A DNA stretch of 64,000 nucleotides from Erysipelothrix anatis (GTDB lineage Bacteria > Bacillota_I > Bacilli_A > Erysipelotrichales > Erysipelotrichaceae), in the NCBI RefSeq assembly GCF_009828745.1, contig NZ_WTSX01000004.1, forward strand, positions 62,001-126,000, given 5' to 3'. The translations under genes were made by a program, and so were the position numbers. The notes below the pieces were generated by a model that did not search any database, was not told the DNA's origin, and was given only the letters and a program-made list of their open reading frames with translations. Position 1 is the stretch's first letter, and every line of letters starts with the position of its first letter. Below, one piece after another: positions 1 through 64,000 of this stretch.

Positions 1-480
1 GTTTTGATAGATTAGTTTGTTCTCATCGGAACTAACATAACCACGACCATTACGAGCTTTCAGTTCCATTTCTAAAACAGCACCTTCAGCTAATGTAGCG
101 ATAATGTGATCTTTATTCAAGATTTCCACATTTGTTGGGCATTCAATGTCAGCTGCGGTTACAACCTTTGGACCTTTTTGTGATATACGAAGTGTATATA
201 CTTCATCATCTGCAATATTAATTACAAGGTCTTTTACATTTAAAACAATACCAGTTACATCTTCTCCGACTCCAGCAATTGATGTGAACTCATGGTAAAC
301 ACCTTCAATTTTAATTGAATAAACTGCTGCGCCTGGTAGTGATGAAAGAAGTACGCGTCTTAAGGCATTTCCGATTGTATTTCCGAACCCTCTTTCGAGA
401 GGCTCGATTACAAACTTACCGTAATTTGCTGTTTCATCGAATTCTTTAACTTCAAATTTCGCACGTTCAAACTTGTTCAT
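1..480 (-). CDS. rpoA: RNA polymerase alpha subunit, N-terminal part (cut by window edge)
   Basis: Alpha subunit of RNA polymerase; its N-terminal domain dimerises and nucleates assembly of beta and beta'. The ATG at 478-480 opens an uninterrupted frame to base 1 (160 codons), beginning MNKFERAKFEVKEFDET and containing the family stretch IEPLERGFGNTLGNALRRVL. An AGGAGG lies ahead of the start. It follows rpsK as in the alpha operon of Firmicutes. The rest of the N-terminal domain and the C-terminal DNA-binding domain lie outside the window. Confidence 0.97.
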   Translation of the reverse strand, partial: MNKFERAKFEVKEFDETANYGKFVIEPLERGFGNTIGNALRRVLLSSLPGAAVYSIKIEGVYHEFTSIAGVGEDVTGIVLNVKDLVINIADDEVYTLRISQKGPKVVTAADIECPTNVEILNKDHIIATLAEGAVLEMELKARNGRGYVSSDENKLIYQN

Positions 481-520
481 CTATGAATACCTCCTGGTTT
501 TTTTTACTAGTTTAAAAATT

Positions 521-910
521 TTATCCACGTGGACGTTTTGGTGGACGGCATCCGTTATGTGGAACTGGAGTAACGTCGTTAATTACGCTAATCTCAAGAC
601 CAGCAACTTGTAATGCACGAACTGCTGACTCACGTCCAGGACCAGGTCCTTTAACACTTACTTCTACAGTTTTCATTCCATGATCAACTGCCGCTCTTGC
701 TGCTGCTTCTGAAGCCATTTGAGCTGCATATGGTGTTGACTTACGTGAACCCTTAAATCCAAGAGCCCCAGCACTTGACCAAGCGAGAACATTTCCTTGT
801 TCATCCGAAATTGTAACGATTGTGTTGTTAAATGTCGAATGGATATGTGCAACTCCGCGAGCTATATTCTTGCGGACACGGCGTTTACGTGTAACTTTTT
901 GCTTTGCCAT
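521..910 (-). CDS. rpsK: 30S ribosomal protein S11
   Basis: S11 binds 16S rRNA in the platform of the small subunit near the E site. The 129-residue product has the typical length, a basic N-terminus, the motif [15 protein letters not shown] and the ending [19 protein letters not shown]. It lies between rpsM and rpoA, 20 bases after rpsM, as in the canonical alpha operon, and is expected to be co-transcribed with them. Confidence 0.98.
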
Positions 911-930
911 TATGATTTCCTCCTACTTAA

Positions 931-1296
931 TTATTTTTTCTTGTTCGCAACTGTACGACGAGGTCCTTTACGTGTACGTGCATTTGTTTTTGTACGTTGT
1001 CCACGAACTGGTAATCCACGACGGTGGCGGATTCCACGGAAGCTTCCGATTTCCATGAGACGTTTGATGTTAAGGTTTACTTCACGACGAAGATCCCCTT
1101 CAACTTTGATTTGTTCTACTTCACGACGAATTGCGTTAACTTGATCTTCAGTTAGATCTTTAACACGGATGTTCTCATCAATGTTTGTTTTCGCTAAGAT
1201 TTCTTGTGATGTTGGTAAACCAACTCCGTAGATATATGTTAATGAGACAACTACACGTTTGTTACGTGGAATGTCAATTCCTGCTATACGAGCCAT
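931..1296 (-). CDS. rpsM: 30S ribosomal protein S13
   Basis: S13 sits in the head of the small subunit and contacts the large subunit and tRNA. The 121-residue product starts [19 protein letters not shown] and carries the conserved basic tail [19 protein letters not shown]. It lies 15 bases downstream of rpmJ and 20 upstream of rpsK. An AGGAGG lies ahead of the start. Confidence 0.98.
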
Positions 1297-1311
1297 TAAT
1301 ATGACGTCCTC

Positions 1312-1425
1312 CTATCCTTGTCTTTGTTTGTGTTTTGGATTTTCACAAATTATCATTACTCTACCATTGCGTCGAATAACTCTACATTTTTCACACATTG
1401 GTTTTACAGATGGTCTTACTTTCAT
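1312..1425 (-). CDS. rpmJ: 50S ribosomal protein L36 (37 aa, zinc-ribbon form)
   Basis: Very small large-subunit protein. ATG at 1423-1425 reads [20 protein letters not shown] and ends KHKQRQG with TAG at 1312-1314. It keeps the zinc-binding set: CxxC at residues 11-14, a third Cys at residue 27 and a His in the basic tail, so this is the zinc-containing C+ form. AGGAGG lies 7 bases before the start. It sits between infA and rpsM as usual. Only 37 codons long, so it is easily missed by automated calling. Confidence 0.97.
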
Positions 1426-1446
1426 AGTATATCCTCCTAAAACTAT

Positions 1447-1665
1447 CTATTTATGTCTAAATGTAATGCGCCCACGTGATAAATCGTAAGGCGAAATCTC
1501 AACAGTCACGCGGTCTCCCGGTAAAATGCGAATGTAGTGCATACGGATTTTACCAGATACGTGAGCTAAAATTTCATGACCATTACTGAGTTCCACCTTA
1601 AACATTGCACCTGGCAATGTATCAAGTACTACTCCATCTACTTCAATTACGTTTTCTTTGCTCAT
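1447..1665 (-). CDS. infA: Translation initiation factor IF-1
   Basis: IF-1 occupies the ribosomal A site during initiation. The 72-residue OB-fold protein begins [19 protein letters not shown] and includes [16 protein letters not shown], both family hallmarks. Its ATG overlaps the map stop codon by four bases (ATGA, 1662-1665), which suggests translational coupling. A GGAGG lies about 13 bases upstream within map. Confidence 0.98.
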
Positions 1666-2432
1666 GAGTGTTTATATGCCTCCTTTGTTCGAGTGAGAAT
1701 TTCAAATTCATTCTCTAGAATTAGTACAGTATGTTCAAAATGAGCTGTCAACGATCGATCTGCGGAAACCACATTCCAACCATCTTCAAGTACTTCTGTT
1801 TTACTTGTACCAACTTGAACCATTGGTTCAATAGCGATAACCATATTTTTTCTAAGTAATGCACCTTTTCCAGGTACCCCTACATTAGGGACATAAGGAG
1901 CTTCATGCATTGATGTTCCTAAGCCATGTCCTGAATATTCAACAGGTAAACCATAACCATGTGGTGTAACAACGCTCATAACTGCATGACCGATATCACC
2001 AACACGATTTCCCGCAATTGCAGCTTCAATGCCTGCAAAAAGAGATGCTTCCGAAACTTCCAATAGATGTTTGGCTTCATCACTAATTTGTCCGACTGGA
2101 TATGTCCACGCATGATCACTATAGTATCCTTTGTAAACAGCTCCAACGTCAATCGTAATGATATCTCCATCTTTGAGAATTACATCCGAACTAGGGATTC
2201 CATGAACTAATACTTCGTTCACTGAAGCACATATGGATCCGGTAAATCCTTCGTAACCAAGAAACGCTGGTGTTGCACCCTGACTTATTATATACGCGTG
2301 TGCCAAATCGTCAAGATGTTTTGTCGAAACGCCTGGCTTAATAGCCTGACGAACAACCTCTTGTGCTTCGAAAGCGATACGACCTGCCTCACGCATTAAG
2401 TCTAATTCACGTTCAGACTTGGTTGTAATCAT
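1662..2432 (-). CDS. map: Methionine aminopeptidase, type I
   Basis: Removes the N-terminal methionine from nascent proteins. The 256-residue pita-bread-fold enzyme shows the metal-ligand sequences in order: [18 protein letters not shown] (two Asp), [10 protein letters not shown] (His), IAIEPMV (Glu) and a C-terminal Glu region. There is no N-terminal zinc-finger extension. It overlaps adk upstream (2429-2432) and infA downstream by four bases each. The secY-adk-map-infA order is standard in Firmicutes. Confidence 0.97.
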
Positions 2433-3079
2433 TTAACCGCCTCCAAAATGTTTCTAATTTCATTCATAACTGCTTCCGCATTTTGAGATGCGTCAATGTC
2501 ACGAACTAAGCCTTTTTCTCTAAAATACTCGATTGAAGGCTCTGTTTGTTTTGTATATTCTTCAAAGCGTACTGCTAGTTTCTCTTCTGTATCATCTGAT
2601 CGTTGATACAGTTCTCCACCATCAATGTCGCATACATTTTCGACTTTAGATGGTTTGTAGTGAATATTGTATATTGCACCACATGTTTTGCAGAGACGAC
2701 GTCCTGTAATTCGTTTTACAAGTGTATCGTAATTAACTTGTAGATTGATAACGAGATCGATTGGTTTTCCAATTTCACGAGCCATTTCTTCTACAGCGTT
2801 TGCTTGATGTAAGTTACGTGGATAACCATCTAAGAGATATCCATTTACTGTATCATCTTGCATAATACGCTCTTTAACCATACGATCAGTAACATCATCA
2901 GGTACTAAGTTACCATTATCCAAGTAAGTTTTTGCCTCTAAACCTACAGGTGTTCCGTTCGCAATTGCAGAACGGAACATATCACCTGTAGAGATATGAG
3001 CAATGCCAAACTCTTCAACGATTTTCGCTGACATTGTTCCTTTACCGCTACCAGCAGGACCCATAATTAATAAATTCAT
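2429..3079 (-). CDS. adk: Adenylate kinase with zinc-type LID
   Basis: Interconverts AMP, ADP and ATP. The 216-residue protein starts with the P-loop GPAGSGKGT (residues 7-15). The LID domain has Cys-x2-Cys (LCKTCG) followed by Cys-x2-Asp (VCDID), the Cys3-Asp zinc site known from Bacillus enzymes and absent from E. coli Adk. It starts 8 bases after secY ends and overlaps map by four bases. Confidence 0.97.
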   Translation of the reverse strand: MNLLIMGPAGSGKGTMSAKIVEEFGIAHISTGDMFRSAIANGTPVGLEAKTYLDNGNLVPDDVTDRMVKERIMQDDTVNGYLLDGYPRNLHQANAVEEMAREIGKPIDLVINLQVNYDTLVKRITGRRLCKTCGAIYNIHYKPSKVENVCDIDGGELYQRSDDTEEKLAVRFEEYTKQTEPSIEYFREKGLVRDIDASQNAEAVMNEIRNILEAVK

Positions 3080-3087
3080 AGTTCCTC

Positions 3088-4380
3088 CTATCGGCTGAAT
3101 AAACCTTTATATGAACGTTCAGTTAAACGTCCTTTTAATTCTTTAACAGTTTCAAGTGCTACCCCAACAACGATGATGATACCAGTTCCACCAATAGCTG
3201 TTGATGCAGGAATTCTGCCATCAGTAATCATTGGTAAGATATGTGGTAATACAGCGATAAATGTTAAGAATAATGCACCTAGCACAGTAATTCGATTTAA
3301 TATTGTACTAATGTAATTCTTAGTATCTTTCCCTGGGCGAACCCCTGGAATGTAAGAATTATTTTTCGCAAAGTCTTCTGAAATTTTCTCAGGATCAACT
3401 TGCAAGTGAGTGTAGAAGAATGTGAATGCGATTGTAAGTACAGCATAGATTGCAAGACCCACTGGGTGTGATGTTACAAAGTATGTTGACAAGAATTGAT
3501 ATACACTTCCTTGATTTACCCAACTTAATGCGATAATCGGTGCTTGCATGATTGCTCCTGCAAAGATAACCGGGATAACACTCGCTGAGTTAATCATTAA
3601 TGGTAAGTGATTCATTCCTTTTCCACGCATCGTTCCGCCAGCACTCGAAGTGTATTGGATCGATATTTTACGAACGGCACCGCTCATAAAAGTTACCAAG
3701 ATGATAATTGCAATAAATGATATAACGTAAAGTGTAAACCATAACCATCCTAAGCTTCCGCCATTTGTAACCATTGCGTTAAACGCACTGACAAATGAAT
3801 TTGGCATTGCAGATACAATACCAGCAAAGATAATTAATGAAGTACCATTACCAACACCTTTGGTAGTGATTTGATCAGCTATCCAAAGTAAGAACATAGT
3901 TCCCGCTGTCATGACTGTTCCCATGAAGAAATAGTCAGCAGGAGTTGTACTCAATAAGATTCCATATTGAGAATTAAATACGTATAAAATACCAATTGCT
4001 TGCACATATGCCAATACCACACCTAAATAACGCGTAATACGATCAAGTTGTTGTTTTCCACTTTGACCGGATTTTGTTAATTCAGTGAGGTAAGGTATAA
4101 CGTCCATTGCTAATAATTGAACGATAATTGATGCTGTGATGTATGGTCCCACTCCAAGCGAGAAAATTGATAACGACTGAAGCAGTCCACCACCAAGAAT
4201 ATTCATCATTCCAACTAAGTTGTTAGACTCTAATGCAGATACCATCCCTGAAAGCTTAACGCTATCAACGTTAGGAACAGGTACAACTGTTCCTAAACGA
4301 TAAAGTAATAGCATCGCAAGTGTGAAAATGATTCTTATTCTGATTTCTTTGTTTTTGAATAAATCAGTGATAAATCTCAT
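3088..4380 (-). CDS. secY: Preprotein translocase channel subunit SecY
   Basis: Central pore of the Sec translocon in the cytoplasmic membrane. At 430 residues with about ten hydrophobic segments it has the family length. Recognisable pieces are the N-terminal RIRIIFTLAMLLLYRLGTVVPVP, the plug region that follows, and DPEKISEDFAKNNSYIPGVRPG in a late cytoplasmic loop. Its start overlaps the rplO stop by one base. It is the last classical member of the spc operon before adk. Confidence 0.98.
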   Translation of the reverse strand: MRFITDLFKNKEIRIRIIFTLAMLLLYRLGTVVPVPNVDSVKLSGMVSALESNNLVGMMNILGGGLLQSLSIFSLGVGPYITASIIVQLLAMDVIPYLTELTKSGQSGKQQLDRITRYLGVVLAYVQAIGILYVFNSQYGILLSTTPADYFFMGTVMTAGTMFLLWIADQITTKGVGNGTSLIIFAGIVSAMPNSFVSAFNAMVTNGGSLGWLWFTLYVISFIAIIILVTFMSGAVRKISIQYTSSAGGTMRGKGMNHLPLMINSASVIPVIFAGAIMQAPIIALSWVNQGSVYQFLSTYFVTSHPVGLAIYAVLTIAFTFFYTHLQVDPEKISEDFAKNNSYIPGVRPGKDTKNYISTILNRITVLGALFLTFIAVLPHILPMITDGRIPASTAIGGTGIIIVVGVALETVKELKGRLTERSYKGLFSR

Positions 4381-4820
4381 TAGATCACCTCTGCTTTTCC
4401 ACCCATTTTTTCGATAATTTCAACTGCTGATTTTGAGAATACATTAGCTTTAACAACTAATTTTTTCTCTAATTCACCTTGGCCTAAGATTTTTACGCCG
4501 TCAAGTGTTTTGTTGATAATACGTTTTTCTAATAACATTTCAATTGTAACTTCTGTACCATCTTCAAATACGTTTAATGATGATACGTTAACAATTGCGT
4601 GCTCTACACGGTTAACGTTTTTAAATCCACGTTTTGGAATACGTTTGAATAATGGTGTTTGTCCACCTTCGAACCCTAAAGCAACTCCACCGCCACTACG
4701 TGCGTTTTGTCCTTTGTGTCCTTTACCCGCTGTTTTTCCATTTCCTGATCCGTGTCCACGACCGATACGTTTACGATCTTGGCGTGCACCTTCATTGTAT
4801 TTTAATTCATGTAGTTTCAT
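4380..4820 (-). CDS. rplO: 50S ribosomal protein L15
   Basis: Late-assembling large-subunit protein. The 146-residue product starts [22 protein letters not shown] and has the Gly/Lys-rich [18 protein letters not shown] typical of L15. It follows rpsE after only 13 bases. In most bacteria rpmD (L30) lies here, so L30 is missing from this position. Confidence 0.98.
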
Positions 4821-4833
4821 AAAGGTCCCCTTC

Positions 4834-5343
4834 CTATCGTACGTCTTGGACTTTAATTTCGCGTAATTTCGCTACTTCGTCTACAGTTGTCATTGATTCT
4901 AAAGCATCAAATGTTGCACGAACCATGTTGATTGGTGTGCGTGACCCGATACATTTTGTAAGAACGTCAGTAACTCCTGCTAACTCCATAACGTCACGGA
5001 TTGCTCCACCAGCGATAACACCAGTACCTTCGATAGCTGGACGTACAAAGACTTCTCCTGCTCCGAATTTACCTGTGTTTGTATGTGGTAAACTTCCGTT
5101 TACAAGTTTAACATTGATTAAGTTTTTCTTAGCTGCTTCAACACCCTTACGGATTGCATCTGGAACTTCGTTTGCTTTACCTGTTCCAAATCCTACGCGG
5201 CCTTTTTTATCACCAACTACGACTAGAGCTGCAAAGCGGAAACGACGACCACCTTTAACAACCTTAGTAACACGATTGATGACAACAACACGTTCTTCGA
5301 ATTCTTGTTCGCGTGCTTCTCTTCTAGGTTTACGATTCATCAT
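4834..5343 (-). CDS. rpsE: 30S ribosomal protein S5
   Basis: S5 contributes to decoding fidelity and the mRNA entry channel. The 169-residue protein contains the double-stranded RNA-binding-like part [19 protein letters not shown] and the C-terminal domain with [19 protein letters not shown]. It lies between rplR and rplO; spacing to rplR is 11 bases. Confidence 0.98.
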
Positions 5344-5354
5344 GCGCCTCCTTA

Positions 5355-5711
5355 TTAAAATTCTAGTCCGGCTTCACGAGCTGCTTCTGCAACTGCCTGA
5401 ACACGTCCATGATAGATGTATCCACCACGGTCAAATACTACAGTAGTAATGCCTTTGTCTTTAGCGAGTTTTGCAACTTCTGCACCGACTTTTTTAGCTG
5501 CTTCGATGTTTCCACCGTTTTCAAGTTTAAGAGCTACTGATCCTGTAGCAACAAGAGTTGTCTTAGCTACATCGTCAATAATTTGTACCGCAATGTGTGT
5601 ATTTGAACGATACACGCTAAGACGTGGGCGTTCTTGCGTTCCACTGACTTTACGACGAACGCGTGCATGACGACGAACACGTTCCTGATTTCTAGATAAT
5701 TTTTTTGCCAT
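5355..5711 (-). CDS. rplR: 50S ribosomal protein L18
   Basis: 5S rRNA-binding protein of the central protuberance. 118 residues with the typical [20 protein letters not shown] segment and the C-terminal [20 protein letters not shown]. It is followed by rpsE and preceded by rplF. Confidence 0.98.
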
Positions 5712-5732
5712 AATTCAATTTCTCCTTTCCCA

Positions 5733-6278
5733 CTATTTCTTAGCTGCAGTTTTACCCTCTTTACGACGGATAACTTCATTTTTGTATTTAATACCTTTAC
5801 CGAGGTAAGGTTCTGGTTTACGAGTTGCGCGAACGTTTGCTGCGAATTCTCCTACCATTTGTTTGTCAATTCCACTAACAACGATTGATGTTGCTGATGG
5901 TACTTCAACTTCTAGTCCTTCTGTTACATCGAACTCGATTGGATGTGAGTATCCAACATTCAAGACTAATGTATTCCCTGACTTAGATGCACGATACCCG
6001 ATACCAACAAGGTCAAGTTCTTTTTTAAAGCCTTCGTGAACACCTTCGATCATGTTGTTTAACAATGAACGTGTAGTTCCGTGAATCTGTTTTACTAATT
6101 TTGTATCATTCGGACGAATAACGTTGATTTCGCCTTCAGCGATTTCGATTGTGTAAAGTTCATTGAACTGACGTGTTAAAGTTCCTTTAGGACCTTTAAC
6201 TGTCACCTCATTACCAGCCTTTACTTCGACTTCAACGCCAGCCGGAATGGTAATCGTTTTATTTCCGATACGTGACAT
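5733..6278 (-). CDS. rplF: 50S ribosomal protein L6
   Basis: Large-subunit protein near the sarcin-ricin loop. The 181-residue protein begins MSRIGNKTITIPAGVEVEVK and ends in the conserved PEPYLGKGIKYKNEVIRRKEG signature. It contains two tandem copies of the L6 fold. It sits between rpsH and rplR. Confidence 0.98.
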   Translation of the reverse strand: MSRIGNKTITIPAGVEVEVKAGNEVTVKGPKGTLTRQFNELYTIEIAEGEINVIRPNDTKLVKQIHGTTRSLLNNMIEGVHEGFKKELDLVGIGYRASKSGNTLVLNVGYSHPIEFDVTEGLEVEVPSATSIVVSGIDKQMVGEFAANVRATRKPEPYLGKGIKYKNEVIRRKEGKTAAKK

Positions 6279-6293
6279 AGTGTGTCTCCTCTC

Positions 6294-6692
6294 TTACCAA
6301 ACGTAAGCTAACACTTCTCCACCAACATGTTTTTGGCGAGCTTGTTTATCTGTTAGCAATCCGTCTGATGTTGTGATGATTGCGATTCCGAGTCCATTAA
6401 GAACACGTGGCACTTCATTCACTTTTGCATAAACGCGTTTTCCAGGTTTTGAGATACGTTTTAATCCGCTGATTACTCGTTCTCCATTTGCACCATATTT
6501 TAGTACAACTGTGATTGATTGTTTGTATCCCTCACCATTGATGAGGAAGTCACGAATAAAACCTTCTTCTTTTAAAATTCTTACGATTTCTACTTTTTCT
6601 TTACTTGCAGGAATTTCAACAATATCGTGTTTCGCTTGAACAGCGTTACGAATACGTGTTAATAAATCCGCAATTGGATCTGTTACATACAT
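6294..6692 (-). CDS. rpsH: 30S ribosomal protein S8
   Basis: Primary 16S rRNA binder; in E. coli it also represses the spc operon. The 132-residue product opens with [15 protein letters not shown] and has the C-terminal signature [20 protein letters not shown]. It lies between rpsN and rplF with a good RBS. Confidence 0.98.
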
Positions 6693-6708
6693 GAAAAGTT
6701 CCTCCTTG

Positions 6709-6978
6709 CTACCAGCTAGCCTTACGTACGCCCGGAATTTGCCCTTTATGAGCTAATTCACGGAAACGAATACGTGACATACCATATTTACGTAAATATC
6801 CACGAGGACGGCCATCGACTTTATCGCGATTATGTAAACGAACTGGTGAAGCATCACGTGGTAATTTTTGTAACCCGATGTAATCACCTTCAGCTTTTAA
6901 TGCTGCACGTTTTTCGGCATAGCGAGCAACAACTTCTTGACGTTGCATTTCACGAGCAATCTTTGATTTTTTAGCCAT
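6709..6978 (-). CDS. rpsN: 30S ribosomal protein S14, zinc-independent form
   Basis: S14 lies in the head of the small subunit. This copy is 89 residues, starts [20 protein letters not shown] and contains [20 protein letters not shown]. It has no cysteine at all, so the CxxC zinc ribbon of the 61-residue form is absent. In Bacillus subtilis the zinc form occupies the spc operon and the 89-residue form is a zinc-starvation paralogue; here the zinc-free form holds the operon place. It is one base from overlapping rplE. Confidence 0.97.
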
Positions 6979-7523
6979 TAGTTACCCTCCTTCTTAAAAG
7001 GCATTCCTAACTCTTTTAATAGAGCGTATCCTTCTTCATCTGTTTGAGCTGTGGTGACAATAGTGATATCCATACCACGAACTTTATTAATTTTATCATA
7101 ATCAATTTCTGGGAAGATTAATTGTTCTTTAACACCCATTGTGTAGTTTCCACGTCCATCGAATGATCCACCGTTAATTCCACGGAAGTCACGTACACGA
7201 GGAAGTGCAACTTTGATTAATTTTTCTAAGAAATCATGCATTTTTTCGCCACGTAAAGTAACTTTAACACCGATTGGCATTCCTTCACGTAACTTAAAGT
7301 TAGCGATTGATTTTTTAGCTTTTGTAACTACAGGTTTTTGTCCTGTAATCATTTCCAAGTCAGCAACTGCATCGTCGATTGCTTTCGCATTGTTGATAGC
7401 TTCTCCGACACCCATGTTGACAACGATTTTTTCAAGTTTTGGAACTTGCATTACTGAAGTATAGTTAAATTGTTTAACTAAAGTTCCAACTACTTCTGTT
7501 TTGTATTGTTCTTTTAATTTCAT
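6978..7523 (-). CDS. rplE: 50S ribosomal protein L5
   Basis: 5S rRNA-binding protein contacting P-site tRNA. The 181-residue protein contains [15 protein letters not shown] near the N-terminus and the [20 protein letters not shown] loop. It starts 14 bases after the rplX stop and its stop codon touches the rpsN start. Confidence 0.98.
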
Positions 7524-7537
7524 CTAGCTATACCTCC

Positions 7538-7846
7538 TTATTTAACTACGCTGCCTGATTTTTTGTAGACGCGTACTTTCTTACCTTTTTCTTCTTTGAA
7601 TCCTACACGGCTAGCTGCTTTAGCTTTAGCATCGTATAGCATTACGTTTGAAACATGAATCCATGCTTCTTGTTCAATGATTCCACCATCTGGATTCATT
7701 TGAGTTGGTTTCATATGTTTCTTAACTAAGTTAACACCTTCGATTTTGACTTTGTCAGTTTTAGGACTTGCTTCAATGACATCGCCGATGGTTCCTTTAT
7801 ATGATCCAGTGATAACTTGAACTTTATCGCCACGTTTGATTTTCAT
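7538..7846 (-). CDS. rplX: 50S ribosomal protein L24
   Basis: Assembly-initiator protein with an N-terminal KOW motif ([19 protein letters not shown]). 102 residues with the family segment [20 protein letters not shown]. It lies between rplN and rplE. Confidence 0.98.
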
Positions 7847-7856
7847 AAAAGCCTCC

Positions 7857-8225
7857 TTATAACACTTCAGGAGCTAATGAGACGATCTTCATGAAGTTTT
7901 TTTCACGAAGCTCACGAGCTACTGGTCCAAAGATACGTGTTCCTTTTGGTGTCATATCATCTTTTAAGATAACAACTGCGTTGTCATCAAATTTAATGTA
8001 TGAACCATTTCCACGACGAACACCGTATTTTGTGCGCACGACAACTGCTTTAACAACGTCACCTTTTTTAACACTTCCACCTGGGATTGCTTCTTTAACT
8101 GTACCAACAACGATATCACCGATGTTTGATGTACGGCGGAAGCTTCCACCTAGTGAACGGATAACTAAGATTTCTTTTGCACCAGTGTTGTCTGCAACTT
8201 TACATCTTGATTCATTTTGTATCAT
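7857..8225 (-). CDS. rplN: 50S ribosomal protein L14
   Basis: Large-subunit protein at the subunit interface. 122 residues, starting [20 protein letters not shown], with the central [17 protein letters not shown] and the ending [10 protein letters not shown]. It lies between rpsQ and rplX. Confidence 0.98.
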
Positions 8226-8237
8226 CTTGACAACCTC

Positions 8238-8498
8238 CTACAATACAACAGCTTTTTCGAGTAAACGAATTACGCGGAAATGTTTTGTAGCTGATAATGG
8301 ACGTGTTTCCATAATTTCTACGATATCTCCGACTTTAATTTCATTTTTCTCGTCATGAGCTTTGAATTTTTTTGAATAGTTTACACGTTTTCCATAGAGT
8401 GGATGACGTTTTGATGTTTTAACTTCAACGACTACCGTTTTGTCCATTGCATCAGATACAACAGTACCACGGTAAACTTTACGTTTATTTCTTTCCAT
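8238..8498 (-). CDS. rpsQ: 30S ribosomal protein S17
   Basis: OB-fold 16S rRNA binder. 86 residues with [20 protein letters not shown] and the signature [19 protein letters not shown]. It lies between rpmC and rplN. Confidence 0.98.
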
Positions 8499-8512
8499 CG
8501 CTTTGTGACCTC

Positions 8513-8716
8513 CTACTTATTGTCACTAAGCTGACGCTCAGTGATTACTGTTTTGATGCGTGCAATCGTTTTACGGATTTCACGTAAACGAGCAGGGTTC
8601 TCAAGTTGACCAATAGCTTGTTGGAAACGTAAGTCAAATAATTCTTCTTTTAATGTATCGATTTGAACTAATAAATCTGTATTATTAGCTTCACGGATTT
8701 CTTTCAATGATGTCAT
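8513..8716 (-). CDS. rpmC: 50S ribosomal protein L29
   Basis: Two-helix protein near the exit tunnel and a contact site for trigger factor and SRP. 67 residues with the conserved [21 protein letters not shown]. Its start overlaps the end of rplP by four bases. Confidence 0.98.
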
Positions 8717-9135
8717 ACTTGTTCCTCCTCTCCCTTACGGACGAATCGAGTTTTAACTGCTAACTTGTGTGATGCAAGACGGAACGCTTCACGCGCAACT
8801 TCTTCTGGTACACCAGCAACTTCGAACATTACTCGACCTGGTTTAACTACTGCTACCCATCCTTCAGGTGCCCCTTTACCGGAACCCATTCGGACTTCAA
8901 GTGGTTTTCTTGTAATTGCTAAGTGAGGGAAAATTTTGATCCAAACTTTTCCGCCACGTTTCATATAACGTGTCATTGCAATACGAGCAGCTTCGATTTG
9001 TCTGTTGCTTACGTAGTTTCCTGATTCAGCAACTAAACCATATTCTCCAAAAGCAACTGTACGTCCTGCTTTTGAACGTCCTTCGTATGAAAGACGGTGT
9101 GGTTTTCTATATTTAGTACGTTTAGGCATCAACAT
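8713..9135 (-). CDS. rplP: 50S ribosomal protein L16
   Basis: L16 lies near the A-site tRNA elbow. The 140-residue protein starts [14 protein letters not shown], matching the MLxPKR start of Firmicutes. The ATG at 9135 is preferred because AGGAGG lies nine bases before it; this RBS is formed by the last codons of rpsC. The next Met (two codons on) would be too far. The [16 protein letters not shown] signature is present. Confidence 0.97.
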
Positions 9136-9137
9136 AA

Positions 9138-9917
9138 CTAATTACCTCCTTGCTCGTCTTTTGATGCTGCTTGAGCATCGTTGCGTTGTGGACGGTTATT
9201 TGGACGACGGTCGTTACGGTCATTGCGACGACGACGTGGTCGATCAAATTTTCCACCTTTTGGTGCTTCTGGTTCTTGTACTAATTGTCCTGGCAATACT
9301 TCACCACGGCAGATCCAAACTTTAACACCTAAGATACCGAATTGTGTATTTGCTTCATAGTGAGCATAGTCGATATCAGCACGTAATGTATGAAGTGGTA
9401 CGATTCCTTCTGAGTATCCCTCAGTACGAGCCATATCAGCTCCACCTAAACGTCCGGAAACAGCAGTTTTAATTCCTTTTGCTCCTGAACGCATTGTACG
9501 TTGGATTGTACGTTTTTGTGCAGTTCTGAATGAAGCACGTTGTTCTAATTGCTCAGCAATGTTACGAGCAACAAGATGTGCATCTAAATCAGGGTTTCCA
9601 ACTTCTAATACTTTAACATTTACTGTGTTTCCTTCTGAAATCTTAGCGATTGCAGCTTTTGTTTTTTCAATGTTTGCTCCGTTAACACCGATTACAACAC
9701 CTGGGCGGGCTGTACGGATGATAACATCAACGCGGTTTTTTGAACGTTCGATTTCTACGCGTGAAACGTATGCATCTTTAAGATTTTTAAAGATGTATTC
9801 ACGGATAAGTGTGTCTTCGTGGAGAAGGTCTGCGAAATTATTTTCTGCATACCAACGTGATTCCCAATCACGAATAACACCAACGCGCATACCGATCGGA
9901 TTTACTTTTTGTCCCAT
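9138..9917 (-). CDS. rpsC: 30S ribosomal protein S3 with a long basic tail
   Basis: S3 lines the mRNA entry tunnel. The KH domain (around residues 40-110, with [13 protein letters not shown]) and the C-terminal domain ([20 protein letters not shown]) are intact. At 259 residues it is about 40 longer than the Bacillus protein; the extra part (from about residue 228) is rich in Arg, Asn and Asp ([20 protein letters not shown]). Its final codons provide the rplP RBS. Confidence 0.97.
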
Positions 9918-9930
9918 TGTGTTTCCTCCC

Positions 9931-10266
9931 TTACACGCGTTCCGAAACCACGATAGTAATGTGGCTTGTACGCTTCATAATTGGCGCTGCATTCCCCTTG
10001 GCACGAGGTCTGAAACGTTTCATTGTCATTCCTTCGTCAGCATAGCATGCTGAGATGAATAATTTTTCTTCTTCTAATTGATGATTGTTTGTAGCGTTAG
10101 CAACTGCTGACTTTAAAACTTTCTCAATGATTTTTGATGCGTTATTTGGTGAGTATTTTAGAATTGCTGCTGCATGATCAACATCAAGGCCGCGAATTTC
10201 GTCTAATACTAAACGCGCTTTACGTGATGTAACACGTACTGTTTTTGCTACTGCTTTAACTTCCAT
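9931..10266 (-). CDS. rplV: 50S ribosomal protein L22
   Basis: Its long beta-hairpin lines the peptide exit tunnel and is a known site of macrolide-resistance mutations. 111 residues with [17 protein letters not shown] and the hairpin region [19 protein letters not shown], which looks like wild type. It overlaps the rpsS stop by one base. Confidence 0.98.
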
Positions 10267-10544
10267 TATTTACGACCCGCCTTTTTATCTGCTGCGTGAC
10301 CTGTATAACGACGTGTTGGAACAAATTCACCTAATTTGTGTCCTACCATGTCTTCTGATACAAACACTGGAACGTGTTCTTTACCATTGTGCACCGCAAA
10401 CGTATGTTCTACGAATTGAGGGAAAATAGTTGAACGACGTGACCATGTTTTGATAACTTCTTTTTTACCTGATTCATTTAGTTTTTCTACTTTATTCATC
10501 AAGTGTAAATCACAAAATGGACCTTTTTTTAAACTACGACTCAT
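10266..10544 (-). CDS. rpsS: 30S ribosomal protein S19
   Basis: Head protein of the small subunit. 92 residues, starting [20 protein letters not shown], with the C-terminal signature [15 protein letters not shown]. It lies between rplB and rplV. Confidence 0.98.
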
Positions 10545-10564
10545 TTCTCTTTCCTTCCTTTCGT

Positions 10565-11401
10565 TTATTTCTCATTACGACGACGAACGATTAGTTTTGT
10601 CGAAGATTTCTTAGTGCGACGAGTTTTAACACCCATAGCTTTTTTACCCCATGGAGTCATTGGTGATTTACGTCCAATTGGTGTACGTCCTTCACCACCA
10701 CCGTGAGGGTGATCAACTGGGTTCATTACAGAACCACGAACTGTTGGGCGAATACCCATGTGACGGCTACGTCCAGCTTTACCAATGTTTACAAGTGAGT
10801 GCTCTGAGTTACCAACTTCACCGATTGTTGCACGGCATGTTGATAAAATCTTACGTACTTCACCTGAAGCAAGTTGAACTGTAACATATTTGTCTTCAAC
10901 ACCAAGAACTTGTGCTGATGTTCCAGCTGAACGCACTAATTGTGCTCCACGTCCTGGTTTTAATTCGATATTGTGAACTGTAGTACCTTCTGGCATTTGT
11001 CCAAGTTCTTTAGCGTTACCAACAATGATGTCAGCTTCTGATCCACTAACAACTTTGTCACCAACTTTTAGCCCTTTAGGAGCTAAGATATAACGTTTTT
11101 CACCATCAGCATAATTTAATAAAGCAATGTTTGCTGAACGGTTTGGATCGTATTCGATTGTTGCAACAGTTGCAGGAATTGCATCTTTGTTACGTTTGAA
11201 ATCGATAATACGGTACTGACGTTTGTGTCCTCCACCAATATGACGAGTTGTGATACGACCTAAGTTGTTACGACCACCAGTCTTGATTAATGGAGCTACT
11301 AATGAACGCTCAGGGTTGTTTCCTTTAGTTAATGTTTCATTAGCTAAAGTAGTCATCCCACGACGTCCAGGAGTAGTTGGCTTATATTTTTTGATTGCCA
11401 T
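10565..11401 (-). CDS. rplB: 50S ribosomal protein L2
   Basis: Required for subunit association and peptidyl-transferase activity. 278 residues with the invariant [20 protein letters not shown], including the functionally important His. It lies 72 bases after rplW, the widest gap inside this operon; that gap holds only an RBS. Confidence 0.98.
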
Positions 11402-11473
11402 TTTAATAATTCCTCCTACGCAAATTGTCCGGAAATAGCGTTATTCTTCCGATAAGTGTTATTGTTCTTCTTA

Positions 11474-11758
11474 TTAAAGAACGTCGATGTTAGAACCTTC
11501 AGCAAGTTTAACAATAGCTTTACGTACTGATTTTGTAGTTCCTTCATATTTACCTACGCGTTTTGTGCGAGGTTTTTGGTTGATCATATTTACTGATTCA
11601 ACTTTTACATTGAAGATTTCTTCAATTGCTTGACGAACTTCAATTTTGTTTGAGCCTTTAGCAACTTCAAATGTAACTTTGTTATCATTTTGTTGCATCA
11701 TTACTGTTTTTTCAGTGATGATTGGGCGCAAGATAATATCTCTAGGGTTACGTTTCAT
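11474..11758 (-). CDS. rplW: 50S ribosomal protein L23
   Basis: Exit-tunnel protein that docks SRP and trigger factor. 94 residues with RPIITEKTVMMQQNDNKVTF near the start. The start codon overlaps the rplD stop by one base. Confidence 0.98.
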   Translation of the reverse strand: MKRNPRDIILRPIITEKTVMMQQNDNKVTFEVAKGSNKIEVRQAIEEIFNVKVESVNMINQKPRTKRVGKYEGTTKSVRKAIVKLAEGSNIDVL

Positions 11759-12387
11759 TATGCTAGTACCTCTCCAGCTACTTCCGCAGCTTTTGCTGTG
11801 AATACTAAAGTATCAGCGTTAACGATGTCATATGTGTTCAAGTCTTGAACAGTTAATAACATTGTGTTTGGTAAGTTACGCATTGATAAGTAAGCGTTAA
11901 TTACATCTTCTTCGTCTGCGACGATGAATAATGTTTTACGGTTAAGTTCTAATGTGCTCATAACTTTTGCAAATTCTTTTGTTTTCACGTTTTCGAATGT
12001 TAAGTCAGCAACAACTTTCATTGTTGAATCAATAACGTGTTGTGATAATGCTGAACGAACAGCTAAACGACGAACCTTACGGTTGAGGTTGTATTTGTAA
12101 CTTCTTGGTTTAGGTCCAAATACAATTCCACCACCACGCCATTGAGGAGAACGGATTGACCCTTGACGAGCACGTCCTGTTCCTTTTTGACGCCATGGTT
12201 TACGTCCACCACCGCGAACTTCTGTACGGTTTTTTGTTGAATGAGTTCCTTGACGAACTGATGCACGTTGCATGACAACAGCTTCAAAGATTGTTTGGTT
12301 ATTTGGTTCAATTCCAAATACTGCTTCGCTTAATTCAATTGCGCTAACAGTTTTACCTTCTAAGTTTAGAACATCTAGCTTAGGCAT
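11758..12387 (-). CDS. rplD: 50S ribosomal protein L4
   Basis: L4 has a loop in the exit tunnel; in E. coli it also represses the S10 operon. The ATG at 12385-12387 ([15 protein letters not shown], 209 aa) is chosen over an upstream in-frame start because an AGGAGG lies nine bases before it. The loop [20 protein letters not shown] is conserved. The start lies inside the end of rplC (8-base overlap). Confidence 0.97.
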
Positions 12388-13066
12388 TGTTTGAATCCTC
12401 CTTAGCGTAGTCAACTAGTTCAACTGGATCTTTTGATTTCACGCGTTTTACTGTTGATTTAATTTCAACAAATCCACGACGTGGTCCAGGAATGTTTCCT
12501 TTAATTAAGATGTAGTTGTTTTCTTCATCAATTTTGACAATTTCAAGGTGTTGGTTTGTTGTAGTAAATCCACCATGTTGTCCTGGCATTACTCCACCTT
12601 TTTTGATTGTTGGGATAATACCTTGTGATGCTAATGAACCGATTCCACGGTGGTATCCTGAACCGTGAGCTTTAGGTCCAGTTTTTTGGTTTCCACGGAC
12701 GATTGCCCCGTTGTAACCTTTTCCACGTGATGTTCCTGAGACATCAACAAATTCCCCAGCAGCAAATACTCCTGCTGTTAATACTGCTCCTACCTCGTGT
12801 TCCATCATTTCTGATCCACGAATTTCGCGAACGAATTTCTTTGGAGCTGTGTTTGCTTTAGCAGCGTGAGCAATCTCAGATTTGTTTGCACGTTGTTCTT
12901 TCACATCGGCAACACCTAATTGAACTGCTTCATAGTTATCTGATTCCATTGTTTTCTTTTGAAGAACAACGTTTGGTAATACTTCAACTACGCTAACAGG
13001 AATTAGAGTTCCATCTGCTGTAAAGACTTGAGTCATTCCTAATTTACGTCCTAATAATCCTTTCAT
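12380..13066 (-). CDS. rplC: 50S ribosomal protein L3
   Basis: Assembly-initiator protein reaching towards the peptidyl-transferase centre. 228 residues, starting [19 protein letters not shown], with the signature [18 protein letters not shown]. It follows rpsJ by 15 bases and overlaps rplD by eight. Confidence 0.98.
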
Positions 13067-13081
13067 GATTTCTCCCTTCTA

Positions 13082-13393
13082 CTAAAGTTTTATCTCGATA
13101 TCGACACCACTTGGGAGATCAAGACGACTTAATGCGTCGATTGTCTCTGCTGTAGGTCCAACAATTTCAATCAATCTCTTATGAGTTCTTGATTCAAATT
13201 GTTCACGAGAATCCTTGTTTACGTGTACCGATCGTAAAACTGTTACGACTTGTTTTTCAGTTGGTAATGGTACTGGTCCAACTACTTTCTTTGCACCGTG
13301 ATCGTTTGCTGCTTGAACAATTTTTTGTGCCGCACTATCAATTGTACGGTGTTCATAAGCTTTTAGACGAATACGAATAAAATTCTTTGCCAT
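13082..13393 (-). CDS. rpsJ: 30S ribosomal protein S10 (NusE)
   Basis: S10 is a 30S head protein and also the NusE antitermination partner. The ATG at 13391-13393 ([20 protein letters not shown], about 103 aa) has GGAGG seven bases upstream; a longer in-frame reading upstream covers the untranslated leader and is rejected. [17 protein letters not shown] is conserved. It is the first gene of the S10-spc-alpha run. Confidence 0.98.
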
Positions 13394-13411
13394 GGAAATC
13401 CTCCTTCTTCC

Positions 13412-13426
13412 GCCTATTAAATAGGC
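13412..13426 (-). promoter_or_regulatory. Palindrome next to the rpsJ ribosome binding site
   Basis: The sequence GCCTATTTAATAGGC reads the same on both strands apart from its central base, and ends seven bases before the GGAGG-containing ribosome binding site of rpsJ. In the mRNA it could form a short hairpin in the S10 leader. A regulatory function is inferred only. Confidence 0.5.
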
Positions 13427-13517
13427 CTGCTCCATGCGAATTCCCCGACTTCTCACTGACCATGACAACGCTCTTCAGTGTGCCGGCAACCTCGCACTTC
13501 TATGCAGTCGCTTAAGT

Positions 13518-13545
13518 ATTATACACTAAATACATATAGAATCAA
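13518..13545 (-). promoter_or_regulatory. Promoter of the S10 ribosomal operon
   Basis: On the minus strand TTGATT (13540-13545) and a perfect TATAAT (13518-13523) are separated by 16 bases. The predicted transcript has a leader of about 120 bases before rpsJ. Confidence 0.8.
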
Positions 13546-13623
13546 GGGATTTTCTAATATTTATTCGACTTTTTTTACATTCGCAAAAATCAATCAAAAT
13601 CCGCAGTGTTCAGCGGGTATTTT

Positions 13624-13657
13624 AAGAAAAAGGAGCTTGAATAAATCAAGCTCCTTT
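13624..13657 (-). terminator. Intrinsic terminator after the cytidylyltransferase gene
   Basis: A 12-base perfect stem (AAAGGAGCTTGA and its complement) with a five-base loop overlaps the last codons and stop of the gene ending at 13646, followed on the minus strand by a T-rich run. It separates the transporter operon from the S10 promoter. Confidence 0.8.
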
Positions 13658-14527
13658 GTATCGTTCATCAATTTCGCATAGCTCAGCAAATGTATCAATT
13701 TCAACAACATCTTTGAGTGTAACTTTGCGCAAATATATTTTGTATTTTTCGCGATTATAACGTAACGCAACTTCATCCCAGTATAATTGCTTTCCACTTT
13801 CAGATTCGAAGGTATGTTTGAGATCTTCTGATAACGTTTTGGCATCATCTTGATCCCAGTAAGATATTCCTACCATCTGATTTGTATTCGTTCCAGTGAT
13901 GCCAATGTCAACAATTAGGTCGCCTTCAGTTTCAAGGATCCAATCATCGCTTTCCGCCATAGGAATTCCCATATACATGCTTCTGTACTCGTACTTGCGA
14001 ATTATTTTAGAATTATACAAGAGTAAATCCGATTCAAGTACAAGTGCATTATCCAATATATCACGAACCAAATACGCACTTGAAATATTATTAGCTTTAT
14101 TATATCCATCATTATCAATGAAGCGAATTTGCGGATACTTAACACGTAATGCCTCAAAGGAATCTTTTAGATACCCCCGAACAATTACGATTTCTTCAAT
14201 TCCCGCATCTATCACTGCATCAATAAGACGATCAATTAAACGATTGCCATTGACTTGGATTAACGGTTTCGGTGTACTCAACGTCACAGGCACCAACCTT
14301 GACCCAAATCCAGCAGCCAAGAAAATCGCACGTTTTACTCGGTATGGCTCAAGTGCCTCAATTCCTTTTTGAGTTATTTGCACCATCTCTTCATTCACAA
14401 GAAGTCCCATTGACAGTAATTCGTTGAAAGCGTTCTCCGAAAAATAGGGATTTTCTTTTACGGTCGCATACGCTACTGCACCATCGTGAACTGAACATAA
14501 AATTTCAAACTGATTCAAATCGATCAT
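13646..14527 (-). CDS. Winged-helix domain fused to a LicC/PntC-type cytidylyltransferase
   Basis: Nucleotidyltransferase expected to transfer CMP to phosphocholine (LicC) or 2-aminoethylphosphonate (PntC). Residues 65-293 carry the pyrophosphorylase signature AAGFGSRLVPVTLSTPKP (71-88) and LicC-like later parts (YNKANNISSAYLVRDIL; MVGISYWDQDDAK). Residues 1-62 look like a small winged-helix domain. It begins two bases after the ABC permease, so it is the last gene of a transporter operon resembling PhnSTUV. No choline kinase or LicD is present, so the phosphonate reading is attractive but unproven. Plain LicC activity remains possible. Confidence 0.75.
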   Translation of the reverse strand: MIDLNQFEILCSVHDGAVAYATVKENPYFSENAFNELLSMGLLVNEEMVQITQKGIEALEPYRVKRAIFLAAGFGSRLVPVTLSTPKPLIQVNGNRLIDRLIDAVIDAGIEEIVIVRGYLKDSFEALRVKYPQIRFIDNDGYNKANNISSAYLVRDILDNALVLESDLLLYNSKIIRKYEYRSMYMGIPMAESDDWILETEGDLIVDIGITGTNTNQMVGISYWDQDDAKTLSEDLKHTFESESGKQLYWDEVALRYNREKYKIYLRKVTLKDVVEIDTFAELCEIDERYKGA

Positions 14528-14529
14528 TT

Positions 14530-16113
14530 TTAGACCTCCGCTTCTTTTTCATGTTTCTTCACTAACGATACCACTACCTTCGCAATTACATTTACAAATA
14601 GAATTAAAATGGAAATAAATGCCGTTGATTCAATCATTGATTGAGAGTCTAGCTGAGGTATCAGAAGTGATAAAGGTTGGTTTCGCATATTCGCTAGGAA
14701 TGAAACCGCAGAAATCGTAATCATAGCATTGATAAAGAAGTAGAGAAACATCTCCAAAACTGTTTCTTTTGTACTTGGGATATACACATCAAACAGTAGA
14801 CGCATTTTTGATATACCCAAGGTATTAGCAGTGTCTTCCAAATTTTGATTAAACTTCTGTAGTGAATTATACGCCATTAAGTACGGTGATGCAAAGAAAT
14901 GGATGATATTGACAAGAACAAGAATTGCTATCGTGCCATAGATAATGGAACCATTAAAGAGCATAACATAACTCAGACCTAAGACTACACCAGGTATAGC
15001 GAGTGTTGTTAGTGAAATAAAATGAATTGCTAGAGTGCTTAGTTTCTTATCACTTCGCGCAGTAATATATGCCGTCAAATAGGTTATGACAACTCCAATT
15101 AGTCCTGTGAACAACGCCACAGCCAATGAGTTTAACAAATACATTCCCACTCCTATATCAAATGCTTTTTCGATATTGACCAACGAGAACGTTAAATCAA
15201 CAGGATATTTTGTTACCAGTGACAATATTAAGAAGCTTATCAGTGGTGTAACAACTACAATCCCCAAGACCGTGCAAAAGAGAATTGCAATGCGATCTCT
15301 TTTCTTGTTTTTTTCGACTATATATTCTTTCGTTATTGTGGAAGCACTCGTCGTTTTTTCACTCTTTAAATCAATAATAAAAGCAATAATAGCAGGTATT
15401 AGTAAGAATGCACCAATTACTGCCCCTTTTGAGAAATTTAAAAGGCCAATTACTTCACGATACATGTACGTCGACAATGTCATGGTTTTGCCGCCAACTG
15501 CTAGTGGAACACCATAATCTGTAAAAATCATCGTGAAGACTGCGAAGAAAGCTGCAATTAACGGAACTTTTAAATTCGGTAGTGTTATTGTTACAAACTG
15601 TTGTCGTTTTGAGAGACCTAGTACTGTCGCCGCTTCATAAACTGTATAGTCTTCATATTTGTAGATATCTGTGAGCATCAAAAATGCAACAGGAAATGAA
15701 TAGAGAATGGATCCCAAGATGATTCCCGGATATCCATATAGCCCAATATTAATACCAAGTAAATTAGTAATAATACCATTATCACCTAGCAGTAACACGA
15801 GTCCAGTACCGTGTGATATAGATGGAATCAACATCGGTAGCGTAAACAATACCGCAAATGCACTCTTATATTTAATATTGGTTCGATTAATCGCCCATGC
15901 ACAGCATAATGCGATTAAAACAGATAGAATTGTAGCAATTGATGCTGTTATCAAAGAATTCATCATGTACTTTGGAAATTGCTCACTACCAACGACCGCT
16001 GTAATATCTGTTAACGATACACTACTCACAAGTTTGAGTACTGGTAATATGACGGCAATAACTAAGACGACGCCAATAACAATTATTGACGTTCTCATCG
16101 ATCGTTTATTCAT
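14530..16113 (-). CDS. ABC importer permease, double length (PhnU/PhnV-like)
   Basis: Membrane component of an importer of the iron(III)/2-aminoethylphosphonate type. The 527-residue protein holds two permease halves, each with about six hydrophobic segments and an EAA-type loop (YEAATVLGLSKRQQFVTITLP near residue 185; LEDTANTLGISKMRLLFDVYIP near 420). One polypeptide therefore replaces a permease pair. It overlaps the ATPase gene by eight bases upstream. Confidence 0.85.
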   Translation of the reverse strand: MNKRSMRTSIIVIGVVLVIAVILPVLKLVSSVSLTDITAVVGSEQFPKYMMNSLITASIATILSVLIALCCAWAINRTNIKYKSAFAVLFTLPMLIPSISHGTGLVLLLGDNGIITNLLGINIGLYGYPGIILGSILYSFPVAFLMLTDIYKYEDYTVYEAATVLGLSKRQQFVTITLPNLKVPLIAAFFAVFTMIFTDYGVPLAVGGKTMTLSTYMYREVIGLLNFSKGAVIGAFLLIPAIIAFIIDLKSEKTTSASTITKEYIVEKNKKRDRIAILFCTVLGIVVVTPLISFLILSLVTKYPVDLTFSLVNIEKAFDIGVGMYLLNSLAVALFTGLIGVVITYLTAYITARSDKKLSTLAIHFISLTTLAIPGVVLGLSYVMLFNGSIIYGTIAILVLVNIIHFFASPYLMAYNSLQKFNQNLEDTANTLGISKMRLLFDVYIPSTKETVLEMFLYFFINAMITISAVSFLANMRNQPLSLLIPQLDSQSMIESTAFISILILFVNVIAKVVVSLVKKHEKEAEV

Positions 16114-16891
16114 AGGTTGATTTACCTGTCGTTCGTTTCAAAGACTCCAACTTAGCATCCAAGTGATCTACAACAAAACGTTTAATGTATGGATTTGCTG
16201 GGTTATTATAGATTGCTTGCGGTGAATCAAGTTGTTCAATTTTCCCTTCAGACATGACCATTACGCGGTCTGATAGAAAAAAGGCTTCTTCTTGTTCATG
16301 TGTAATAAAAATCATGGTTACATTAAATGTCTTTTGAATTTGTTTTAATTCTTTTTTCATAATTTCTCGATTTGATACATCTAGAGCGGATATTGGTTCG
16401 TCGAGAAGTAAAATCGAAGGGTTAAGCGCAAGGGTACGTGCAATCGCAACCCGTTGTTGTTGCCCTCCTGACAGTTTTCGTGGCTTTTTATCAATCTGAT
16501 CAAGCATACCTATCATTTCCAGTGTCTTAAGTGCAATTTCTTTAGACTTTTCTTTGGTTTCCTTGTTCAATTTCAATGCGTACTCAACATTTTCTAAAAC
16601 CGTCATATTTGGGAATAGTGCATAGTTTTGAAATACAATTCCCATATTTCTTTCAGATGGGTGTTGTTTCGAGATATCGATACCTTCATTCAATATAGCA
16701 CCACTATTTGCGTGTTCCAATCCCATTAAAATACGAACTAGTGTTGTTTTTCCGCACCCAGATGGTCCAAGAATACTCAAAAATTCTCCCTCATAGACAT
16801 CGAAGTTTATATCGTTCAATACGACTTTTCCCTCATATTCTTTATGTAGATTCGTCACCTTTAGTTTAATTTTATTATCTAATATTTCCAT
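16106..16891 (-). CDS. ABC importer ATPase (PhnT/PotA-like)
   Basis: Energy-coupling subunit on the inner face of the membrane. 261 residues with Walker A GPSGCGKT (42-49), signature LSGGQQQR (140-147), Walker B LLLDEP (161-166) and the H-loop in FITHEQEE. It is shorter than PotA/MalK proteins because it lacks a long C-terminal regulatory domain. It overlaps the binding-protein gene by 13 bases and the permease gene by eight. Confidence 0.9.
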   Translation of the reverse strand: MEILDNKIKLKVTNLHKEYEGKVVLNDINFDVYEGEFLSILGPSGCGKTTLVRILMGLEHANSGAILNEGIDISKQHPSERNMGIVFQNYALFPNMTVLENVEYALKLNKETKEKSKEIALKTLEMIGMLDQIDKKPRKLSGGQQQRVAIARTLALNPSILLLDEPISALDVSNREIMKKELKQIQKTFNVTMIFITHEQEEAFFLSDRVMVMSEGKIEQLDSPQAIYNNPANPYIKRFVVDHLDAKLESLKRTTGKSTYE

Positions 16892-17859
16892 TGTTCTAAT
16901 AACCGGTCCTTTTCATCGATGCTATGAATTCCTTCCATATTCGCATATGGAATATGCTCAGGGTACTTCTCAATTTTATTTACTTGATCTTTATAGACTT
17001 GCTCTGGTGAGTACAAGTCTTTATCAATTAAAAATGCTTCATTAATGATATAAGTATAAACGTGCACAACATCCGGATCATTCTCACGTCCTTTTAACAT
17101 AGAAGTAGCAGAAGTGTTGTAAGGCGACCCCAGCTCTGGAAAAACTAATTCAAACGGCATCCCTTTATTGATTTCATTTACTGCTTGGAACGTCATCCCC
17201 ATTGCTATCGCAATTTCTCCTTGATTAAGAAGTTTTATTGGGCCTGAACCAGACTCCGTAAATTGCTTAATGTTAGGATGAAGTGCATCAAAGTAGTCTA
17301 ACGCTCCCTCTACTCCAAACTCGTTCACTAAACTTTTGTAGAAGAAGTATCCGGTACCACTAGATTTAGGGTCAGGCATTGCAATCTTATCTTTATAGAT
17401 CGGATCAAGAAGATCTTGATAGGTCTTTGGTAGTGGAAGATCATATTTTTCCAATACATCTGTATTAATAATTAAGCTTCCTCCATAACGTTCCCAAATA
17501 ACTGCTTGGTTATCAAAAATGCTTGGATTAAACTCGTCAATATAGTTTATTTCACTTAAATGACTCATCGGTGCCATTATATCGATTACCCGCGTCATGT
17601 AGCCAGTCTCTAACCCCACGATGATATCAGCATCCGTTTTCTCGCCTTCCACAGATAGTTTTGCTGCACTTTTACCTGTAGATGCGTATACAACCTTAAC
17701 ATGAAGGTCCGGAAATTCTTCATTAAGTTGTTCCTGGAGCGCTTCTCCTCGAAATTGTTCCATACTGGAATAAATAATAATTGTTGAGCTGTTTTGTTGT
17801 GACACAGCCCACAAACATATAAGGGCGAGCACTGTAACCGCAATAAAGAACTTTTTCAT
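16879..17859 (-). CDS. Extracellular substrate-binding protein (PhnS/AfuA-like)
   Basis: Delivers ligand to the importer encoded downstream. The ATG at 17857-17859 (MKKFFIAVTVLALICLW, 326 aa) has GAGGT five bases upstream; a GTG four codons earlier overlaps that RBS and is rejected. Family-like stretches are IIIYSSMEQFRGEAL, DADIIVGLETGY and DPKSSGTGYFFYKSL. The tandem tyrosines typical of ferric-binding relatives are not apparent. The signal peptide has no classical lipobox (LALIC has Ile at -1). First gene of its operon. Confidence 0.8.
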   Translation of the reverse strand: MKKFFIAVTVLALICLWAVSQQNSSTIIIYSSMEQFRGEALQEQLNEEFPDLHVKVVYASTGKSAAKLSVEGEKTDADIIVGLETGYMTRVIDIMAPMSHLSEINYIDEFNPSIFDNQAVIWERYGGSLIINTDVLEKYDLPLPKTYQDLLDPIYKDKIAMPDPKSSGTGYFFYKSLVNEFGVEGALDYFDALHPNIKQFTESGSGPIKLLNQGEIAIAMGMTFQAVNEINKGMPFELVFPELGSPYNTSATSMLKGRENDPDVVHVYTYIINEAFLIDKDLYSPEQVYKDQVNKIEKYPEHIPYANMEGIHSIDEKDRLLEQWKY

Positions 17860-17879
17860 AAAATACCTCACTATCGTTT

Positions 17880-17885
17880 ATTATA
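17880..17885 (-). promoter_or_regulatory. Likely -10 element for the PhnS-like operon
   Basis: A perfect TATAAT on the minus strand lies 20 bases before the gene start. No good -35 is seen at 16-18 bases, which would fit a regulated promoter. Confidence 0.55.
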
Positions 17886-17902
17886 CACTATTAATACTGT
17901 GT

Positions 17903-17942
17903 TGTGTTCAATTTGAGGCAATTTATCACTGTATTGAACACA
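17903..17942. promoter_or_regulatory. 10-bp inverted repeat upstream of the PhnS-like operon (operator candidate)
   Basis: TGTGTTCAAT (17903-17912) and its exact reverse complement ATTGAACACA (17933-17942) are separated by 20 bases. The second arm overlaps a further palindrome, CACTGT-7-ACAGTG (17927-17945). A palindrome-like CACTATTAATACTGTG (17886-17901) abuts the -10. The cluster lies upstream of the -10 and could bind a dimeric regulator. Confidence 0.5.
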
Positions 17943-17960
17943 GTGTTTTTGTTCAGACAT

Positions 17961-17988
17961 AAAAAAAGAGAACTCTTACGAGTTCCCT
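17961..17988 (-). terminator. Terminator of the str operon (after tuf)
   Basis: On the minus strand GAACTC-GTAA-GAGTTC forms a hairpin followed by seven T residues, 28 bases after the tuf stop codon. Confidence 0.85.
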
Positions 17989-18016
17989 TAGATTGATTAA
18001 CTAGTTTGTTGAGAAA

Positions 18017-19201
18017 TTATTTGATAATTTCTGTAACGTTTCCAGCACCAACAGTACGTCCACCCTCACGGATTGAGAATGTTGTACCTTGCTCAACAGC
18101 GATTGGAGCGATTAATTCAACTTCCATTTCGATGTTGTCTCCAGGCATAACCATATCTGTTCCTTCAGGAAGTAAGATTGTACCTGTAACGTCTGTTGTA
18201 CGGAAGTAGAATTGTGGACGGTATTTGTTAACAAATGGTGTATGACGTCCACCTTCTTCTTTGCTTAAGATATAAACTTGAGCTTTGAATTTTACGTGAG
18301 GTGTAACTGATCCTGGTTTAGCAAGAACTTGTCCACGCTCGATTTCTTCGCGGTTAACACCACGTAGAAGTGCTCCAACGTTATCTCCAGCCATAGCTGA
18401 GTCTAACATTTTGTGGAACATTTCGATTCCTGTAACAACAGTTTTAGCTGTTGGACGGATACCAACGATTTCAACTTCTTCGTTGATTTTGATTTCTCCA
18501 CGGTCTACACGTCCTGTAGCAACAGTACCACGACCTGAGATTGTGAATACGTCTTCTACTGACATTAAGAATGGTTTGTCTGTATCACGGACTGGATCTG
18601 CAACGTATGAGTCAACAGCGTCCATTAATTCAACGATTCTTTCTTCCCATGCAGCATCTCCTTCAAGAGCTTTAAGAGCTGATCCACGGATAACTGGAGC
18701 GTTGTCTCCATCGTAACCTTGTTCTGAAAGTGCTTCACGTACTTCCATTTCAACTAAGTCGATTAACTCTTCGTCATCAACCATGTCGCATTTGTTCAAG
18801 AATACTACGAATGAAGGAACACCTAATTGTTTAGCTAAGAGGATGTGCTCACGTGTTTGTGGCATTGGTCCGTCTGTTGCTGAAACTACTAAGATAGCTC
18901 CGTCCATTTGAGCAGCACCTGTGATCATGTTTTTAACGTAGTCCGCGTGACCTGGGCAGTCAACGTGAGCATAGTGACGTGCTTCTGTTTCGTATTCTAC
19001 GTGTGATGTAGAGATTGTGATTCCACGCTCTTTTTCTTCTGGCGCGTTATCGATTTGGTCATATCCACGAGCTTCTCCACCCATTTTTTTAGCTAATACA
19101 GTTGTAATAGCAGCTGTTAGAGTAGTTTTACCGTGGTCAACGTGTCCCAATGTACCAACGTTTACGTGTGGTTTGGAACGATCAAATTTTTGTTTTGACA
19201 T
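18017..19201 (-). CDS. tuf: Elongation factor Tu
   Basis: Delivers aminoacyl-tRNA to the ribosome as a GTP complex. 394 residues with the P-loop GHVDHGKTT (19-27), DCPGHADY and NKCDMVDD. All three domains are present and the C-terminus [15 protein letters not shown] is intact. It is the last gene of the str operon, 105 bases after fusA, with a possible promoter of its own in that gap and a terminator behind it. Confidence 0.98.
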
Positions 19202-19248
19202 TTGAATTGTCCTCCTGTTTTAAATTTAACTCATTGTTTTACAAATAT

Positions 19249-19277
19249 ATATTAAGACAAACAATGATGAAAAGCAA
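19249..19277 (-). promoter_or_regulatory. Possible internal promoter for tuf
   Basis: On the minus strand TTGCTT (19272-19277) and TAATAT (19249-19254) are 17 bases apart in the fusA-tuf gap. The elements match consensus only partly. Confidence 0.4.
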
Positions 19278-19306
19278 TATTAATGTTTAACTAAGTGTTT
19301 TAAGTT

Positions 19307-21370
19307 TTATTTTTTCTTAGCTACTGTTTCAGCAATGCTCTTTGGAACAGCTTCATAGTGATCAAATTGCATTGATGAGTTACCACGACCTTGTGTAAAT
19401 GAACGAAGATCTGTAGTATATCCTGACATTTCTGAAAGAGGTACGAATGCTTTAACGATAACAGCATTGTTACGTTCTTCTTGGTCACGGATTTGTCCAC
19501 GGCGTGATGAGATATCTCCCATAACTGCACCGAGGTATTCAGCTGGAGCTGTAATTTCAACATCCATAACTGGTTCTAGTAATACTGGATCACAAAGTTT
19601 TGCAGCTTCACGTAATGCAAGGCTAGCAGCAACTTTATAAGCCATTTCTGAGGAGTCAACATCATGGGATGATCCATCGAATAAAGTAGCTTTAATATCG
19701 ATTGCTGGATATCCATATGCTAAACCGCCATCAAGAGCAGCCTTTAATCCATCGTGTGCTGGTTTAATAAATTCACGAGGAACCGTTCCACCAACAACAG
19801 CGTCAACCCATTCAAATCCTTTTCCTGGGTTTGGTTCGAACTTAATCCAAACGTGTCCATATTGTCCACGTCCACCTGATTGACGAACGAATTTACCTTC
19901 AGCATCAGCAGCTTTACGGATTGTTTCGCGGTAAGCAACTTGTGGTGCACCAACGTTTGCTTCAACTTTAAATTCACGTTTCATACGGTCAACGATGATA
20001 TCTAAGTGAAGCTCACCCATACCAGCGATGATTGTTTGTCCTGTTTCTTCATCAGTGTAAGTTTTGAAAGTTGGATCCTCTTCAGCAAGTTTTGCAAGAG
20101 CAAGACCCATCTTATCTTGGTCACCTTTAGTTTTTGGTTCAACAGCAACGTTAATAACTGGCTCAGGGAAGATCATTGATTCAAGGATAATTTCGTGTTT
20201 TTCATCACAAAGAGTATCACCTGTACCTGTAACTTTTAAACCGATTGCGGCTGCAATTTCACCTGCGTAAACTGATTCGATTTCTTCACGGTGGTTGGCA
20301 TGCATTTGCATGATACGTCCGAAACGCTCACGTTTTTGTTTTACTGAGTTATAAACTGGTGATCCTGATGTAGCAACACCTGAGTATACTCGGAAATAAG
20401 TTAGACGACCTACGAATGGGTCTGTCGCAACTTTAAATGCTAACGCTGAGAATGGTGCTTCGTCACTTGCTTCACGAACAGCTTCTTGGCCATTTGGTAA
20501 TGTACCTGCAACAGCTGGGATGTCTAATGGTGAAGGTAAGTAATCGATAACTGCATCAAGCATTGCGATAACACCTTTGTTTTTATAAGCAGCTCCACAA
20601 AGAACTGGGAAGAATTCACCGCTAATAACCGCTTTACGGATAGTAGCTTTGATTTGTTCAACTGTAGGTTCTACACCTTCAAGAATCATCATCATGAAAT
20701 CTTCATCGAAATCAGAAATTTGATCAAATAGTTTCTCACGAGCTTCAGCTACTTGAGCTTTAAACTCTTCAGGAACATCAATGATGTCATCTGTTTTTTG
20801 TGAAACATCGGCAAACATGTGAGCTTTTTGCTCAACAATGTCGATAAGGCCGTCGAAGTGATCTTCGACACCGATTGGTAATTGGATAGGTGCTGATTTA
20901 GCTCCTAAACGATCAACAATTGTTCCGGCTGCCATGTAGAAGTCAGCACCTGTTGCATCCATTTTATTAACAAATACAATACGAGGAACGTTATATTTTG
21001 TAGCTTGACGCCAAACTGTTTCAGTTTGTGGCTCAACTCCTGATTTAGCATCAAGAACTGTAACCGCACCGTCAAGAACACGCAATGAACGTTCAACTTC
21101 AACTGTAAAGTCTACGTGGCCTGGTGTATCGATAATGTTAATACGGTGACCATTCCATGCAGCTGTTGTCGCAGCAGAAGTGATAGTGATACCACGTTCT
21201 TGTTCTTGCGCCATCCAGTCCATAGTTGCGGCACCATCGTGAGTTTCCCCAATTTTATGTGTTCGACCTGTATAGTAAAGAATACGCTCAGTTGTTGTAG
21301 TCTTACCAGCGTCAATATGGGCCATAATACCAATATTACGCATATTGTCTAATGTAAATTCACGTGACAT
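19307..21370 (-). CDS. fusA: Elongation factor G
   Basis: GTPase that drives translocation. 687 residues with [15 protein letters not shown] (17-31), [20 protein letters not shown] and NKMDATGAD; domains II-V follow, ending [20 protein letters not shown]. It lies between rpsG and tuf as usual. The length is typical and nothing is missing. Confidence 0.98.
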
Positions 21371-21403
21371 AAGTTTTCAAATCTCCTTTCGCTATATTGT
21401 TTA

Positions 21404-21874
21404 TTAGAAACGGTAATGTGCGAAAGCTTTGTTAGCTTCTGCCATTTTGTGTACGTCATCGCGTTTCTTAACGGATGCGCCTGTACCATTTGAAGCGTCG
21501 ATAATTTCAGCAGCTAAACGCTCTTCCATTGTCTTTTCTCCACGTGTACGTGAGTATTGAACGATCCAACGTAGTCCGAGTGTCAAACGACGCTCTTGTG
21601 TTACTTCAATTGGAACTTGGATGTTTGATCCACCAATACGACGAGCTTTAAGTTCTAACACTGGCAATACATTGTCAAGTGCTTGTTCAAAAACCTCCAT
21701 TGGTTGACGTCCTGTTTTTTCTTCGATAATTGCAAACGCATTATATAGAATTGATTGAGCTAAACCTTTTTTACCATCAATCATGATTCTGTTAATTAAA
21801 CGTGTTACTAATTTTGAATTGTAAATTGGATCAGCAACTACGTCGCGCTTTGGAACATGTCCTTTTCTTGGCAT
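21404..21874 (-). CDS. rpsG: 30S ribosomal protein S7
   Basis: Primary head-assembly protein near the E site. 156 residues, starting [20 protein letters not shown], with the hallmark [16 protein letters not shown]. It lies 28 bases after rpsL and 33 before fusA. Confidence 0.98.
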
Positions 21875-21902
21875 TTAATTCACTCCTCTCATTTTTGATG
21901 TA

Positions 21903-22322
21903 TTATTCTGATGCTTTTGGTTTTTTAGTACCGTATAATGAACGGCTTTGACGGCGATCTGTAACTCCAGCGCAGTCTAATGTTCCACGAACGATGTGGT
22001 AACGAACCCCAGGTAAGTCTTTAACACGACCTCCACGGATTAAAACGACACTATGTTCCTGTAAATTGTGACCAATTCCAGGGATGTAAGCCGTAACTTC
22101 CATACCATTACTCAAACGAACACGCGCATATTTACGTAAAGCTGAGTTAGGTTTCTTAGGTGTCATTGTACCAACACGTGTACATACTCCACGTTTTTGT
22201 GGGCTGTTTACTTGAGTTGTTTGACGTTTAATCGTATTCAAACTACGACCTAGTGCCGGTGATTTTGATTTGTATACACGACTTGTTCGGCCATGTGTAA
22301 TCAATTGATTAATTGTAGGCAT
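21903..22322 (-). CDS. rpsL: 30S ribosomal protein S12
   Basis: Decoding-centre protein. 139 residues. The streptomycin-relevant lysines in [11 protein letters not shown] and [13 protein letters not shown] are wild type, so no rpsL-type resistance is visible. First gene of the str operon, preceded by a leader of about 100 bases. Confidence 0.98.
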
Positions 22323-22345
22323 TAATTGTCTCCTTCCTGACTATT

Positions 22346-22365
22346 GCACACAGTACCAAGTGTGC
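22346..22365 (-). promoter_or_regulatory. Hairpin in the rpsL leader
   Basis: GCACAC-TTGGTACT-GTGTGC forms a six-base stem in the transcribed leader. The 9-mer CGGCACACT covering its left arm (22359-22367) also occurs in the S10 operon leader (13477-13485). It may be a shared ribosomal-protein leader element; this is inference. Confidence 0.5.
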
Positions 22366-22426
22366 CGTGGGCTCCATATTAATTAGGTCTCTTCGCAGAA
22401 ACCCTAGATTAATCATAAGCCTTTAC

Positions 22427-22454
22427 ATTCTATCATATAGCGATTCATTGTCAA
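22427..22454 (-). promoter_or_regulatory. Promoter of the str operon
   Basis: On the minus strand TTGACA (22449-22454) and TAGAAT (22427-22432) are separated by 16 bases, about 105 bases before rpsL. Confidence 0.8.
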
Positions 22455-22488
22455 TAGGTTTTCCACACTTTTTCCACGTAATTATTGC

Positions 22489-22522
22489 GTGGAGTACGTG
22501 ACACTATCTCACTGTACTCCAC
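22489..22522 (-). terminator. Inverted repeat after the AI-2E family gene (weak terminator candidate)
   Basis: GTGGAGTAC and GTACTCCAC form a perfect nine-base stem with a 16-base loop, 16 bases after the stop codon of the gene ending at 22538. There is no T-run on the minus strand, so it may be a processing or Rho-independent-like element rather than an efficient terminator. Confidence 0.4.
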
Positions 22523-22537
22523 CCACTTCTAATGTGT

Positions 22538-23647
22538 TTATTTTTCGATAGATTGAGGAAGTTCCCTTTTTTCAAATTTTTTGAAGAATTGGATTTTCCC
22601 TTCATCGTGAAGCGTCTTAAGAATTGTTACAAGGATTGGCAAGCCAAACAGACCAATAATCCCAGCAAGTCTCATCCCTACAAAAATACAAATTAACGTT
22701 ACCAAAGGATGGAGCCCAATTTGATCTCCAACTACTTTCGGTTCCAAAATATTACGGATCACCGTGATAACGACATAAATAACGAATAGGCCAATAGCGC
22801 GTTCGAAATTCCCCATAACGAGTTCGATGATTGTCCACGGAATCATGACTGTACCTGTACCGAGTACCGGTAGGATATCAACAATCGAAATCATAAAAGC
22901 TAAGCCAATTGGATTCCCAACTCCAATGAGCGCAAACCCTATCGATAACTCAATAAATGTGAGTGTCATTAATTTGGCATAGGCTTTCATATATTTCCCA
23001 ACAGTATCAAAGAATCCGCCTTTAACGTCATACATAAACTGGACCCACCGTTGTGGCAAGTATGCGAGCACTGTATCCACCACATTCTTATAGTCTAACG
23101 TGAAGAAGAATGAAGAGATAATCGCTATTAGAATCGAGATGAATAAATTTGGCAAGCTACTGACGAATCGTGTCAAGAATGAAATTGCACTGGTAGATAC
23201 AGTTCCAGCCAATTGCTGAATCTGTTTCGATATTGCATTAGTAACTTCTGACAGATTGCTCAGTATTTCCGGATTAATGTGTTCAAATAATGACTCAACA
23301 TAATTGAAGATCGAAGTCAACGCTGGAATTAGAGTTGATTCCACATATGTAGGTGCGTGCTTCACAACACCTTGAATTCCCGAAATTGCTGCGAGTGTTA
23401 ATCCGAAAATTATGATTCCCACTACTATATAGAAAACAACGATGACTCCAATTCGGAGATATTTGTTCTCGCCAAACATTTTTACAAGCTTTTGAATAAT
23501 TGGTTTTAAGAGTGATGCAATCACAAATCCAACAATAAACGGTGTTAAATACTTTACCGAAAACTTAAAGACTAAAAATGCGAGCCCTGCAATTAATGTA
23601 TAAAAAACAAAATTTATTATAAACCGCTTTTTTTCTTCTAATGTCAT
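22538..23647 (-). CDS. AI-2E/PerM family membrane transporter (YtvI-like)
   Basis: 369-residue polytopic protein of the family named after the E. coli AI-2 exporter TqsA; many members are exporters or Na+/H+ antiporters of unknown substrate. It shows about eight hydrophobic segments, a soluble middle region around residues 95-160, and the C-terminal family stretch GFALIGVGNPIGLAFMISIV with DILPVLGTG following. It is transcribed alone with its own promoter. The exact substrate cannot be read from sequence. Confidence 0.85.
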   Translation of the reverse strand: MTLEEKKRFIINFVFYTLIAGLAFLVFKFSVKYLTPFIVGFVIASLLKPIIQKLVKMFGENKYLRIGVIVVFYIVVGIIIFGLTLAAISGIQGVVKHAPTYVESTLIPALTSIFNYVESLFEHINPEILSNLSEVTNAISKQIQQLAGTVSTSAISFLTRFVSSLPNLFISILIAIISSFFFTLDYKNVVDTVLAYLPQRWVQFMYDVKGGFFDTVGKYMKAYAKLMTLTFIELSIGFALIGVGNPIGLAFMISIVDILPVLGTGTVMIPWTIIELVMGNFERAIGLFVIYVVITVIRNILEPKVVGDQIGLHPLVTLICIFVGMRLAGIIGLFGLPILVTILKTLHDEGKIQFFKKFEKRELPQSIEK

Positions 23648-23975
23648 AAGTACCCTTTCTTAACGAATTTCTCTACGTTTTACTATTATACTTTCTATTT
23701 CCAGGAAAGCATCTTCAAACCTAGTATATAATATGATTTTAGTATATCAAAGATTGTCATCAAATACTGTCCACTAACGACATTACCATGATTGATGTGT
23801 ATTTTTTTACAAAAGTGGCCATTTCTGTTTAACAAACCAGATGCTCTTTCTATATATAATAACAAAATCAACTTTAATTCATGTGTATTTTATGTAAAAT
23901 AGACGCACTTAAAATTCATCGCTCTGGGTTCAAAAAACCACTGTTTTAAAAGGTGTTAATTTTTCAAAAAGAGTA
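23648..23975. other. AT-rich intergenic region, no gene seen
   Basis: This stretch separates the AI-2E family gene from the tRNA promoter. Apart from the minus-strand promoter for the former I see no gene, repeat or riboswitch-like motif. Confidence 0.6.
23723..23750 (-). promoter_or_regulatory. Promoter of the AI-2E family gene
   Basis: On the minus strand TTGATA (23745-23750) and TATACT (23723-23728) are 16 bases apart, 75 bases before the start codon. Confidence 0.6.
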
Positions 23976-24004
23976 TTGCCATGATATGTTTCTTGTGATA
24001 GTAT
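23976..24004 (+). promoter_or_regulatory. Promoter of the tRNA-Ser-Asp-Gly unit
   Basis: TTGCCA and TAGTAT with a 17-base spacer, ending 35 bases before the tRNA-Ser gene. The same TTGC(C/A)-type -35 and 17-base spacing recur before the other two tRNA units. Confidence 0.75.
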
Positions 24005-24039
24005 GTATAAGCAATCACGAAATGGCGAATATACTCACT

Positions 24040-24130
24040 GGGGATGTACTCAAGTGGCTGAAGAGGTGCCCCTGCTAAGGGTATAGGTCGGGTAACTGGC
24101 GCGAGAGTTCAAATCTCTCCATCCCCGCCA
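24040..24130 (+). tRNA. tRNA-Ser (GCT)
   Basis: 91 bases including an encoded CCA. The acceptor arms GGGGATG and CATCCCC pair, the anticodon loop CTGCTAA gives anticodon GCT, and there is a long variable arm as expected for serine. Confidence 0.95.
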
Positions 24131-24135
24131 TTAAT

Positions 24136-24211
24136 GGTCCAGTGGTGTAGCGGTTAACATGCCTGCCTGTCACGCAGGAGATCGCGGGTTCGATTCCCGT
24201 CTGGACCGCCA
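24136..24211 (+). tRNA. tRNA-Asp (GTC), copy 1
   Basis: 76 bases with encoded CCA. Acceptor arms GGTCCAG and CTGGACC pair, the anticodon loop is CTGTCAC (GTC), and the T-loop is TTCGATT. Identical to the copies at 24879 and 25131. Confidence 0.96.
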
Positions 24212-24219
24212 TTCGTATT

Positions 24220-24293
24220 GCAGGTGTAGTTCAATGGTAGAACACGACCTTGCCAAGGTTGAGGCGGGGGTTCAATTCCCCTCACCTGCTCCA
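24220..24293 (+). tRNA. tRNA-Gly (GCC), copy 1
   Basis: 74 bases with encoded CCA. Acceptor arms GCAGGTG and CACCTGC pair and the anticodon loop TTGCCAA gives GCC. Identical to the copy at 25214. Confidence 0.96.
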
Positions 24294-24306
24294 AATTGCA
24301 TAGCAC

Positions 24307-24331
24307 AGAGCGACATAGTCGCTCTTTTTTT
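24307..24331 (+). terminator. Terminator of tRNA unit 1
   Basis: AGAGCGAC-ATA-GTCGCTCT followed by a T-run, 13 bases after tRNA-Gly. Confidence 0.85.
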
Positions 24332-24425
24332 ATTTACATGAATAATACTCGATGTTTTTACCTTGACCTTAACAACATCTCACTATAAAATTCAAGTACA
24401 GATACCGATCGTAGAAGGAGCTATA

Positions 24426-24794
24426 ATGAACATAAATAATAAACTCAAACAATATGAATTAGATTTTCTTGATTTCGAATTTATAAGTTGCAAGGCAAAT
24501 GTCGAACAACGCATTGATCCGACATTCTTTGAACTAAAATCTGACGGTACACGACAAAATCGCGAAAGCGTTGTTAATTCGCTTTGCTCAACGGAACGTG
24601 ATCGAAACATTGACATTACCAATTTTATGATACAAGAAATTGGACCGAGTACATTTCTCATAAACTATGAATCTCGAAATCAAGAAGACCAAGAACATCT
24701 TGCACGAACTTCAATATGGCGTGAGCAAGATAATGATTTGAAATTACTCTTCCATCAAGCCACGATAATACAACCAGCGGTTGAGTTAGAGTAA
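24426..24794 (+). CDS. DUF4440/SnoaL-like small protein
   Basis: 122-residue cytoplasmic protein, probably of the NTF2/SnoaL-like fold; the order of motifs (IDPTFFELKSDGTRQNRESVV, then a C-terminal SIWREQDNDLKLLFHQAT) matches DUF4440 proteins as I remember them. The ATG at 24426 is chosen because AGAAGGAG lies five bases upstream; a longer frame from 24363 has no RBS. It sits between two tRNA units, with the next tRNA promoter starting 28 bases after its stop. Substrate and role are unknown. Confidence 0.7.
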   Translation: MNINNKLKQYELDFLDFEFISCKANVEQRIDPTFFELKSDGTRQNRESVVNSLCSTERDRNIDITNFMIQEIGPSTFLINYESRNQEDQEHLARTSIWREQDNDLKLLFHQATIIQPAVELE

Positions 24795-24821
24795 TATTTT
24801 AGACTATTTTCAAGAATAGTA

Positions 24822-24850
24822 TTGCCAAGATTAAAATCCTGTGTTAATCT
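24822..24850 (+). promoter_or_regulatory. Promoter of the solitary tRNA-Asp
   Basis: TTGCCA and TAATCT with a 17-base spacer, 28 bases before the tRNA. Confidence 0.65.
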
Positions 24851-24878
24851 ATAATCCGCTAAGGGTTGCAAATCAACT

Positions 24879-24954
24879 GGTCCAGTGGTGTAGCGGTTAA
24901 CATGCCTGCCTGTCACGCAGGAGATCGCGGGTTCGATTCCCGTCTGGACCGCCA
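24879..24954 (+). tRNA. tRNA-Asp (GTC), copy 2
   Basis: 76 bases, identical to copy 1 over its whole length including CCA. It stands alone between its own promoter and terminator. Confidence 0.96.
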
Positions 24955-24969
24955 TTCTTAGTCAATTGT

Positions 24970-24996
24970 GAGCGAATTCAATTCGCTCTTTTTTTT
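24970..24996 (+). terminator. Terminator of the solitary tRNA-Asp
   Basis: GAGCGAA-TTCAA-TTCGCTC followed by eight T residues, 16 bases after the tRNA. Confidence 0.85.
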
Positions 24997-25065
24997 ATAT
25001 TCATTTAATGAAGTTACTCTTTTCACACGTGTTTAATTGTATTTGCAAATAATTGCATTTTCTTG

Positions 25066-25094
25066 TTGCACTATGTATGTTCTTATGGTATTCT
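25066..25094 (+). promoter_or_regulatory. Promoter of tRNA unit 3 (Asp-Gly)
   Basis: TTGCAC and TATTCT with a 17-base spacer, 36 bases before the tRNA-Asp gene. Confidence 0.65.
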
Positions 25095-25130
25095 AAATGA
25101 GCACTAAGAAGTGCAGTCAATACAATGAAT

Positions 25131-25206
25131 GGTCCAGTGGTGTAGCGGTTAACATGCCTGCCTGTCACGCAGGAGATCGCGGGTTCGATTCCCGTCTGGA
25201 CCGCCA
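25131..25206 (+). tRNA. tRNA-Asp (GTC), copy 3
   Basis: 76 bases, identical to copies 1 and 2. It is followed seven bases later by tRNA-Gly, repeating the Asp-Gly order of unit 1. Confidence 0.96.
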
Positions 25207-25213
25207 TTCTATT

Positions 25214-25287
25214 GCAGGTGTAGTTCAATGGTAGAACACGACCTTGCCAAGGTTGAGGCGGGGGTTCAATTCCCCTCACCTGCTCCA
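25214..25287 (+). tRNA. tRNA-Gly (GCC), copy 2
   Basis: 74 bases, identical to the copy at 24220, with encoded CCA. Confidence 0.96.
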
Positions 25288-25300
25288 ATTTATAAATCTA

Positions 25301-25327
25301 AAGAATGACATTTGTCATTCTTTTTTT
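25301..25327 (+). terminator. Terminator of tRNA unit 3
   Basis: AAGAATGACA and TGTCATTCTT form a stem followed by a T-run, 13 bases after tRNA-Gly. Confidence 0.8.
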
Positions 25328-25395
25328 ATCATTACACAATGAACCGAATTTAATCTATGATAAACTGTAACTATATCAAAAAGGGAGGAGCGCAA

Positions 25396-26088
25396 ATGCC
25401 CGCTACAACACAAAACGAAATCTGGAGTCCGCAAGTCATCGCCGCCTTTATCAGTGTCGGAGGTGTACTTCTAAGTTCGATCTTTGGATATATTAGCTCA
25501 TACTACGGAAATCAACAATCTCAAAAGAACGAGCTTCGCAAAATTGAAAAAAACCAACAAAAATATATTGAGCAACAAAACAAGCTTGAAAAAGACAAAT
25601 CCTTACGAAGCGCGCTTCAAAAGCTCACATACCTCTTTTATCAAACAGACTTCGATTCCCAAGTTTTTCATACATATTTCAATACACCTGAAGGGCTTGA
25701 TTCCTTTAATGATGTCATGTCCTATGTCACTGCGTATGGTAATCAACTTTCAACACAGACTGCGATTTACCTTCAAAAAGCCATGTTTGAAAGTAACCTA
25801 TTGTCAAAACATTACGTAACGCTAGAAATTTTAGCGTCCGATGCTCTTAACTACCAAATCGATTGGACCCGTTATGAAACAAACGCCATCGCATGCCTTC
25901 TCATTGCACAGATACGCTATGACATTAGTAAAGAACTTATCAACCCTAAGGATTTACTCGCTGCCAAATATAATAATGTGAATCCGAACCTGAAGCGTTT
26001 CTTTGAGACAGGTGTTGATCACTTTATTGATATCCTAAGCCTTAATCATTTTACTCAATACAAACAGACAAAAGACGACTTCCAATAA
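25396..26088 (+). CDS. Membrane-anchored coiled-coil protein of unknown function
   Basis: 230 residues. The ATG at 25396 has GGGAGGAG eight bases upstream and is preferred to a start 13 codons earlier. Residues 12-36 (QVIAAFISVGGVLLSSIFGY) form one membrane helix. It is followed by a Gln/Lys/Glu-rich probable coiled coil (about 40-72) and a mostly helical C-terminal domain with aromatic residues. I do not recognise a family. It is transcribed alone, right after the tRNA units, and ends in a terminator. Confidence 0.75.
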   Translation: MPATTQNEIWSPQVIAAFISVGGVLLSSIFGYISSYYGNQQSQKNELRKIEKNQQKYIEQQNKLEKDKSLRSALQKLTYLFYQTDFDSQVFHTYFNTPEGLDSFNDVMSYVTAYGNQLSTQTAIYLQKAMFESNLLSKHYVTLEILASDALNYQIDWTRYETNAIACLLIAQIRYDISKELINPKDLLAAKYNNVNPNLKRFFETGVDHFIDILSLNHFTQYKQTKDDFQ

Positions 26089-26098
26089 GTCGTCTTTT
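26070..26098. terminator. Bidirectional terminator between convergent genes
   Basis: AAAAGACGACTT-CCAAT-AAGTCGTCTTTT, a 12-base perfect stem overlapping the stop codon of the plus-strand gene. It lies just before the end of the minus-strand gene at 26103 and can serve both. Confidence 0.8.
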
Positions 26099-26102
26099 GT
26101 TA

Positions 26103-26492
26103 CTACTGAATCGCTATATAGATTTTTACACTACCATCCGTGCCATAACGTTCATAATCAATCGTGTAGGCACGATTCAACAATCCGCCATCTTCCAATT
26201 CCCAAATTTGTTTCCACGTTCCTGCAACGTCTCTGTCGACGACATCGAAGACGCGGTAATCAATATTTGGTGTGATAGGTATCATCATTTCTGTACGAGG
26301 TTCTTGTGTCGCTAAAGCGAATCCATAATCACCACGATAGTCACTGTGATAATCTGTATAGATAGCATAGATGTCTCCTTCCAAAGCAGGCTCTAGTTTT
26401 GATATATTCACCCATGCTCCCTGGATTTTATTCAACATCGCTTCATCAGTAAAATTATTAGTTCTAAACGATTCCAATAGGTATAAATTCAT
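26103..26492 (-). CDS. GyrI-like (effector-binding domain) protein
   Basis: 129-residue stand-alone domain of the GyrI/AraC effector-binding type, which often binds small amphipathic ligands. The family-like part is MIPITPNIDYRVFDVVDRDV followed by AGTWKQIWELE. The ATG at 26490-26492 has GGAAGTGAAG upstream; an earlier in-frame start overlaps that RBS. There is no DNA-binding domain, so it is not itself a regulator. It lies downstream of the BceAB-like genes but behind their weak terminator. Confidence 0.7.
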   Translation of the reverse strand: MNLYLLESFRTNNFTDEAMLNKIQGAWVNISKLEPALEGDIYAIYTDYHSDYRGDYGFALATQEPRTEMMIPITPNIDYRVFDVVDRDVAGTWKQIWELEDGGLLNRAYTIDYERYGTDGSVKIYIAIQ

Positions 26493-26524
26493 TTTCTTCA
26501 CTTCCTTTATTTGATTGTAACACA

Positions 26525-26545
26525 AAGACCGTCTACCGACGGTCT
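26525..26545 (-). terminator. Hairpin after the BceB-like permease gene
   Basis: AGACCGTC-GGTA-GACGGTCT on the minus strand with only a short T-run, six bases after the stop codon. Probably a modest terminator. Confidence 0.5.
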
Positions 26546-26550
26546 CTAGT

Positions 26551-28593
26551 TTATTTTGTCATTTTATTTTTTATGATCGCCTTACTTCCTTGATATGTAA
26601 TTATAAAGTAAATCGCATATACAATGAGGACGAATCCGAGTGTAATTAATGCTGGCATCATTGAACTTGCCGACAAGCTAATCAACTTTAGGTTCACGTT
26701 TACTGCACTTACACCAATATACGTATGTAATAGCGCAACAATTAGCGGAATAAAGAAGTAGATTGCATTTTGCATAAAGATTGAGCGATCAATCATTCGA
26801 TCTTCGACACCTAGCTTAGCAAGTATTTGATAACGTTTTTGATTATCATTGGCTTCAGAAAGTTGTTGGAGCGCAAGAATAACAAAACTTGTCACAAGGA
26901 ATACGACCCCAAGATAGAAGGAAAGATATGTCAGAAGTAAACCCATCGCCATTGATGATTCAATCATCTCTTGCGCAGGAGTTACAAAATACATGTAGTC
27001 AAACATGTCATCTCCAACTTCTTTGTTATCGTAATGTGTTGCAATTGAGGTTCTTAACGCTTTCGCGAATTCTTTATTATCCGTACCAGCTTGCGTATTC
27101 ATCATATGTATGGTCACCGCAGAGGTAAGGGCCTCATTCGAATCCACAACATTTTGTAATGCGTTGTCATTCATAATAACTAACACATCATCATTACCAT
27201 TATTGTCAATTTTAGTTTTTTCAATGTCTTTAACTTCTTTATAAGACAAGTTTTGGTTTGCAAAATCGTAGGTGTTTCCGTCTTTAAAGATAGCACTTGG
27301 AGACATGGTTTCTGGCCCCATTTGTTGAATTGGCGCAATAACTGCAAATTGACCCTGACCAACTGAAATTGGCTCTAGATTTTGCATTGTACGTGCTTTA
27401 TTAAAGTTTTCCACACTCACAAACCCAACGTCTGTGATTTCATACATAAAACTATTAGCATCATTTTGATCAATGTACTTCTCAAAGACAACATTGAATC
27501 GCATATTTACTGAAGAATAGTAGGTCATGGTTTCCGCATTTTTGATACGAGAATCGTTTAAATCAATAAGGTTTGGTCCTATCGTACTGCTGCCGATTGG
27601 ATAAGAGTATTTTACAGAAATGTCATTCGCAATCATTCCCGATATTTGTTCATTCATAACTGAGTTTAAGTTAAATCCTGTTATGAGAGTACCCATTCCA
27701 AAAAGTAGCATAATACTAATCACAGACATCATTTTATAGGTCGAGTTAATTTTTGCACTTACCTGACGCCATACAAAAACATTAAGTCCTTTGTAATAGC
27801 TCTTCTTGCTTGTTTGCATAAACTTGAGTAAGAAACCTGAGAATGATTTAAAAATTAAGAATGTTGCAAATGAACCCAAAGCGATAATTGGCAGTAACTG
27901 CATGAAGAGTTCCATAGGTTGCAGCGCCCAATTGTAGGCATAAATGAGTAACCCTGTACCAATAACAAATATCACAACAGACATCCACGCACGTTTCACA
28001 AAGTTCTCTTCGTTGATTCGATCGGCTCTTAAAAGTTCTATGAGTTCATATTTTTCAAGAAGTATACGATTAAAGAGCACAACTACTAGGAAGACTCCTA
28101 AGAAAATAGCAATCGTTTTGAGTGTCGCTTCGAGCGAGAAAACAAAACCATAATTCATGTCTGCAGCCATCATTTTCCCTGTTAAGACCGCAGTCCCTTG
28201 AGACGCGATGAAGCCAAAGACGAGTCCTGCTAGTAATGAGAAGAATCCAATGTACATCGTTTCTAAAATTAGAATCGTCGAAATCTTACGTTTTGGCATT
28301 CCCAAAAGGGTATAGAGACCCAATTCTTTTTTACGACGTTTAATAAGAAAGTTGTTTGCATAAAGAATTAAAAAACCAAATACTGCAGCAACAATAACAG
28401 ACATAACATTCATAACATTGACCAATAGTTTAACCATTGACCCTTGCATTTCATTCATTTTAAGGATTGTTGATTGTTGTTCGAATGAGTTGAAAACATA
28501 AAAAAGCGCTACTGAAAACATCAATGTAATAAAGTATATAGAATAGTCTCGGTAACTCTTTTTCACATTTCGGAAAGCGAGTTTAGAGTACAT
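26551..28593 (-). CDS. BceB-like FtsX-family ABC permease
   Basis: Permease of a peptide-antibiotic sensing and detoxification transporter. 680 residues with about ten hydrophobic segments, FtsX domains near residues 60-180 and 560-670, and a large extracellular domain of about 200 residues between helices 7 and 8, the diagnostic BceB layout. The conserved start [20 protein letters not shown] is shared with the other two permeases in the window. It overlaps the ATPase gene by 11 bases (28583-28593), forming an AB pair. Confidence 0.9.
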   Translation of the reverse strand: MYSKLAFRNVKKSYRDYSIYFITLMFSVALFYVFNSFEQQSTILKMNEMQGSMVKLLVNVMNVMSVIVAAVFGFLILYANNFLIKRRKKELGLYTLLGMPKRKISTILILETMYIGFFSLLAGLVFGFIASQGTAVLTGKMMAADMNYGFVFSLEATLKTIAIFLGVFLVVVLFNRILLEKYELIELLRADRINEENFVKRAWMSVVIFVIGTGLLIYAYNWALQPMELFMQLLPIIALGSFATFLIFKSFSGFLLKFMQTSKKSYYKGLNVFVWRQVSAKINSTYKMMSVISIMLLFGMGTLITGFNLNSVMNEQISGMIANDISVKYSYPIGSSTIGPNLIDLNDSRIKNAETMTYYSSVNMRFNVVFEKYIDQNDANSFMYEITDVGFVSVENFNKARTMQNLEPISVGQGQFAVIAPIQQMGPETMSPSAIFKDGNTYDFANQNLSYKEVKDIEKTKIDNNGNDDVLVIMNDNALQNVVDSNEALTSAVTIHMMNTQAGTDNKEFAKALRTSIATHYDNKEVGDDMFDYMYFVTPAQEMIESSMAMGLLLTYLSFYLGVVFLVTSFVILALQQLSEANDNQKRYQILAKLGVEDRMIDRSIFMQNAIYFFIPLIVALLHTYIGVSAVNVNLKLISLSASSMMPALITLGFVLIVYAIYFIITYQGSKAIIKNKMTK

Positions 28594-29350
28594 TAGATGT
28601 GTCGCCTCCCAATACAGTTACTACTTCGATAATTTGATCAAAGAATTCTTTTCTTGATTGGTTGCCTCGAATAAGCTCATTAAAGACTTTACCATCTTTG
28701 ATAAACAAAATTCGTTTTGCATAGCTCGCACTAAAAGCATCATGAGTAACCATCATGATTGTCGCATGTTGTGTTTCGTTGAGATCTTGCATTTTTTCAA
28801 GAAGCATACGACTTGATTTTGAATCGAGAGCACCTGTCGGCTCGTCAGCAAGAATCAAACTCGGATTTGTTATTAATGCTCGTGCACTCGCTACACGTTG
28901 TTGTTGTCCACCAGACATTTGATATGGAAACTTTTGAAGGTGTTCTTCAATATTTAGAAGTTTCGCAACCTCGCCCACGCGTTTTTCAATTTCTTTGTGA
29001 CCGACCTTTTGGATGGTCAACGCAAGCGCAATATTTTCGTATGCTGTTAGAGTATCCAATAGATTAAAGTCTTGGAAAATAAATCCTAATTCAGTTCTAC
29101 GAAATGCTTGAAGCGCTTCTTTTTTTAATTTCGTCGTTTCTTTTCCATTAACTGTAATGACTCCACTAGTAACTGAGTCGATCGTTGAGATACAGTTTAA
29201 CAATGTTGTTTTACCAGAACCACTAGGTCCCATCACACCAACAAACTCACCTTTCTCAATTTCAAATGAAACTCCATCGAGAGCTTTTGTTACATTACCT
29301 TTTTTCCCGTAATATTTTTCGATATTACTTACTTTTAGAATCGTTGTCAT
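28583..29350 (-). CDS. BceA-like ABC ATPase
   Basis: 255 residues with Walker [10 protein letters not shown] (about 40-48), Q-loop [14 protein letters not shown], signature [15 protein letters not shown], Walker [13 protein letters not shown] and H-loop [11 protein letters not shown], the MacB/LolD/BceA type. It is the only ATPase of this family in the window, while three partner permeases are present. It has its own promoter with a BceR-like operator upstream. Confidence 0.92.
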
Positions 29351-29372
29351 AATTCCCTCCGTGTCTATATTA

Positions 29373-29400
29373 AGTATACTTTGTTGCGTTTTTAGTACAA
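29373..29400 (-). promoter_or_regulatory. Promoter of the BceAB-like operon
   Basis: On the minus strand TTGTAC (29395-29400) and TATACT (29373-29378) are 16 bases apart, 22 bases before the ATPase start codon. Confidence 0.65.
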
Positions 29401-29421
29401 TTTATCTCACTTACAGTGGAC

Positions 29422-29435
29422 TTACATTTTTGTCA
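29422..29435. promoter_or_regulatory. BceR-type operator upstream of the BceAB-like promoter
   Basis: TTACA-TTTT-TGTCA (minus strand TGACA-AAAA-TGTAA) fits the TnACA-N4-TGTAA pattern I recall for BceR-like regulators. Its centre is 31 bases from the centre of the -35. A further TTACA lies 11 bases away (29411-29415). Confidence 0.6.
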
Positions 29436-29439
29436 TAAT

Positions 29440-31395
29440 TTACAATTTTTTGTTTCGCTCTTTGAAGAGACCGACAATATACCGATAAAGGACATAAAAG
29501 TAAAGTAAGTAGCACACAAAAATAACGAGTGCAACGGCAACGCCACGATAGTTTAGGTAGGTAGTAGCATCGGCCCCAAATAGACCAGCACTGGCCGCAA
29601 CCGCGCGGTTTCCAACGAGCGTATGGCAAAGTGCAAGTACTAAAGGCATCGTTACATAGATAAGTGTTTGTTTACGAATTATTTTAGTAAACTCTTGATC
29701 ATCAACCCCCAGTTTATCGAGAACGCGATAATTCTTTCGTGTATCCATTGCATCGCTCATAACATGCAAGGACTGAACGACCATAGCACTTATGAGAAAT
29801 ACGACGCCTAAATATAGTGTGGTGTAAGATATAGCGACGCGGATTTCATTTACGGTTCGGACTGCGTTTTCTTGAGTTGAAAGAAATATTTGGTTATCTT
29901 GATTCAATGGAATCAATTGTTCAATAATCTCATTATTGGTCGTATCGATGTTCACTACAGACTGGTTATAATTGATGTACTCGTTTGTCTGCCACATCTC
30001 CAAAACTGAATCTTCCACAATCAAATAGGATGCCATTCCGGCTCCATTACTCAGGATTACTGTTTCTGCGGTTGGTAGCTGGTGCACTGTTTTGGGCGAA
30101 TCAAAAAGATTGATTTCGGTCACAAGCTTGCTAGAATCAAACTGATTGAACGGATTCGTGGAAACAATGTCACTTGCTAGGAGCACATCTTCAGTATTCA
30201 TATATAGTGGGGGCAAGTTGAAGTGCGCTCGAACTGCATCGTAGTCTTGCTTGGATACGATAGAAATCGTTCCAGAATAAAATTTATCATCGTTGATAAA
30301 GTCTGAAATTGTGTATTCACTCTCATAGAGTTCAAGCGATTCTGAATATTGTAGTGGTACTTCATTCGTTGAAAGATAGTTTTGAAAATCAATCGTTTCT
30401 TTGTCATACATAACCGATAGAGTATAGGGAGAAGTACGGTAAGCACTTTTCAAAAGATACGCATTGGTATTGATTCCGGTCGTCAAAAAGACCAATGAAA
30501 AAAGCATAATAACACTAATAAATGTCATCATTCGATAGGTGGATCGGATACGGGTTCCAAGTTGACGAAACACAAACATGTTCGTGCCTCGATAATAAAC
30601 AGGCTTGATTCGCGTAATGAGATTCATAAAGATATGTGCAATTGAGTAAAAGATAATAAGTGTTGCGAGTGTTCCTAAGAACACAATTGGAATGAATCCG
30701 ATTATAAGCTGGTACGGTTGAAGTGCCCATCGATAGGCATAAAAAAGAATATAAATTCCCGCCAATAGGCTGACATATCCAAACCAAGGTTTTATGTTCA
30801 AAATTACGTCGTTTTGGCGTACTGCATTAAGCAGATTAACAAGTTTAAATTTACGGATTTTTTTAATATTACCGAAACTCACAAGAATAAAAATGATGCT
30901 AAAACTGATTATGGTATTTTTAAATGCAGCTTGTGAATATATGAAAGAAAACTCAATATCGCTTTCAAGTACAAAGGCTGTAAACACACTCGTAACTTGC
31001 GAAAGGGCAACTCCCATGATAAGTCCCACAATTAGTGATACGACCCCAATTACGAGCGTTTCAATAACTAATATTACGGCCATAGTTCGATTGCGCATCC
31101 CAAGTAGAATATAGGTAGCAAATTCTTGATTGCGGCGTTTGACCAAGAAGTTATTGGCATAACGCACCAAGAAATAGAAAATGATAAAAACGAGAATTGA
31201 AAAGCCTAAAATGAACGAATCAAAGTTAGCGACAATCCCGTCAGATGACTGGAGTATTTTAATTAACGACAATTGTTGGTCAACAGATCCAAAGATATAG
31301 AAAAGCGCCACTGAGAAGGTCAGTGTTATAAAGTACATTAAGTAGTCTTTAAAGCTTTTTCTAACATTGGCAAACGCCAATTTAATACTCATCAT
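29440..31395 (-). CDS. Second BceB-like FtsX-family permease
   Basis: 651 residues with the same architecture as the permease at 26551: N-terminal MMSIKLAFANVRKSFKDYLM, about ten hydrophobic segments and a large extracellular domain (about residues 310-520). It is encoded directly behind the histidine kinase (11-base gap) with no ATPase of its own, and probably shares the ATPase at 28583. The start codon could be either of two adjacent Met codons; GAGG is six bases before the first. Confidence 0.85.
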   Translation of the reverse strand: MMSIKLAFANVRKSFKDYLMYFITLTFSVALFYIFGSVDQQLSLIKILQSSDGIVANFDSFILGFSILVFIIFYFLVRYANNFLVKRRNQEFATYILLGMRNRTMAVILVIETLVIGVVSLIVGLIMGVALSQVTSVFTAFVLESDIEFSFIYSQAAFKNTIISFSIIFILVSFGNIKKIRKFKLVNLLNAVRQNDVILNIKPWFGYVSLLAGIYILFYAYRWALQPYQLIIGFIPIVFLGTLATLIIFYSIAHIFMNLITRIKPVYYRGTNMFVFRQLGTRIRSTYRMMTFISVIMLFSLVFLTTGINTNAYLLKSAYRTSPYTLSVMYDKETIDFQNYLSTNEVPLQYSESLELYESEYTISDFINDDKFYSGTISIVSKQDYDAVRAHFNLPPLYMNTEDVLLASDIVSTNPFNQFDSSKLVTEINLFDSPKTVHQLPTAETVILSNGAGMASYLIVEDSVLEMWQTNEYINYNQSVVNIDTTNNEIIEQLIPLNQDNQIFLSTQENAVRTVNEIRVAISYTTLYLGVVFLISAMVVQSLHVMSDAMDTRKNYRVLDKLGVDDQEFTKIIRKQTLIYVTMPLVLALCHTLVGNRAVAASAGLFGADATTYLNYRGVAVALVIFVCYLLYFYVLYRYIVGLFKERNKKL

Positions 31396-31406
31396 AAATT
31401 ACCTCT

Positions 31407-32411
31407 TTATTGAAACATCATATCGGATTTGGGGAATGTAATGGTAACATGTGTACCTTGTTCTGATTTAATGCTTATGTCTAAGTAAAGTTTGTCACCA
31501 AGTATCTTGACAAGATACAACCCCATGCCGGTTGCTTGTTGATGGAACCGACCAGTTTGACCGGTGAATCCGCGTTCAAATACGCGCCGAATGTCACTGT
31601 CAGCAATACCTGGTCCATTGTCTTTAATATGGAGTGACACACTTTGGTTATGGGTTTCTGCTGTGATAGTAATCATACCTTCACCTGCTGTCACATACTT
31701 CAAAGCATTATCGATAATTTGCTTCAAAATGTACTCAAGCCATTTTGCGTCACTGAACACATCAACATCCAAATTCTCCAACTGTAGCTGAACTCGCTTC
31801 TGAATAAATGTTGCTGACAGATTCTTAATGACTTTACGCACAGAATCTTCCAGTGTCACCTTTTGAATGATATAGTCTTTTTCTAGCGATGAAGAACGCG
31901 CATAGTACAGCACTTGTTCGAGATAGTTCTCAACTTTAGTTGTTTCTTCAAGAATTTCTTTCATCTCACGTGTGTTGGTGTTTGAAGCGATTAAGTCAAT
32001 TGCTGCAAGTGGTGTTTTTACTTCATGGATCCATAAATCAAGATAATTCATGTAATCATCTTGACTATGCCGGTACGCACTCACGTAATCACTCATCGAT
32101 TTATTGGATATTTGAAGCGTTTCAATTAGGATATCCCCATCCAAAAAACCTGAGTTCGGCAATAATTCTGTAATGAGATATTTTTGATCCAGTGCGGCAA
32201 GATTCATAGCGACTTCATTGTAGAATTGATAGCGGCGGCTAAATTCGACCACCATCATTATAAAGAATAGAAGCAGCACCGAAACAATGACCACCACAAT
32301 TATTTCCCATTGAATTTTAAGGACAATTAAAAAGAAAGCTAAAAACACTGTTACTAACAGTGTTGATAGAATAATATAGCGCTTGTCTTCGAAGAATGCT
32401 TTAATTGTCAT
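31407..32411 (-). CDS. Intramembrane-sensing histidine kinase (BceS-like)
   Basis: Sensor kinase lacking an extracellular sensing domain. 334 residues: two membrane helices (about 13-31 and 36-56) separated by only a few residues, H-box LWIHEVKTPLAAIDL with His at 129, then N-box (IIDNALKY), G1 (DNGPGIADSD) and G2 (GMGLYLVK). Kinases of this type read the activity of a Bce transporter rather than bind the drug. The ATG at 32411 overlaps the regulator stop codon by 11 bases; a longer start inside the regulator gene is rejected. Confidence 0.9.
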   Translation of the reverse strand: MTIKAFFEDKRYIILSTLLVTVFLAFFLIVLKIQWEIIVVVIVSVLLLFFIMMVVEFSRRYQFYNEVAMNLAALDQKYLITELLPNSGFLDGDILIETLQISNKSMSDYVSAYRHSQDDYMNYLDLWIHEVKTPLAAIDLIASNTNTREMKEILEETTKVENYLEQVLYYARSSSLEKDYIIQKVTLEDSVRKVIKNLSATFIQKRVQLQLENLDVDVFSDAKWLEYILKQIIDNALKYVTAGEGMITITAETHNQSVSLHIKDNGPGIADSDIRRVFERGFTGQTGRFHQQATGMGLYLVKILGDKLYLDISIKSEQGTHVTITFPKSDMMFQ

Positions 32412-33075
32412 AAATGGTATACCCCATACCACGTTTGGTTTCAATAAAGTCCTCAATCCCGATTTCTTCAAGTTTTTTACGAAGGCGATTGATGTTTACC
32501 GTTAATGTATTATCGTCAACAAACCAATCTGTATTCCATAAATATTGCATCAGATCTTGTCTTGAGACGATTGTATTTTTGTTTTGAATGAGAAATGATA
32601 GAATACGCAACTCATTCTTTGTAAGTTCTTGTTGGGCATCACGATACTTAACACTACCTCGTGGTAAATCAAGTTCGACACCACGAATTGTAACGACTTG
32701 GCTATCTGATTTTTCATAGCTTCGTCGGAGTATTGATTGGAGTCGGGCCAACAGTATCTGTAAGTTATAAGGTTTGGTGATGTAATCATCGGCTCCTAAA
32801 TTCATAAGCATCAGCTCATCCATCGTACTATCACGACTTGTAACCACTACAATTGGAACCTCACTAATCTTACGGATTTCCTTGGCAAGGTAATGGCCAT
32901 CAACAACAGGCAATGATAAGTCCAACAAAATACAATGGACATCCTGTGCTTTAAACGTTTCGATAACATTTCCAAAATCTGTGATAACAAGGGTTTCGTA
33001 CCCATTTTTTTGTAAAAATGTACTGAGTTCATTTCTAATTTTTTCATTATCTTCAACAATCATAATTCGATACAT
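32401..33075 (-). CDS. OmpR-family response regulator (BceR-like)
   Basis: 224 residues: receiver domain with the acidic pair at 8-9 (VEDN), phosphorylated Asp52 (LLDLSLP) and the K of the ITKPYN motif, then a winged-helix DNA-binding domain ending IETKRGMGYTIYDN. The ATG at 33075 has TGGAGG eight bases upstream. It is first in the order regulator-kinase-permease. It should act on the TnACA-N4-TGTAA sites seen at 29422 and 53273; that link is inferred. Confidence 0.92.
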   Translation of the reverse strand: MYRIMIVEDNEKIRNELSTFLQKNGYETLVITDFGNVIETFKAQDVHCILLDLSLPVVDGHYLAKEIRKISEVPIVVVTSRDSTMDELMLMNLGADDYITKPYNLQILLARLQSILRRSYEKSDSQVVTIRGVELDLPRGSVKYRDAQQELTKNELRILSFLIQNKNTIVSRQDLMQYLWNTDWFVDDNTLTVNINRLRKKLEEIGIEDFIETKRGMGYTIYDN

Positions 33076-33096
33076 AGTTGTGCCTCCATTTCTTTT

Positions 33097-33125
33097 ATTA
33101 TACACTAAAACAGTTCTATGCATAA
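33097..33125 (-). promoter_or_regulatory. Promoter of the BceRS-like operon
   Basis: On the minus strand TTATGC (33120-33125) and a perfect TATAAT (33097-33102) are 17 bases apart. No BceR-type operator is seen here, so the sensor genes are probably constitutive. Confidence 0.6.
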
Positions 33126-33131
33126 CCATGA

Positions 33132-33137
33132 TATAAT
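33132..33137 (+). promoter_or_regulatory. -10 element for the CorA-like gene
   Basis: A perfect TATAAT lies 20 bases before the start codon, divergent from the BceRS-like promoter. No clear -35 is seen. Confidence 0.45.
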
Positions 33138-33156
33138 ATCTAAAATGGAGGTCCCT

Positions 33157-33948
33157 ATGAAAATAATCACTTACACCGACGCAACAACCTTAACCTTACC
33201 CGCTTATGTCATTCAATCACTTCGTGATAAAGCTGAGTTGGCTCATATTCGGCATCTCGATAATAAAACATTTATCATTCTCAATTACCCAAGTAGCCCT
33301 AAAAATTTACACCCCATTTGTGTAGAGGCCGATGGATCCGATTATACATTGTATGCGCACGACACTGTCATTCTCGATGACAACGTTGCTGATTTTACCT
33401 TTACGGATCTTATCATTAAAACGTTACGAAATTACGAGACACTGGTTAAGTATGTGAATGCTAAGCTGAATCACTTTGAGAATGTCATGGACCGTGGAAT
33501 TACGAAAGAAAACATACGGCAATTATTTAGTATCAACCGGCAACTCATTTGGTATCAAACTGCCATCAACGCGATCGGTGATGTCACCCAATACATCAAT
33601 GACCAGAAACCTGAGCAATTATGGTCACCGGCCAATGCTTCTGAATATGCTAACATTCGAATTGAAATCAATCAACTTGATCAAAACATCATTATGTACC
33701 AACAGATTATTGATGCCATTATGAATGTATCGGATTCCTTATTTTCAAATAAGTTAAACATAACAATGAAACGATTATCAGCTATTACACTTGTTCTGTC
33801 CATTCCAACACTTATTACCAGTTTTTATGGAATGAACATTGACCTACCGTTTCAGGGACACCCCTACTCTTTAGTTATTGTTTTTACAATTAGTACGGTA
33901 TTAACGATTGCGACTGTTGCATACCTTTACAAAAAAGATTTCTTCTAA
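33157..33948 (+). CDS. CorA-like divalent cation transporter
   Basis: Magnesium/cobalt-channel type membrane protein. 263 residues: a cytoplasmic alpha/beta and helical part, then two C-terminal membrane helices (about 206-226 and 236-256) with the signature YGMN (GMN at 225-227) between them. It is shorter than the roughly 315-residue CorA proteins, and the extracellular loop is DLPFQGHP rather than the common MPE-type loop, so selectivity may differ. The ATG at 33157 has TGGAGG seven bases upstream. Confidence 0.85.
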   Translation: MKIITYTDATTLTLPAYVIQSLRDKAELAHIRHLDNKTFIILNYPSSPKNLHPICVEADGSDYTLYAHDTVILDDNVADFTFTDLIIKTLRNYETLVKYVNAKLNHFENVMDRGITKENIRQLFSINRQLIWYQTAINAIGDVTQYINDQKPEQLWSPANASEYANIRIEINQLDQNIIMYQQIIDAIMNVSDSLFSNKLNITMKRLSAITLVLSIPTLITSFYGMNIDLPFQGHPYSLVIVFTISTVLTIATVAYLYKKDFF

Positions 33949-33951
33949 CAA

Positions 33952-33979
33952 AAAAGTTTGGCTTTTCAGCCAAACTTTT
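33952..33979. terminator. Bidirectional terminator between the CorA-like gene and cysE
   Basis: AAAAGTTTGGCT-TTTC-AGCCAAACTTTT, a 12-base perfect stem between convergent genes that touches the cysE stop codon. Confidence 0.85.
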
Positions 33980-34508
33980 ATATTTTACCACTATCTGAGC
34001 ATCGACTGCGTATAGTACGTGCAGGAACACCTGCAACAATATCGCCGGGAGCAACATTGTGTGTTACGACACTTCCCGCTCCCACCACGGCGTTATCACC
34101 AATTGTAATATCACCGATAATTTGAGCAGCGGCTCCTATATGAACACGATTCCCCAAAGTTGGATGTCTCTTCCCTTTTTGACGTGTCTTACCCCCTAAA
34201 GTAACACCGTGATGTATCAGGCAGTCATCACCAATTATTGATGTTTCACCAATCACAACACCATTACCATGATCTATCACGAAGCGGCGCCCAATTTGCG
34301 CGCCAGGATGAATTTCAATTTGAGTCATAAAACGACCCATTTGAGAAATCAAACGTGCTAAGAAAAAGCAATGATACTTGTAAAGCTGATGCGCAATTCG
34401 ATAATATCCCATTGCATGATAACCCGGATAAAGTAAAAGCACTTCCGCAATAGTTCGAACGGCTGGATCATGTTTTTTATACGCCTTCGCTGTATCGAGC
34501 CACTTCAC
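33978..34508 (-). CDS. cysE: Serine O-acetyltransferase
   Basis: Makes O-acetylserine for cysteine synthesis. 176 residues, the short Gram-positive form: helical N-terminus (KAYKKHDPAVRTIAEVLLLY), then left-handed hexapeptide repeats with DHGNGVVIGETSIIGDDCLI and HHGVTLGG. No cysK is adjacent. It lies 11 bases after the deoxynucleoside kinase gene and is probably co-transcribed with it. A cystine-type transporter with a cysteine-codon leader is encoded at 59604. Confidence 0.92.
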   Translation of the reverse strand: MKWLDTAKAYKKHDPAVRTIAEVLLLYPGYHAMGYYRIAHQLYKYHCFFLARLISQMGRFMTQIEIHPGAQIGRRFVIDHGNGVVIGETSIIGDDCLIHHGVTLGGKTRQKGKRHPTLGNRVHIGAAAQIIGDITIGDNAVVGAGSVVTHNVAPGDIVAGVPARTIRSRCSDSGKI

Positions 34509-34519
34509 AACTGGCCCGC

Positions 34520-35119
34520 TTATAATGTATTAAGTTTTTCTTGAATTTGTGCAAGAACAACTTTTCGATCTTCAGGATTATTTTCAAAATCTAAATTATC
34601 AACATTAATTTTAAGAATCGGGGATAAGTCATAGTTATCGAAATAGGCACGATACTCATCGTTGAGTTTCTGCCAGTACTCGCGTTCAACCACCAATTCG
34701 TAATCACGGCCTCGTTTTTTAATACGACGCATTGCTTCGTCAACGCTAATTTCAAGATAGACCATTAGTTTTGGAACATGCACATGTTCCAACATATTTG
34801 CCAGTAATTCCGTGTAGGTCTGGAATTCCTCATCACTCATTTCCTTACTTAGATTTAACATCCTTGCAAAGATTGCATCACCATAAATGCTTCGGTCCAT
34901 AACCGCTTTGGATACATCCTTAGCTTGTTTGATATGCTCAAATCGTTTATTCAAAAAGAATACTTGCAGCGGAAACGCATAGCGTTCACGATCATAGTAG
35001 AATTTATCTAAAATTGGATTATCTACTACGGGTTCTTCAAAAGCTTCATAATCATTTTCTGCAATAATACGCATTAAGGAGCTTTTCCCAACCCCTACAA
35101 CACCTTCAATAACAATCAT
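34520..35119 (-). CDS. Deoxynucleoside kinase (dGK/dAK type)
   Basis: Phosphorylates deoxynucleosides for salvage. 199 residues from the ATG at 35117-35119: P-loop EGVVGVGKSSL (5-15), the central MDRSIYGDAIFA motif and a LID-like RRIKKRGRDYE. This start has GAGGT seven bases upstream; in-frame starts 19 and 25 codons earlier have poor RBSs and precede the first strand of the fold. Which deoxynucleoside is preferred cannot be told. Confidence 0.88.
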   Translation of the reverse strand: MIVIEGVVGVGKSSLMRIIAENDYEAFEEPVVDNPILDKFYYDRERYAFPLQVFFLNKRFEHIKQAKDVSKAVMDRSIYGDAIFARMLNLSKEMSDEEFQTYTELLANMLEHVHVPKLMVYLEISVDEAMRRIKKRGRDYELVVEREYWQKLNDEYRAYFDNYDLSPILKINVDNLDFENNPEDRKVVLAQIQEKLNTL

Positions 35120-35245
35120 GTCATAGACCTCTTTCTTTGATACATAACTCAATATTTCTTTATATGAAAAGTTCATAGTCGTCACCATTTCCAAATTTCA
35201 TGTACTATAAGTGTAGTCGGTGATTGCGTAAATTGCAAGTGATTG

Positions 35246-36172
35246 TCAATCATATTTCGCAATGATTTTTTGTGCCTCATCCTGAATCCACATTCTAAGT
35301 TCTAGAGGCGCTAACACTTCCAAATTTGCACCACCTTTGCGAATAAAATCCTTTGCTGCGGCTTCATTAGGAAACTCCAATTCCATATGAAAACGATGAT
35401 CATCCAACCACGTTATCACCTGATTTTTACCCCAAATGTACTCACTTAGAAAATCGAGATTACGAATAATTAATGTCGCTTGGACTGGCTTAATCTTATA
35501 GCCAAATTCCGTGATGGCCCCCTTGCTATTACTCGGTGCTTCATAACGGAATGTTTCATCTAGCATCGTCAGGGTTTCTATGCGATTAACTTTCAAACTT
35601 AGATAACGATTGCGTTCATCATAACCCATCATATACCAGAATTGATTTACAAGAATGAGTTCATACGGTTCAAATGTATACGTGTTTCGATCTTTATGAG
35701 TTTTCTTATAACTCAGTTTGAGTCGTTGGTGCGTTTCAATTGCAACCTCAATTAATTCAAGATGCTCTTGATACTGCTTCACATCGACATTTAATTTAAC
35801 GGATTGGAAGGCCATTGTGTTACTGACATCTTGATAATTGAGTTGCTGCGACAGTTTGGAGACTGCACGCACAAAATCTCCGCCCATAGCAGAGTTATTG
35901 TGCTGAATGACCATTGCGAGTGCCTGTTTCAAAATTTTACGTTCTTTCATATCAAATGCAACCGGCGGGATTTGACTTCGACTATGGAGTTGATACCCAC
36001 CACCTGGACCCATGACGGTTTCGATGACATATCCTGCATCTTCTAATTCTTCTTTTAATCTTTGAACACTACGGGCACTAATTTCTAATGCTTGTGCCAG
36101 CTCATCAATTGGCACGATTGCACGTGCGGACAATATATCAAGCATTGCTAATGCATTCGTTAATTTACTCAT
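35246..36172 (-). CDS. WYL-domain transcriptional regulator (HTH-WYL-WCX)
   Basis: 308 residues from the ATG at 36172: N-terminal helix-turn-helix (about 5-60, ALEISARSVQRLKEELEDAG), a WYL domain (about 130-205, with YELILVNQFWYMMGYDERNR) and a C-terminal WCX domain. WYL domains bind nucleic acids or small ligands in stress and defence regulators. Its start overlaps the stop of the upstream gene (TAATG), so the two proteins are translationally coupled. An upstream in-frame start within that gene is rejected. Confidence 0.85.
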   Translation of the reverse strand: MSKLTNALAMLDILSARAIVPIDELAQALEISARSVQRLKEELEDAGYVIETVMGPGGGYQLHSRSQIPPVAFDMKERKILKQALAMVIQHNNSAMGGDFVRAVSKLSQQLNYQDVSNTMAFQSVKLNVDVKQYQEHLELIEVAIETHQRLKLSYKKTHKDRNTYTFEPYELILVNQFWYMMGYDERNRYLSLKVNRIETLTMLDETFRYEAPSNSKGAITEFGYKIKPVQATLIIRNLDFLSEYIWGKNQVITWLDDHRFHMELEFPNEAAAKDFIRKGGANLEVLAPLELRMWIQDEAQKIIAKYD

Positions 36173-36717
36173 TAGAGTGACATGCCTTTCACGATATAGC
36201 AACGGGTTAGTAAATCTTCAAACTCGCGCTCACTACGACCAATTTGAACTAAACCACCTAGTGTTAACTCTGGTAGCACTTCACTGACTTCGATTAAGCA
36301 TTGACGGCTTAAGAGCTCACCATGGTTAACAGAGCCTGTAAATGTTGTCTTCGAATAACTTTGGACAAATTCAATCTCAAAGCGTAGATCTAAATCTCGG
36401 CTGATTGTTAGAAGATTTGGCTCACGGCTTCCAAAATAATCGTATAAAGTTGCTTGACCTGTGACACATAGACTTAATTCATGGAATGGATGTGATGTAA
36501 CTGTGTACTCCTGCGCATAGGTAGGATTCATTCGAATTTCATTATAAAAGTCATGAGCATCTTGTTGCGATTCAAATCTGAGTGTTACCATGACTGGTTC
36601 ATCGTAATTGAGCCCAAAGCGTTCTGTAAATTGGTAGTGTTGGTCACGAATAAACGTTGTAATATCGTGTCCTTTCATTGAATGTACTAAGTTTGCAATT
36701 GTTAATCCTTTTGTCAT
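36172..36717 (-). CDS. Unknown partner protein of the WYL regulator
   Basis: 181-residue protein without membrane segments or signal peptide; I do not recognise it. Visible pieces are FTERFGLNYDEPVMVTLRFE and a C-terminal GLVQIGRSEREFEDLLTRCY. The ATG at 36717 has AGAGGTG six bases upstream; a GTG three codons earlier lies inside that RBS. Stop/start overlap with the WYL gene indicates a two-gene operon, and the partner may modulate that regulator. Confidence 0.8.
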   Translation of the reverse strand: MTKGLTIANLVHSMKGHDITTFIRDQHYQFTERFGLNYDEPVMVTLRFESQQDAHDFYNEIRMNPTYAQEYTVTSHPFHELSLCVTGQATLYDYFGSREPNLLTISRDLDLRFEIEFVQSYSKTTFTGSVNHGELLSRQCLIEVSEVLPELTLGGLVQIGRSEREFEDLLTRCYIVKGMSL

Positions 36718-36735
36718 ATTGATCACCTCTTGAAC

Positions 36736-36768
36736 CTAGTATATAACTAGTATACGACAATATCTGTC
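36736..36768. promoter_or_regulatory. Repeats in the promoter of the WYL operon (operator candidate)
   Basis: CTAGTATA occurs twice, at 36736-36743 and 36747-36754, one helical turn apart, beside the palindrome GACA-ATATC-TGTC (36756-36768). The cluster lies 19-51 bases before the start codon, where autoregulation would be expected. Confidence 0.45.
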
Positions 36769-36797
36769 ATATATTATTATTTCATTGGAAATTTTGT

Positions 36798-36824
36798 AAA
36801 AAAAACACCTTTATGAAGGTGTTT
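36798..36824 (-). terminator. Terminator of the polysaccharide deacetylase gene
   Basis: AAACACCTT-CATA-AAGGTGTTT on the minus strand, overlapping the stop codon and followed by a T-run. Confidence 0.85.
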
Positions 36825-37734
36825 CTGTTTTCGGAGTGATTAATGATATGAGTTCTTCGGCAGAGTTGCTCGTATAAACCGGCAATCTTCGTACCGTCCA
36901 CTGCCCATCCTGAGGCCGAGCATTAACATGACCCGCTACAGGTGCAGAAAATGTAAATGCTAAGCGATAGTTATTCTTAATTAATGCATCGATGACCGAC
37001 GCATTAAACGATCCGAATGGATATGCAAAGTATTGGTGTGGTTTTAGCGCATACTGATTTGCGAGTTCAAAATCTTTCATTAAATCATCATCATTCATAA
37101 CAGTAATTCGGGCGTAACCCCCTTGATTCAATTGAACAATACGGTGAAAATCAAAGGAATGATTACCATGTTCAAACGTATCAAGGCTTGCTTCCATATC
37201 TTCCAAACTAATAAATGCACTTTCGCCTGTTTTAACCCACGATCCAATGTTGAACGAAACGGCGGTATAATTATATTTTTTTAGAACTGGTCCAGCGTAT
37301 GTGATGACATCTTTCATGCCATCATCAAATGTAATCAGTACCGATTTAGGATTAATAGGTTGACCATTCACATACCATTCATAAAATTGATCCAACGTTA
37401 CGGATACATACCCAGCATCATGGAGTGCTTTCATATGTGAATCAAACTGTACATCATCAATCCAAAGTTCAGAATTGCTATAACGACCTGCCTTTGTCTC
37501 GACGCTTGTAACGCCATGATACGCCAAAACAGGAATCCCATCTTGATTAATTTGCTTCAATAGCGCGTCTTTCGTTGCCTTTTCTTCAATTTCTAATTGT
37601 AAGCTTGTATAGGCTGTATCCTTGCGCTCAAATGCATGGGATACCGCATAATAACTTGTCATCAATAAAACCATTGCTAAAATTACACTAACTGCTATCT
37701 TCACTTGAAAACGCAGTTGACGCTTCTTGTTCAT
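36811..37734 (-). CDS. Membrane-anchored polysaccharide deacetylase
   Basis: NodB-fold (CE4) carbohydrate deacetylase, probably acting on cell-surface polysaccharide. 307 residues: signal anchor (about 10-33), then the catalytic domain with AYHGV, the catalytic TFDDG (135-139) and the metal-binding HGNHSFDFH (His189, His192, His197). The common HSxxHP is changed to HSFDFH. The ATG at 37734 is preceded by GAGGTGGGGG. Monocistronic, with its own promoter and terminator. The substrate is not known. Confidence 0.85.
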   Translation of the reverse strand: MNKKRQLRFQVKIAVSVILAMVLLMTSYYAVSHAFERKDTAYTSLQLEIEEKATKDALLKQINQDGIPVLAYHGVTSVETKAGRYSNSELWIDDVQFDSHMKALHDAGYVSVTLDQFYEWYVNGQPINPKSVLITFDDGMKDVITYAGPVLKKYNYTAVSFNIGSWVKTGESAFISLEDMEASLDTFEHGNHSFDFHRIVQLNQGGYARITVMNDDDLMKDFELANQYALKPHQYFAYPFGSFNASVIDALIKNNYRLAFTFSAPVAGHVNARPQDGQWTVRRLPVYTSNSAEELISLITPKTETPS

Positions 37735-37765
37735 TGTCCCCCACCTCACATCATTTATTAATCTC

Positions 37766-37795
37766 ATTATACGCAACTTTATACTAACTTAACAA
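37766..37795 (-). promoter_or_regulatory. Promoter of the polysaccharide deacetylase gene
   Basis: On the minus strand TTGTTA (37790-37795) and TATAAT (37766-37771) with an 18-base spacer, about 30 bases before the start codon. Confidence 0.65.
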
Positions 37796-37823
37796 ACAAT
37801 CGTCTCAAAAATTTGTTTTCGCT

Positions 37824-37860
37824 GTTGCCAAAAAATAAGGTCTTCATGCCTTTTGGCAAC
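37824..37860. repeat. Imperfect inverted repeat upstream of the deacetylase promoter
   Basis: GTTGCCAA and TTGGCAAC form the outer stem and AAGG/CCTT an inner one, with a five-base bulge and an eight-base loop. It lies 29 bases upstream of the -35 and 29 bases past the ugpB-like terminator. Confidence 0.6.
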
Positions 37861-37888
37861 TTCGTTAAATTTATCGATTCTTTCACAC

Positions 37889-37916
37889 AAAAAAAACCAA
37901 ACCGAAGTTTGGTTTT
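37889..37916 (-). terminator. Terminator of the Ugp-like operon
   Basis: AAACCAAAC-TTCG-GTTTGGTTT on the minus strand followed by a T-run, nine bases after the binding-protein stop codon. Confidence 0.85.
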
Positions 37917-37924
37917 AAATTAAA

Positions 37925-39196
37925 TTATTGATTCCACTCAGCTTCAACTTTGACTTTGTAATCGTTTAAGATTGCTTGAGCGTCTGATGAAGGGTCTGAA
38001 AGGATAAGTTCCATCATTTCACGTGTTTTGTTATATGCTGGATCTGAGTTTTCAATAACTGGAATTGCGAAGAGGTCTTTCGTTGCGTCTGATAAAATCT
38101 TAGCAATTAATGAACCTGAGTTTTTGTAATCGTCTGATGCTTGTACTTTTGCGCTTACAGGCATGTATCCTGTTTTTGTAGCCCAGTGTAATTGTGCTTC
38201 AGGTGAAACTAAGTATGACATGTATAAGAATGCTGCTGTTTGTTGTTCAGGTGTTGCACTGTTGAACATGTAGATGTCTGTACCTTGTTGGATGTTTTTA
38301 ACATCTGGACGCACAGCTGCTCCATATTCGTAACGACCGTCGACAGCTTTCTTAACGTGTGATTCTCCAGCCATTGAACCTACGTTCATAGCAAGTAGTC
38401 CTGCTCCGAATGGTGTTGATAGGTATTCCCCTTTGTCAGCGATTCGGAAGTATCCTTCTTTAACACCGTCTTGGTAGAATTTCGCAACTTTCAAGCTTTC
38501 TGGGCCTGCGATATCTAAGTCTTTTGTAAATTCTTTACCTTCGTTAGCCATACCGATTGCATAGTAGTTATTGAGTGAGTCAAAACCTGCACCGATAACT
38601 TGTCCATTTGATTTTTCGAAAATTTCTTTAGATGCTGATGCGAGTTCTTCCATTGTTGTAGGAACTTGAACACCATATTGATCTAATAGTGTTTTGTTAT
38701 AGTAAAGGACTTCAGTTGATTTGTTGAATGGGATTCCATATTGAACACCATCAATTTTAGCACCGTTCATTAATACTGGTAAGATATCAGCTTTGTCTTT
38801 TAATCCGATTGTTTCGTGATTGATAAATGGATCTAAGTCTACAAGAACTTTATCCTGTGTTGCTGCATTCCATAACCAGTTAGGGTATGCTTGTGTAATT
38901 GTTGGTAAATCTTTTGGTGATGCGATTGTTTGGTTAATTTTTGATTGTAAATCTGGGTATTTTGATTGGTTTTGTAATGTAACTTTGATATTTGGGTTTG
39001 CTGCCATAAAATCTTCAGTGATTTTAACAAGCGCATCTTGTTGTCCACCATTCATAGCGTGCCAGAATGTAATTTCTGTACCTGCAGGAACCTCGGTAAC
39101 GATATCTGTGTTACCTTTGCTTCCCGAGCCACTTGAACATCCAACTAATACTAATACTGCAAGTAATACTACGAAATACTTTTTGATATTTTTCAT
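37925..39196 (-). CDS. Ugp-like ABC substrate-binding lipoprotein
   Basis: Extracytoplasmic ligand-binding protein of the carbohydrate-uptake type, most like UgpB (glycerol-3-phosphate or glycerophosphodiester). 423 residues: lipobox LVLVGC with Cys20, then ITFWHAMNGGQQDALVKI, GIPFNKSTEVLYYNKTLL and ATKTGYMPVSAKV. The ATG at 39196 has AAGGAG seven bases upstream. It is the last gene of a five-gene operon, after a hydrolase gene. Confidence 0.85.
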   Translation of the reverse strand: MKNIKKYFVVLLAVLVLVGCSSGSGSKGNTDIVTEVPAGTEITFWHAMNGGQQDALVKITEDFMAANPNIKVTLQNQSKYPDLQSKINQTIASPKDLPTITQAYPNWLWNAATQDKVLVDLDPFINHETIGLKDKADILPVLMNGAKIDGVQYGIPFNKSTEVLYYNKTLLDQYGVQVPTTMEELASASKEIFEKSNGQVIGAGFDSLNNYYAIGMANEGKEFTKDLDIAGPESLKVAKFYQDGVKEGYFRIADKGEYLSTPFGAGLLAMNVGSMAGESHVKKAVDGRYEYGAAVRPDVKNIQQGTDIYMFNSATPEQQTAAFLYMSYLVSPEAQLHWATKTGYMPVSAKVQASDDYKNSGSLIAKILSDATKDLFAIPVIENSDPAYNKTREMMELILSDPSSDAQAILNDYKVKVEAEWNQ

Positions 39197-39207
39197 ATAT
39201 GTCTCCT

Positions 39208-40467
39208 TCAAATAGTTTCTCCTCGTGTAGGCAAATGTCTCAAACCATGTTTGTTTTCCAGTCTTTCTGGACGTAATGTATGGATTGGGACTAATAATTT
39301 AGGGGCAATTCGATCAACAATTTCCTCTAAGTCTTCGGGGAATGCATGTCCTGAACATGCCAATCTCTCAAATACTATATCGTTCGCTGCCAACGCATCT
39401 AAGAATGGTTGGTAAGCTGGATCGAAATCTCCTAACGGTGCTGCATCGCTATGAATATAGACACCACCTCCTTTAAGATCAGCGTGATCCGCAACAACTT
39501 GCCATAGATACTCCCCCGAATCCACAAGAAGCATGTCATAATCCACACGCAAATCGGGATTTAAACCGAACGTCTCAGTTCGTACATAATAGGGTGTTTC
39601 TATATTCAAGCATTGTTTTAAGATATGAGCATACGATGCTTCCAGAACAACAGGTCGGGGACTTTGTTCAACAATTGCGGCAAGACGTTTTACGTTTGCA
39701 GGGTATGTGTTGAATGTCACTTGATTCCCGTCGTTGTCTTTAACGACTTGTACCAAGCGATCAAGAAGCTCTTGTTCGCTATTAATTCTGTTTACATGTC
39801 TTTCATCATCAAAGCTGATTGAAACACCTTCGATAATTAAGACGTCATATCCGTGAGCACGTTGTGCATAATCTAGAGAGGCTTCTCTATCAAAACCATG
39901 AAGTCTTAAGTCTCCTGTATAGGCGATTGTTAAGTCTGGTGTGCGAATGAGTAATCCACAGGCACCATAAGCGTCATGGTCAACGCGGCGAAGTTCAACT
40001 TCAATAGCACCGATATTTAAGACTGTACCGTCCGCAAGACCTGTGATCTCGCGTGTATATGTCGTGTCAACTCCTGGTAAGAGGAAGTCGTTCGTACTAT
40101 TCAAGCTTTCGAGTAAAATCTTTGTTTCATTTAAAGCATACAGTGGAATCTTTGGATCCAAATAATTAATCATTCGAGAATGATCCAAATGACAATGGCT
40201 TAAGAATACCGCTGTATTGTCAAATGTATTGGTTTCAGTTTCTTCATAACCCAAACGTGGATCATAAACATGATTCAAGTCAGGAATGAGACGATGTTTT
40301 AACAATGTATGGATGGATTCGTCTTTGAGGTTTAATTCAGGAACGAATTCAGTCCCAAAATCAAAATAGATACGATCATTGCCATATGCAACTTCAATCA
40401 CTGTACCTCCAATGGTTAAAATACCACTGTGGAACGTAATAGTTGTTTTTTTATCCTTTAATTCCAT
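39208..40467 (-). CDS. Metallo-beta-lactamase-fold hydrolase in the Ugp-like operon
   Basis: 419 residues from the ATG at 40465-40467. The metal-binding motif HCHLDH (91-96), an AYTGDLRLHG motif and the C-terminal ACSGHA and LVPIHTLRPE resemble RNase J/beta-CASP-type enzymes; a small cap domain may lie between. It overlaps the upstream permease gene by 17 bases and precedes the binding-protein gene by 11 bases. Embedding in a Ugp-like importer suggests hydrolysis of an imported phosphodiester, but a nuclease role cannot be excluded. Confidence 0.8.
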   Translation of the reverse strand: MELKDKKTTITFHSGILTIGGTVIEVAYGNDRIYFDFGTEFVPELNLKDESIHTLLKHRLIPDLNHVYDPRLGYEETETNTFDNTAVFLSHCHLDHSRMINYLDPKIPLYALNETKILLESLNSTNDFLLPGVDTTYTREITGLADGTVLNIGAIEVELRRVDHDAYGACGLLIRTPDLTIAYTGDLRLHGFDREASLDYAQRAHGYDVLIIEGVSISFDDERHVNRINSEQELLDRLVQVVKDNDGNQVTFNTYPANVKRLAAIVEQSPRPVVLEASYAHILKQCLNIETPYYVRTETFGLNPDLRVDYDMLLVDSGEYLWQVVADHADLKGGGVYIHSDAAPLGDFDPAYQPFLDALAANDIVFERLACSGHAFPEDLEEIVDRIAPKLLVPIHTLRPERLENKHGLRHLPTRGETI

Positions 40468-41269
40468 TTTTTGCAACCCCGCGAATAATTTCTTTTCTAA
40501 AAATGAAGTAAACAATCAAAATTGGAATAATTGTGAGTGTAGCAGCTGCCATTTGTAAATGGACATCACTACCACTTTCTGTCGTAAAGGCAGAAAGACC
40601 ATTGTTAAGAAGACGCATATTCGAGTCGTTTGTAACCAGCAATGGCCATAGGAATGAGTTCCAGCCTGAGATAAAGCTTAGAATTCCTACAGTTACCAAC
40701 GCAGGTTTTGCAAGAGGAATCATAATTTTCCAAATAAACTCAAGGTCTCCACAGCCATCAATTTTAGCTGCTTTGTAGTATGAGCTTGGAATTCCTTTAA
40801 GATATCCTTGTAAATAATAGATGTAGAAGACACTTGCAAGTGATGGAATGATCAACGCACTATATGTGTTAAGTAATCCCAATTGTGCAATTGTTTGATA
40901 GTTTGTAAAGACAATTGATTCGTAAGGTACCATGAGTAATGAAATCATGACAATTAATACGAGATTTTTGTGTTTGAATTCCAGTTTTACCAATGCAAAG
41001 CCAGCTAAGACTGACGTTACAAGAATTCCAAATGTAGTTGTTAATGAAACAAACACAGTATTGAAGAAGTAACGTAAGAATGGCGCATGCTCGAACACTA
41101 ACCTAAAGTTAATGAATTGTGGTGATGACGGGAAAAATGTAGGCGGAATACTTGTTGCCTCTTGATAGGTCATAACACTTGCTAGAAGCATGTATATGAA
41201 TGGGAACAATGTAATTAACGCCATAAATATAATGAATACTACTGATATTACCTGAACTACTTTTTTCAT
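40451..41269 (-). CDS. ABC importer permease (UgpE/MalG-like)
   Basis: 272 residues with six membrane helices and the EAA loop YYKAAKIDGCGDLEFIWKIMIP. It lies two bases after the first permease gene and overlaps the hydrolase gene. It pairs with the UgpA-like protein to form the channel. Confidence 0.9.
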   Translation of the reverse strand: MKKVVQVISVVFIIFMALITLFPFIYMLLASVMTYQEATSIPPTFFPSSPQFINFRLVFEHAPFLRYFFNTVFVSLTTTFGILVTSVLAGFALVKLEFKHKNLVLIVMISLLMVPYESIVFTNYQTIAQLGLLNTYSALIIPSLASVFYIYYLQGYLKGIPSSYYKAAKIDGCGDLEFIWKIMIPLAKPALVTVGILSFISGWNSFLWPLLVTNDSNMRLLNNGLSAFTTESGSDVHLQMAAATLTIIPILIVYFIFRKEIIRGVAKNGIKG

Positions 41270-41271
41270 AA

Positions 41272-42156
41272 TTAACGTTCCACCCTTTTCACGATCTTAT
41301 TCTGCAACGCAGTAAATAAGAGAATGAGTGCAAAGAGAATCATCGTTGCAGCCATAGCAATCCCTGGTCGTCCAGCGACGTGGAATTTATCATAAATATA
41401 GAATACGGCGGTCTGAGCACTGTTGGCAACACCAGCAGTTCCTCCGAAAAGCGCGTAGACTTGCGAGTAAATTTTAAATGCTCCGATAAAGTTTACGGTA
41501 AGTAAGAATGTAATCGTTGGGATTAATTGCGGCATGGTAATACGTGCAAATTTTTCCCAGTTCGATGCACCAAACATATCGGCTACTTTGTAGTATTCTT
41601 CGCTAATATTTCTAAATCCTGCTAGCAAGATAATAATATTAAACGCGAGTCCTGTCCAAACACCAAAGATAATAAGCGTTGGAACCGACATATTTACACT
41701 GTTAAGCCAGTTAATGGGTGCGATACCAACCCATCCCAAGACATGATTAACAATTCCATAATTACCATTGAAAAGGTAACGGAAGACAATCCCAATAGCT
41801 ATGGTACTGGTTACGTAAGGAATAAAGAAGATTGTTTCAAAGAATCCTTTATTCTTGATTTTTTCAAAGATTAACCATGAAATGAGTAATGAGATTACCA
41901 AACAAATTGGAACCACAAAGAACGCATAAATTGCAGTGTTCTTCATCGCTGTATGAAATACTGGATCTTTTAAGACTGTGACATAGTTATCTATGCCCGT
42001 GAAGCGTGGATTAAGGAGTGTTCCTTTTTGAAACGACATCCATAAGGATTTAAACATCGGATAGATATTGAACACGCCAATAATAGCTAACGCAGGAAAA
42101 AGAAATAGCCACGCTTTGGGTTGATTCTCTGCGCTATATTTTTTGAATCCCTTCAT
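41272..42156 (-). CDS. ABC importer permease (UgpA/MalF-like)
   Basis: 294 residues with six membrane helices and the EAA loop EEYYKVADMFGASNWEKFARI. It begins where the ATPase gene stops (one-base overlap at 42156). Confidence 0.9.
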   Translation of the reverse strand: MKGFKKYSAENQPKAWLFLFPALAIIGVFNIYPMFKSLWMSFQKGTLLNPRFTGIDNYVTVLKDPVFHTAMKNTAIYAFFVVPICLVISLLISWLIFEKIKNKGFFETIFFIPYVTSTIAIGIVFRYLFNGNYGIVNHVLGWVGIAPINWLNSVNMSVPTLIIFGVWTGLAFNIIILLAGFRNISEEYYKVADMFGASNWEKFARITMPQLIPTITFLLTVNFIGAFKIYSQVYALFGGTAGVANSAQTAVFYIYDKFHVAGRPGIAMAATMILFALILLFTALQNKIVKRVER

Positions 42157-43229
42157 TAGTAAACTCGCTCTCCACTCTCTTTGAATACGAATACACGTGG
42201 GTAGTTGAAGTCACATGAGATTGCATCACCTTCAAGAACTTGCTCATCAATACTTACGATTGATTTTCCGTGAATACCGCCCATATCAAAGTTTAGGATG
42301 CGTTCACGACCAATGAGTTCCACAGTTTCGACATTCGCACTAAAGATTGGATTGTCGTTTGTTAGGGTAACGTCTTCAGGACGTACACCTAAGAGGTATT
42401 TGCCATCAGTCATTGTTTCTTTAAAGCGATCTGCCACAAAGTTTGCTTGGGCAAATTCGAAATTCTCACCGATAACTTTTCCATCTTTAACTTCAATTGG
42501 TAAAATATTGATTACTGGATTACCAATGAATTTTGCAACGAAAAGGTTATTTGGTTCTAGGTATAGATTTTGTGGATCGTCATGTTGTTGGATAACACCT
42601 TCGTCCATGAGTACGATTTTATCACTAATGGATAAAGCTTCTTCTTGGTCATGGGTAACAAAGATAGTTGTGATTCCAACTTCTTTAACAAGACGACGGA
42701 TTTCTTCACGAATACGTAAACGTAAACGTGCGTCTAAGTTTGAGAGCGGTTCGTCCAATAATAAAATACTTGGATTTTGTACTAAGGCACGGGTAATCGC
42801 AACACGTTGTTGTTGTCCCCCTGACATCGTTCCAGGTTTTTTATTTTCAAGTTCTTCAATGCTTGTAAGTTTCATAAACTTGCGAGCGATTGCTTCTGCT
42901 TCTTCTTTAGGCATTTTCTTCTCACCAACACGTAGTGGGAACATAACGTTTTCTAAAACTGTCATATGTGGATACAATGCATAGTTTTGGAAAACAAATC
43001 CGATATCACGATCTTTAGGGTGTTTATCGACCATTGTCACACCTTCATTTAAGATATCGCCTTCAGTTGGATCTAAAAGACCAGCTATTAAGTTTAGGAT
43101 TGTAGTTTTACCACAACCTGAAGGTCCGAGCAAACAAATGAGATCTCCATTCTCAATTGTGAAATTAACTTTCTTAAGTGCTTCAAACCCATTATCAAAC
43201 ACTTTTCTCAAGTCCTTGACTTCAATCAT
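42156..43229 (-). CDS. ABC importer ATPase (UgpC/MalK-like)
   Basis: 357 residues: nucleotide-binding domain with Walker A GPSGCGKTT, signature SGGQQQR, Walker B LLLDEPLSNLD, and a C-terminal TOBE domain (GVRPEDVTL) typical of sugar and glycerophosphate importers. The ATG at 43229 has AGGAGG seven bases upstream; an earlier in-frame start is rejected. First gene of the operon. Confidence 0.92.
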   Translation of the reverse strand: MIEVKDLRKVFDNGFEALKKVNFTIENGDLICLLGPSGCGKTTILNLIAGLLDPTEGDILNEGVTMVDKHPKDRDIGFVFQNYALYPHMTVLENVMFPLRVGEKKMPKEEAEAIARKFMKLTSIEELENKKPGTMSGGQQQRVAITRALVQNPSILLLDEPLSNLDARLRLRIREEIRRLVKEVGITTIFVTHDQEEALSISDKIVLMDEGVIQQHDDPQNLYLEPNNLFVAKFIGNPVINILPIEVKDGKVIGENFEFAQANFVADRFKETMTDGKYLLGVRPEDVTLTNDNPIFSANVETVELIGRERILNFDMGGIHGKSIVSIDEQVLEGDAISCDFNYPRVFVFKESGERVY

Positions 43230-43546
43230 TCCATTTCCTCCTAAGTTGAAAGCTTGTGCTTCCATTTATTACTCTAAACTATTTACTCATTTTTATAGGG
43301 TTATAAAAATGTCTATAACTTAAAAGTCTACTCAACATTATAACAAGGCACGTTCCATGTTGTGTAAATTTTCGTTAATATTCATGGTTTTCGATCGATT
43401 TCTTGCGAAATTTCCGTAAATCCCATGAACACTTCATTTTACCATCAATATATGCACCTTGTGTTAAGTTGTCGTAAATATTTCTGTAACAATTTAAGTA
43501 TAGCATAAAAGAGCGTAAAATCTAACGCTTGCAACGCTTGAAATTG
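43230..43546. other. Intergenic region between the Ugp-like operon and the AgrC-like gene
   Basis: It holds a TATAAT on the minus strand (43337-43342) with no good -35, the inverted repeat at 43288-43311 and a short direct repeat of AACGCTTG (43524-43531 and 43533-43540). No gene is supported. Confidence 0.6.
43288..43311. promoter_or_regulatory. Perfect inverted repeat in the Ugp-like operon leader (operator candidate)
   Basis: CATTTTTATA-GGGT-TATAAAAATG has ten-base perfect arms and lies 26 bases downstream of the putative -10, inside the untranslated leader. A repressor site is the simplest reading. Confidence 0.5.
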
Positions 43547-43571
43547 AAAAAAGCACACGATAATCATGTGC
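43547..43571 (-). terminator. Terminator of the AgrC-like gene
   Basis: GCACA-TGATTATCG-TGTGC on the minus strand followed by six T residues, 21 bases after the stop codon. Confidence 0.75.
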
Positions 43572-43591
43572 GCCTTTTTTATGTTAGTTTT

Positions 43592-44914
43592 TTATGCTTT
43601 TCGTGGGAAGTGCAAACGCACTTTAAAGACATCTTCTTCAGGTAGCCACGAGACCATCCCACCCTGGTTTTGCATCACTTCTTCGACAATTTTGGTTCCG
43701 ATCCCGTGAAATTGCGTTTCTTCTGTTTTTGTTGTTTCGAGATTGTCTTTGACGGTGCCTGAGAAACTGTTCGCAACTTCAATATCGAGCCAATAATCGC
43801 GCAAATTACTGCGTATTTTAATGAAACGCTGTTCGTGGTCTAGGTTGAGATTCGCTTCATAGGCATTTTCTAGGACATTGTTGAAGATGCGGGCTAAATC
43901 CAAATCATCAATGATGACATTAGGATCCCAGTAAACTTTAGCTTCAAATTGAATCATCGCTTCTGCACAATAGTTTGCATATGCTTGTAAGATTGCATCA
44001 ATAAATACATTGTTTGAGTATTCAACGTGAGCATCGACGCCCTTAGCCATCTGAACACCCATGTCATCCAATAGTTTGACCGCTTTTTCAGTTTCATTGT
44101 TTCGAAGCAGCATATTAACTGTGGAAAGGACTTTTTTATAGTCATGGCGAAACTTTCTAAACGTCTCCGTATACTTTTGATACGATTTATAATGACTTAC
44201 TTGCGTATTAAGTTGTTGTTGAAGTACTGCTGTTTGTTTCTCATACTCTAGCATTTCCGAAATACGAACCGAGTGATTCAATGTCAACCGTGCCATCCAG
44301 ACGACCATCATTGATCCTACACAATACGCCAGTGTATTCCAGCTTTCTTTTGCAGAAAAGCGTGTTCCATATGTAATAAACATAAGGTAAGATGCCAGCG
44401 AAAACTTAACGATAGTCACAAAGTTCAGTTGTGTGTGATTGTTGATTAGTTGGCGCATTCGTTTTCCACTACGATAATATTTCGACTCAAACAACAGTAA
44501 TGTAATCGACATGACTGTTGAGATTAAAAATACGAGTAGATAGAAGTTGTCAGAGGCATTGATTCGATAGAGCGGAACTTGTGTAACTATTGATAAAACA
44601 GTTACTGCAAATGCCCGCATGGTAAAAAGATAAAATACGTGACTGACTGTCGCAAAGGATACCACATAAATCGGAAGGTCAACTGTAAAATAGAACGTTA
44701 ACCACATCACCGCCAGGATCAGCCAAAAGGTTTCAAACATTTCCAATCCGTAGCTATGTGAGAAAATAAAAATAATTGATTGTGTCACCATCGAAATAGC
44801 TAAAAAAACATATGCATGTTTACGAAATTTACCATATTGACTGATGTCAGCTACCGACATATAGATATAGCAATAGAGTGCAATCGTAAACAATCCCAAG
44901 ATTGTCAAATACAT
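43592..44914 (-). CDS. AgrC/ComD-like membrane sensor histidine kinase
   Basis: 440 residues: six or seven membrane helices in the first 220, a short coiled linker, H-box FRHDYKKVLSTVNML and a GHKL ATPase domain with FNNVLENAYEANL. Such kinases usually sense peptide pheromones or envelope peptides. The start overlaps the response-regulator stop (TAATG). No agrB or agrD is seen nearby, so the signal is unknown. Confidence 0.88.
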   Translation of the reverse strand: MYLTILGLFTIALYCYIYMSVADISQYGKFRKHAYVFLAISMVTQSIIFIFSHSYGLEMFETFWLILAVMWLTFYFTVDLPIYVVSFATVSHVFYLFTMRAFAVTVLSIVTQVPLYRINASDNFYLLVFLISTVMSITLLLFESKYYRSGKRMRQLINNHTQLNFVTIVKFSLASYLMFITYGTRFSAKESWNTLAYCVGSMMVVWMARLTLNHSVRISEMLEYEKQTAVLQQQLNTQVSHYKSYQKYTETFRKFRHDYKKVLSTVNMLLRNNETEKAVKLLDDMGVQMAKGVDAHVEYSNNVFIDAILQAYANYCAEAMIQFEAKVYWDPNVIIDDLDLARIFNNVLENAYEANLNLDHEQRFIKIRSNLRDYWLDIEVANSFSGTVKDNLETTKTEETQFHGIGTKIVEEVMQNQGGMVSWLPEEDVFKVRLHFPRKA

Positions 44915-45645
44915 TATGCGTCCCAACTATCTGAAACGAACGCGTTGAAGGCGTCCTTAACGCTAACTTGATATGCTTTTCCGAGCGGCAATTCTTCCTC
45001 ATTTGAGAGGCGAATTGTTTGGTTCTTAAACATTACAATATGTTTGAGATTTACAAGATAGGATCGATGAACCCGAACAAAGCCTTTTCCAGCTAATTTT
45101 TCGGTCAAAGAATCCATTGTTTCATAAAAGTCAAACGTTTCGTTGGTATTGTAATGGACCCGCATGACACGACGGTAAATTTCAAAATGAGAAATATCTT
45201 TAAGTGCAATTCGACGTGACTCAGATCCAAAGGAACAATCAAAAAAATCCGTAGCTTTCTTCTCAACTAAACTAATCGCGTTGTTGAATACTTCCTCAAA
45301 TCGAGCATCACTCGTATCTTGTTTTACAAGATAATTAAAAGAACGCACATCAAACGCATCGAATACAAACTCAGACGATGTCGTTAAGAAGATAATTTGT
45401 GCATCAACATTGCGTTCGCGAATTCGCTTCGCAGTTTCTATACCGTTTAAGGCATCCATGTAAATATCGAGCAAGATAATATCCGGAGCATCGGTAAAAC
45501 CATCCAGATGAAAAAGCAAATCTTCTCCACGGTGAAAAGTCTCTAGCTTGAGTTCAAGCATGCGTGCTTTACTGTAGCGTTTAATAAGTGCGCTATATGA
45601 TTCGATAATTTCGATATCATCATCGCATAAATAGACTGTTATCAT
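44914..45645 (-). CDS. LytTR-family response regulator (AgrA/ComE-like)
   Basis: 243 residues: receiver domain with phospho-acceptor in DIILLDIYMDALNG, and a C-terminal LytTR DNA-binding domain with GKGFVRVHRSYLVNLKHI. It precedes and overlaps the cognate kinase gene. A TATAAT lies upstream on the minus strand (in GGTATAATAA, about 35 bases before the start) without a clear -35. Confidence 0.9.
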   Translation of the reverse strand: MITVYLCDDDIEIIESYSALIKRYSKARMLELKLETFHRGEDLLFHLDGFTDAPDIILLDIYMDALNGIETAKRIRERNVDAQIIFLTTSSEFVFDAFDVRSFNYLVKQDTSDARFEEVFNNAISLVEKKATDFFDCSFGSESRRIALKDISHFEIYRRVMRVHYNTNETFDFYETMDSLTEKLAGKGFVRVHRSYLVNLKHIVMFKNQTIRLSNEEELPLGKAYQVSVKDAFNAFVSDSWDA

Positions 45646-45819
45646 AATCCCACCTCATTTTGTTTATTATACCACGAGTTTTTACTCACAGGTACTGACA
45701 ACACTCTTCTTTAAGTAAATATATTTGACATAAATTTCATCATAAATTCAAGCTGTTGTAACGGAATTTTCGACATTGCGTGATATCGTTAGACTACGTT
45801 CAGTATTTAAGGAGGACTT

Positions 45820-46134
45820 ATGAAAAAATTATCTGTTATTTTACTCGCTTTTTTTCTTGTAAGTTGTTCGATCAATACGATCGCCCAAGATCTTCCTTCA
45901 AACCAAGAACACTTCATTGAAAACTATGCACGCCAAAAATTTTATGAATATGGTTGTAATCCGCCAGAGTATTCGAAATGGACAATTATGAAACAACAAT
46001 CCACATGGGATGTAAGTTTCGATGATGCATTTTCAGGCGCACGCCAAACCATTCGCTTTGTTTGGGATGGTGAATCGGAATATGCCGAAACGACATTTGT
46101 TCAAATCGATAACCAGATTCGCTTTACACGATAG
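45820..46134 (+). CDS. Small lipoprotein of unknown function
   Basis: 104 residues with a signal peptide and lipobox FLVSC (Cys16), then a compact domain with NYARQKFYEYGCNPPEYSKW. AGGAGG lies six bases before the ATG. It is divergent from the two-component genes, 174 bases away, and could be a target of that regulator. Its 3' end overlaps the convergent oxidoreductase gene by 11 bases. I do not recognise a family. Confidence 0.75.
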   Translation: MKKLSVILLAFFLVSCSINTIAQDLPSNQEHFIENYARQKFYEYGCNPPEYSKWTIMKQQSTWDVSFDDAFSGARQTIRFVWDGESEYAETTFVQIDNQIRFTR

Positions 46135-47173
46135 ATTTAATATATTTTGTAGGACTCATTTCACTAAAATCAAATGTCGAACCCAAAATATCAGATGCTA
46201 TACGATATCCAATAATCGGTCCGGTTGTCAGCCCCGATGAACCAAGTCCACTTGCTACATATACTTTTTTAGTAGTATCAATTGGGCCATAGAATGGTGC
46301 AAAGTCTGAAGTATATGCACGGGTTCCAATTCGAAAACCGGTTATATCCGCACTGGTAATCTTTGGGATATACATTTGAGCATCATGAATCAGACGCGCT
46401 TCAACATTGAGATCACGATGCGTATCAAAACCGGCTTCATTGTCATGTGATGCACCAATCACCAGCATTGTTTGGTCAAACAAGATATCAATTTCACCTT
46501 GTGGCATGATGACTGGATATGCCTTATCAATATCAAAGGCATTTTGGAGTGTTACAAGCTGTCCTTTTTGTGGTTTTACATCAAATATGTATTTTTTTTG
46601 TGCGTCGTTAATCCACGGTCCAGCAGCAACAATGATATGGTCAAATCGACCACATGTTTCAAGACGTTCAACAGTCATCTGTTCTTTAATAACAGGTATG
46701 TTTTGATCCTTCTGAAGAATTTCGATGAGACGAGCGCCGTCGATTTGTGCGCCACCTTCAATCAACAATGCATCCTCAAGCGTCACATAGTCTGGAATAT
46801 AGTCTGCGAGAGCTGGTTTCTGCAATCGTTGGACATTGCCCATCGTTGGTGTTGTTTTAGCCCGCTCAAACGCAAGCTCACTCAATGCGTCCAAACGAGT
46901 CGTATGTGCAATCAATGTGCCTGTTTGTCGATAAAATGATGGATCTGACACATCACGAACAAGCGTCTTATAAAATGCCGCACCATCAGATGCTAAAGCA
47001 TACCATGCTTGATGACGGCGCTGGCTCACCCATGGACAAATTATCCCCACGGCTGCTCGTGTCCCTTGTGCATAATCAGCATCATATACAACGACATCCA
47101 TGCCGTTTTTCTTTAAATAGTAGGCGGCAGTCATACCGACAATACCCCCGCCAATAATTGCAATTTGTTTCAT
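46124..47173 (-). CDS. FAD-dependent oxidoreductase (DAO/glycine oxidase-like)
   Basis: 349 residues of the D-amino-acid oxidase superfamily. FAD-binding GGGIVGMTAAYYL (about 8-20), MPQGEIDILFD in the substrate domain and the C-terminal ASGLGSSGLTTGP. The ATG at 47173 has GGGTGA before it. Substrate (amino acid or similar amine) is unknown. It is divergent from the P-type ATPase gene, 62 bases away. Confidence 0.85.
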   Translation of the reverse strand: MKQIAIIGGGIVGMTAAYYLKKNGMDVVVYDADYAQGTRAAVGIICPWVSQRRHQAWYALASDGAAFYKTLVRDVSDPSFYRQTGTLIAHTTRLDALSELAFERAKTTPTMGNVQRLQKPALADYIPDYVTLEDALLIEGGAQIDGARLIEILQKDQNIPVIKEQMTVERLETCGRFDHIIVAAGPWINDAQKKYIFDVKPQKGQLVTLQNAFDIDKAYPVIMPQGEIDILFDQTMLVIGASHDNEAGFDTHRDLNVEARLIHDAQMYIPKITSADITGFRIGTRAYTSDFAPFYGPIDTTKKVYVASGLGSSGLTTGPIIGYRIASDILGSTFDFSEMSPTKYIKSIV

Positions 47174-47235
47174 GTTATCACCCAGTGTTATTATAGTAAG
47201 TATTAAGGAACATTCCAAGTATCTAAGGAGCACCT

Positions 47236-49554
47236 ATGACGAAATTAAAAGGACTATCAAACGAAGCCGTTCAAATGCGCATTCAGAATCACCAAGTCAA
47301 TACACAACCTAAACCTGAACTGAAGACAAACAAAGATATTATCATAGGGAACATTTTCACCCTTTTCAATTTATTTAATATTGTAATCGCTATTGCATTG
47401 ATAGCTGTCGGCGCTTATACCAGTATTTTCTTCATGGGCGTTATCGTCTCTAATTCTTCTATGTTCATTATCCAAGAAATACGAGCTCGAAATCTTGTTC
47501 AAAACCTTAACATCTTGGTAGCACCGCATGTCAAAGTTTTACGAGATGGTGTAATTCAAACAATTACGCCTGACGAAATTGTTTTGGATGATATCGTTTA
47601 CTATGAACCCGGCAATCAAATTGCTGCAGACAGCGTCGTCTTAGAAGGTTCTGTGGAAGCCAATGAATCTCTTTTAACTGGTGAAGTCGACCCTATCGAT
47701 AAATACACCGACGATACACTTTTATCCGGATCTTTCATTGTTAGCGCAACTTGCTATGCTCAGGTTGTCCATGTTGGAAGTGACAACTATGCAACCAAAG
47801 TAACGCAACAGGTATCTACGCAACGTCGCATCGCTAGCGATCTTTTAAATACCTTTACAAGTGTCACAAAACTTACTAGTTTCTTTATCATTCCCATCGG
47901 TGCACTTTTATTCATTCAAGGATTTGTCTTCCGACACGAGTCGTTATATCAAGTTGTTGTAAATACTGCATCGGCACTCCTTGGTATGCTTCCTCAAGGT
48001 TTAGTCTTATTAACAACCGTTACCTTGATGACAGCAGTTCTTAAACTCGGAAAGTCCAAAACATTAGTTCAAGATTTGTATGCAATTGAAGCTCTATCTC
48101 AAATTGACGTCTTGTGTGTCGATAAAACCGGAACCCTCACCAAAGGTGAAATGCAAGTCATTGATACATTAAATCTTGATGTTAAGTTTCAGTTTCTCAT
48201 GAACCATTATGTCAACTACACTCATGATAATAATGCGACCATGCTAGCCATCAAACATTATTTTGAACCTGTTGAAACGATGCAATGTATTGATACAATT
48301 CCATTTGCTTCAGCACGCAAGTGGGCCTCGATGACGTTTGACAATCAGGAAACCCTCTTCATCGGTGCACCTGAAATATTAATGCCAAACCTAGCTTTAC
48401 CCGACGTCATTCTAAATCATCGTAAACTGGGGGCACGCATTATTCTTGCAGCATCTAGCTATGAGGCACCAACCGACAAAACGCTCCCTCAATCGTTACA
48501 TGCACTGGGATGGATTGTAATTGAAGATCCACTCCGGGAGGACGCACATCAAGCTATTGATTTTTTTGTAAACAATGGCGTCAATATTAAGGTAATATCC
48601 GGCGATAACATCGACACAGTTCTTGCTATCGCACAAAAAGCGGGTGTTAATACAATCCAAGGTGCTGTCGATGCATCAACCTTGACAACACCAGAGGCGT
48701 TGCACGAAGCAATATTCAAATATAATGTCATTGGACGGGCAACACCAACTCAAAAACTTGAGTTTGTAAAGATTTTACAAGAGGGGAAAAACCGTGTTGC
48801 GATGACCGGTGATGGTCTAAATGATGTACTTGCACTAAAGCAAGCAGACGTATCGATTGCTTTAGGTGAAGGTAGCGACGCAGCTCTAAACATTAGTCAA
48901 ATCGTTATAATCGATGGCATGTTGTCCACCTTGGTGGACGTTGTTCGAGAAGGACGACAAACCATCAATAACATTACGCGATCTGCATCCCTTTTTTACT
49001 TACGAACAATCTTAACCATTAGTGTTGCGATTCTTGCAATCCTCATCAATGTTCGTTTCCCTTTCATTCCGTTCCAAGTAACCCTTACCAATATATTTGT
49101 TGGCGGACTCCCTTCCTTGCTGATCATGTTCGAATTGCACGATTATAAGCCAAAATATACGGTCTTAGAACATGTCGTGCTCTATGCACTTCCCAGCGCC
49201 CTTGGGATAGTCACTATGTGGTTTATTCTTGTTCTCTTTAACAAACCTTTAGGACTGGACCTTAAAGCCATCCAATCCATCATTTTCTTTGTAAATGGAA
49301 TTCTCTCGATCCACCTTATTTATCGGATTTTGACACCCTTGAATCGTTTCAGAGCATTCATTCTTGCCCTGGACATTGCAGGTTTTTTAATAACGAGCAT
49401 CGTAATGCATCCCTTATTAGAACTCGTGTCATTTACGCAACATCATCTTATTATTTTAGTTGTTGTCGTGCTTATTAGTATTCCCATCGTGAAACTCTAC
49501 GCTCGCATCAGCAAGTTCTTCGTAACACGACACCGACTTCACCAAAGTGCATAA
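47236..49554 (+). CDS. P-type cation ATPase (CtpE/Exp7-like)
   Basis: Membrane pump of 772 residues. TGE at 148-150, DKTGT with phosphorylated Asp296, GDGLND at 525-530 and about ten membrane helices. The M4 motif is LPQGL, close to the PEGL of CtpE/Exp7 ATPases linked to calcium or other divalent cations. There are no heavy-metal-binding domains or CPC motif. AAGGAG lies seven bases before the ATG. The transported ion is an inference. Confidence 0.88.
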   Translation: MTKLKGLSNEAVQMRIQNHQVNTQPKPELKTNKDIIIGNIFTLFNLFNIVIAIALIAVGAYTSIFFMGVIVSNSSMFIIQEIRARNLVQNLNILVAPHVKVLRDGVIQTITPDEIVLDDIVYYEPGNQIAADSVVLEGSVEANESLLTGEVDPIDKYTDDTLLSGSFIVSATCYAQVVHVGSDNYATKVTQQVSTQRRIASDLLNTFTSVTKLTSFFIIPIGALLFIQGFVFRHESLYQVVVNTASALLGMLPQGLVLLTTVTLMTAVLKLGKSKTLVQDLYAIEALSQIDVLCVDKTGTLTKGEMQVIDTLNLDVKFQFLMNHYVNYTHDNNATMLAIKHYFEPVETMQCIDTIPFASARKWASMTFDNQETLFIGAPEILMPNLALPDVILNHRKLGARIILAASSYEAPTDKTLPQSLHALGWIVIEDPLREDAHQAIDFFVNNGVNIKVISGDNIDTVLAIAQKAGVNTIQGAVDASTLTTPEALHEAIFKYNVIGRATPTQKLEFVKILQEGKNRVAMTGDGLNDVLALKQADVSIALGEGSDAALNISQIVIIDGMLSTLVDVVREGRQTINNITRSASLFYLRTILTISVAILAILINVRFPFIPFQVTLTNIFVGGLPSLLIMFELHDYKPKYTVLEHVVLYALPSALGIVTMWFILVLFNKPLGLDLKAIQSIIFFVNGILSIHLIYRILTPLNRFRAFILALDIAGFLITSIVMHPLLELVSFTQHHLIILVVVVLISIPIVKLYARISKFFVTRHRLHQSA

Positions 49555-49588
49555 AAAGGGTTAGCCTGCGGCTAACCCTTTTCTTTTT
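49554..49588 (+). terminator. Terminator of the P-type ATPase gene
   Basis: AAAAGGGTTAGCC-TGC-GGCTAACCCTTTT, a 13-base perfect stem followed by more T residues. Confidence 0.88.
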
Positions 49589-49608
49589 ATGATCAATCTT
49601 CTAAAGTC

Positions 49609-50028
49609 TTAGTAGGATAACTCTTTGACAAAGAAATGATCTGTTCCTGTCAATGGATAATCTTGCTTTACATAGACTTCTTTAAATCCAAATTTCGGAT
49701 AAAAATCTTTACCCTGGAAACCAAATGTATTCAGAAAGAGATAACGGCACCGATGCTCGATTGCCATGCTTTCAACTTTCTCTAACAATGCTTTACCCAG
49801 TCCTTGTCCTCGTAAATTTTCGTGAATTACTAAGTATTCGATATCTACCCAATTGCCAAATATTTCGCCTGAAATGCCTCCAACAATATTCTCATCTTCA
49901 TCTCTAATATAGATAGCAAATTTAGAATGTTCTAAAGTTTCAAAGTTTTGTCGATTGTATTTCCTCAGAAGATCTCTAAGTTTAATAATATCTGTCTCTT
50001 CTGGAGTGAGTGTTTTTTCAAATTTCAT
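49609..50028 (-). CDS. GNAT-family N-acetyltransferase
   Basis: 139 residues with the acetyl-CoA-binding motif RGQGLGKALLEKVES and LNTFGFQGKDFYPKFGF, similar to YjgM/ElaA-type small acetyltransferases. The ATG at 50028 follows AGGAGATACTTG. The acceptor substrate is unknown. Confidence 0.85.
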   Translation of the reverse strand: MKFEKTLTPEETDIIKLRDLLRKYNRQNFETLEHSKFAIYIRDEDENIVGGISGEIFGNWVDIEYLVIHENLRGQGLGKALLEKVESMAIEHRCRYLFLNTFGFQGKDFYPKFGFKEVYVKQDYPLTGTDHFFVKELSY

Positions 50029-50075
50029 CAAGTATCTCCTAATTTTGGATGCTTCGCAATTAGCCCAATTTGAAA

Positions 50076-50106
50076 TTAAAAAGTTAACCGAACGGCTAAC
50101 TTTTTA
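50076..50106 (-). terminator. Terminator of nagA
   Basis: AAAAAGTTA-A-CCG and CGG-C-TAACTTTTT form a stem with one mismatch, flanked by T-runs on both strands, 20 bases after the nagA stop. Confidence 0.75.
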
Positions 50107-50125
50107 ATTATAGTCTGATTGGAGG

Positions 50126-51280
50126 CTATTTTTGGTATCCTACAACACCACGGCAAATTGTTGTTTCAACATTAATGTCGTTATCAACAATAACAATATC
50201 AGCATCTTTACCGATTGCGATACTTCCTTTACGTCCAAAGATTTCAAGGTGTTTTGCGGCATTTTCCGAAGAAATTTTCACCAAGTCACGCATACTTGCG
50301 CCGGTAAAATGTTTAAAGTTACGAACAACGAAGTCCATTTCAGCAACTGAACCTGCGAGCGATCCTGTAGCGATACGGCATTCTTTTCCAACTTTAATAA
50401 CTTCTTGACCACCAAGATCATAATTACCATCTGGAAGTCCCTTAGCACGCATCGCATCCGTAATTGCAATAACATTGTCTACACCTTTAATTTCATATGT
50501 TGCCTTAACAACATCTGGGTGTAAGTGAATACCATCCACAATTAATTCTGCTTTTAATTCTGGTCGTAAGAATCCAGCAGTTACTGCTCCTGGTTCACGG
50601 TGATGGTGTGGTTTCATCGCATTGTGGAAGTGTGTTAAGTTTGAAAGTCCATTAGGAATTTCATCAATTATTTGTTGATAATTTGAATCTGTATGTCCAG
50701 CCGAAGGAACAACCCCTTTTGAACGTAGGTAATCTGTAAAACCTGGCGCTGCTTCTTCAGGTGCATAGGTAATTAACTTGATGCGTCCTTTTGCGACATT
50801 CCAGAATGTATCAAAATACTCTGTCGTTGGTTTTAAAACAAAGGCAGGGTTTTGTGCCCCAACATGTTTTTTCGAAATAAAGGGTCCTTCGAGGTGAATC
50901 CCTACGATTTCAGCTTGTCCTGGTTTGTTGGTATTATCCATAAACTCTACAATTGCACCCAATGCTGTCGATACAGCTTCAATTGATTGCGTCATTGTTG
51001 TAGCAAGATATGACGTTGTTCCTTCTTTTGGAAGGAATGTTGCGATATTTAGTAAACCTGCTTGATCAGCGTCCATATGGTCAGCACCATTTGCACCATG
51101 AATGTGTTGGTCAATAAATCCTGGCAAGACATTGAGTCCCTTCGCATCGATGACATCACCGTCTAATTTCGGTGCATTTTCCATCATACCAAGTTCGACG
51201 ATACGGTCCTCTTCAGTACGAATAAAACCGTTCTCGATAACACGGTCTTCTAAATAAATTTTCCCATTAATGATTAACAT
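50126..51280 (-). CDS. nagA: N-acetylglucosamine-6-phosphate deacetylase
   Basis: Converts GlcNAc-6-phosphate to glucosamine-6-phosphate and acetate. 384 residues from the ATG at 51280 (MLIINGKIYLED), which has AGGAGG seven bases upstream. Metal and substrate motifs appear in order: DQHIHG, HLEGPFISKKHVGAQN, SAGHTDSNY, THFHNAM and AITDAM. Divergent from nagB, which encodes the next step. Confidence 0.96.
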   Translation of the reverse strand: MLIINGKIYLEDRVIENGFIRTEEDRIVELGMMENAPKLDGDVIDAKGLNVLPGFIDQHIHGANGADHMDADQAGLLNIATFLPKEGTTSYLATTMTQSIEAVSTALGAIVEFMDNTNKPGQAEIVGIHLEGPFISKKHVGAQNPAFVLKPTTEYFDTFWNVAKGRIKLITYAPEEAAPGFTDYLRSKGVVPSAGHTDSNYQQIIDEIPNGLSNLTHFHNAMKPHHHREPGAVTAGFLRPELKAELIVDGIHLHPDVVKATYEIKGVDNVIAITDAMRAKGLPDGNYDLGGQEVIKVGKECRIATGSLAGSVAEMDFVVRNFKHFTGASMRDLVKISSENAAKHLEIFGRKGSIAIGKDADIVIVDNDINVETTICRGVVGYQK

Positions 51281-51296
51281 AAATTGCCTCCTTATG

Positions 51297-51314
51297 TATA
51301 CATGTATAATTATA
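51297..51314 (-). promoter_or_regulatory. nagA -10 element with an abutting palindrome (operator candidate)
   Basis: A perfect TATAAT on the minus strand (51309-51314) is followed immediately by the 12-base palindrome TATACATGTATA (51297-51308). A repressor bound there would cover the transcription start. A GntR-family repressor such as NagR is one candidate; none is encoded in the window. Confidence 0.5.
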
Positions 51315-51462
51315 GCACTTTTTTTATCACGCGTTCGTATAAACACAGGCACATTCTAGGGATATTCTTATGTTTTTCAACAATTTAGAGTATCTTAAAT
51401 ATTTTTTTCATACATTCAAATTTAATTAAAAAAGACTATCCGATGTTTCCGAGAAAACAAGT

Positions 51463-51490
51463 TTGATTTTAATGTGGAGTAGTCTATAAT
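51463..51490 (+). promoter_or_regulatory. Promoter of nagB
   Basis: TTGATT and TATAAT with a 16-base spacer, 30 bases before the start codon. The palindrome seen at nagA is not repeated here. Confidence 0.7.
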
Positions 51491-51520
51491 AATACTGAAT
51501 GAAAGTGAGAGGGAATTACA

Positions 51521-52243
51521 ATGAAATTATTTGTTGTTAAAGATAACCAAGAAGGAGCAGAACTTGGTTACAACATCATTCGTGAAGCGTTAGTTAGCGG
51601 AAACTTAAACGTCTTTGGATTGGCTACTGGAAGTACACCAATTTCTTTATACGATCGCATTACTGCAAGTGACTTAGATTTCACAAATGTGGTATCCATT
51701 AACTTGGATGAATACATCGGTATTGGTGCTGATCATATCCAAAGCTATAACTACTTCATGAATAAACATTTATTTGGTAAAAAACCATTTAAAGCTAATT
51801 ATTTGCCAAATGGCTTGGAAGAAGATGCAGCTAAAGAATGCGCACGTTACGACCAAATCATCGCTGAAAATCCAATTGATATCCAAATCTTAGGAATTGG
51901 CGAAAATGGTCATATCGGTTTCAATGAGCCAGGAGCATCATTTGATTCATTGACAGAAAAAGTTGCATTAACTGAAAGTACAATTATTGCAAATTCACGT
52001 ATGTTTGATTCAATTGACGAAGTACCTAAATTTGCATACTCAATGGGTATCAAATCCATCATGACTGCAAAAACAATTATCTTGTTTGCATATGGTGAAA
52101 AGAAAGCTGATGCTATCTATAAAATGATGGAGGAAGCACCAACAGAAGCGCTTCCAGCAAGTGCTTTACAAAATCATGATAACGTAATCGTCATCGTTGA
52201 TGAACAAGCAGCTTCAAAACTTGACGTTACAAAACATCAATAA
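51521..52243 (+). CDS. nagB: Glucosamine-6-phosphate deaminase
   Basis: Converts glucosamine-6-phosphate to fructose-6-phosphate and ammonia. 240 residues with GLATGSTPISLYDRI, NLDEYIGIG and LGIGENGHIGFNEPG. It is the short Gram-positive form that lacks the C-terminal allosteric extension of E. coli NagB. A promoter lies upstream and a terminator follows. Confidence 0.96.
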   Translation: MKLFVVKDNQEGAELGYNIIREALVSGNLNVFGLATGSTPISLYDRITASDLDFTNVVSINLDEYIGIGADHIQSYNYFMNKHLFGKKPFKANYLPNGLEEDAAKECARYDQIIAENPIDIQILGIGENGHIGFNEPGASFDSLTEKVALTESTIIANSRMFDSIDEVPKFAYSMGIKSIMTAKTIILFAYGEKKADAIYKMMEEAPTEALPASALQNHDNVIVIVDEQAASKLDVTKHQ

Positions 52244-52271
52244 AAAAAGTTCCGCAAGGAACCTTTTTTTT
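52244..52271 (+). terminator. Terminator of nagB
   Basis: A-rich run, short stem GTTCC-GCAA-GGAAC and a T-run directly after the stop codon; it overlaps the end of the convergent phnA-like gene. Confidence 0.75.
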
Positions 52272-52596
52272 ATGCTTTCTTTACAAATTCAGATTTGAGA
52301 CTCATCGCACCAAAACCTTCGATTCGGCAATCAATATTATGGTCACCTTCTACAAGCTTGATGTTTTTCACTTTTGTCCCTTGTTTTAAAGGAGCAGACG
52401 CGCCTTTAACTTTTAAATCTTTGATGATTATTATTGAATCACCGTCATTAAGAATGGATCCATGAGCATCACGGATAACATCTTCAGCCACTGCTTCATT
52501 CTCAGACCACTCGTGAGCACACATTGGGCAAACAAACATGCCACGATCCTCATACGTATAGTTTTCATTACACTGTGGGCAACTTGGATATGTCAT
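52270..52596 (-). CDS. PhnA/YjdM-family zinc-ribbon protein
   Basis: 108 residues: N-terminal zinc ribbon with two CxxC pairs ([21 protein letters not shown], written from residue 6), then a KOW-like domain with [19 protein letters not shown]. The family was named for E. coli phnA (yjdM), but a role in phosphonate use is not established. RBS is GGAG before the ATG at 52596. It is not linked to the PhnSTUV-like operon at 13646-17859. Confidence 0.88.
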
Positions 52597-52639
52597 TGAT
52601 AATCTCCTTTACGCTTTAAGTATACAGTAACCGTTTTAT

Positions 52640-52668
52640 TTGACAAGTTTTCGAATGAGTTCTATAAT
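52640..52668 (+). promoter_or_regulatory. Consensus promoter of the TetR-family gene
   Basis: TTGACA and TATAAT with a 17-base spacer, a perfect match to the sigma-A consensus, 25 bases before the start codon. Confidence 0.8.
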
Positions 52669-52693
52669 GAACAAAGTTCAGGATGGTGATTTT

Positions 52694-53257
52694 ATGAAGA
52701 AAAGTACAATTAGTAAACAAGCCCTTATCGATGTCGCGCGTCACATTGTTTTTACCGATGGTTTGGATGCATTAAGTATCCGTCGCGTTGCTAAAGACGC
52801 TGATGTTTCAGTTGGTTCTGTTTACAATTACTTTGAATCTAAAAATGATCTAACGATCGAAGTTATCAATGAATTTTGGGATAAGGTTATGATTGGTGAT
52901 CTCAAAAACATTAGTGCACATGATCGTTATACGACGATGCTTAAAGAATCGTTCAAAAAAGCTTCTTATCATGCCCGTATCTACCATTCTATTTTCATCG
53001 GCTATTATCGTACGATTTCTGAAGACGATCGAAAACGTACGATTGAAACACACCACCGTAACCTGAAAGCAATCGAAGATGTATTCAAGCAATCTCTCGA
53101 TTCTGATGCATACCAAAATCCAGCAATTTGGAATGAGAACTTTACTAAAGAAAAGTTTAATGCTTTTGTCGTTCGTAATTTCTTAGAATCCCTGCGTCAT
53201 GGTGACGAAGATATTGACTTCTTAATTGAACTTATAAGCCACACTCTTTACAAATAA
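52694..53257 (+). CDS. TetR-family transcriptional regulator
   Basis: 187 residues: N-terminal helix-turn-helix (about 8-52) with LSIRRVAKDADVSVGSVYNYF followed by ESKNDL, then a helical ligand-binding domain without recognisable specificity. The ATG at 52694 follows AGGATGGTG; an earlier in-frame start lies on the promoter and is rejected. The unlinked FtsX-like permease gene begins 99 bases downstream in the same direction. Confidence 0.85.
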   Translation: MKKSTISKQALIDVARHIVFTDGLDALSIRRVAKDADVSVGSVYNYFESKNDLTIEVINEFWDKVMIGDLKNISAHDRYTTMLKESFKKASYHARIYHSIFIGYYRTISEDDRKRTIETHHRNLKAIEDVFKQSLDSDAYQNPAIWNENFTKEKFNAFVVRNFLESLRHGDEDIDFLIELISHTLYK

Positions 53258-53272
53258 CCTGAATGGTTCATC

Positions 53273-53286
53273 TTACAATAGTGTAA
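53273..53286. promoter_or_regulatory. BceR-type operator upstream of the orphan permease
   Basis: TTACA-ATAG-TGTAA is a perfect match to the TnACA-N4-TGTAA pattern and is part of a six-base-arm inverted repeat (CTTACA/TGTAAG). Its centre is 51-52 bases before the TATCAT -10 (53331-53336), nearly the same distance as at the BceAB-like promoter. Confidence 0.6.
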
Positions 53287-53330
53287 GCAAGTTGTACGAT
53301 AGTTCGCTCATTGATTCAACGATATTCTCG

Positions 53331-53336
53331 TATCAT
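53331..53336 (+). promoter_or_regulatory. Likely -10 of the orphan permease gene
   Basis: TATCAT 20 bases before the start codon, with a poor -35 (near 53309-53314), as expected for an activator-dependent promoter. Confidence 0.4.
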
Positions 53337-53356
53337 AGGATACAGGAGGACATCTC

Positions 53357-55228
53357 ATGACATCTTATCTAAAACTTGCTTTTCGTAATGTCAAAAAGAG
53401 CTATAAAGACTATAGCCTTTATTTCTTAACACTCACTTTTTCCGTGGTTTTGCTTTACTTACTGCGGTCGTTTGAAATGCAATCGAGCATTCTTGAACTC
53501 GACCCATCGCAAGGAACTGCGATTGCTTCTTTGATCATGGTTTTGAACACAATGTCTGTGATTATTAGTGTTGTTTTTGCGCTGTTAATCATCTATGCCA
53601 ATCAGTTTCTAATTCGACGACGAAAACAAGAATTGGGTTTATACACTTTGATGGGCATGCCTTTTCGAAAAATACGTATCATTCTGTTCTTTGAAACATT
53701 AATCGCGGCACTTGCCTCTTTGGTCGTTGGATTTACGATTGGTATCGTCTTATCACAAGTGATGGCCATGTTTAGTGCTTCCATTCTGAGCGTTAATGCA
53801 GCTTACACATTTATTGTTTCAGTGCCCGCACTTTTATCTACAACTCTAATCTTCAGTGCAATTTACACTGTTGTTATTGGTTTTAATACACTGATCCTCG
53901 GTCGTTTTACTTTACTCGATATGTTGACAGCACATCGCCAAAATGAATCAATCAAAGCACCACGCACTCGCACAACAGTGCTCTTGCTAATCCTTGGTGT
54001 ATCATGTATTGCTTACGCATACACCGTCTCGTTACAACCTTATGGTATCTTAAATCAGATGGTGTCAGTAATCGTTGTCGGGGCGATTGGTACCTTATTG
54101 CTCTTCAAAGCCTTGTCCGGCTTCCTTCTACAGAGTGTGCAGCGTTTCGAAAATCACTACTACTCAGGTTTAAATGCCTTCAATTTTCGACAACTTTCAT
54201 CAAAAATTAGTACAACATATCGTTCGATGAGTGTCATATGTCTTATGCTTCTAACTGCAATAACCGCATTGGTCACCGCATTCAATTTGAATAATGTACT
54301 CGCACAATTCAAGGATTCAATGATTGTCTACGATATCGCAGCAACACATACACAGCCCTTCGATCTCAACGGTATTGAAACCTCCCAAATAAAAGAAAGC
54401 TATCAGTTTTATGTTCTTAATGGTAATGCATCAGACGCCGTAATTTATCCTGTAATATTTATTGCTCAACATGACGCAAACCAAAGTTTAAGACGTGATC
54501 ACCAGCAACCTATTCAACTCCTAGATAATCAGTTTGCATTCTACAAACACCCCAATTTACCAATAGAAACACCTGACTTCAGTGAATATGGATTAACAGA
54601 CTCCGTCACAACTACCGTTTCAGATTTAAGATTAACGAACAGTGCTTTGATGAACTCACTTAAAATTGTTGTGAGTGATGCAACATTCAAGCAACTCGAA
54701 TCCCACCTCAAACCTACATACTACACCAACATCAATACCCACGATTCACAATCAATTGCTCCCCTGCAAGATAATCTATCTACACACGTTCCCGCTGGAA
54801 CGCAACTTGTTTCAGCACGTGATGTCGAACTAGAAATGGCCGGTACCGAACTTCTATTTACCTACCTTGGTTTCTACATTGGTGCAGTCTTCTTAATCTG
54901 TAGTTGCGTGTTATTGGCACTCCAACAACTTTCTGAGGCAAGTGATAATATTCATCGTTACAGCATACTTAGCAAAATCGGTGTTGAAGAGTCTTTAAAA
55001 CTACAGTCAATTACCACTCAACTCAGTCTTTATTTTGCCTTACCTTTGATTATTGCGATGATGCATGCTGTTGTTGGCATCAAAGCCGCCAATCTTACCC
55101 TATCTCTTGGTGGTTTAGCGCCTTCTAGTCCTTTAATTGCTATCATCGTTACCCTTGGCTTTATTGTCGCATATGGTTTATATGGATTCACAACGCTAAA
55201 ATCTGTTCAACGCATTGTCTTACAATAA
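53357..55228 (+). CDS. Orphan BceB-like FtsX-family permease
   Basis: 623 residues with the same start ([20 protein letters not shown]) and layout as the permeases at 26551 and 29440: about ten membrane segments and an extracellular domain (about residues 310-520). No ATPase gene is adjacent. Loops such as RRRKQELGLYTLMGMP are shared with the 26551 protein. It probably uses the ATPase encoded at 28583. AGGAGG lies seven bases before the ATG. Confidence 0.85.
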   Translation: MTSYLKLAFRNVKKSYKDYSLYFLTLTFSVVLLYLLRSFEMQSSILELDPSQGTAIASLIMVLNTMSVIISVVFALLIIYANQFLIRRRKQELGLYTLMGMPFRKIRIILFFETLIAALASLVVGFTIGIVLSQVMAMFSASILSVNAAYTFIVSVPALLSTTLIFSAIYTVVIGFNTLILGRFTLLDMLTAHRQNESIKAPRTRTTVLLLILGVSCIAYAYTVSLQPYGILNQMVSVIVVGAIGTLLLFKALSGFLLQSVQRFENHYYSGLNAFNFRQLSSKISTTYRSMSVICLMLLTAITALVTAFNLNNVLAQFKDSMIVYDIAATHTQPFDLNGIETSQIKESYQFYVLNGNASDAVIYPVIFIAQHDANQSLRRDHQQPIQLLDNQFAFYKHPNLPIETPDFSEYGLTDSVTTTVSDLRLTNSALMNSLKIVVSDATFKQLESHLKPTYYTNINTHDSQSIAPLQDNLSTHVPAGTQLVSARDVELEMAGTELLFTYLGFYIGAVFLICSCVLLALQQLSEASDNIHRYSILSKIGVEESLKLQSITTQLSLYFALPLIIAMMHAVVGIKAANLTLSLGGLAPSSPLIAIIVTLGFIVAYGLYGFTTLKSVQRIVLQ

Positions 55229-55254
55229 AAAAAGTGAGTATTATCTCACTTTTT
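55229..55254. terminator. Bidirectional terminator between the permease and the DUF885 gene
   Basis: AAAAAGTGAG-TATTAT-CTCACTTTTT, a ten-base stem starting at the permease stop codon and overlapping the stop codon of the convergent gene. Confidence 0.85.
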
Positions 55255-57021
55255 CTTTGTTTTAATATATGCTTGCATTTGTTGTTCCATGATATCCATG
55301 GAAGCAGCACCACTATCAAGCAACACTTTGTGGAATTCAACTTCGGAATACTGTGAACCTAAGGCATCTTTCGTTGTCTTCTTAAGATCTCTAATATAAA
55401 GATTGCTTAAATAATATGTTGGGTAAACTGCAGGTGTTTGGATTATTTGGTAATAGAATGACTCTAACCCTGCTTCATCTAACGTGAAGAAATCAGACAT
55501 GTATGTACCAAATTGTTCCATAGTCCAACCTTCGTAATGAACGCCAATGTCTGCTCGAATATGTATTGTTTCAATTAGTGTCATGTAGGCATTGTAAAAC
55601 TCTTCGAATTTTTCATCATGTACATATTTTACTGCGAGTTTTTCAGCATAATTAGCCCAACCCTCAGCGCTATTTGATGGCGAAATTAGTGATCGAATTG
55701 GATGCATGTCTTTCAATGTCTTGAAGTAACTGAATTGATACATGTGTCCTGGAATCCCTTCATGAGCATATGTTGTGTAGAGACTGTTATCAAACTCTCC
55801 GTTAATATAGATAACCTGTGCCTCTTCTCCAGTGTAGTCAACTGGTGGTGAGAAGTAAAACGCAGGGGCTGACGATTCAGAAATCGAAGGATGCACCTTA
55901 CGCAGTTCATAGAATGGCATTGGGATCATAGGGAAATCTTCCCCAAACGATGCATGAATATCTTCTAAAAGGGCTTCACCATTTTCATAATTTCCAAACG
56001 ATTCAGCCATCATGAGTTCCATATAACGATCACGTTCTTCAGTTGTATACTCATTTGATAAATATAAGGTTTCAACAGCTGCTTGTTGCGATTTTTCGGT
56101 AAAACGTAAAATTTCTTTAACGGTCGATCGTTTTCCAGTCTCTTGTTGTAGGAGTTCTTCGTAGAATGCCTTACCATTGGGACGCGTGCTCATTCCCGCT
56201 AAAGTTGTATCTGTAACTTGGATGGCCCCTAGTTCCGTTGCCATCATTTGGTAACTTTCATAAAGTTGCTTGGAAATTAAAGCCTGACTTCTTGCCTTTG
56301 CAGTTTCTTTTTGCGACGCATCTAAGAATGTAGCACCATCAATTTTCTCATTCATATATGCAATTAAGTAGTAGTCTGGTTGTGCAATTTGCTGAGCCGT
56401 CACATCACTTACTCGAGCCATTTCAGTTAATTCATACTGAGTAAATCCTGTTGAACGTGTTTGTCGGTCTCTTTCCAACTGAATAAATTTTGAAATCGTT
56501 TCTGGCAACGATTCCAACAATGTAAAGTATCCTTTTAAATCTTGTTCTGTTCTAAATTCGTAAATTTCAAGATATGCCGGGAATGAACCCATCAAGTTAC
56601 GACTGTAGCCAAGGACAGACGATCCGACACTGAAATCGTAATAGTCTTGTAACGCAACAATATCTTCAAGATGTTGAACAATTACTTTTTTATCAAGTTG
56701 TTGCTGTGGTGATAGCGTTGCATCATCAAAGCCCTTCACTTCGTCCAATACGTCTTTGGATGTTTTTGCTGCTTCCTTATAGTCTTCTTCACTTACAAAA
56801 TCCATTTTGTAATCTTTACTTTCGATGCCGTATGTTGCTGGATTTTCAAACATTAGATTGATTGAAAAGTCCTCTGGATCTATAAACTCCGGCAAGAGTT
56901 CATCTAGGTATGTTGTGAATTCTGCATTGGGCGTATCCGTACCGTCAACATTCTTAGGTTTTGTCGTACAGCCCGTTAAAACTAAGAGTGCAATTAATGC
57001 ACTGATCAATATTTTTTTCAT
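55246..57021 (-). CDS. DUF885-family lipoprotein, zinc-peptidase-like
   Basis: 591 residues from the ATG at 57021 (GGGAGGGAC before it): lipobox LVLTGC with Cys18, a long helical body and the zinc motif HEGIPGHMYQFSYF with a later Glu in SNSAEGWANYAEKLA. DUF885 proteins are M32-like metallopeptidase relatives; the exported location suggests peptide or cell-wall peptide cleavage. Transcribed alone. Confidence 0.85.
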   Translation of the reverse strand: MKKILISALIALLVLTGCTTKPKNVDGTDTPNAEFTTYLDELLPEFIDPEDFSINLMFENPATYGIESKDYKMDFVSEEDYKEAAKTSKDVLDEVKGFDDATLSPQQQLDKKVIVQHLEDIVALQDYYDFSVGSSVLGYSRNLMGSFPAYLEIYEFRTEQDLKGYFTLLESLPETISKFIQLERDRQTRSTGFTQYELTEMARVSDVTAQQIAQPDYYLIAYMNEKIDGATFLDASQKETAKARSQALISKQLYESYQMMATELGAIQVTDTTLAGMSTRPNGKAFYEELLQQETGKRSTVKEILRFTEKSQQAAVETLYLSNEYTTEERDRYMELMMAESFGNYENGEALLEDIHASFGEDFPMIPMPFYELRKVHPSISESSAPAFYFSPPVDYTGEEAQVIYINGEFDNSLYTTYAHEGIPGHMYQFSYFKTLKDMHPIRSLISPSNSAEGWANYAEKLAVKYVHDEKFEEFYNAYMTLIETIHIRADIGVHYEGWTMEQFGTYMSDFFTLDEAGLESFYYQIIQTPAVYPTYYLSNLYIRDLKKTTKDALGSQYSEVEFHKVLLDSGAASMDIMEQQMQAYIKTKKK

Positions 57022-57126
57022 AGTCCCTCCCACTATTTTCTAATACTATCCTACCATGTTTGGACCAGCCTTGAGAAGTTTTCCACAGTTTTTATTTCGT
57101 CGCGGACATTTTTAAATTATTTGTAT

Positions 57127-57154
57127 GGAAAGTGCTTTCCGACTTCGCTATAAT
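57127..57154 (+). promoter_or_regulatory. Promoter with a cre-like palindrome
   Basis: GGAAAGTGCTTTCC (57127-57140) matches 11 of 14 positions of the CcpA operator TGAAAGCGCTTTCA and lies eight bases upstream of a TATAAT (57149-57154). A CcpA role is possible but unproven. Confidence 0.45.
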
Positions 57155-57177
57155 GTCCTTAATAGGAGGGGCTTATT

Positions 57178-57459
57178 ATGGAATTTTTCCAAGTGAATTT
57201 GATTATGCTTGTTGTCGCAATTTTATTCTTTGTGGGGGCGTATTACTTAGATGCGAAAACAAAATTTATCGAAAAAGTATTTAAAACAACACCCAAGCAG
57301 TTTTATATTATTACAGGAGTTCTTGCACTTGTAATCTTGATTATGAACTATATTGCAATTAGCGTATTTGGTTCATGGCAATCATTGATTATCACATCTG
57401 CTGCGATTGCGATTGCAATCTTAATTGTTATTAAACTTTACCAATCACGCAAAGCATAA
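57178..57459 (+). CDS. Small three-helix membrane protein
   Basis: 93 residues with three hydrophobic segments (about 6-24, 42-62 and 66-86) and a short basic loop (KTKFIEKVFKTTPKQ). GGAGGGG lies seven bases before the ATG. I do not recognise the family. It is monocistronic between a cre-like promoter and a strong terminator. Confidence 0.75.
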   Translation: MEFFQVNLIMLVVAILFFVGAYYLDAKTKFIEKVFKTTPKQFYIITGVLALVILIMNYIAISVFGSWQSLIITSAAIAIAILIVIKLYQSRKA

Positions 57460-57491
57460 AAAATGTTGGATTTAATCTCCAACATTTTTTT
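57458..57491. terminator. Bidirectional terminator before the VanZ gene end
   Basis: AAAAATGTTGGA-TTTAATC-TCCAACATTTTT, a 12-base perfect stem between convergent genes. Confidence 0.85.
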
Positions 57492-58059
57492 ATTTTTCTT
57501 TGGTCAACTTTCGGCTACGCACCACAAGAATCCATAGACCATAACCTATTAGTCCACCAAGCGTATTCATGATGAGATCATCAACATCGAAGATGCGAAC
57601 ATTAAAGCCATAATACATTCCCGCTAATTGAAGTAGCTCAATCGTTAACGTAAATGCGATGACAAATCCCATCGTTTTTATGAAAGGTTTATTTTGATCT
57701 TTAAGATAACGTCCCATGAGAAAGCCAATGGGCACAAAAATAGCAACGTTCAAAAAATTTTCGAGAAGGTATCGTGGTTGAAAATCAACCCACAAGTTCC
57801 AATACAAATTGTTCAAAGGCTTCACATTGTAGCGGAAACGATGCGCTTCAAGTACATGGAGTTGTGCTTCTTTACCCCATGGAAATGGAAACTGCGTAAC
57901 ATCAAACACAAGTAAGACATAAAGCAGTAGTATCGAACCAGTTATTTTTTGAGACGTATTTTTGCGACGTAAAATCGTAAAATACACGATAAGGTAAAGT
58001 GGTATATAGATGAGGATTCCGGTTGGAATCCAACCTGGACCACTGTGTCGTCCAAACAT
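57490..58059 (-). CDS. VanZ-family membrane protein
   Basis: 189 residues with five hydrophobic segments and the VanZ-like features VKPLNNLYWNLW, ENFLNVAIFVPIGFLMG, TIELLQLAG and the C-terminal DVDDLIMNTLGGLIGYG. The family is named after a teicoplanin-resistance accessory protein, but most members have no proven link to resistance; no vanHAX-type genes are nearby. AGGAG lies seven bases before the ATG. Confidence 0.88.
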   Translation of the reverse strand: MFGRHSGPGWIPTGILIYIPLYLIVYFTILRRKNTSQKITGSILLLYVLLVFDVTQFPFPWGKEAQLHVLEAHRFRYNVKPLNNLYWNLWVDFQPRYLLENFLNVAIFVPIGFLMGRYLKDQNKPFIKTMGFVIAFTLTIELLQLAGMYYGFNVRIFDVDDLIMNTLGGLIGYGLWILVVRSRKLTKEK

Positions 58060-58129
58060 AATGCTCTCCTTTTTTCAGTGTTAAAACTATACCATAACCC
58101 AATGCAGTCCTTGCGAAAAGTTCGTGAAA

Positions 58130-59308
58130 CTATGCTTCGATGTTTAATGCATATTTACCTGCGGTAAATCCTGTAGCAAAGGCAGACGTAATATTGAATC
58201 CACCAGTGAACGCATTATAATCTAGCAACTCACCAATACATGAGATATGCGGATCTAGTTTTGATTTTAGTGTTTTTGGATTGATTTCTTTTAATGATAT
58301 GCCGCCGTTTGTTACGAATGCATGAGAGAAACCTCGAGTTTCGTACGTAGTCATTGGGAAACGTTTAAGATAGTCAATTATCATATTTTTGTTACTTGCT
58401 TGCTCTTTGATAAACGCTAACAGTCGTTTGGGTACGCCCGATTCAAGCGCATACGCTTCAATATCTTCTGCTTGCATTAGTGTATCGATACTCACATCTT
58501 TCAAAAAATCAATCGTCAGCCGTACAGGTGTCTCTTTTTCAAGGACTTGCTGTACATAAAAACTTCCCCGAAGGGCTGCTGGCCCTGATAAACCAAAATG
58601 TGTAAAGAGTAAATCATGAGTAATTGCTTTCTTAATCTTTTTGCCTTGATGAACGTTTAAAACAACATCATGAAAGGATAAGCCTTGAAGTGCTTTTTCT
58701 TGGATGAAGACATCATTTGAAACGAGCGGTACCTCTGCCGGCAACAATTCTGTAATCGTATGACCAAATGAGGATGCAAGGACATAGCCATTTCCATCTG
58801 AACCTGTACCAGATAAAGAACGACTTCCCGTTGCTAAGATGAGAGCATCATAGGGGACATCTTTACCATTCACAGTTACAATACGTGCATGAGAGTCAAG
58901 GCTTTCTACATAACTGTGCAGTCGAATATCTACCCCCAATGCTTCTAATCGTGATTGTAAAGCATCAACGATTGAGTGTGATTTGTTCGATGCAGGAAAC
59001 ATCCGTTCGTGATCTTCCTTTTTTAATGGGCACCCGTTCGCTTCAAAAAAAGCTTGAATGTCTTGGGGATTAAAGTTGGTGAGTGCACTATTTAAGAATT
59101 TTCCATTTTTCGGGACATATTTTATTACTTCTTGAATATCGACATCTGCCGTAACGTTGCATCGGCCGCCGCCTGTCAACCGTAATTTTTTTCCCAAACG
59201 TTCATTACGCTCAAGTAAAATTACATTTGCTTCTGGCCAATGTTCTTTAGATGATATTGCTGCCATCATTCCTGATGGACCGCCTCCAATTACAATAATT
59301 TGTTTCAT
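58130..59308 (-). CDS. HI0933/YhiN-family FAD-dependent oxidoreductase
   Basis: 392 residues from the ATG at 59308 (AAGGAGAAC upstream): GGGPSGMMAAISS at the N-terminus, KKLRLTGGGRCNVT, ATGSRSLSGTGSDGNGY and the C-terminal SCIGELLDYNAFTGGFNI. The family has no firmly established reaction in most bacteria; some members are BaiN-like reductases. The longer in-frame start is rejected because it overlaps the promoter region. Confidence 0.88.
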   Translation of the reverse strand: MKQIIVIGGGPSGMMAAISSKEHWPEANVILLERNERLGKKLRLTGGGRCNVTADVDIQEVIKYVPKNGKFLNSALTNFNPQDIQAFFEANGCPLKKEDHERMFPASNKSHSIVDALQSRLEALGVDIRLHSYVESLDSHARIVTVNGKDVPYDALILATGSRSLSGTGSDGNGYVLASSFGHTITELLPAEVPLVSNDVFIQEKALQGLSFHDVVLNVHQGKKIKKAITHDLLFTHFGLSGPAALRGSFYVQQVLEKETPVRLTIDFLKDVSIDTLMQAEDIEAYALESGVPKRLLAFIKEQASNKNMIIDYLKRFPMTTYETRGFSHAFVTNGGISLKEINPKTLKSKLDPHISCIGELLDYNAFTGGFNITSAFATGFTAGKYALNIEA

Positions 59309-59364
59309 ACAAGTTCTCCTTATTGTGGCTATTATAGCAAACTTCGTTTTGAAGAGTAAATGTG

Positions 59365-59393
59365 TTGACAACTTTCGATACATTCTATATGAT
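59365..59393 (+). promoter_or_regulatory. Promoter of the cysteine-leader/transporter transcript
   Basis: TTGACA (59365-59370) and TATGAT (59388-59393) with a 17-base spacer. Transcription would begin about 50 bases before the leader ORF. Confidence 0.75.
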
Positions 59394-59452
59394 TACATCG
59401 AAACATGTATCACATATATGTTTAATATGTTTTACGCATAAAGGGGATCAAA

Positions 59453-59509
59453 ATGGAAATTCTATGCTGCTGTACATTTTCAAACTATAACGGGAACACG
59501 AAAGTGTAA
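59453..59509 (+). CDS. Leader peptide with three consecutive cysteine codons
   Basis: An 18-codon ORF reading MEILCCCTFSNYNGNTKV, with TGC TGC TGT at 59465-59473 and TAA at 59507-59509. AAGGGGATCAAA precedes the ATG, giving a usable RBS (AAGGGG, 6-8 bases spacing). It lies between a good promoter and an intrinsic terminator upstream of a TcyP-like symporter gene. By analogy with trp and his leaders, stalling at the Cys codons when charged tRNA-Cys is scarce would favour read-through. The ORF is far below the size normally annotated. Whether it is translated is not shown by the sequence. Confidence 0.75.
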   Translation: MEILCCCTFSNYNGNTKV

Positions 59510-59530
59510 TTTTTTGCATGGCACATTTAA

Positions 59531-59550
59531 TCTCTTGCACAGATAAGAGA
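59531..59550 (+). promoter_or_regulatory. Leader hairpin between the Cys leader ORF and the terminator
   Basis: TCTCTT-GCACAGAT-AAGAGA, a six-base stem in the untranslated part. AUCUC in its left arm (59530-59534) can also pair with GAGAU (59557-59561) in the terminator's left arm, so it may switch between two structures. This needs folding calculations. Confidence 0.45.
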
Positions 59551-59556
59551 ATTCTT

Positions 59557-59582
59557 GAGATGTCATACGACATCTTTTTTTA
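59557..59582 (+). terminator. Attenuator terminator before the TcyP-like gene
   Basis: AGATGTC-ATAC-GACATCT followed by seven T residues, ending a few bases before the AAGGAGGAG of the transporter gene. Being inside the leader, it must be bypassed to transcribe the transporter gene, as in an attenuator. Confidence 0.8.
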
Positions 59583-59603
59583 TAAGGAGGAGAGAATTTT
59601 ATT

Positions 59604-60902
59604 ATGTCTACATACTTACCATGGATTGCATTCGCGACGACGCTCGTGGTGTTTGCATTTCTTCAACATTTGCGTAAGAAACGTGTGAATTTCGGGCTTC
59701 GCACGATTATTGCGATGGGCTTTGGATTGGTGATTGGATTTGTATTTCAAGGGAATACACAATACGTCACACCCTTTGGAACAATCTTTACACAATTAAT
59801 TTATGCAATTGTGGCGCCATTACTATTCTTCAGCATTATTTCAAGTATCGCGTCACTTAACAGTATTACCCGTCTTAAAACACTCGGTTTCCGATCAGTA
59901 TTTTGGTTACTGCTTAATACATTGATTGCAAGTACAATTACATTAATTGTTGCTACGAGCCTCAAACTTGGTTCTGGGTTTACCATTTCATTGCCAACAG
60001 ATTATGTTGCCCGTGAAGTTCCAACCTTTATAGATACAATTGTTGGATTTTTCCCAAGTAACTTGGTCAATCATGTTGCAAAGAATCAAATCATTCCGAT
60101 TATTATTTTCTCGGTAATGGTCGGTGTGGCTTTGGTCAAATTTAATACCAAAGATCATGAGGGCGCAAGTCCAATGATTCAATTCTTTGAATCTGCTAAC
60201 AAACTTACATATCGCGTTGTTAAATCAATTATCGCACTAACACCATTCGCTGTTGTTGCTTATATTGCGAACGTTCCCACACGTGATGGTGGAAAAGACC
60301 TTGCATCATTTGCAATGATTATTGTGATTGCCTATGCGATTAGTTTCTTCCAAGCCTTTGTTGTTCACGGTACATTAATTAGTGTATTCGCAAAAATGAA
60401 TCCAATTCGTTTCTTTAAAGCAATTTGGCCTGCTCAAGTGGTTGCCTTTACATCACAAAGCAGTATTGGAACGGTTCCAGTCGTCATCGAACAAGTCACA
60501 ACGAAACTTGGTGTCAAAGATGATATCGCAGGATTTGTTGCCGGACTGGGAGCCAATGTCGGTATGCCAGCATGTACTGGAATGTGGCCAGTTTTACTCG
60601 CCGTATTTAGTATTAACGCCTTAGGCATTCCATTCACTACACAACAATACTTATTATTAATTGTTTATACAGTTGTTGTTGGTTTGGGAACAGCCGGAGT
60701 TCCTGGAACTGCAACAATCGCAGCAACTGCCGTACTAACAGCTGCTGGACTACCTATTGAGATTATCTTTGTCTTGTCACCTATTTCGGCTATTGTCGAT
60801 ATGGCACGTACAATGGCAAACGTTACAGGATCAGCAACAGCAACCGTAATCGTGGCAACACGAGAAGGCGCAATCGAAGAACCTGTTCAAGCCGCTTCAT
60901 AA
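59604..60902 (+). CDS. Dicarboxylate/amino-acid:cation symporter, TcyP-like (probable cystine importer)
   Basis: 432 residues, eight main membrane helices plus two re-entrant hairpins. AFTSQSSIGTVPVVIE is like the TTQSSxGTLP hairpin of TcyP cystine transporters. GLGTAGVPGTATIAATAVLT is the second hairpin. AAGGAGGAG lies before the ATG at 59604. The Cys-codon leader ahead of it supports cystine or cysteine-related uptake; glutamate or other substrates of the DAACS family are not excluded. Confidence 0.85.
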   Translation: MSTYLPWIAFATTLVVFAFLQHLRKKRVNFGLRTIIAMGFGLVIGFVFQGNTQYVTPFGTIFTQLIYAIVAPLLFFSIISSIASLNSITRLKTLGFRSVFWLLLNTLIASTITLIVATSLKLGSGFTISLPTDYVAREVPTFIDTIVGFFPSNLVNHVAKNQIIPIIIFSVMVGVALVKFNTKDHEGASPMIQFFESANKLTYRVVKSIIALTPFAVVAYIANVPTRDGGKDLASFAMIIVIAYAISFFQAFVVHGTLISVFAKMNPIRFFKAIWPAQVVAFTSQSSIGTVPVVIEQVTTKLGVKDDIAGFVAGLGANVGMPACTGMWPVLLAVFSINALGIPFTTQQYLLLIVYTVVVGLGTAGVPGTATIAATAVLTAAGLPIEIIFVLSPISAIVDMARTMANVTGSATATVIVATREGAIEEPVQAAS

Positions 60903-60906
60903 AAAG

Positions 60907-60936
60907 AACCCCAGTTGCAAAGCAACTTGGGGTTTT
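60907..60936. terminator. Bidirectional terminator after the TcyP-like gene
   Basis: AACCCCA-GTTGC and GCAAC-T-TGGGGTT form a long stem with a T-run on each strand, between convergent genes. Confidence 0.85.
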
Positions 60937-61992
60937 TTAATAATTTTGAATCAGTATTTCCGCTTCCGTTACATTTCCAACATAAGGATATGTCTTACGC
61001 ATCCTTTTTAAGGTCGCAAGTGCCTGTGTTCGCGCCGCTTCAGTACCTTTTACTTTTAGATACTGATAGACAATGACTTCAGGTGTATGCTTCATCCCTT
61101 TTAAGATAATTTCCAATTCTCGACTTGCGGTTGGTATCGTATCCGTAGCGAGCATTTGTTGTGTGTGATACTCCAAGTCAATTGCACCTTTGAGTACAGG
61201 TATATACGGAAGATCATCAGTTACCAAATCATCATAATACGCTAACTTTTGAAGTGGCGTTAGACTGCGTGCCGATGCAAACACTGCATTCACATATGCA
61301 TTCATCGTTAAGCCATCTTTCACATCTTGTTTATCAAACAAAGGCACGAATCGTTTGTCAATTGTATTGAGTGTTTCACCTGCAACAAATAGCTCATTTT
61401 GCTTGAGCACGTACCACAATGCCTCGCGCGCTTTGGGATTCGCTTTTATGGCTGCCAAATTGCTACCATCAGATGTACCATTCTTCATTGGAACACTATT
61501 CATAATCGCTAGAAATAGTCCCATAATGATAAATATAGTTGCGACATACTTCACCATTAGACTTGAGAAACTAAGGAAAATAAGTAGGGCGATAAAGCTC
61601 GCAAAACCATTAAAGATAACACCACCCCAGTTATACATTGCATACGGATATGTTTCTGGAAGTCCAGATGGACTCATTAAACACTGACCACCAGTTCCCG
61701 GAATTTGATAGCGTTTGTAGCTGTAAACGCCCTTTGACTTTTGGAGCATATGGCTTCCGACACGATACGACACGAAGTCATAGCCACTGAGCTTACCAAA
61801 CACTAGATGACCCAACTCATGAATGAGAATATGAATCAAGACGCTGATTATCACAGTAATAACGCCAACGCCTAATAAAAGCCAAATTGAAAAATTGGCT
61901 TCAGCGGCAAGATAACCAATCATTAAGCCACCATACAAACCAAGCCCAATAAGTACAAGATATAGTAAAACCATTTTAAGAATTTTCTTCAT
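60937..61992 (-). CDS. M50-like membrane metalloprotease
   Basis: 351 residues: several membrane helices, the zinc motif HELGH (His58, Glu59, His62) in helix 2-3, a second hydrophobic block near 115-165 with NSVPMKNGTSDGSN, the place of the NxxP/DG ligand motif, and a helical cytoplasmic C-terminal domain from about 190. Regulated intramembrane proteolysis or another site-2-protease-like role is possible; the substrate is unknown. AGAGGTGACC precedes the ATG. Confidence 0.8.
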   Translation of the reverse strand: MKKILKMVLLYLVLIGLGLYGGLMIGYLAAEANFSIWLLLGVGVITVIISVLIHILIHELGHLVFGKLSGYDFVSYRVGSHMLQKSKGVYSYKRYQIPGTGGQCLMSPSGLPETYPYAMYNWGGVIFNGFASFIALLIFLSFSSLMVKYVATIFIIMGLFLAIMNSVPMKNGTSDGSNLAAIKANPKAREALWYVLKQNELFVAGETLNTIDKRFVPLFDKQDVKDGLTMNAYVNAVFASARSLTPLQKLAYYDDLVTDDLPYIPVLKGAIDLEYHTQQMLATDTIPTASRELEIILKGMKHTPEVIVYQYLKVKGTEAARTQALATLKRMRKTYPYVGNVTEAEILIQNY

Positions 61993-62031
61993 AGGTCACC
62001 TCTGCAATTATTAAACCACACTTTCATACTA

Positions 62032-62063
62032 AAAGGGTATATTTCCGCGGAAATATACCCTTT
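62032..62063 (-). terminator. Perfect 32-base palindrome after the DUF349 gene
   Basis: AAAGGGTATATTTCC and its complement meet at GC without a formal loop (in practice GCGC or similar opens). It is followed by T residues on the minus strand, 13 bases after the stop codon. Confidence 0.75.
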
Positions 62064-62075
62064 ATGTTTTTAAGA

Positions 62076-63296
62076 TTAGAAGCGGTTAAGTTGGCTGTCT
62101 AACTTATTGTATTCTTGTGTGTACTCGTCGAGTTTTTGATTGTTATCGGCAAGTGTTTGTTTTAATGCAACAACTTCTTCACGAATTGCATCGGAGTCAT
62201 TACTTGCAAGTTGACCTTCAAGACTTGAAAGTTTTGCTTCAATTTTGTCATTGATACTTTCAAGTGCCGAGATACGTGCATCTAGATCTTCGATTTGATT
62301 TTCTGCATCCGCTATTGTTGCTTCACGACGGTTTTGTTCACGGTTTTTGAAGCGATCGTAGAAATCATCTTGAATTGCGCGGAATTCGTTCCACAACTTC
62401 TCTTCAAATTCACGACCACTGTGACCTGCTTGTTTCCACTCTTCAAACATTGCTTCCATTTCGGAACGTTGTGTTGCATCATGGAACGACTGTACCAATG
62501 CTTCTGCACGTGTAATGATAGCTTCTTTGGCTTTGCGAGCTTCACCTTGTGTTTCACGCATTTCGTCAAAGAAGACGCGTTGTTGTTGGTAGAAATACTG
62601 ACGAGCAGTATTGAAACGTTCCCAGAGTTCATCTTCGAATTCACGTCCAGCAAATCCTGCTTGTTTCCAACGTGTCATCAAGTTACGCATATCTGTGGAT
62701 GTTTTCTTCCAGTCTGTTGAATCTTTTAATGCTTCTGCTTCAACGATTAATTGTTCTTTCAATGCACGGGTATCTTTACGATCTTCTGTAAGTTGATCGT
62801 AATGTTTACTGCGCTTATCGAAGAAATGGTCATTGATAGCACGGAATTTCTCCCATAAATCCTGATCAATATCTTGCCCCGCAAATCCAGCTTCTTTCCA
62901 TTCGTTTTGCAACTCCTGTAAATAAGTGGAAGTCTTGTTCCAGTCTGTTGAATCTTTGACCTTATCAGCTTTTTCAATCAGTTCATGTTTGATAGATTGA
63001 GCTTCTTCAAGACGCTCTTGGCGCGTTTCGTAACGATGAATTGCTTGGGTGAAGCGCGTTTCAAGGGCAGCATCAATGCCTTCCTCTGATAGCGAATCCC
63101 ATTCACGCTTAATGAATTCCAGTTTCTCATCGTCACCTGTATTCATAATACTGTAAACTTCGGAAATCAATTGGTTTTGGCGTGACTCTTCTACAGAAGC
63201 AAGACTTTCCCAACCAAAATCATTGCGTGAGTAACTTGGTTGTTTTGTTTCTTCTTCTTTGTCTTCGACCTGAGTCAATTTTTCTTCGTTAATAAT
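62076..63296 (-). CDS. DUF349-repeat coiled-coil protein (probable AUU start)
   Basis: About 406 residues: an acidic N-terminus, then three or four DUF349 repeats of roughly 75 residues (for example WKEAGFAGQDIDQDLWEKFR, WKQAGFAGREFEDELWERFN, WKQAGHSGREFEEKLWNEFR) and a C-terminal coiled coil. Function is unknown; DUF349 proteins are linked to nucleic acids or cell-cycle processes in other phyla, and no link is claimed here. No ATG exists before residue 50. A GTG at 63302 overlaps the AGAGG, whereas ATT at 63294-63296 is spaced five bases from it, so AUU initiation is preferred. Confidence 0.75.
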   Translation of the reverse strand: MINEEKLTQVEDKEEETKQPSYSRNDFGWESLASVEESRQNQLISEVYSIMNTGDDEKLEFIKREWDSLSEEGIDAALETRFTQAIHRYETRQERLEEAQSIKHELIEKADKVKDSTDWNKTSTYLQELQNEWKEAGFAGQDIDQDLWEKFRAINDHFFDKRSKHYDQLTEDRKDTRALKEQLIVEAEALKDSTDWKKTSTDMRNLMTRWKQAGFAGREFEDELWERFNTARQYFYQQQRVFFDEMRETQGEARKAKEAIITRAEALVQSFHDATQRSEMEAMFEEWKQAGHSGREFEEKLWNEFRAIQDDFYDRFKNREQNRREATIADAENQIEDLDARISALESINDKIEAKLSSLEGQLASNDSDAIREEVVALKQTLADNNQKLDEYTQEYNKLDSQLNRF

Positions 63297-63326
63297 AAAC
63301 ACCTCTTTCTCTAATCACTACTTCTT

Positions 63327-63354
63327 ATTTTAGCATAATTCAGCCGATATGTAA
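63327..63354 (-). promoter_or_regulatory. Promoter of the DUF349 gene
   Basis: On the minus strand TTACAT (63349-63354) and TAAAAT (63327-63332) with a 16-base spacer. Confidence 0.5.
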
Positions 63355-63526
63355 TGTTTGATGTATTTTTGGTCAAGTTTTTCTTTGAAAGTCTCTTCAC
63401 ATTCCCTCGTATATGAATTCTATATAATAATGTTAAGGAATATATAGGAACCGTTATTCTTTTAGTATTTGTTTCAGACTTTTTCATAAATTATTTCATA
63501 GAATAACATAATCTTACATAATCCGG

Positions 63527-63555
63527 TTGTAAGAAACCCAAATACTAGATATAAT
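63527..63555 (+). promoter_or_regulatory. Promoter of the DUF969 gene
   Basis: TTGTAA and TATAAT with a 17-base spacer, 36 bases before the start codon. Confidence 0.7.
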
Positions 63556-63591
63556 TAACCAATGATAAATAGAATATAAAGGAGAAAAAGC

Positions 63592-64000
63592 ATGGCAGAT
63601 GTTAATTTATGGCTCCTTGTTGGAATCGGTATTATTATTGTCGGTTTCGCAATGAAGCTTGATTCAATTGCAGTCGTTCTTGTCGCTGCAGTCGTAACTG
63701 CATTAATTGGTGGCATGAATTTTATGGAAATTCTCGAGACGCTTGGTTCTCAATTTGTGAGAAACCGCGGTATGAGTATTTTCATTCTCACCTTACCTGT
63801 TGTCGGTATGAGTGAGCGATACGGATTACGTGAGCAAGCAGTTGCTCTAATCCAACGCATGAGCGCACTAACCGCTGGACGTGTTATTTGGTTATACCAA
63901 GTTATTCGTCAAACAGCCGCAGCCTTATCGTTACGTTTAGGAGGGCATCCACAGTTCATTCGTCCATTAATTCATCCAATGGCTGAAGGGGCAGCAATCG
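63592..64000 (+). CDS. DUF969-family membrane transporter subunit, 5' part (cut by window edge)
   Basis: Starts MADVNLWLLVGIGIIIVGFA after AAAGGAG and runs open for 136 codons to the window end. The segments LPVVGMSERYGLREQAV and RLGGHPQFIRPLIHPMAEG are characteristic of DUF969 proteins. These usually pair with a DUF979 protein and have been linked to 5-oxoproline uptake in other bacteria. The partner would lie outside the window. Confidence 0.85.
   Translation, partial: MADVNLWLLVGIGIIIVGFAMKLDSIAVVLVAAVVTALIGGMNFMEILETLGSQFVRNRGMSIFILTLPVVGMSERYGLREQAVALIQRMSALTAGRVIWLYQVIRQTAAALSLRLGGHPQFIRPLIHPMAEGAAI

Follow-up and report, generated by a model that had tools for sequence, protein, structure and literature searches.

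The locus lies in a 64,000-nucleotide stretch of a 2.19 Mb Erysipelothrix anatis genome (contig NZ_WTSX01000004.1; hereafter the window, whose coordinates are used throughout) and is formed, 5′ to 3′, by a promoter, an 18-codon ORF, a hairpin, an intrinsic terminator and a gene for an SDF/TcyP-like transporter (Table 1). The original prediction, made from this DNA alone, had named each of these parts, and all (promoter, 18-codon ORF with RBS, Cys codons 5–7, hairpin, terminator and transporter RBS) are found again in the sequence. The ORF begins ATG GAA ATT CTA TGC TGC TGT ACA TTT TCA AAC TAT and continues after this TAT (codon 12) with AAC GGG AAC ACG AAA GTG TAA, forming a translatable short ORF with an RBS and a run of regulatory codons, as an attenuator requires. 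Its hairpin has 9 bp in the minimum-energy fold, with both arms unchanged relative to Erysipelothrix aquatica. An intrinsic terminator stands between ORF and gene here and in four other Erysipelothrix genomes; the terminator-like stem (59557–59576) has 8 pairs, then a T tail. Relatives, too, have TTGACA and a −10 element ahead of their leaders.

Table 1. Features of the leader region and transporter gene, in window coordinates.
Feature	Position	Strand	Remarks
Sigma-A type promoter, TTGACA-17-TATGAT	59365–59393	+	11/12 matches
AT-rich inverted repeat, AAACATGTATCACATATATGTTTAATATGTTT	59401–59433	+	Between −10 and leader RBS
Leader ORF RBS, AAAGGGG	59440–59446	+	
Leader ORF, MEILCCCTFSNYNGNTKV	59453–59509	+	18 codons; Cys run kept in relatives
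Regulatory codons TGC TGC TGT (Cys 5–7)	59465–59473	+	Same in E. aquatica
Leader hairpin within ORF	59473–59508	+	UACAUUUUC (59473–59481) with GAAAGUGUA (59500–59508)
Candidate antiterminator	59518–59566	+	Three paired segments; predicted by folding
Intrinsic terminator, GAGAUGUC-AUAC-GACAUCUU and U run	59557–59581	+	
Transporter RBS (SD), AAGGAGGAG	59584–59592	+	
SDF (DAACS) family transporter gene, probable cyst(e)ine importer	59604–60902	+	432 aa

Taken singly these features are not rare, as would suit a chance ORF whose Cys codons and terminator are unconnected with regulation: a promoter scan does not rise above chance (3 found, 3.6 expected), a terminator scan lies near its chance count (2 found, 1.0 expected) and TGYTGYTGY is common in the genome (460 matches, against 255 in a reversed control). 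It is conservation, rather than any single-feature scan, that lifts the leader above chance. We searched the 240 nt upstream of 21 representative orthologues gathered from related genomes. At 11 of them a short ORF with neighbouring Cys codons follows an SD site; 300 shuffles that preserved dinucleotides averaged 0.15 such loci and never exceeded 3. The enrichment is limited to Cys, each of the other nineteen amino acids giving at most 3 loci among the same orthologues; the count leaves out single-Cys leaders (An173 ..FERCW, F. longum MGERMC and G097 ..NRCYYYF). In a genus-wide RBS-ATG-CCC search, all but one of the other in-frame hits inspected lie within genes or overlap a gene in a different frame. 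We therefore give the chance reading hardly any credence. The exception, near position 1565 of L112, is an E. inopinata intergenic ORF MQSCCCRGIKQFNNRRNMLGGLTLSYRLL with a GGAG site, before an apparent mgtA-type P-ATPase gene; it may be chance.

Cys-run leaders followed by a terminator precede the transporter in E. aquatica (MGIQCCC..), G003 (MNLVICCK..), E. inopinata (MNYFVKCCK..) and E. urinaevulpis (MKKSCCCK..), and also in G171, G209 and G109; together with our own locus these make up the terminator type, in which three genomes from two lineages lie outside Erysipelothrix. The conservation check proposed with the original prediction thus comes out in its favour, with Cys codons and terminator kept in four further Erysipelothrix genomes and also at greater phylogenetic distance; a search of close relatives for a terminator kept after loss of the Cys codons returned none. 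A transporter tree (36 sequences) gathers every Cys-leader locus into a single 26-member clade (support 100/100), and outside it the 39%-identical relatives of other families and Clostridium homologues have no Cys-run leader. Counting against an attenuator, the Erysipelothrix MAG orthologue L035, Sharpea and several Lachnospiraceae orthologues lack a Cys leader. Nor do we find one upstream of cysS in our genome and two relatives. L128, a 39% relative outside the clade, has an upstream short ORF, MFNIKLFRC, with a single Cys codon before its stop, which may be chance. Five orthologues from Clostridiales and Oscillospiraceae MAGs (L040, L044, L045, L047 and L049) share the upstream stretch ..CGATGTACGCGCCTCCTGGGG..GTCCCTGGGAGGGAC.., carrying in some of them an ORF with ..SVRCTRLLG..; the stretch appears to be a structured leader of a different type.

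The nearest named relative, E. aquatica VA92-K48, has a transporter that differs by one residue, the gene showing 50 differences, of which 47 are third-position and 1 is nonsynonymous. Its leader ORF has 4 changes, all nonsynonymous (E2G, L4Q, Y12D and G14W) and none in the Cys codons or the arms of the ORF hairpin; RBS and terminator are identical. Since four of four leader changes alter the peptide and spare these elements, the peptide appears free to vary while Cys codons and stems stay the same. With so few changes, the comparison serves only as supporting evidence for selection on the Cys codons.

In Firmicutes, CymR or T-boxes are the controls usually described for cysteine genes, and main control here could instead lie with a CymR/IscR-like Rrf2 repressor at the inverted repeat, the Cys ORF being minor or vestigial. 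Several Erysipelothrix species share the repeat in the same position, with no mismatches in our genome, E. aquatica and E. inopinata and two in E. urinaevulpis, and our genome has an Rrf2 gene, its CymR match under the cut-off, divergent from cysK (TIGR01139). Such a repressor would sit uneasily with a peptide that drifts everywhere except at its Cys codons, and Cys-run leaders are found where the inverted repeat differs; the two modes of control, moreover, are not exclusive. As the main control, we consider the repressor decidedly improbable. The repeat itself is a possible operator for a CymR/IscR-like Rrf2 protein, and a CymR-like regulon in Erysipelothrix is likewise possible. The cysK promoter has a similar AACATAGTTAACATAT, and a comparable repeat precedes a thioredoxin-like lipoprotein gene in two further Erysipelothrix genomes.

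The transporter matches PF00375 in Pfam (E=4.9e-98) and is closer to E. coli TcyP (31% identity, 159 bits) than to E. coli GltP (25%, 125 bits); it passes no NCBIfam equivalog cut-off. Outgroup homologues from Clostridium (L051 and L052, 38–40% identical) are preceded by T-box elements with specifier UGC (Cys), whose scores lie slightly under the family's gathering score. We calibrated the specifier position on T-boxes of our own genome (leuS CUC, ileS AUC, pheS UUC, valS GUC and serS UCU, the genes being named by reading their ORFs). In Clostridium perfringens, the symporter genes cysP1 and cysP2 have T-box (Cys) leaders, and their products could import cysteine or cystine (PMC2940859). On the combined strength of TcyP likeness, the Cys T-boxes of its homologues and the C. 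perfringens symporters, the transporter is likely a cyst(e)ine importer, an assignment drawn from sequence relationships. None of the 14 T-box matches of our genome precedes cysS. Two T-boxes, both with specifier CGC (Arg), stand in tandem before a substrate-binding lipoprotein gene of the same genome (L063, 1501–1709 and 1748–1954).

We consider it highly probable that the leader is a ribosome-mediated attenuator sensing the supply of charged tRNA-Cys. With ample cysteine, a ribosome would pass the Cys codons and reach the stop codon, the terminator would form and the transcript would stop ahead of the transporter gene. If charged tRNA-Cys ran short, the ribosome would stall at the Cys codons, the RNA between leader ORF and terminator would refold so that the 5′ arm of the terminator is paired upstream, and RNA polymerase would continue into the cyst(e)ine importer gene. 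We read directly the set and order of the parts, the conserved Cys codons and two output types among orthologues; ribosome stalling, read-through, the exact antiterminator and the substrate are what we infer.

The refolding step was modelled by placing a ribosome either on the Cys run, its last codon occupying the A site (footprint +12), or at the stop codon and computing the probability of the terminator. Three relatives are predicted to switch clearly, terminator probability rising from 0.00 (Cys) to 0.99 (stop) in G171, from 0.29 to 0.91 in G003 and from 0.34 to 0.90 in E. urinaevulpis; in G209 and G109 it is 0.76 and 0.75 with the second Cys of the pair in the A site, and 0.93 and 0.87 at the stop. 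Equilibrium folding gives no switch at our own locus (0.90 and 0.95) or in E. inopinata (0.97 at both positions); because it ignores co-transcriptional order, it neither proves nor excludes one.

The candidate antiterminator at our locus pairs AUGGCA (59518–59523) with UGUCAU (59561–59566) and UUUAA (59526–59530) with UUGAG (59555–59559), capped by UCUCUUG (59531–59537) with UAAGAGA (59544–59550), at a predicted −10.7 kcal/mol (−11.3 in E. aquatica). Two other pairings had been suggested originally, and neither is favoured by folding. AUCUC (59530–59534) with GAGAU is absent from the favoured fold, in which UCUCUUG is taken up by UAAGAGA; ACAUUUUCAA, just after the Cys codons, would lie largely beneath a Cys-stalled ribosome and otherwise pairs with GAAAGUGUA. 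Against dinucleotide-shuffled spacers the antiterminator of our own locus does no better than chance (p about 0.48); combined over six lineages, antiterminators beat shuffled spacers (Fisher p = 0.0098), a result owed largely to G171 and G003.

The chance-level result at our own locus leaves room for a regulatory Cys ORF that works here with no classic antiterminator, its translation mainly exposing or protecting the RNA (from a nuclease or Rho, for instance) or the stalled ribosome only hindering the terminator kinetically. Such a mechanism would also accommodate the strong hairpin of the ORF and the finding that the antiterminator is about equally competitive whether the ribosome stands at Cys or at the stop, except with a footprint of at least 15 nt, when a ribosome at the stop would cut it. 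The clear switching predicted in three relatives argues the other way, as does E. aquatica, where G59521A, the sole substitution within the candidate antiterminator, replaces a G-U pair by A-U and so keeps and improves the pairing. We judge this alternative unlikely and retain attenuation by a stalled ribosome as the preferred reading.

In some Thomasclavelia-like bacteria and Faecalibacterium the output is of a second type: next to the Cys codons lies a helix that covers the start region of the transporter gene. L109, from a Thomasclavelia MAG, has an ORF with the ending ..RCC, directly followed by UUAACUGUC; this arm pairs with GACAGUUAA, which spans the transporter region from SD to start. 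The corresponding arms in L046 (An173) are UAAACUGUC and GACAGUUUA, with one compensatory pair change relative to L109. The two Faecalibacterium loci have their start codon region covered by a helix that begins at most 10 nt from the last Cys codon. With Cys in the A site, predicted SD-AUG accessibility rises from 0.31 to 0.59 in L109 and from 0.41 to 0.63 in both L046 and L107; F. prausnitzii and the T. saccharogumia pair gain little, and F. longum, L106 and L108 gain nothing or lose accessibility. In L109, L046 and L107 the region would also be freed by a ribosome at the stop, so that there the model needs fast ribosome exit after termination. As modelled, translation-type output is well supported for some members and only suggested for others.

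The claim that a leader sensing Cys-tRNA controls cystine import is therefore supported, with two reservations. Cys codons kept together with a terminator, a second output within the clade and outgroup T-boxes with specifier UGC speak for it; the antiterminators first suggested are not favoured by folding, and the importer's substrate is assigned by relationship. For the lineage as a whole, we lean towards a history in which one group of Firmicute cystine importers kept its Cys-codon leader and shifted the output between termination and masking of the start region, with a Cys T-box outside the clade, such that sensor and output were exchanged independently. The clade would then offer a natural series in which the output of a leader peptide has moved between transcription and translation.

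Several known systems resemble parts of this arrangement. In mycobacteria, leaderless polycysteine short ORFs control cysteine-related genes (Canestrari et al. 2020, doi 10.1111/mmi.14498, as described in PMC13236596 and PMC9094748), and these share with our locus a short upstream Cys-run ORF and cysteine-responsive gene control. They differ in being leaderless, in serving biosynthesis operons and in acting on translation (PMC13236596), whereas the E. anatis leader has an SD site, an intrinsic terminator and a transporter gene; its ORF is not leaderless, with AAAGGGG at 59440–59446 in a 5′ UTR that follows the promoter. Cys-run leaders had been predicted earlier in Actinobacteria, with no terminator found (PMC1262725). 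The uORFC-8-2 motif upstream of cysS in Rhodobacterales (PMC8632094) combines tandem Cys codons in a uORF with an intrinsic terminator and proposed transcription attenuation; it differs in belonging to Alphaproteobacteria, in its target cysS and in a conserved two-stem structure that contains the Cys codons. The C. perfringens T-boxes likewise bring about cysteinyl-tRNA-dependent premature termination before a cyst(e)ine symporter gene, but sense the tRNA directly by base pairing with no leader peptide; RF00230 has no match in the window and is present elsewhere in the same genome. Among Bacilli, a His leader peptide upstream of hisS paralogues (PMC2965389) is a Firmicute precedent for amino-acid codons with a terminator where other species use a T-box, differing in its His codons and synthetase gene.

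No Rfam family matched the locus or those leaders of relatives that were searched, and the open-access literature searched gave no account of a Firmicute Cys leader or of one before a cystine importer gene. We regard the locus as well supported as a feature and of a known kind. A Cys leader-peptide attenuator on an importer would add another route of cysteine sensing in Firmicutes, and it gives a functional hint for the SDF transporter clade shared by Erysipelothrix and the gut bacteria Faecalibacterium and Thomasclavelia. Elsewhere in the window, a tRNA gene cluster (24040–25284) holds several genes with identical scores, as if they were repeated copies.
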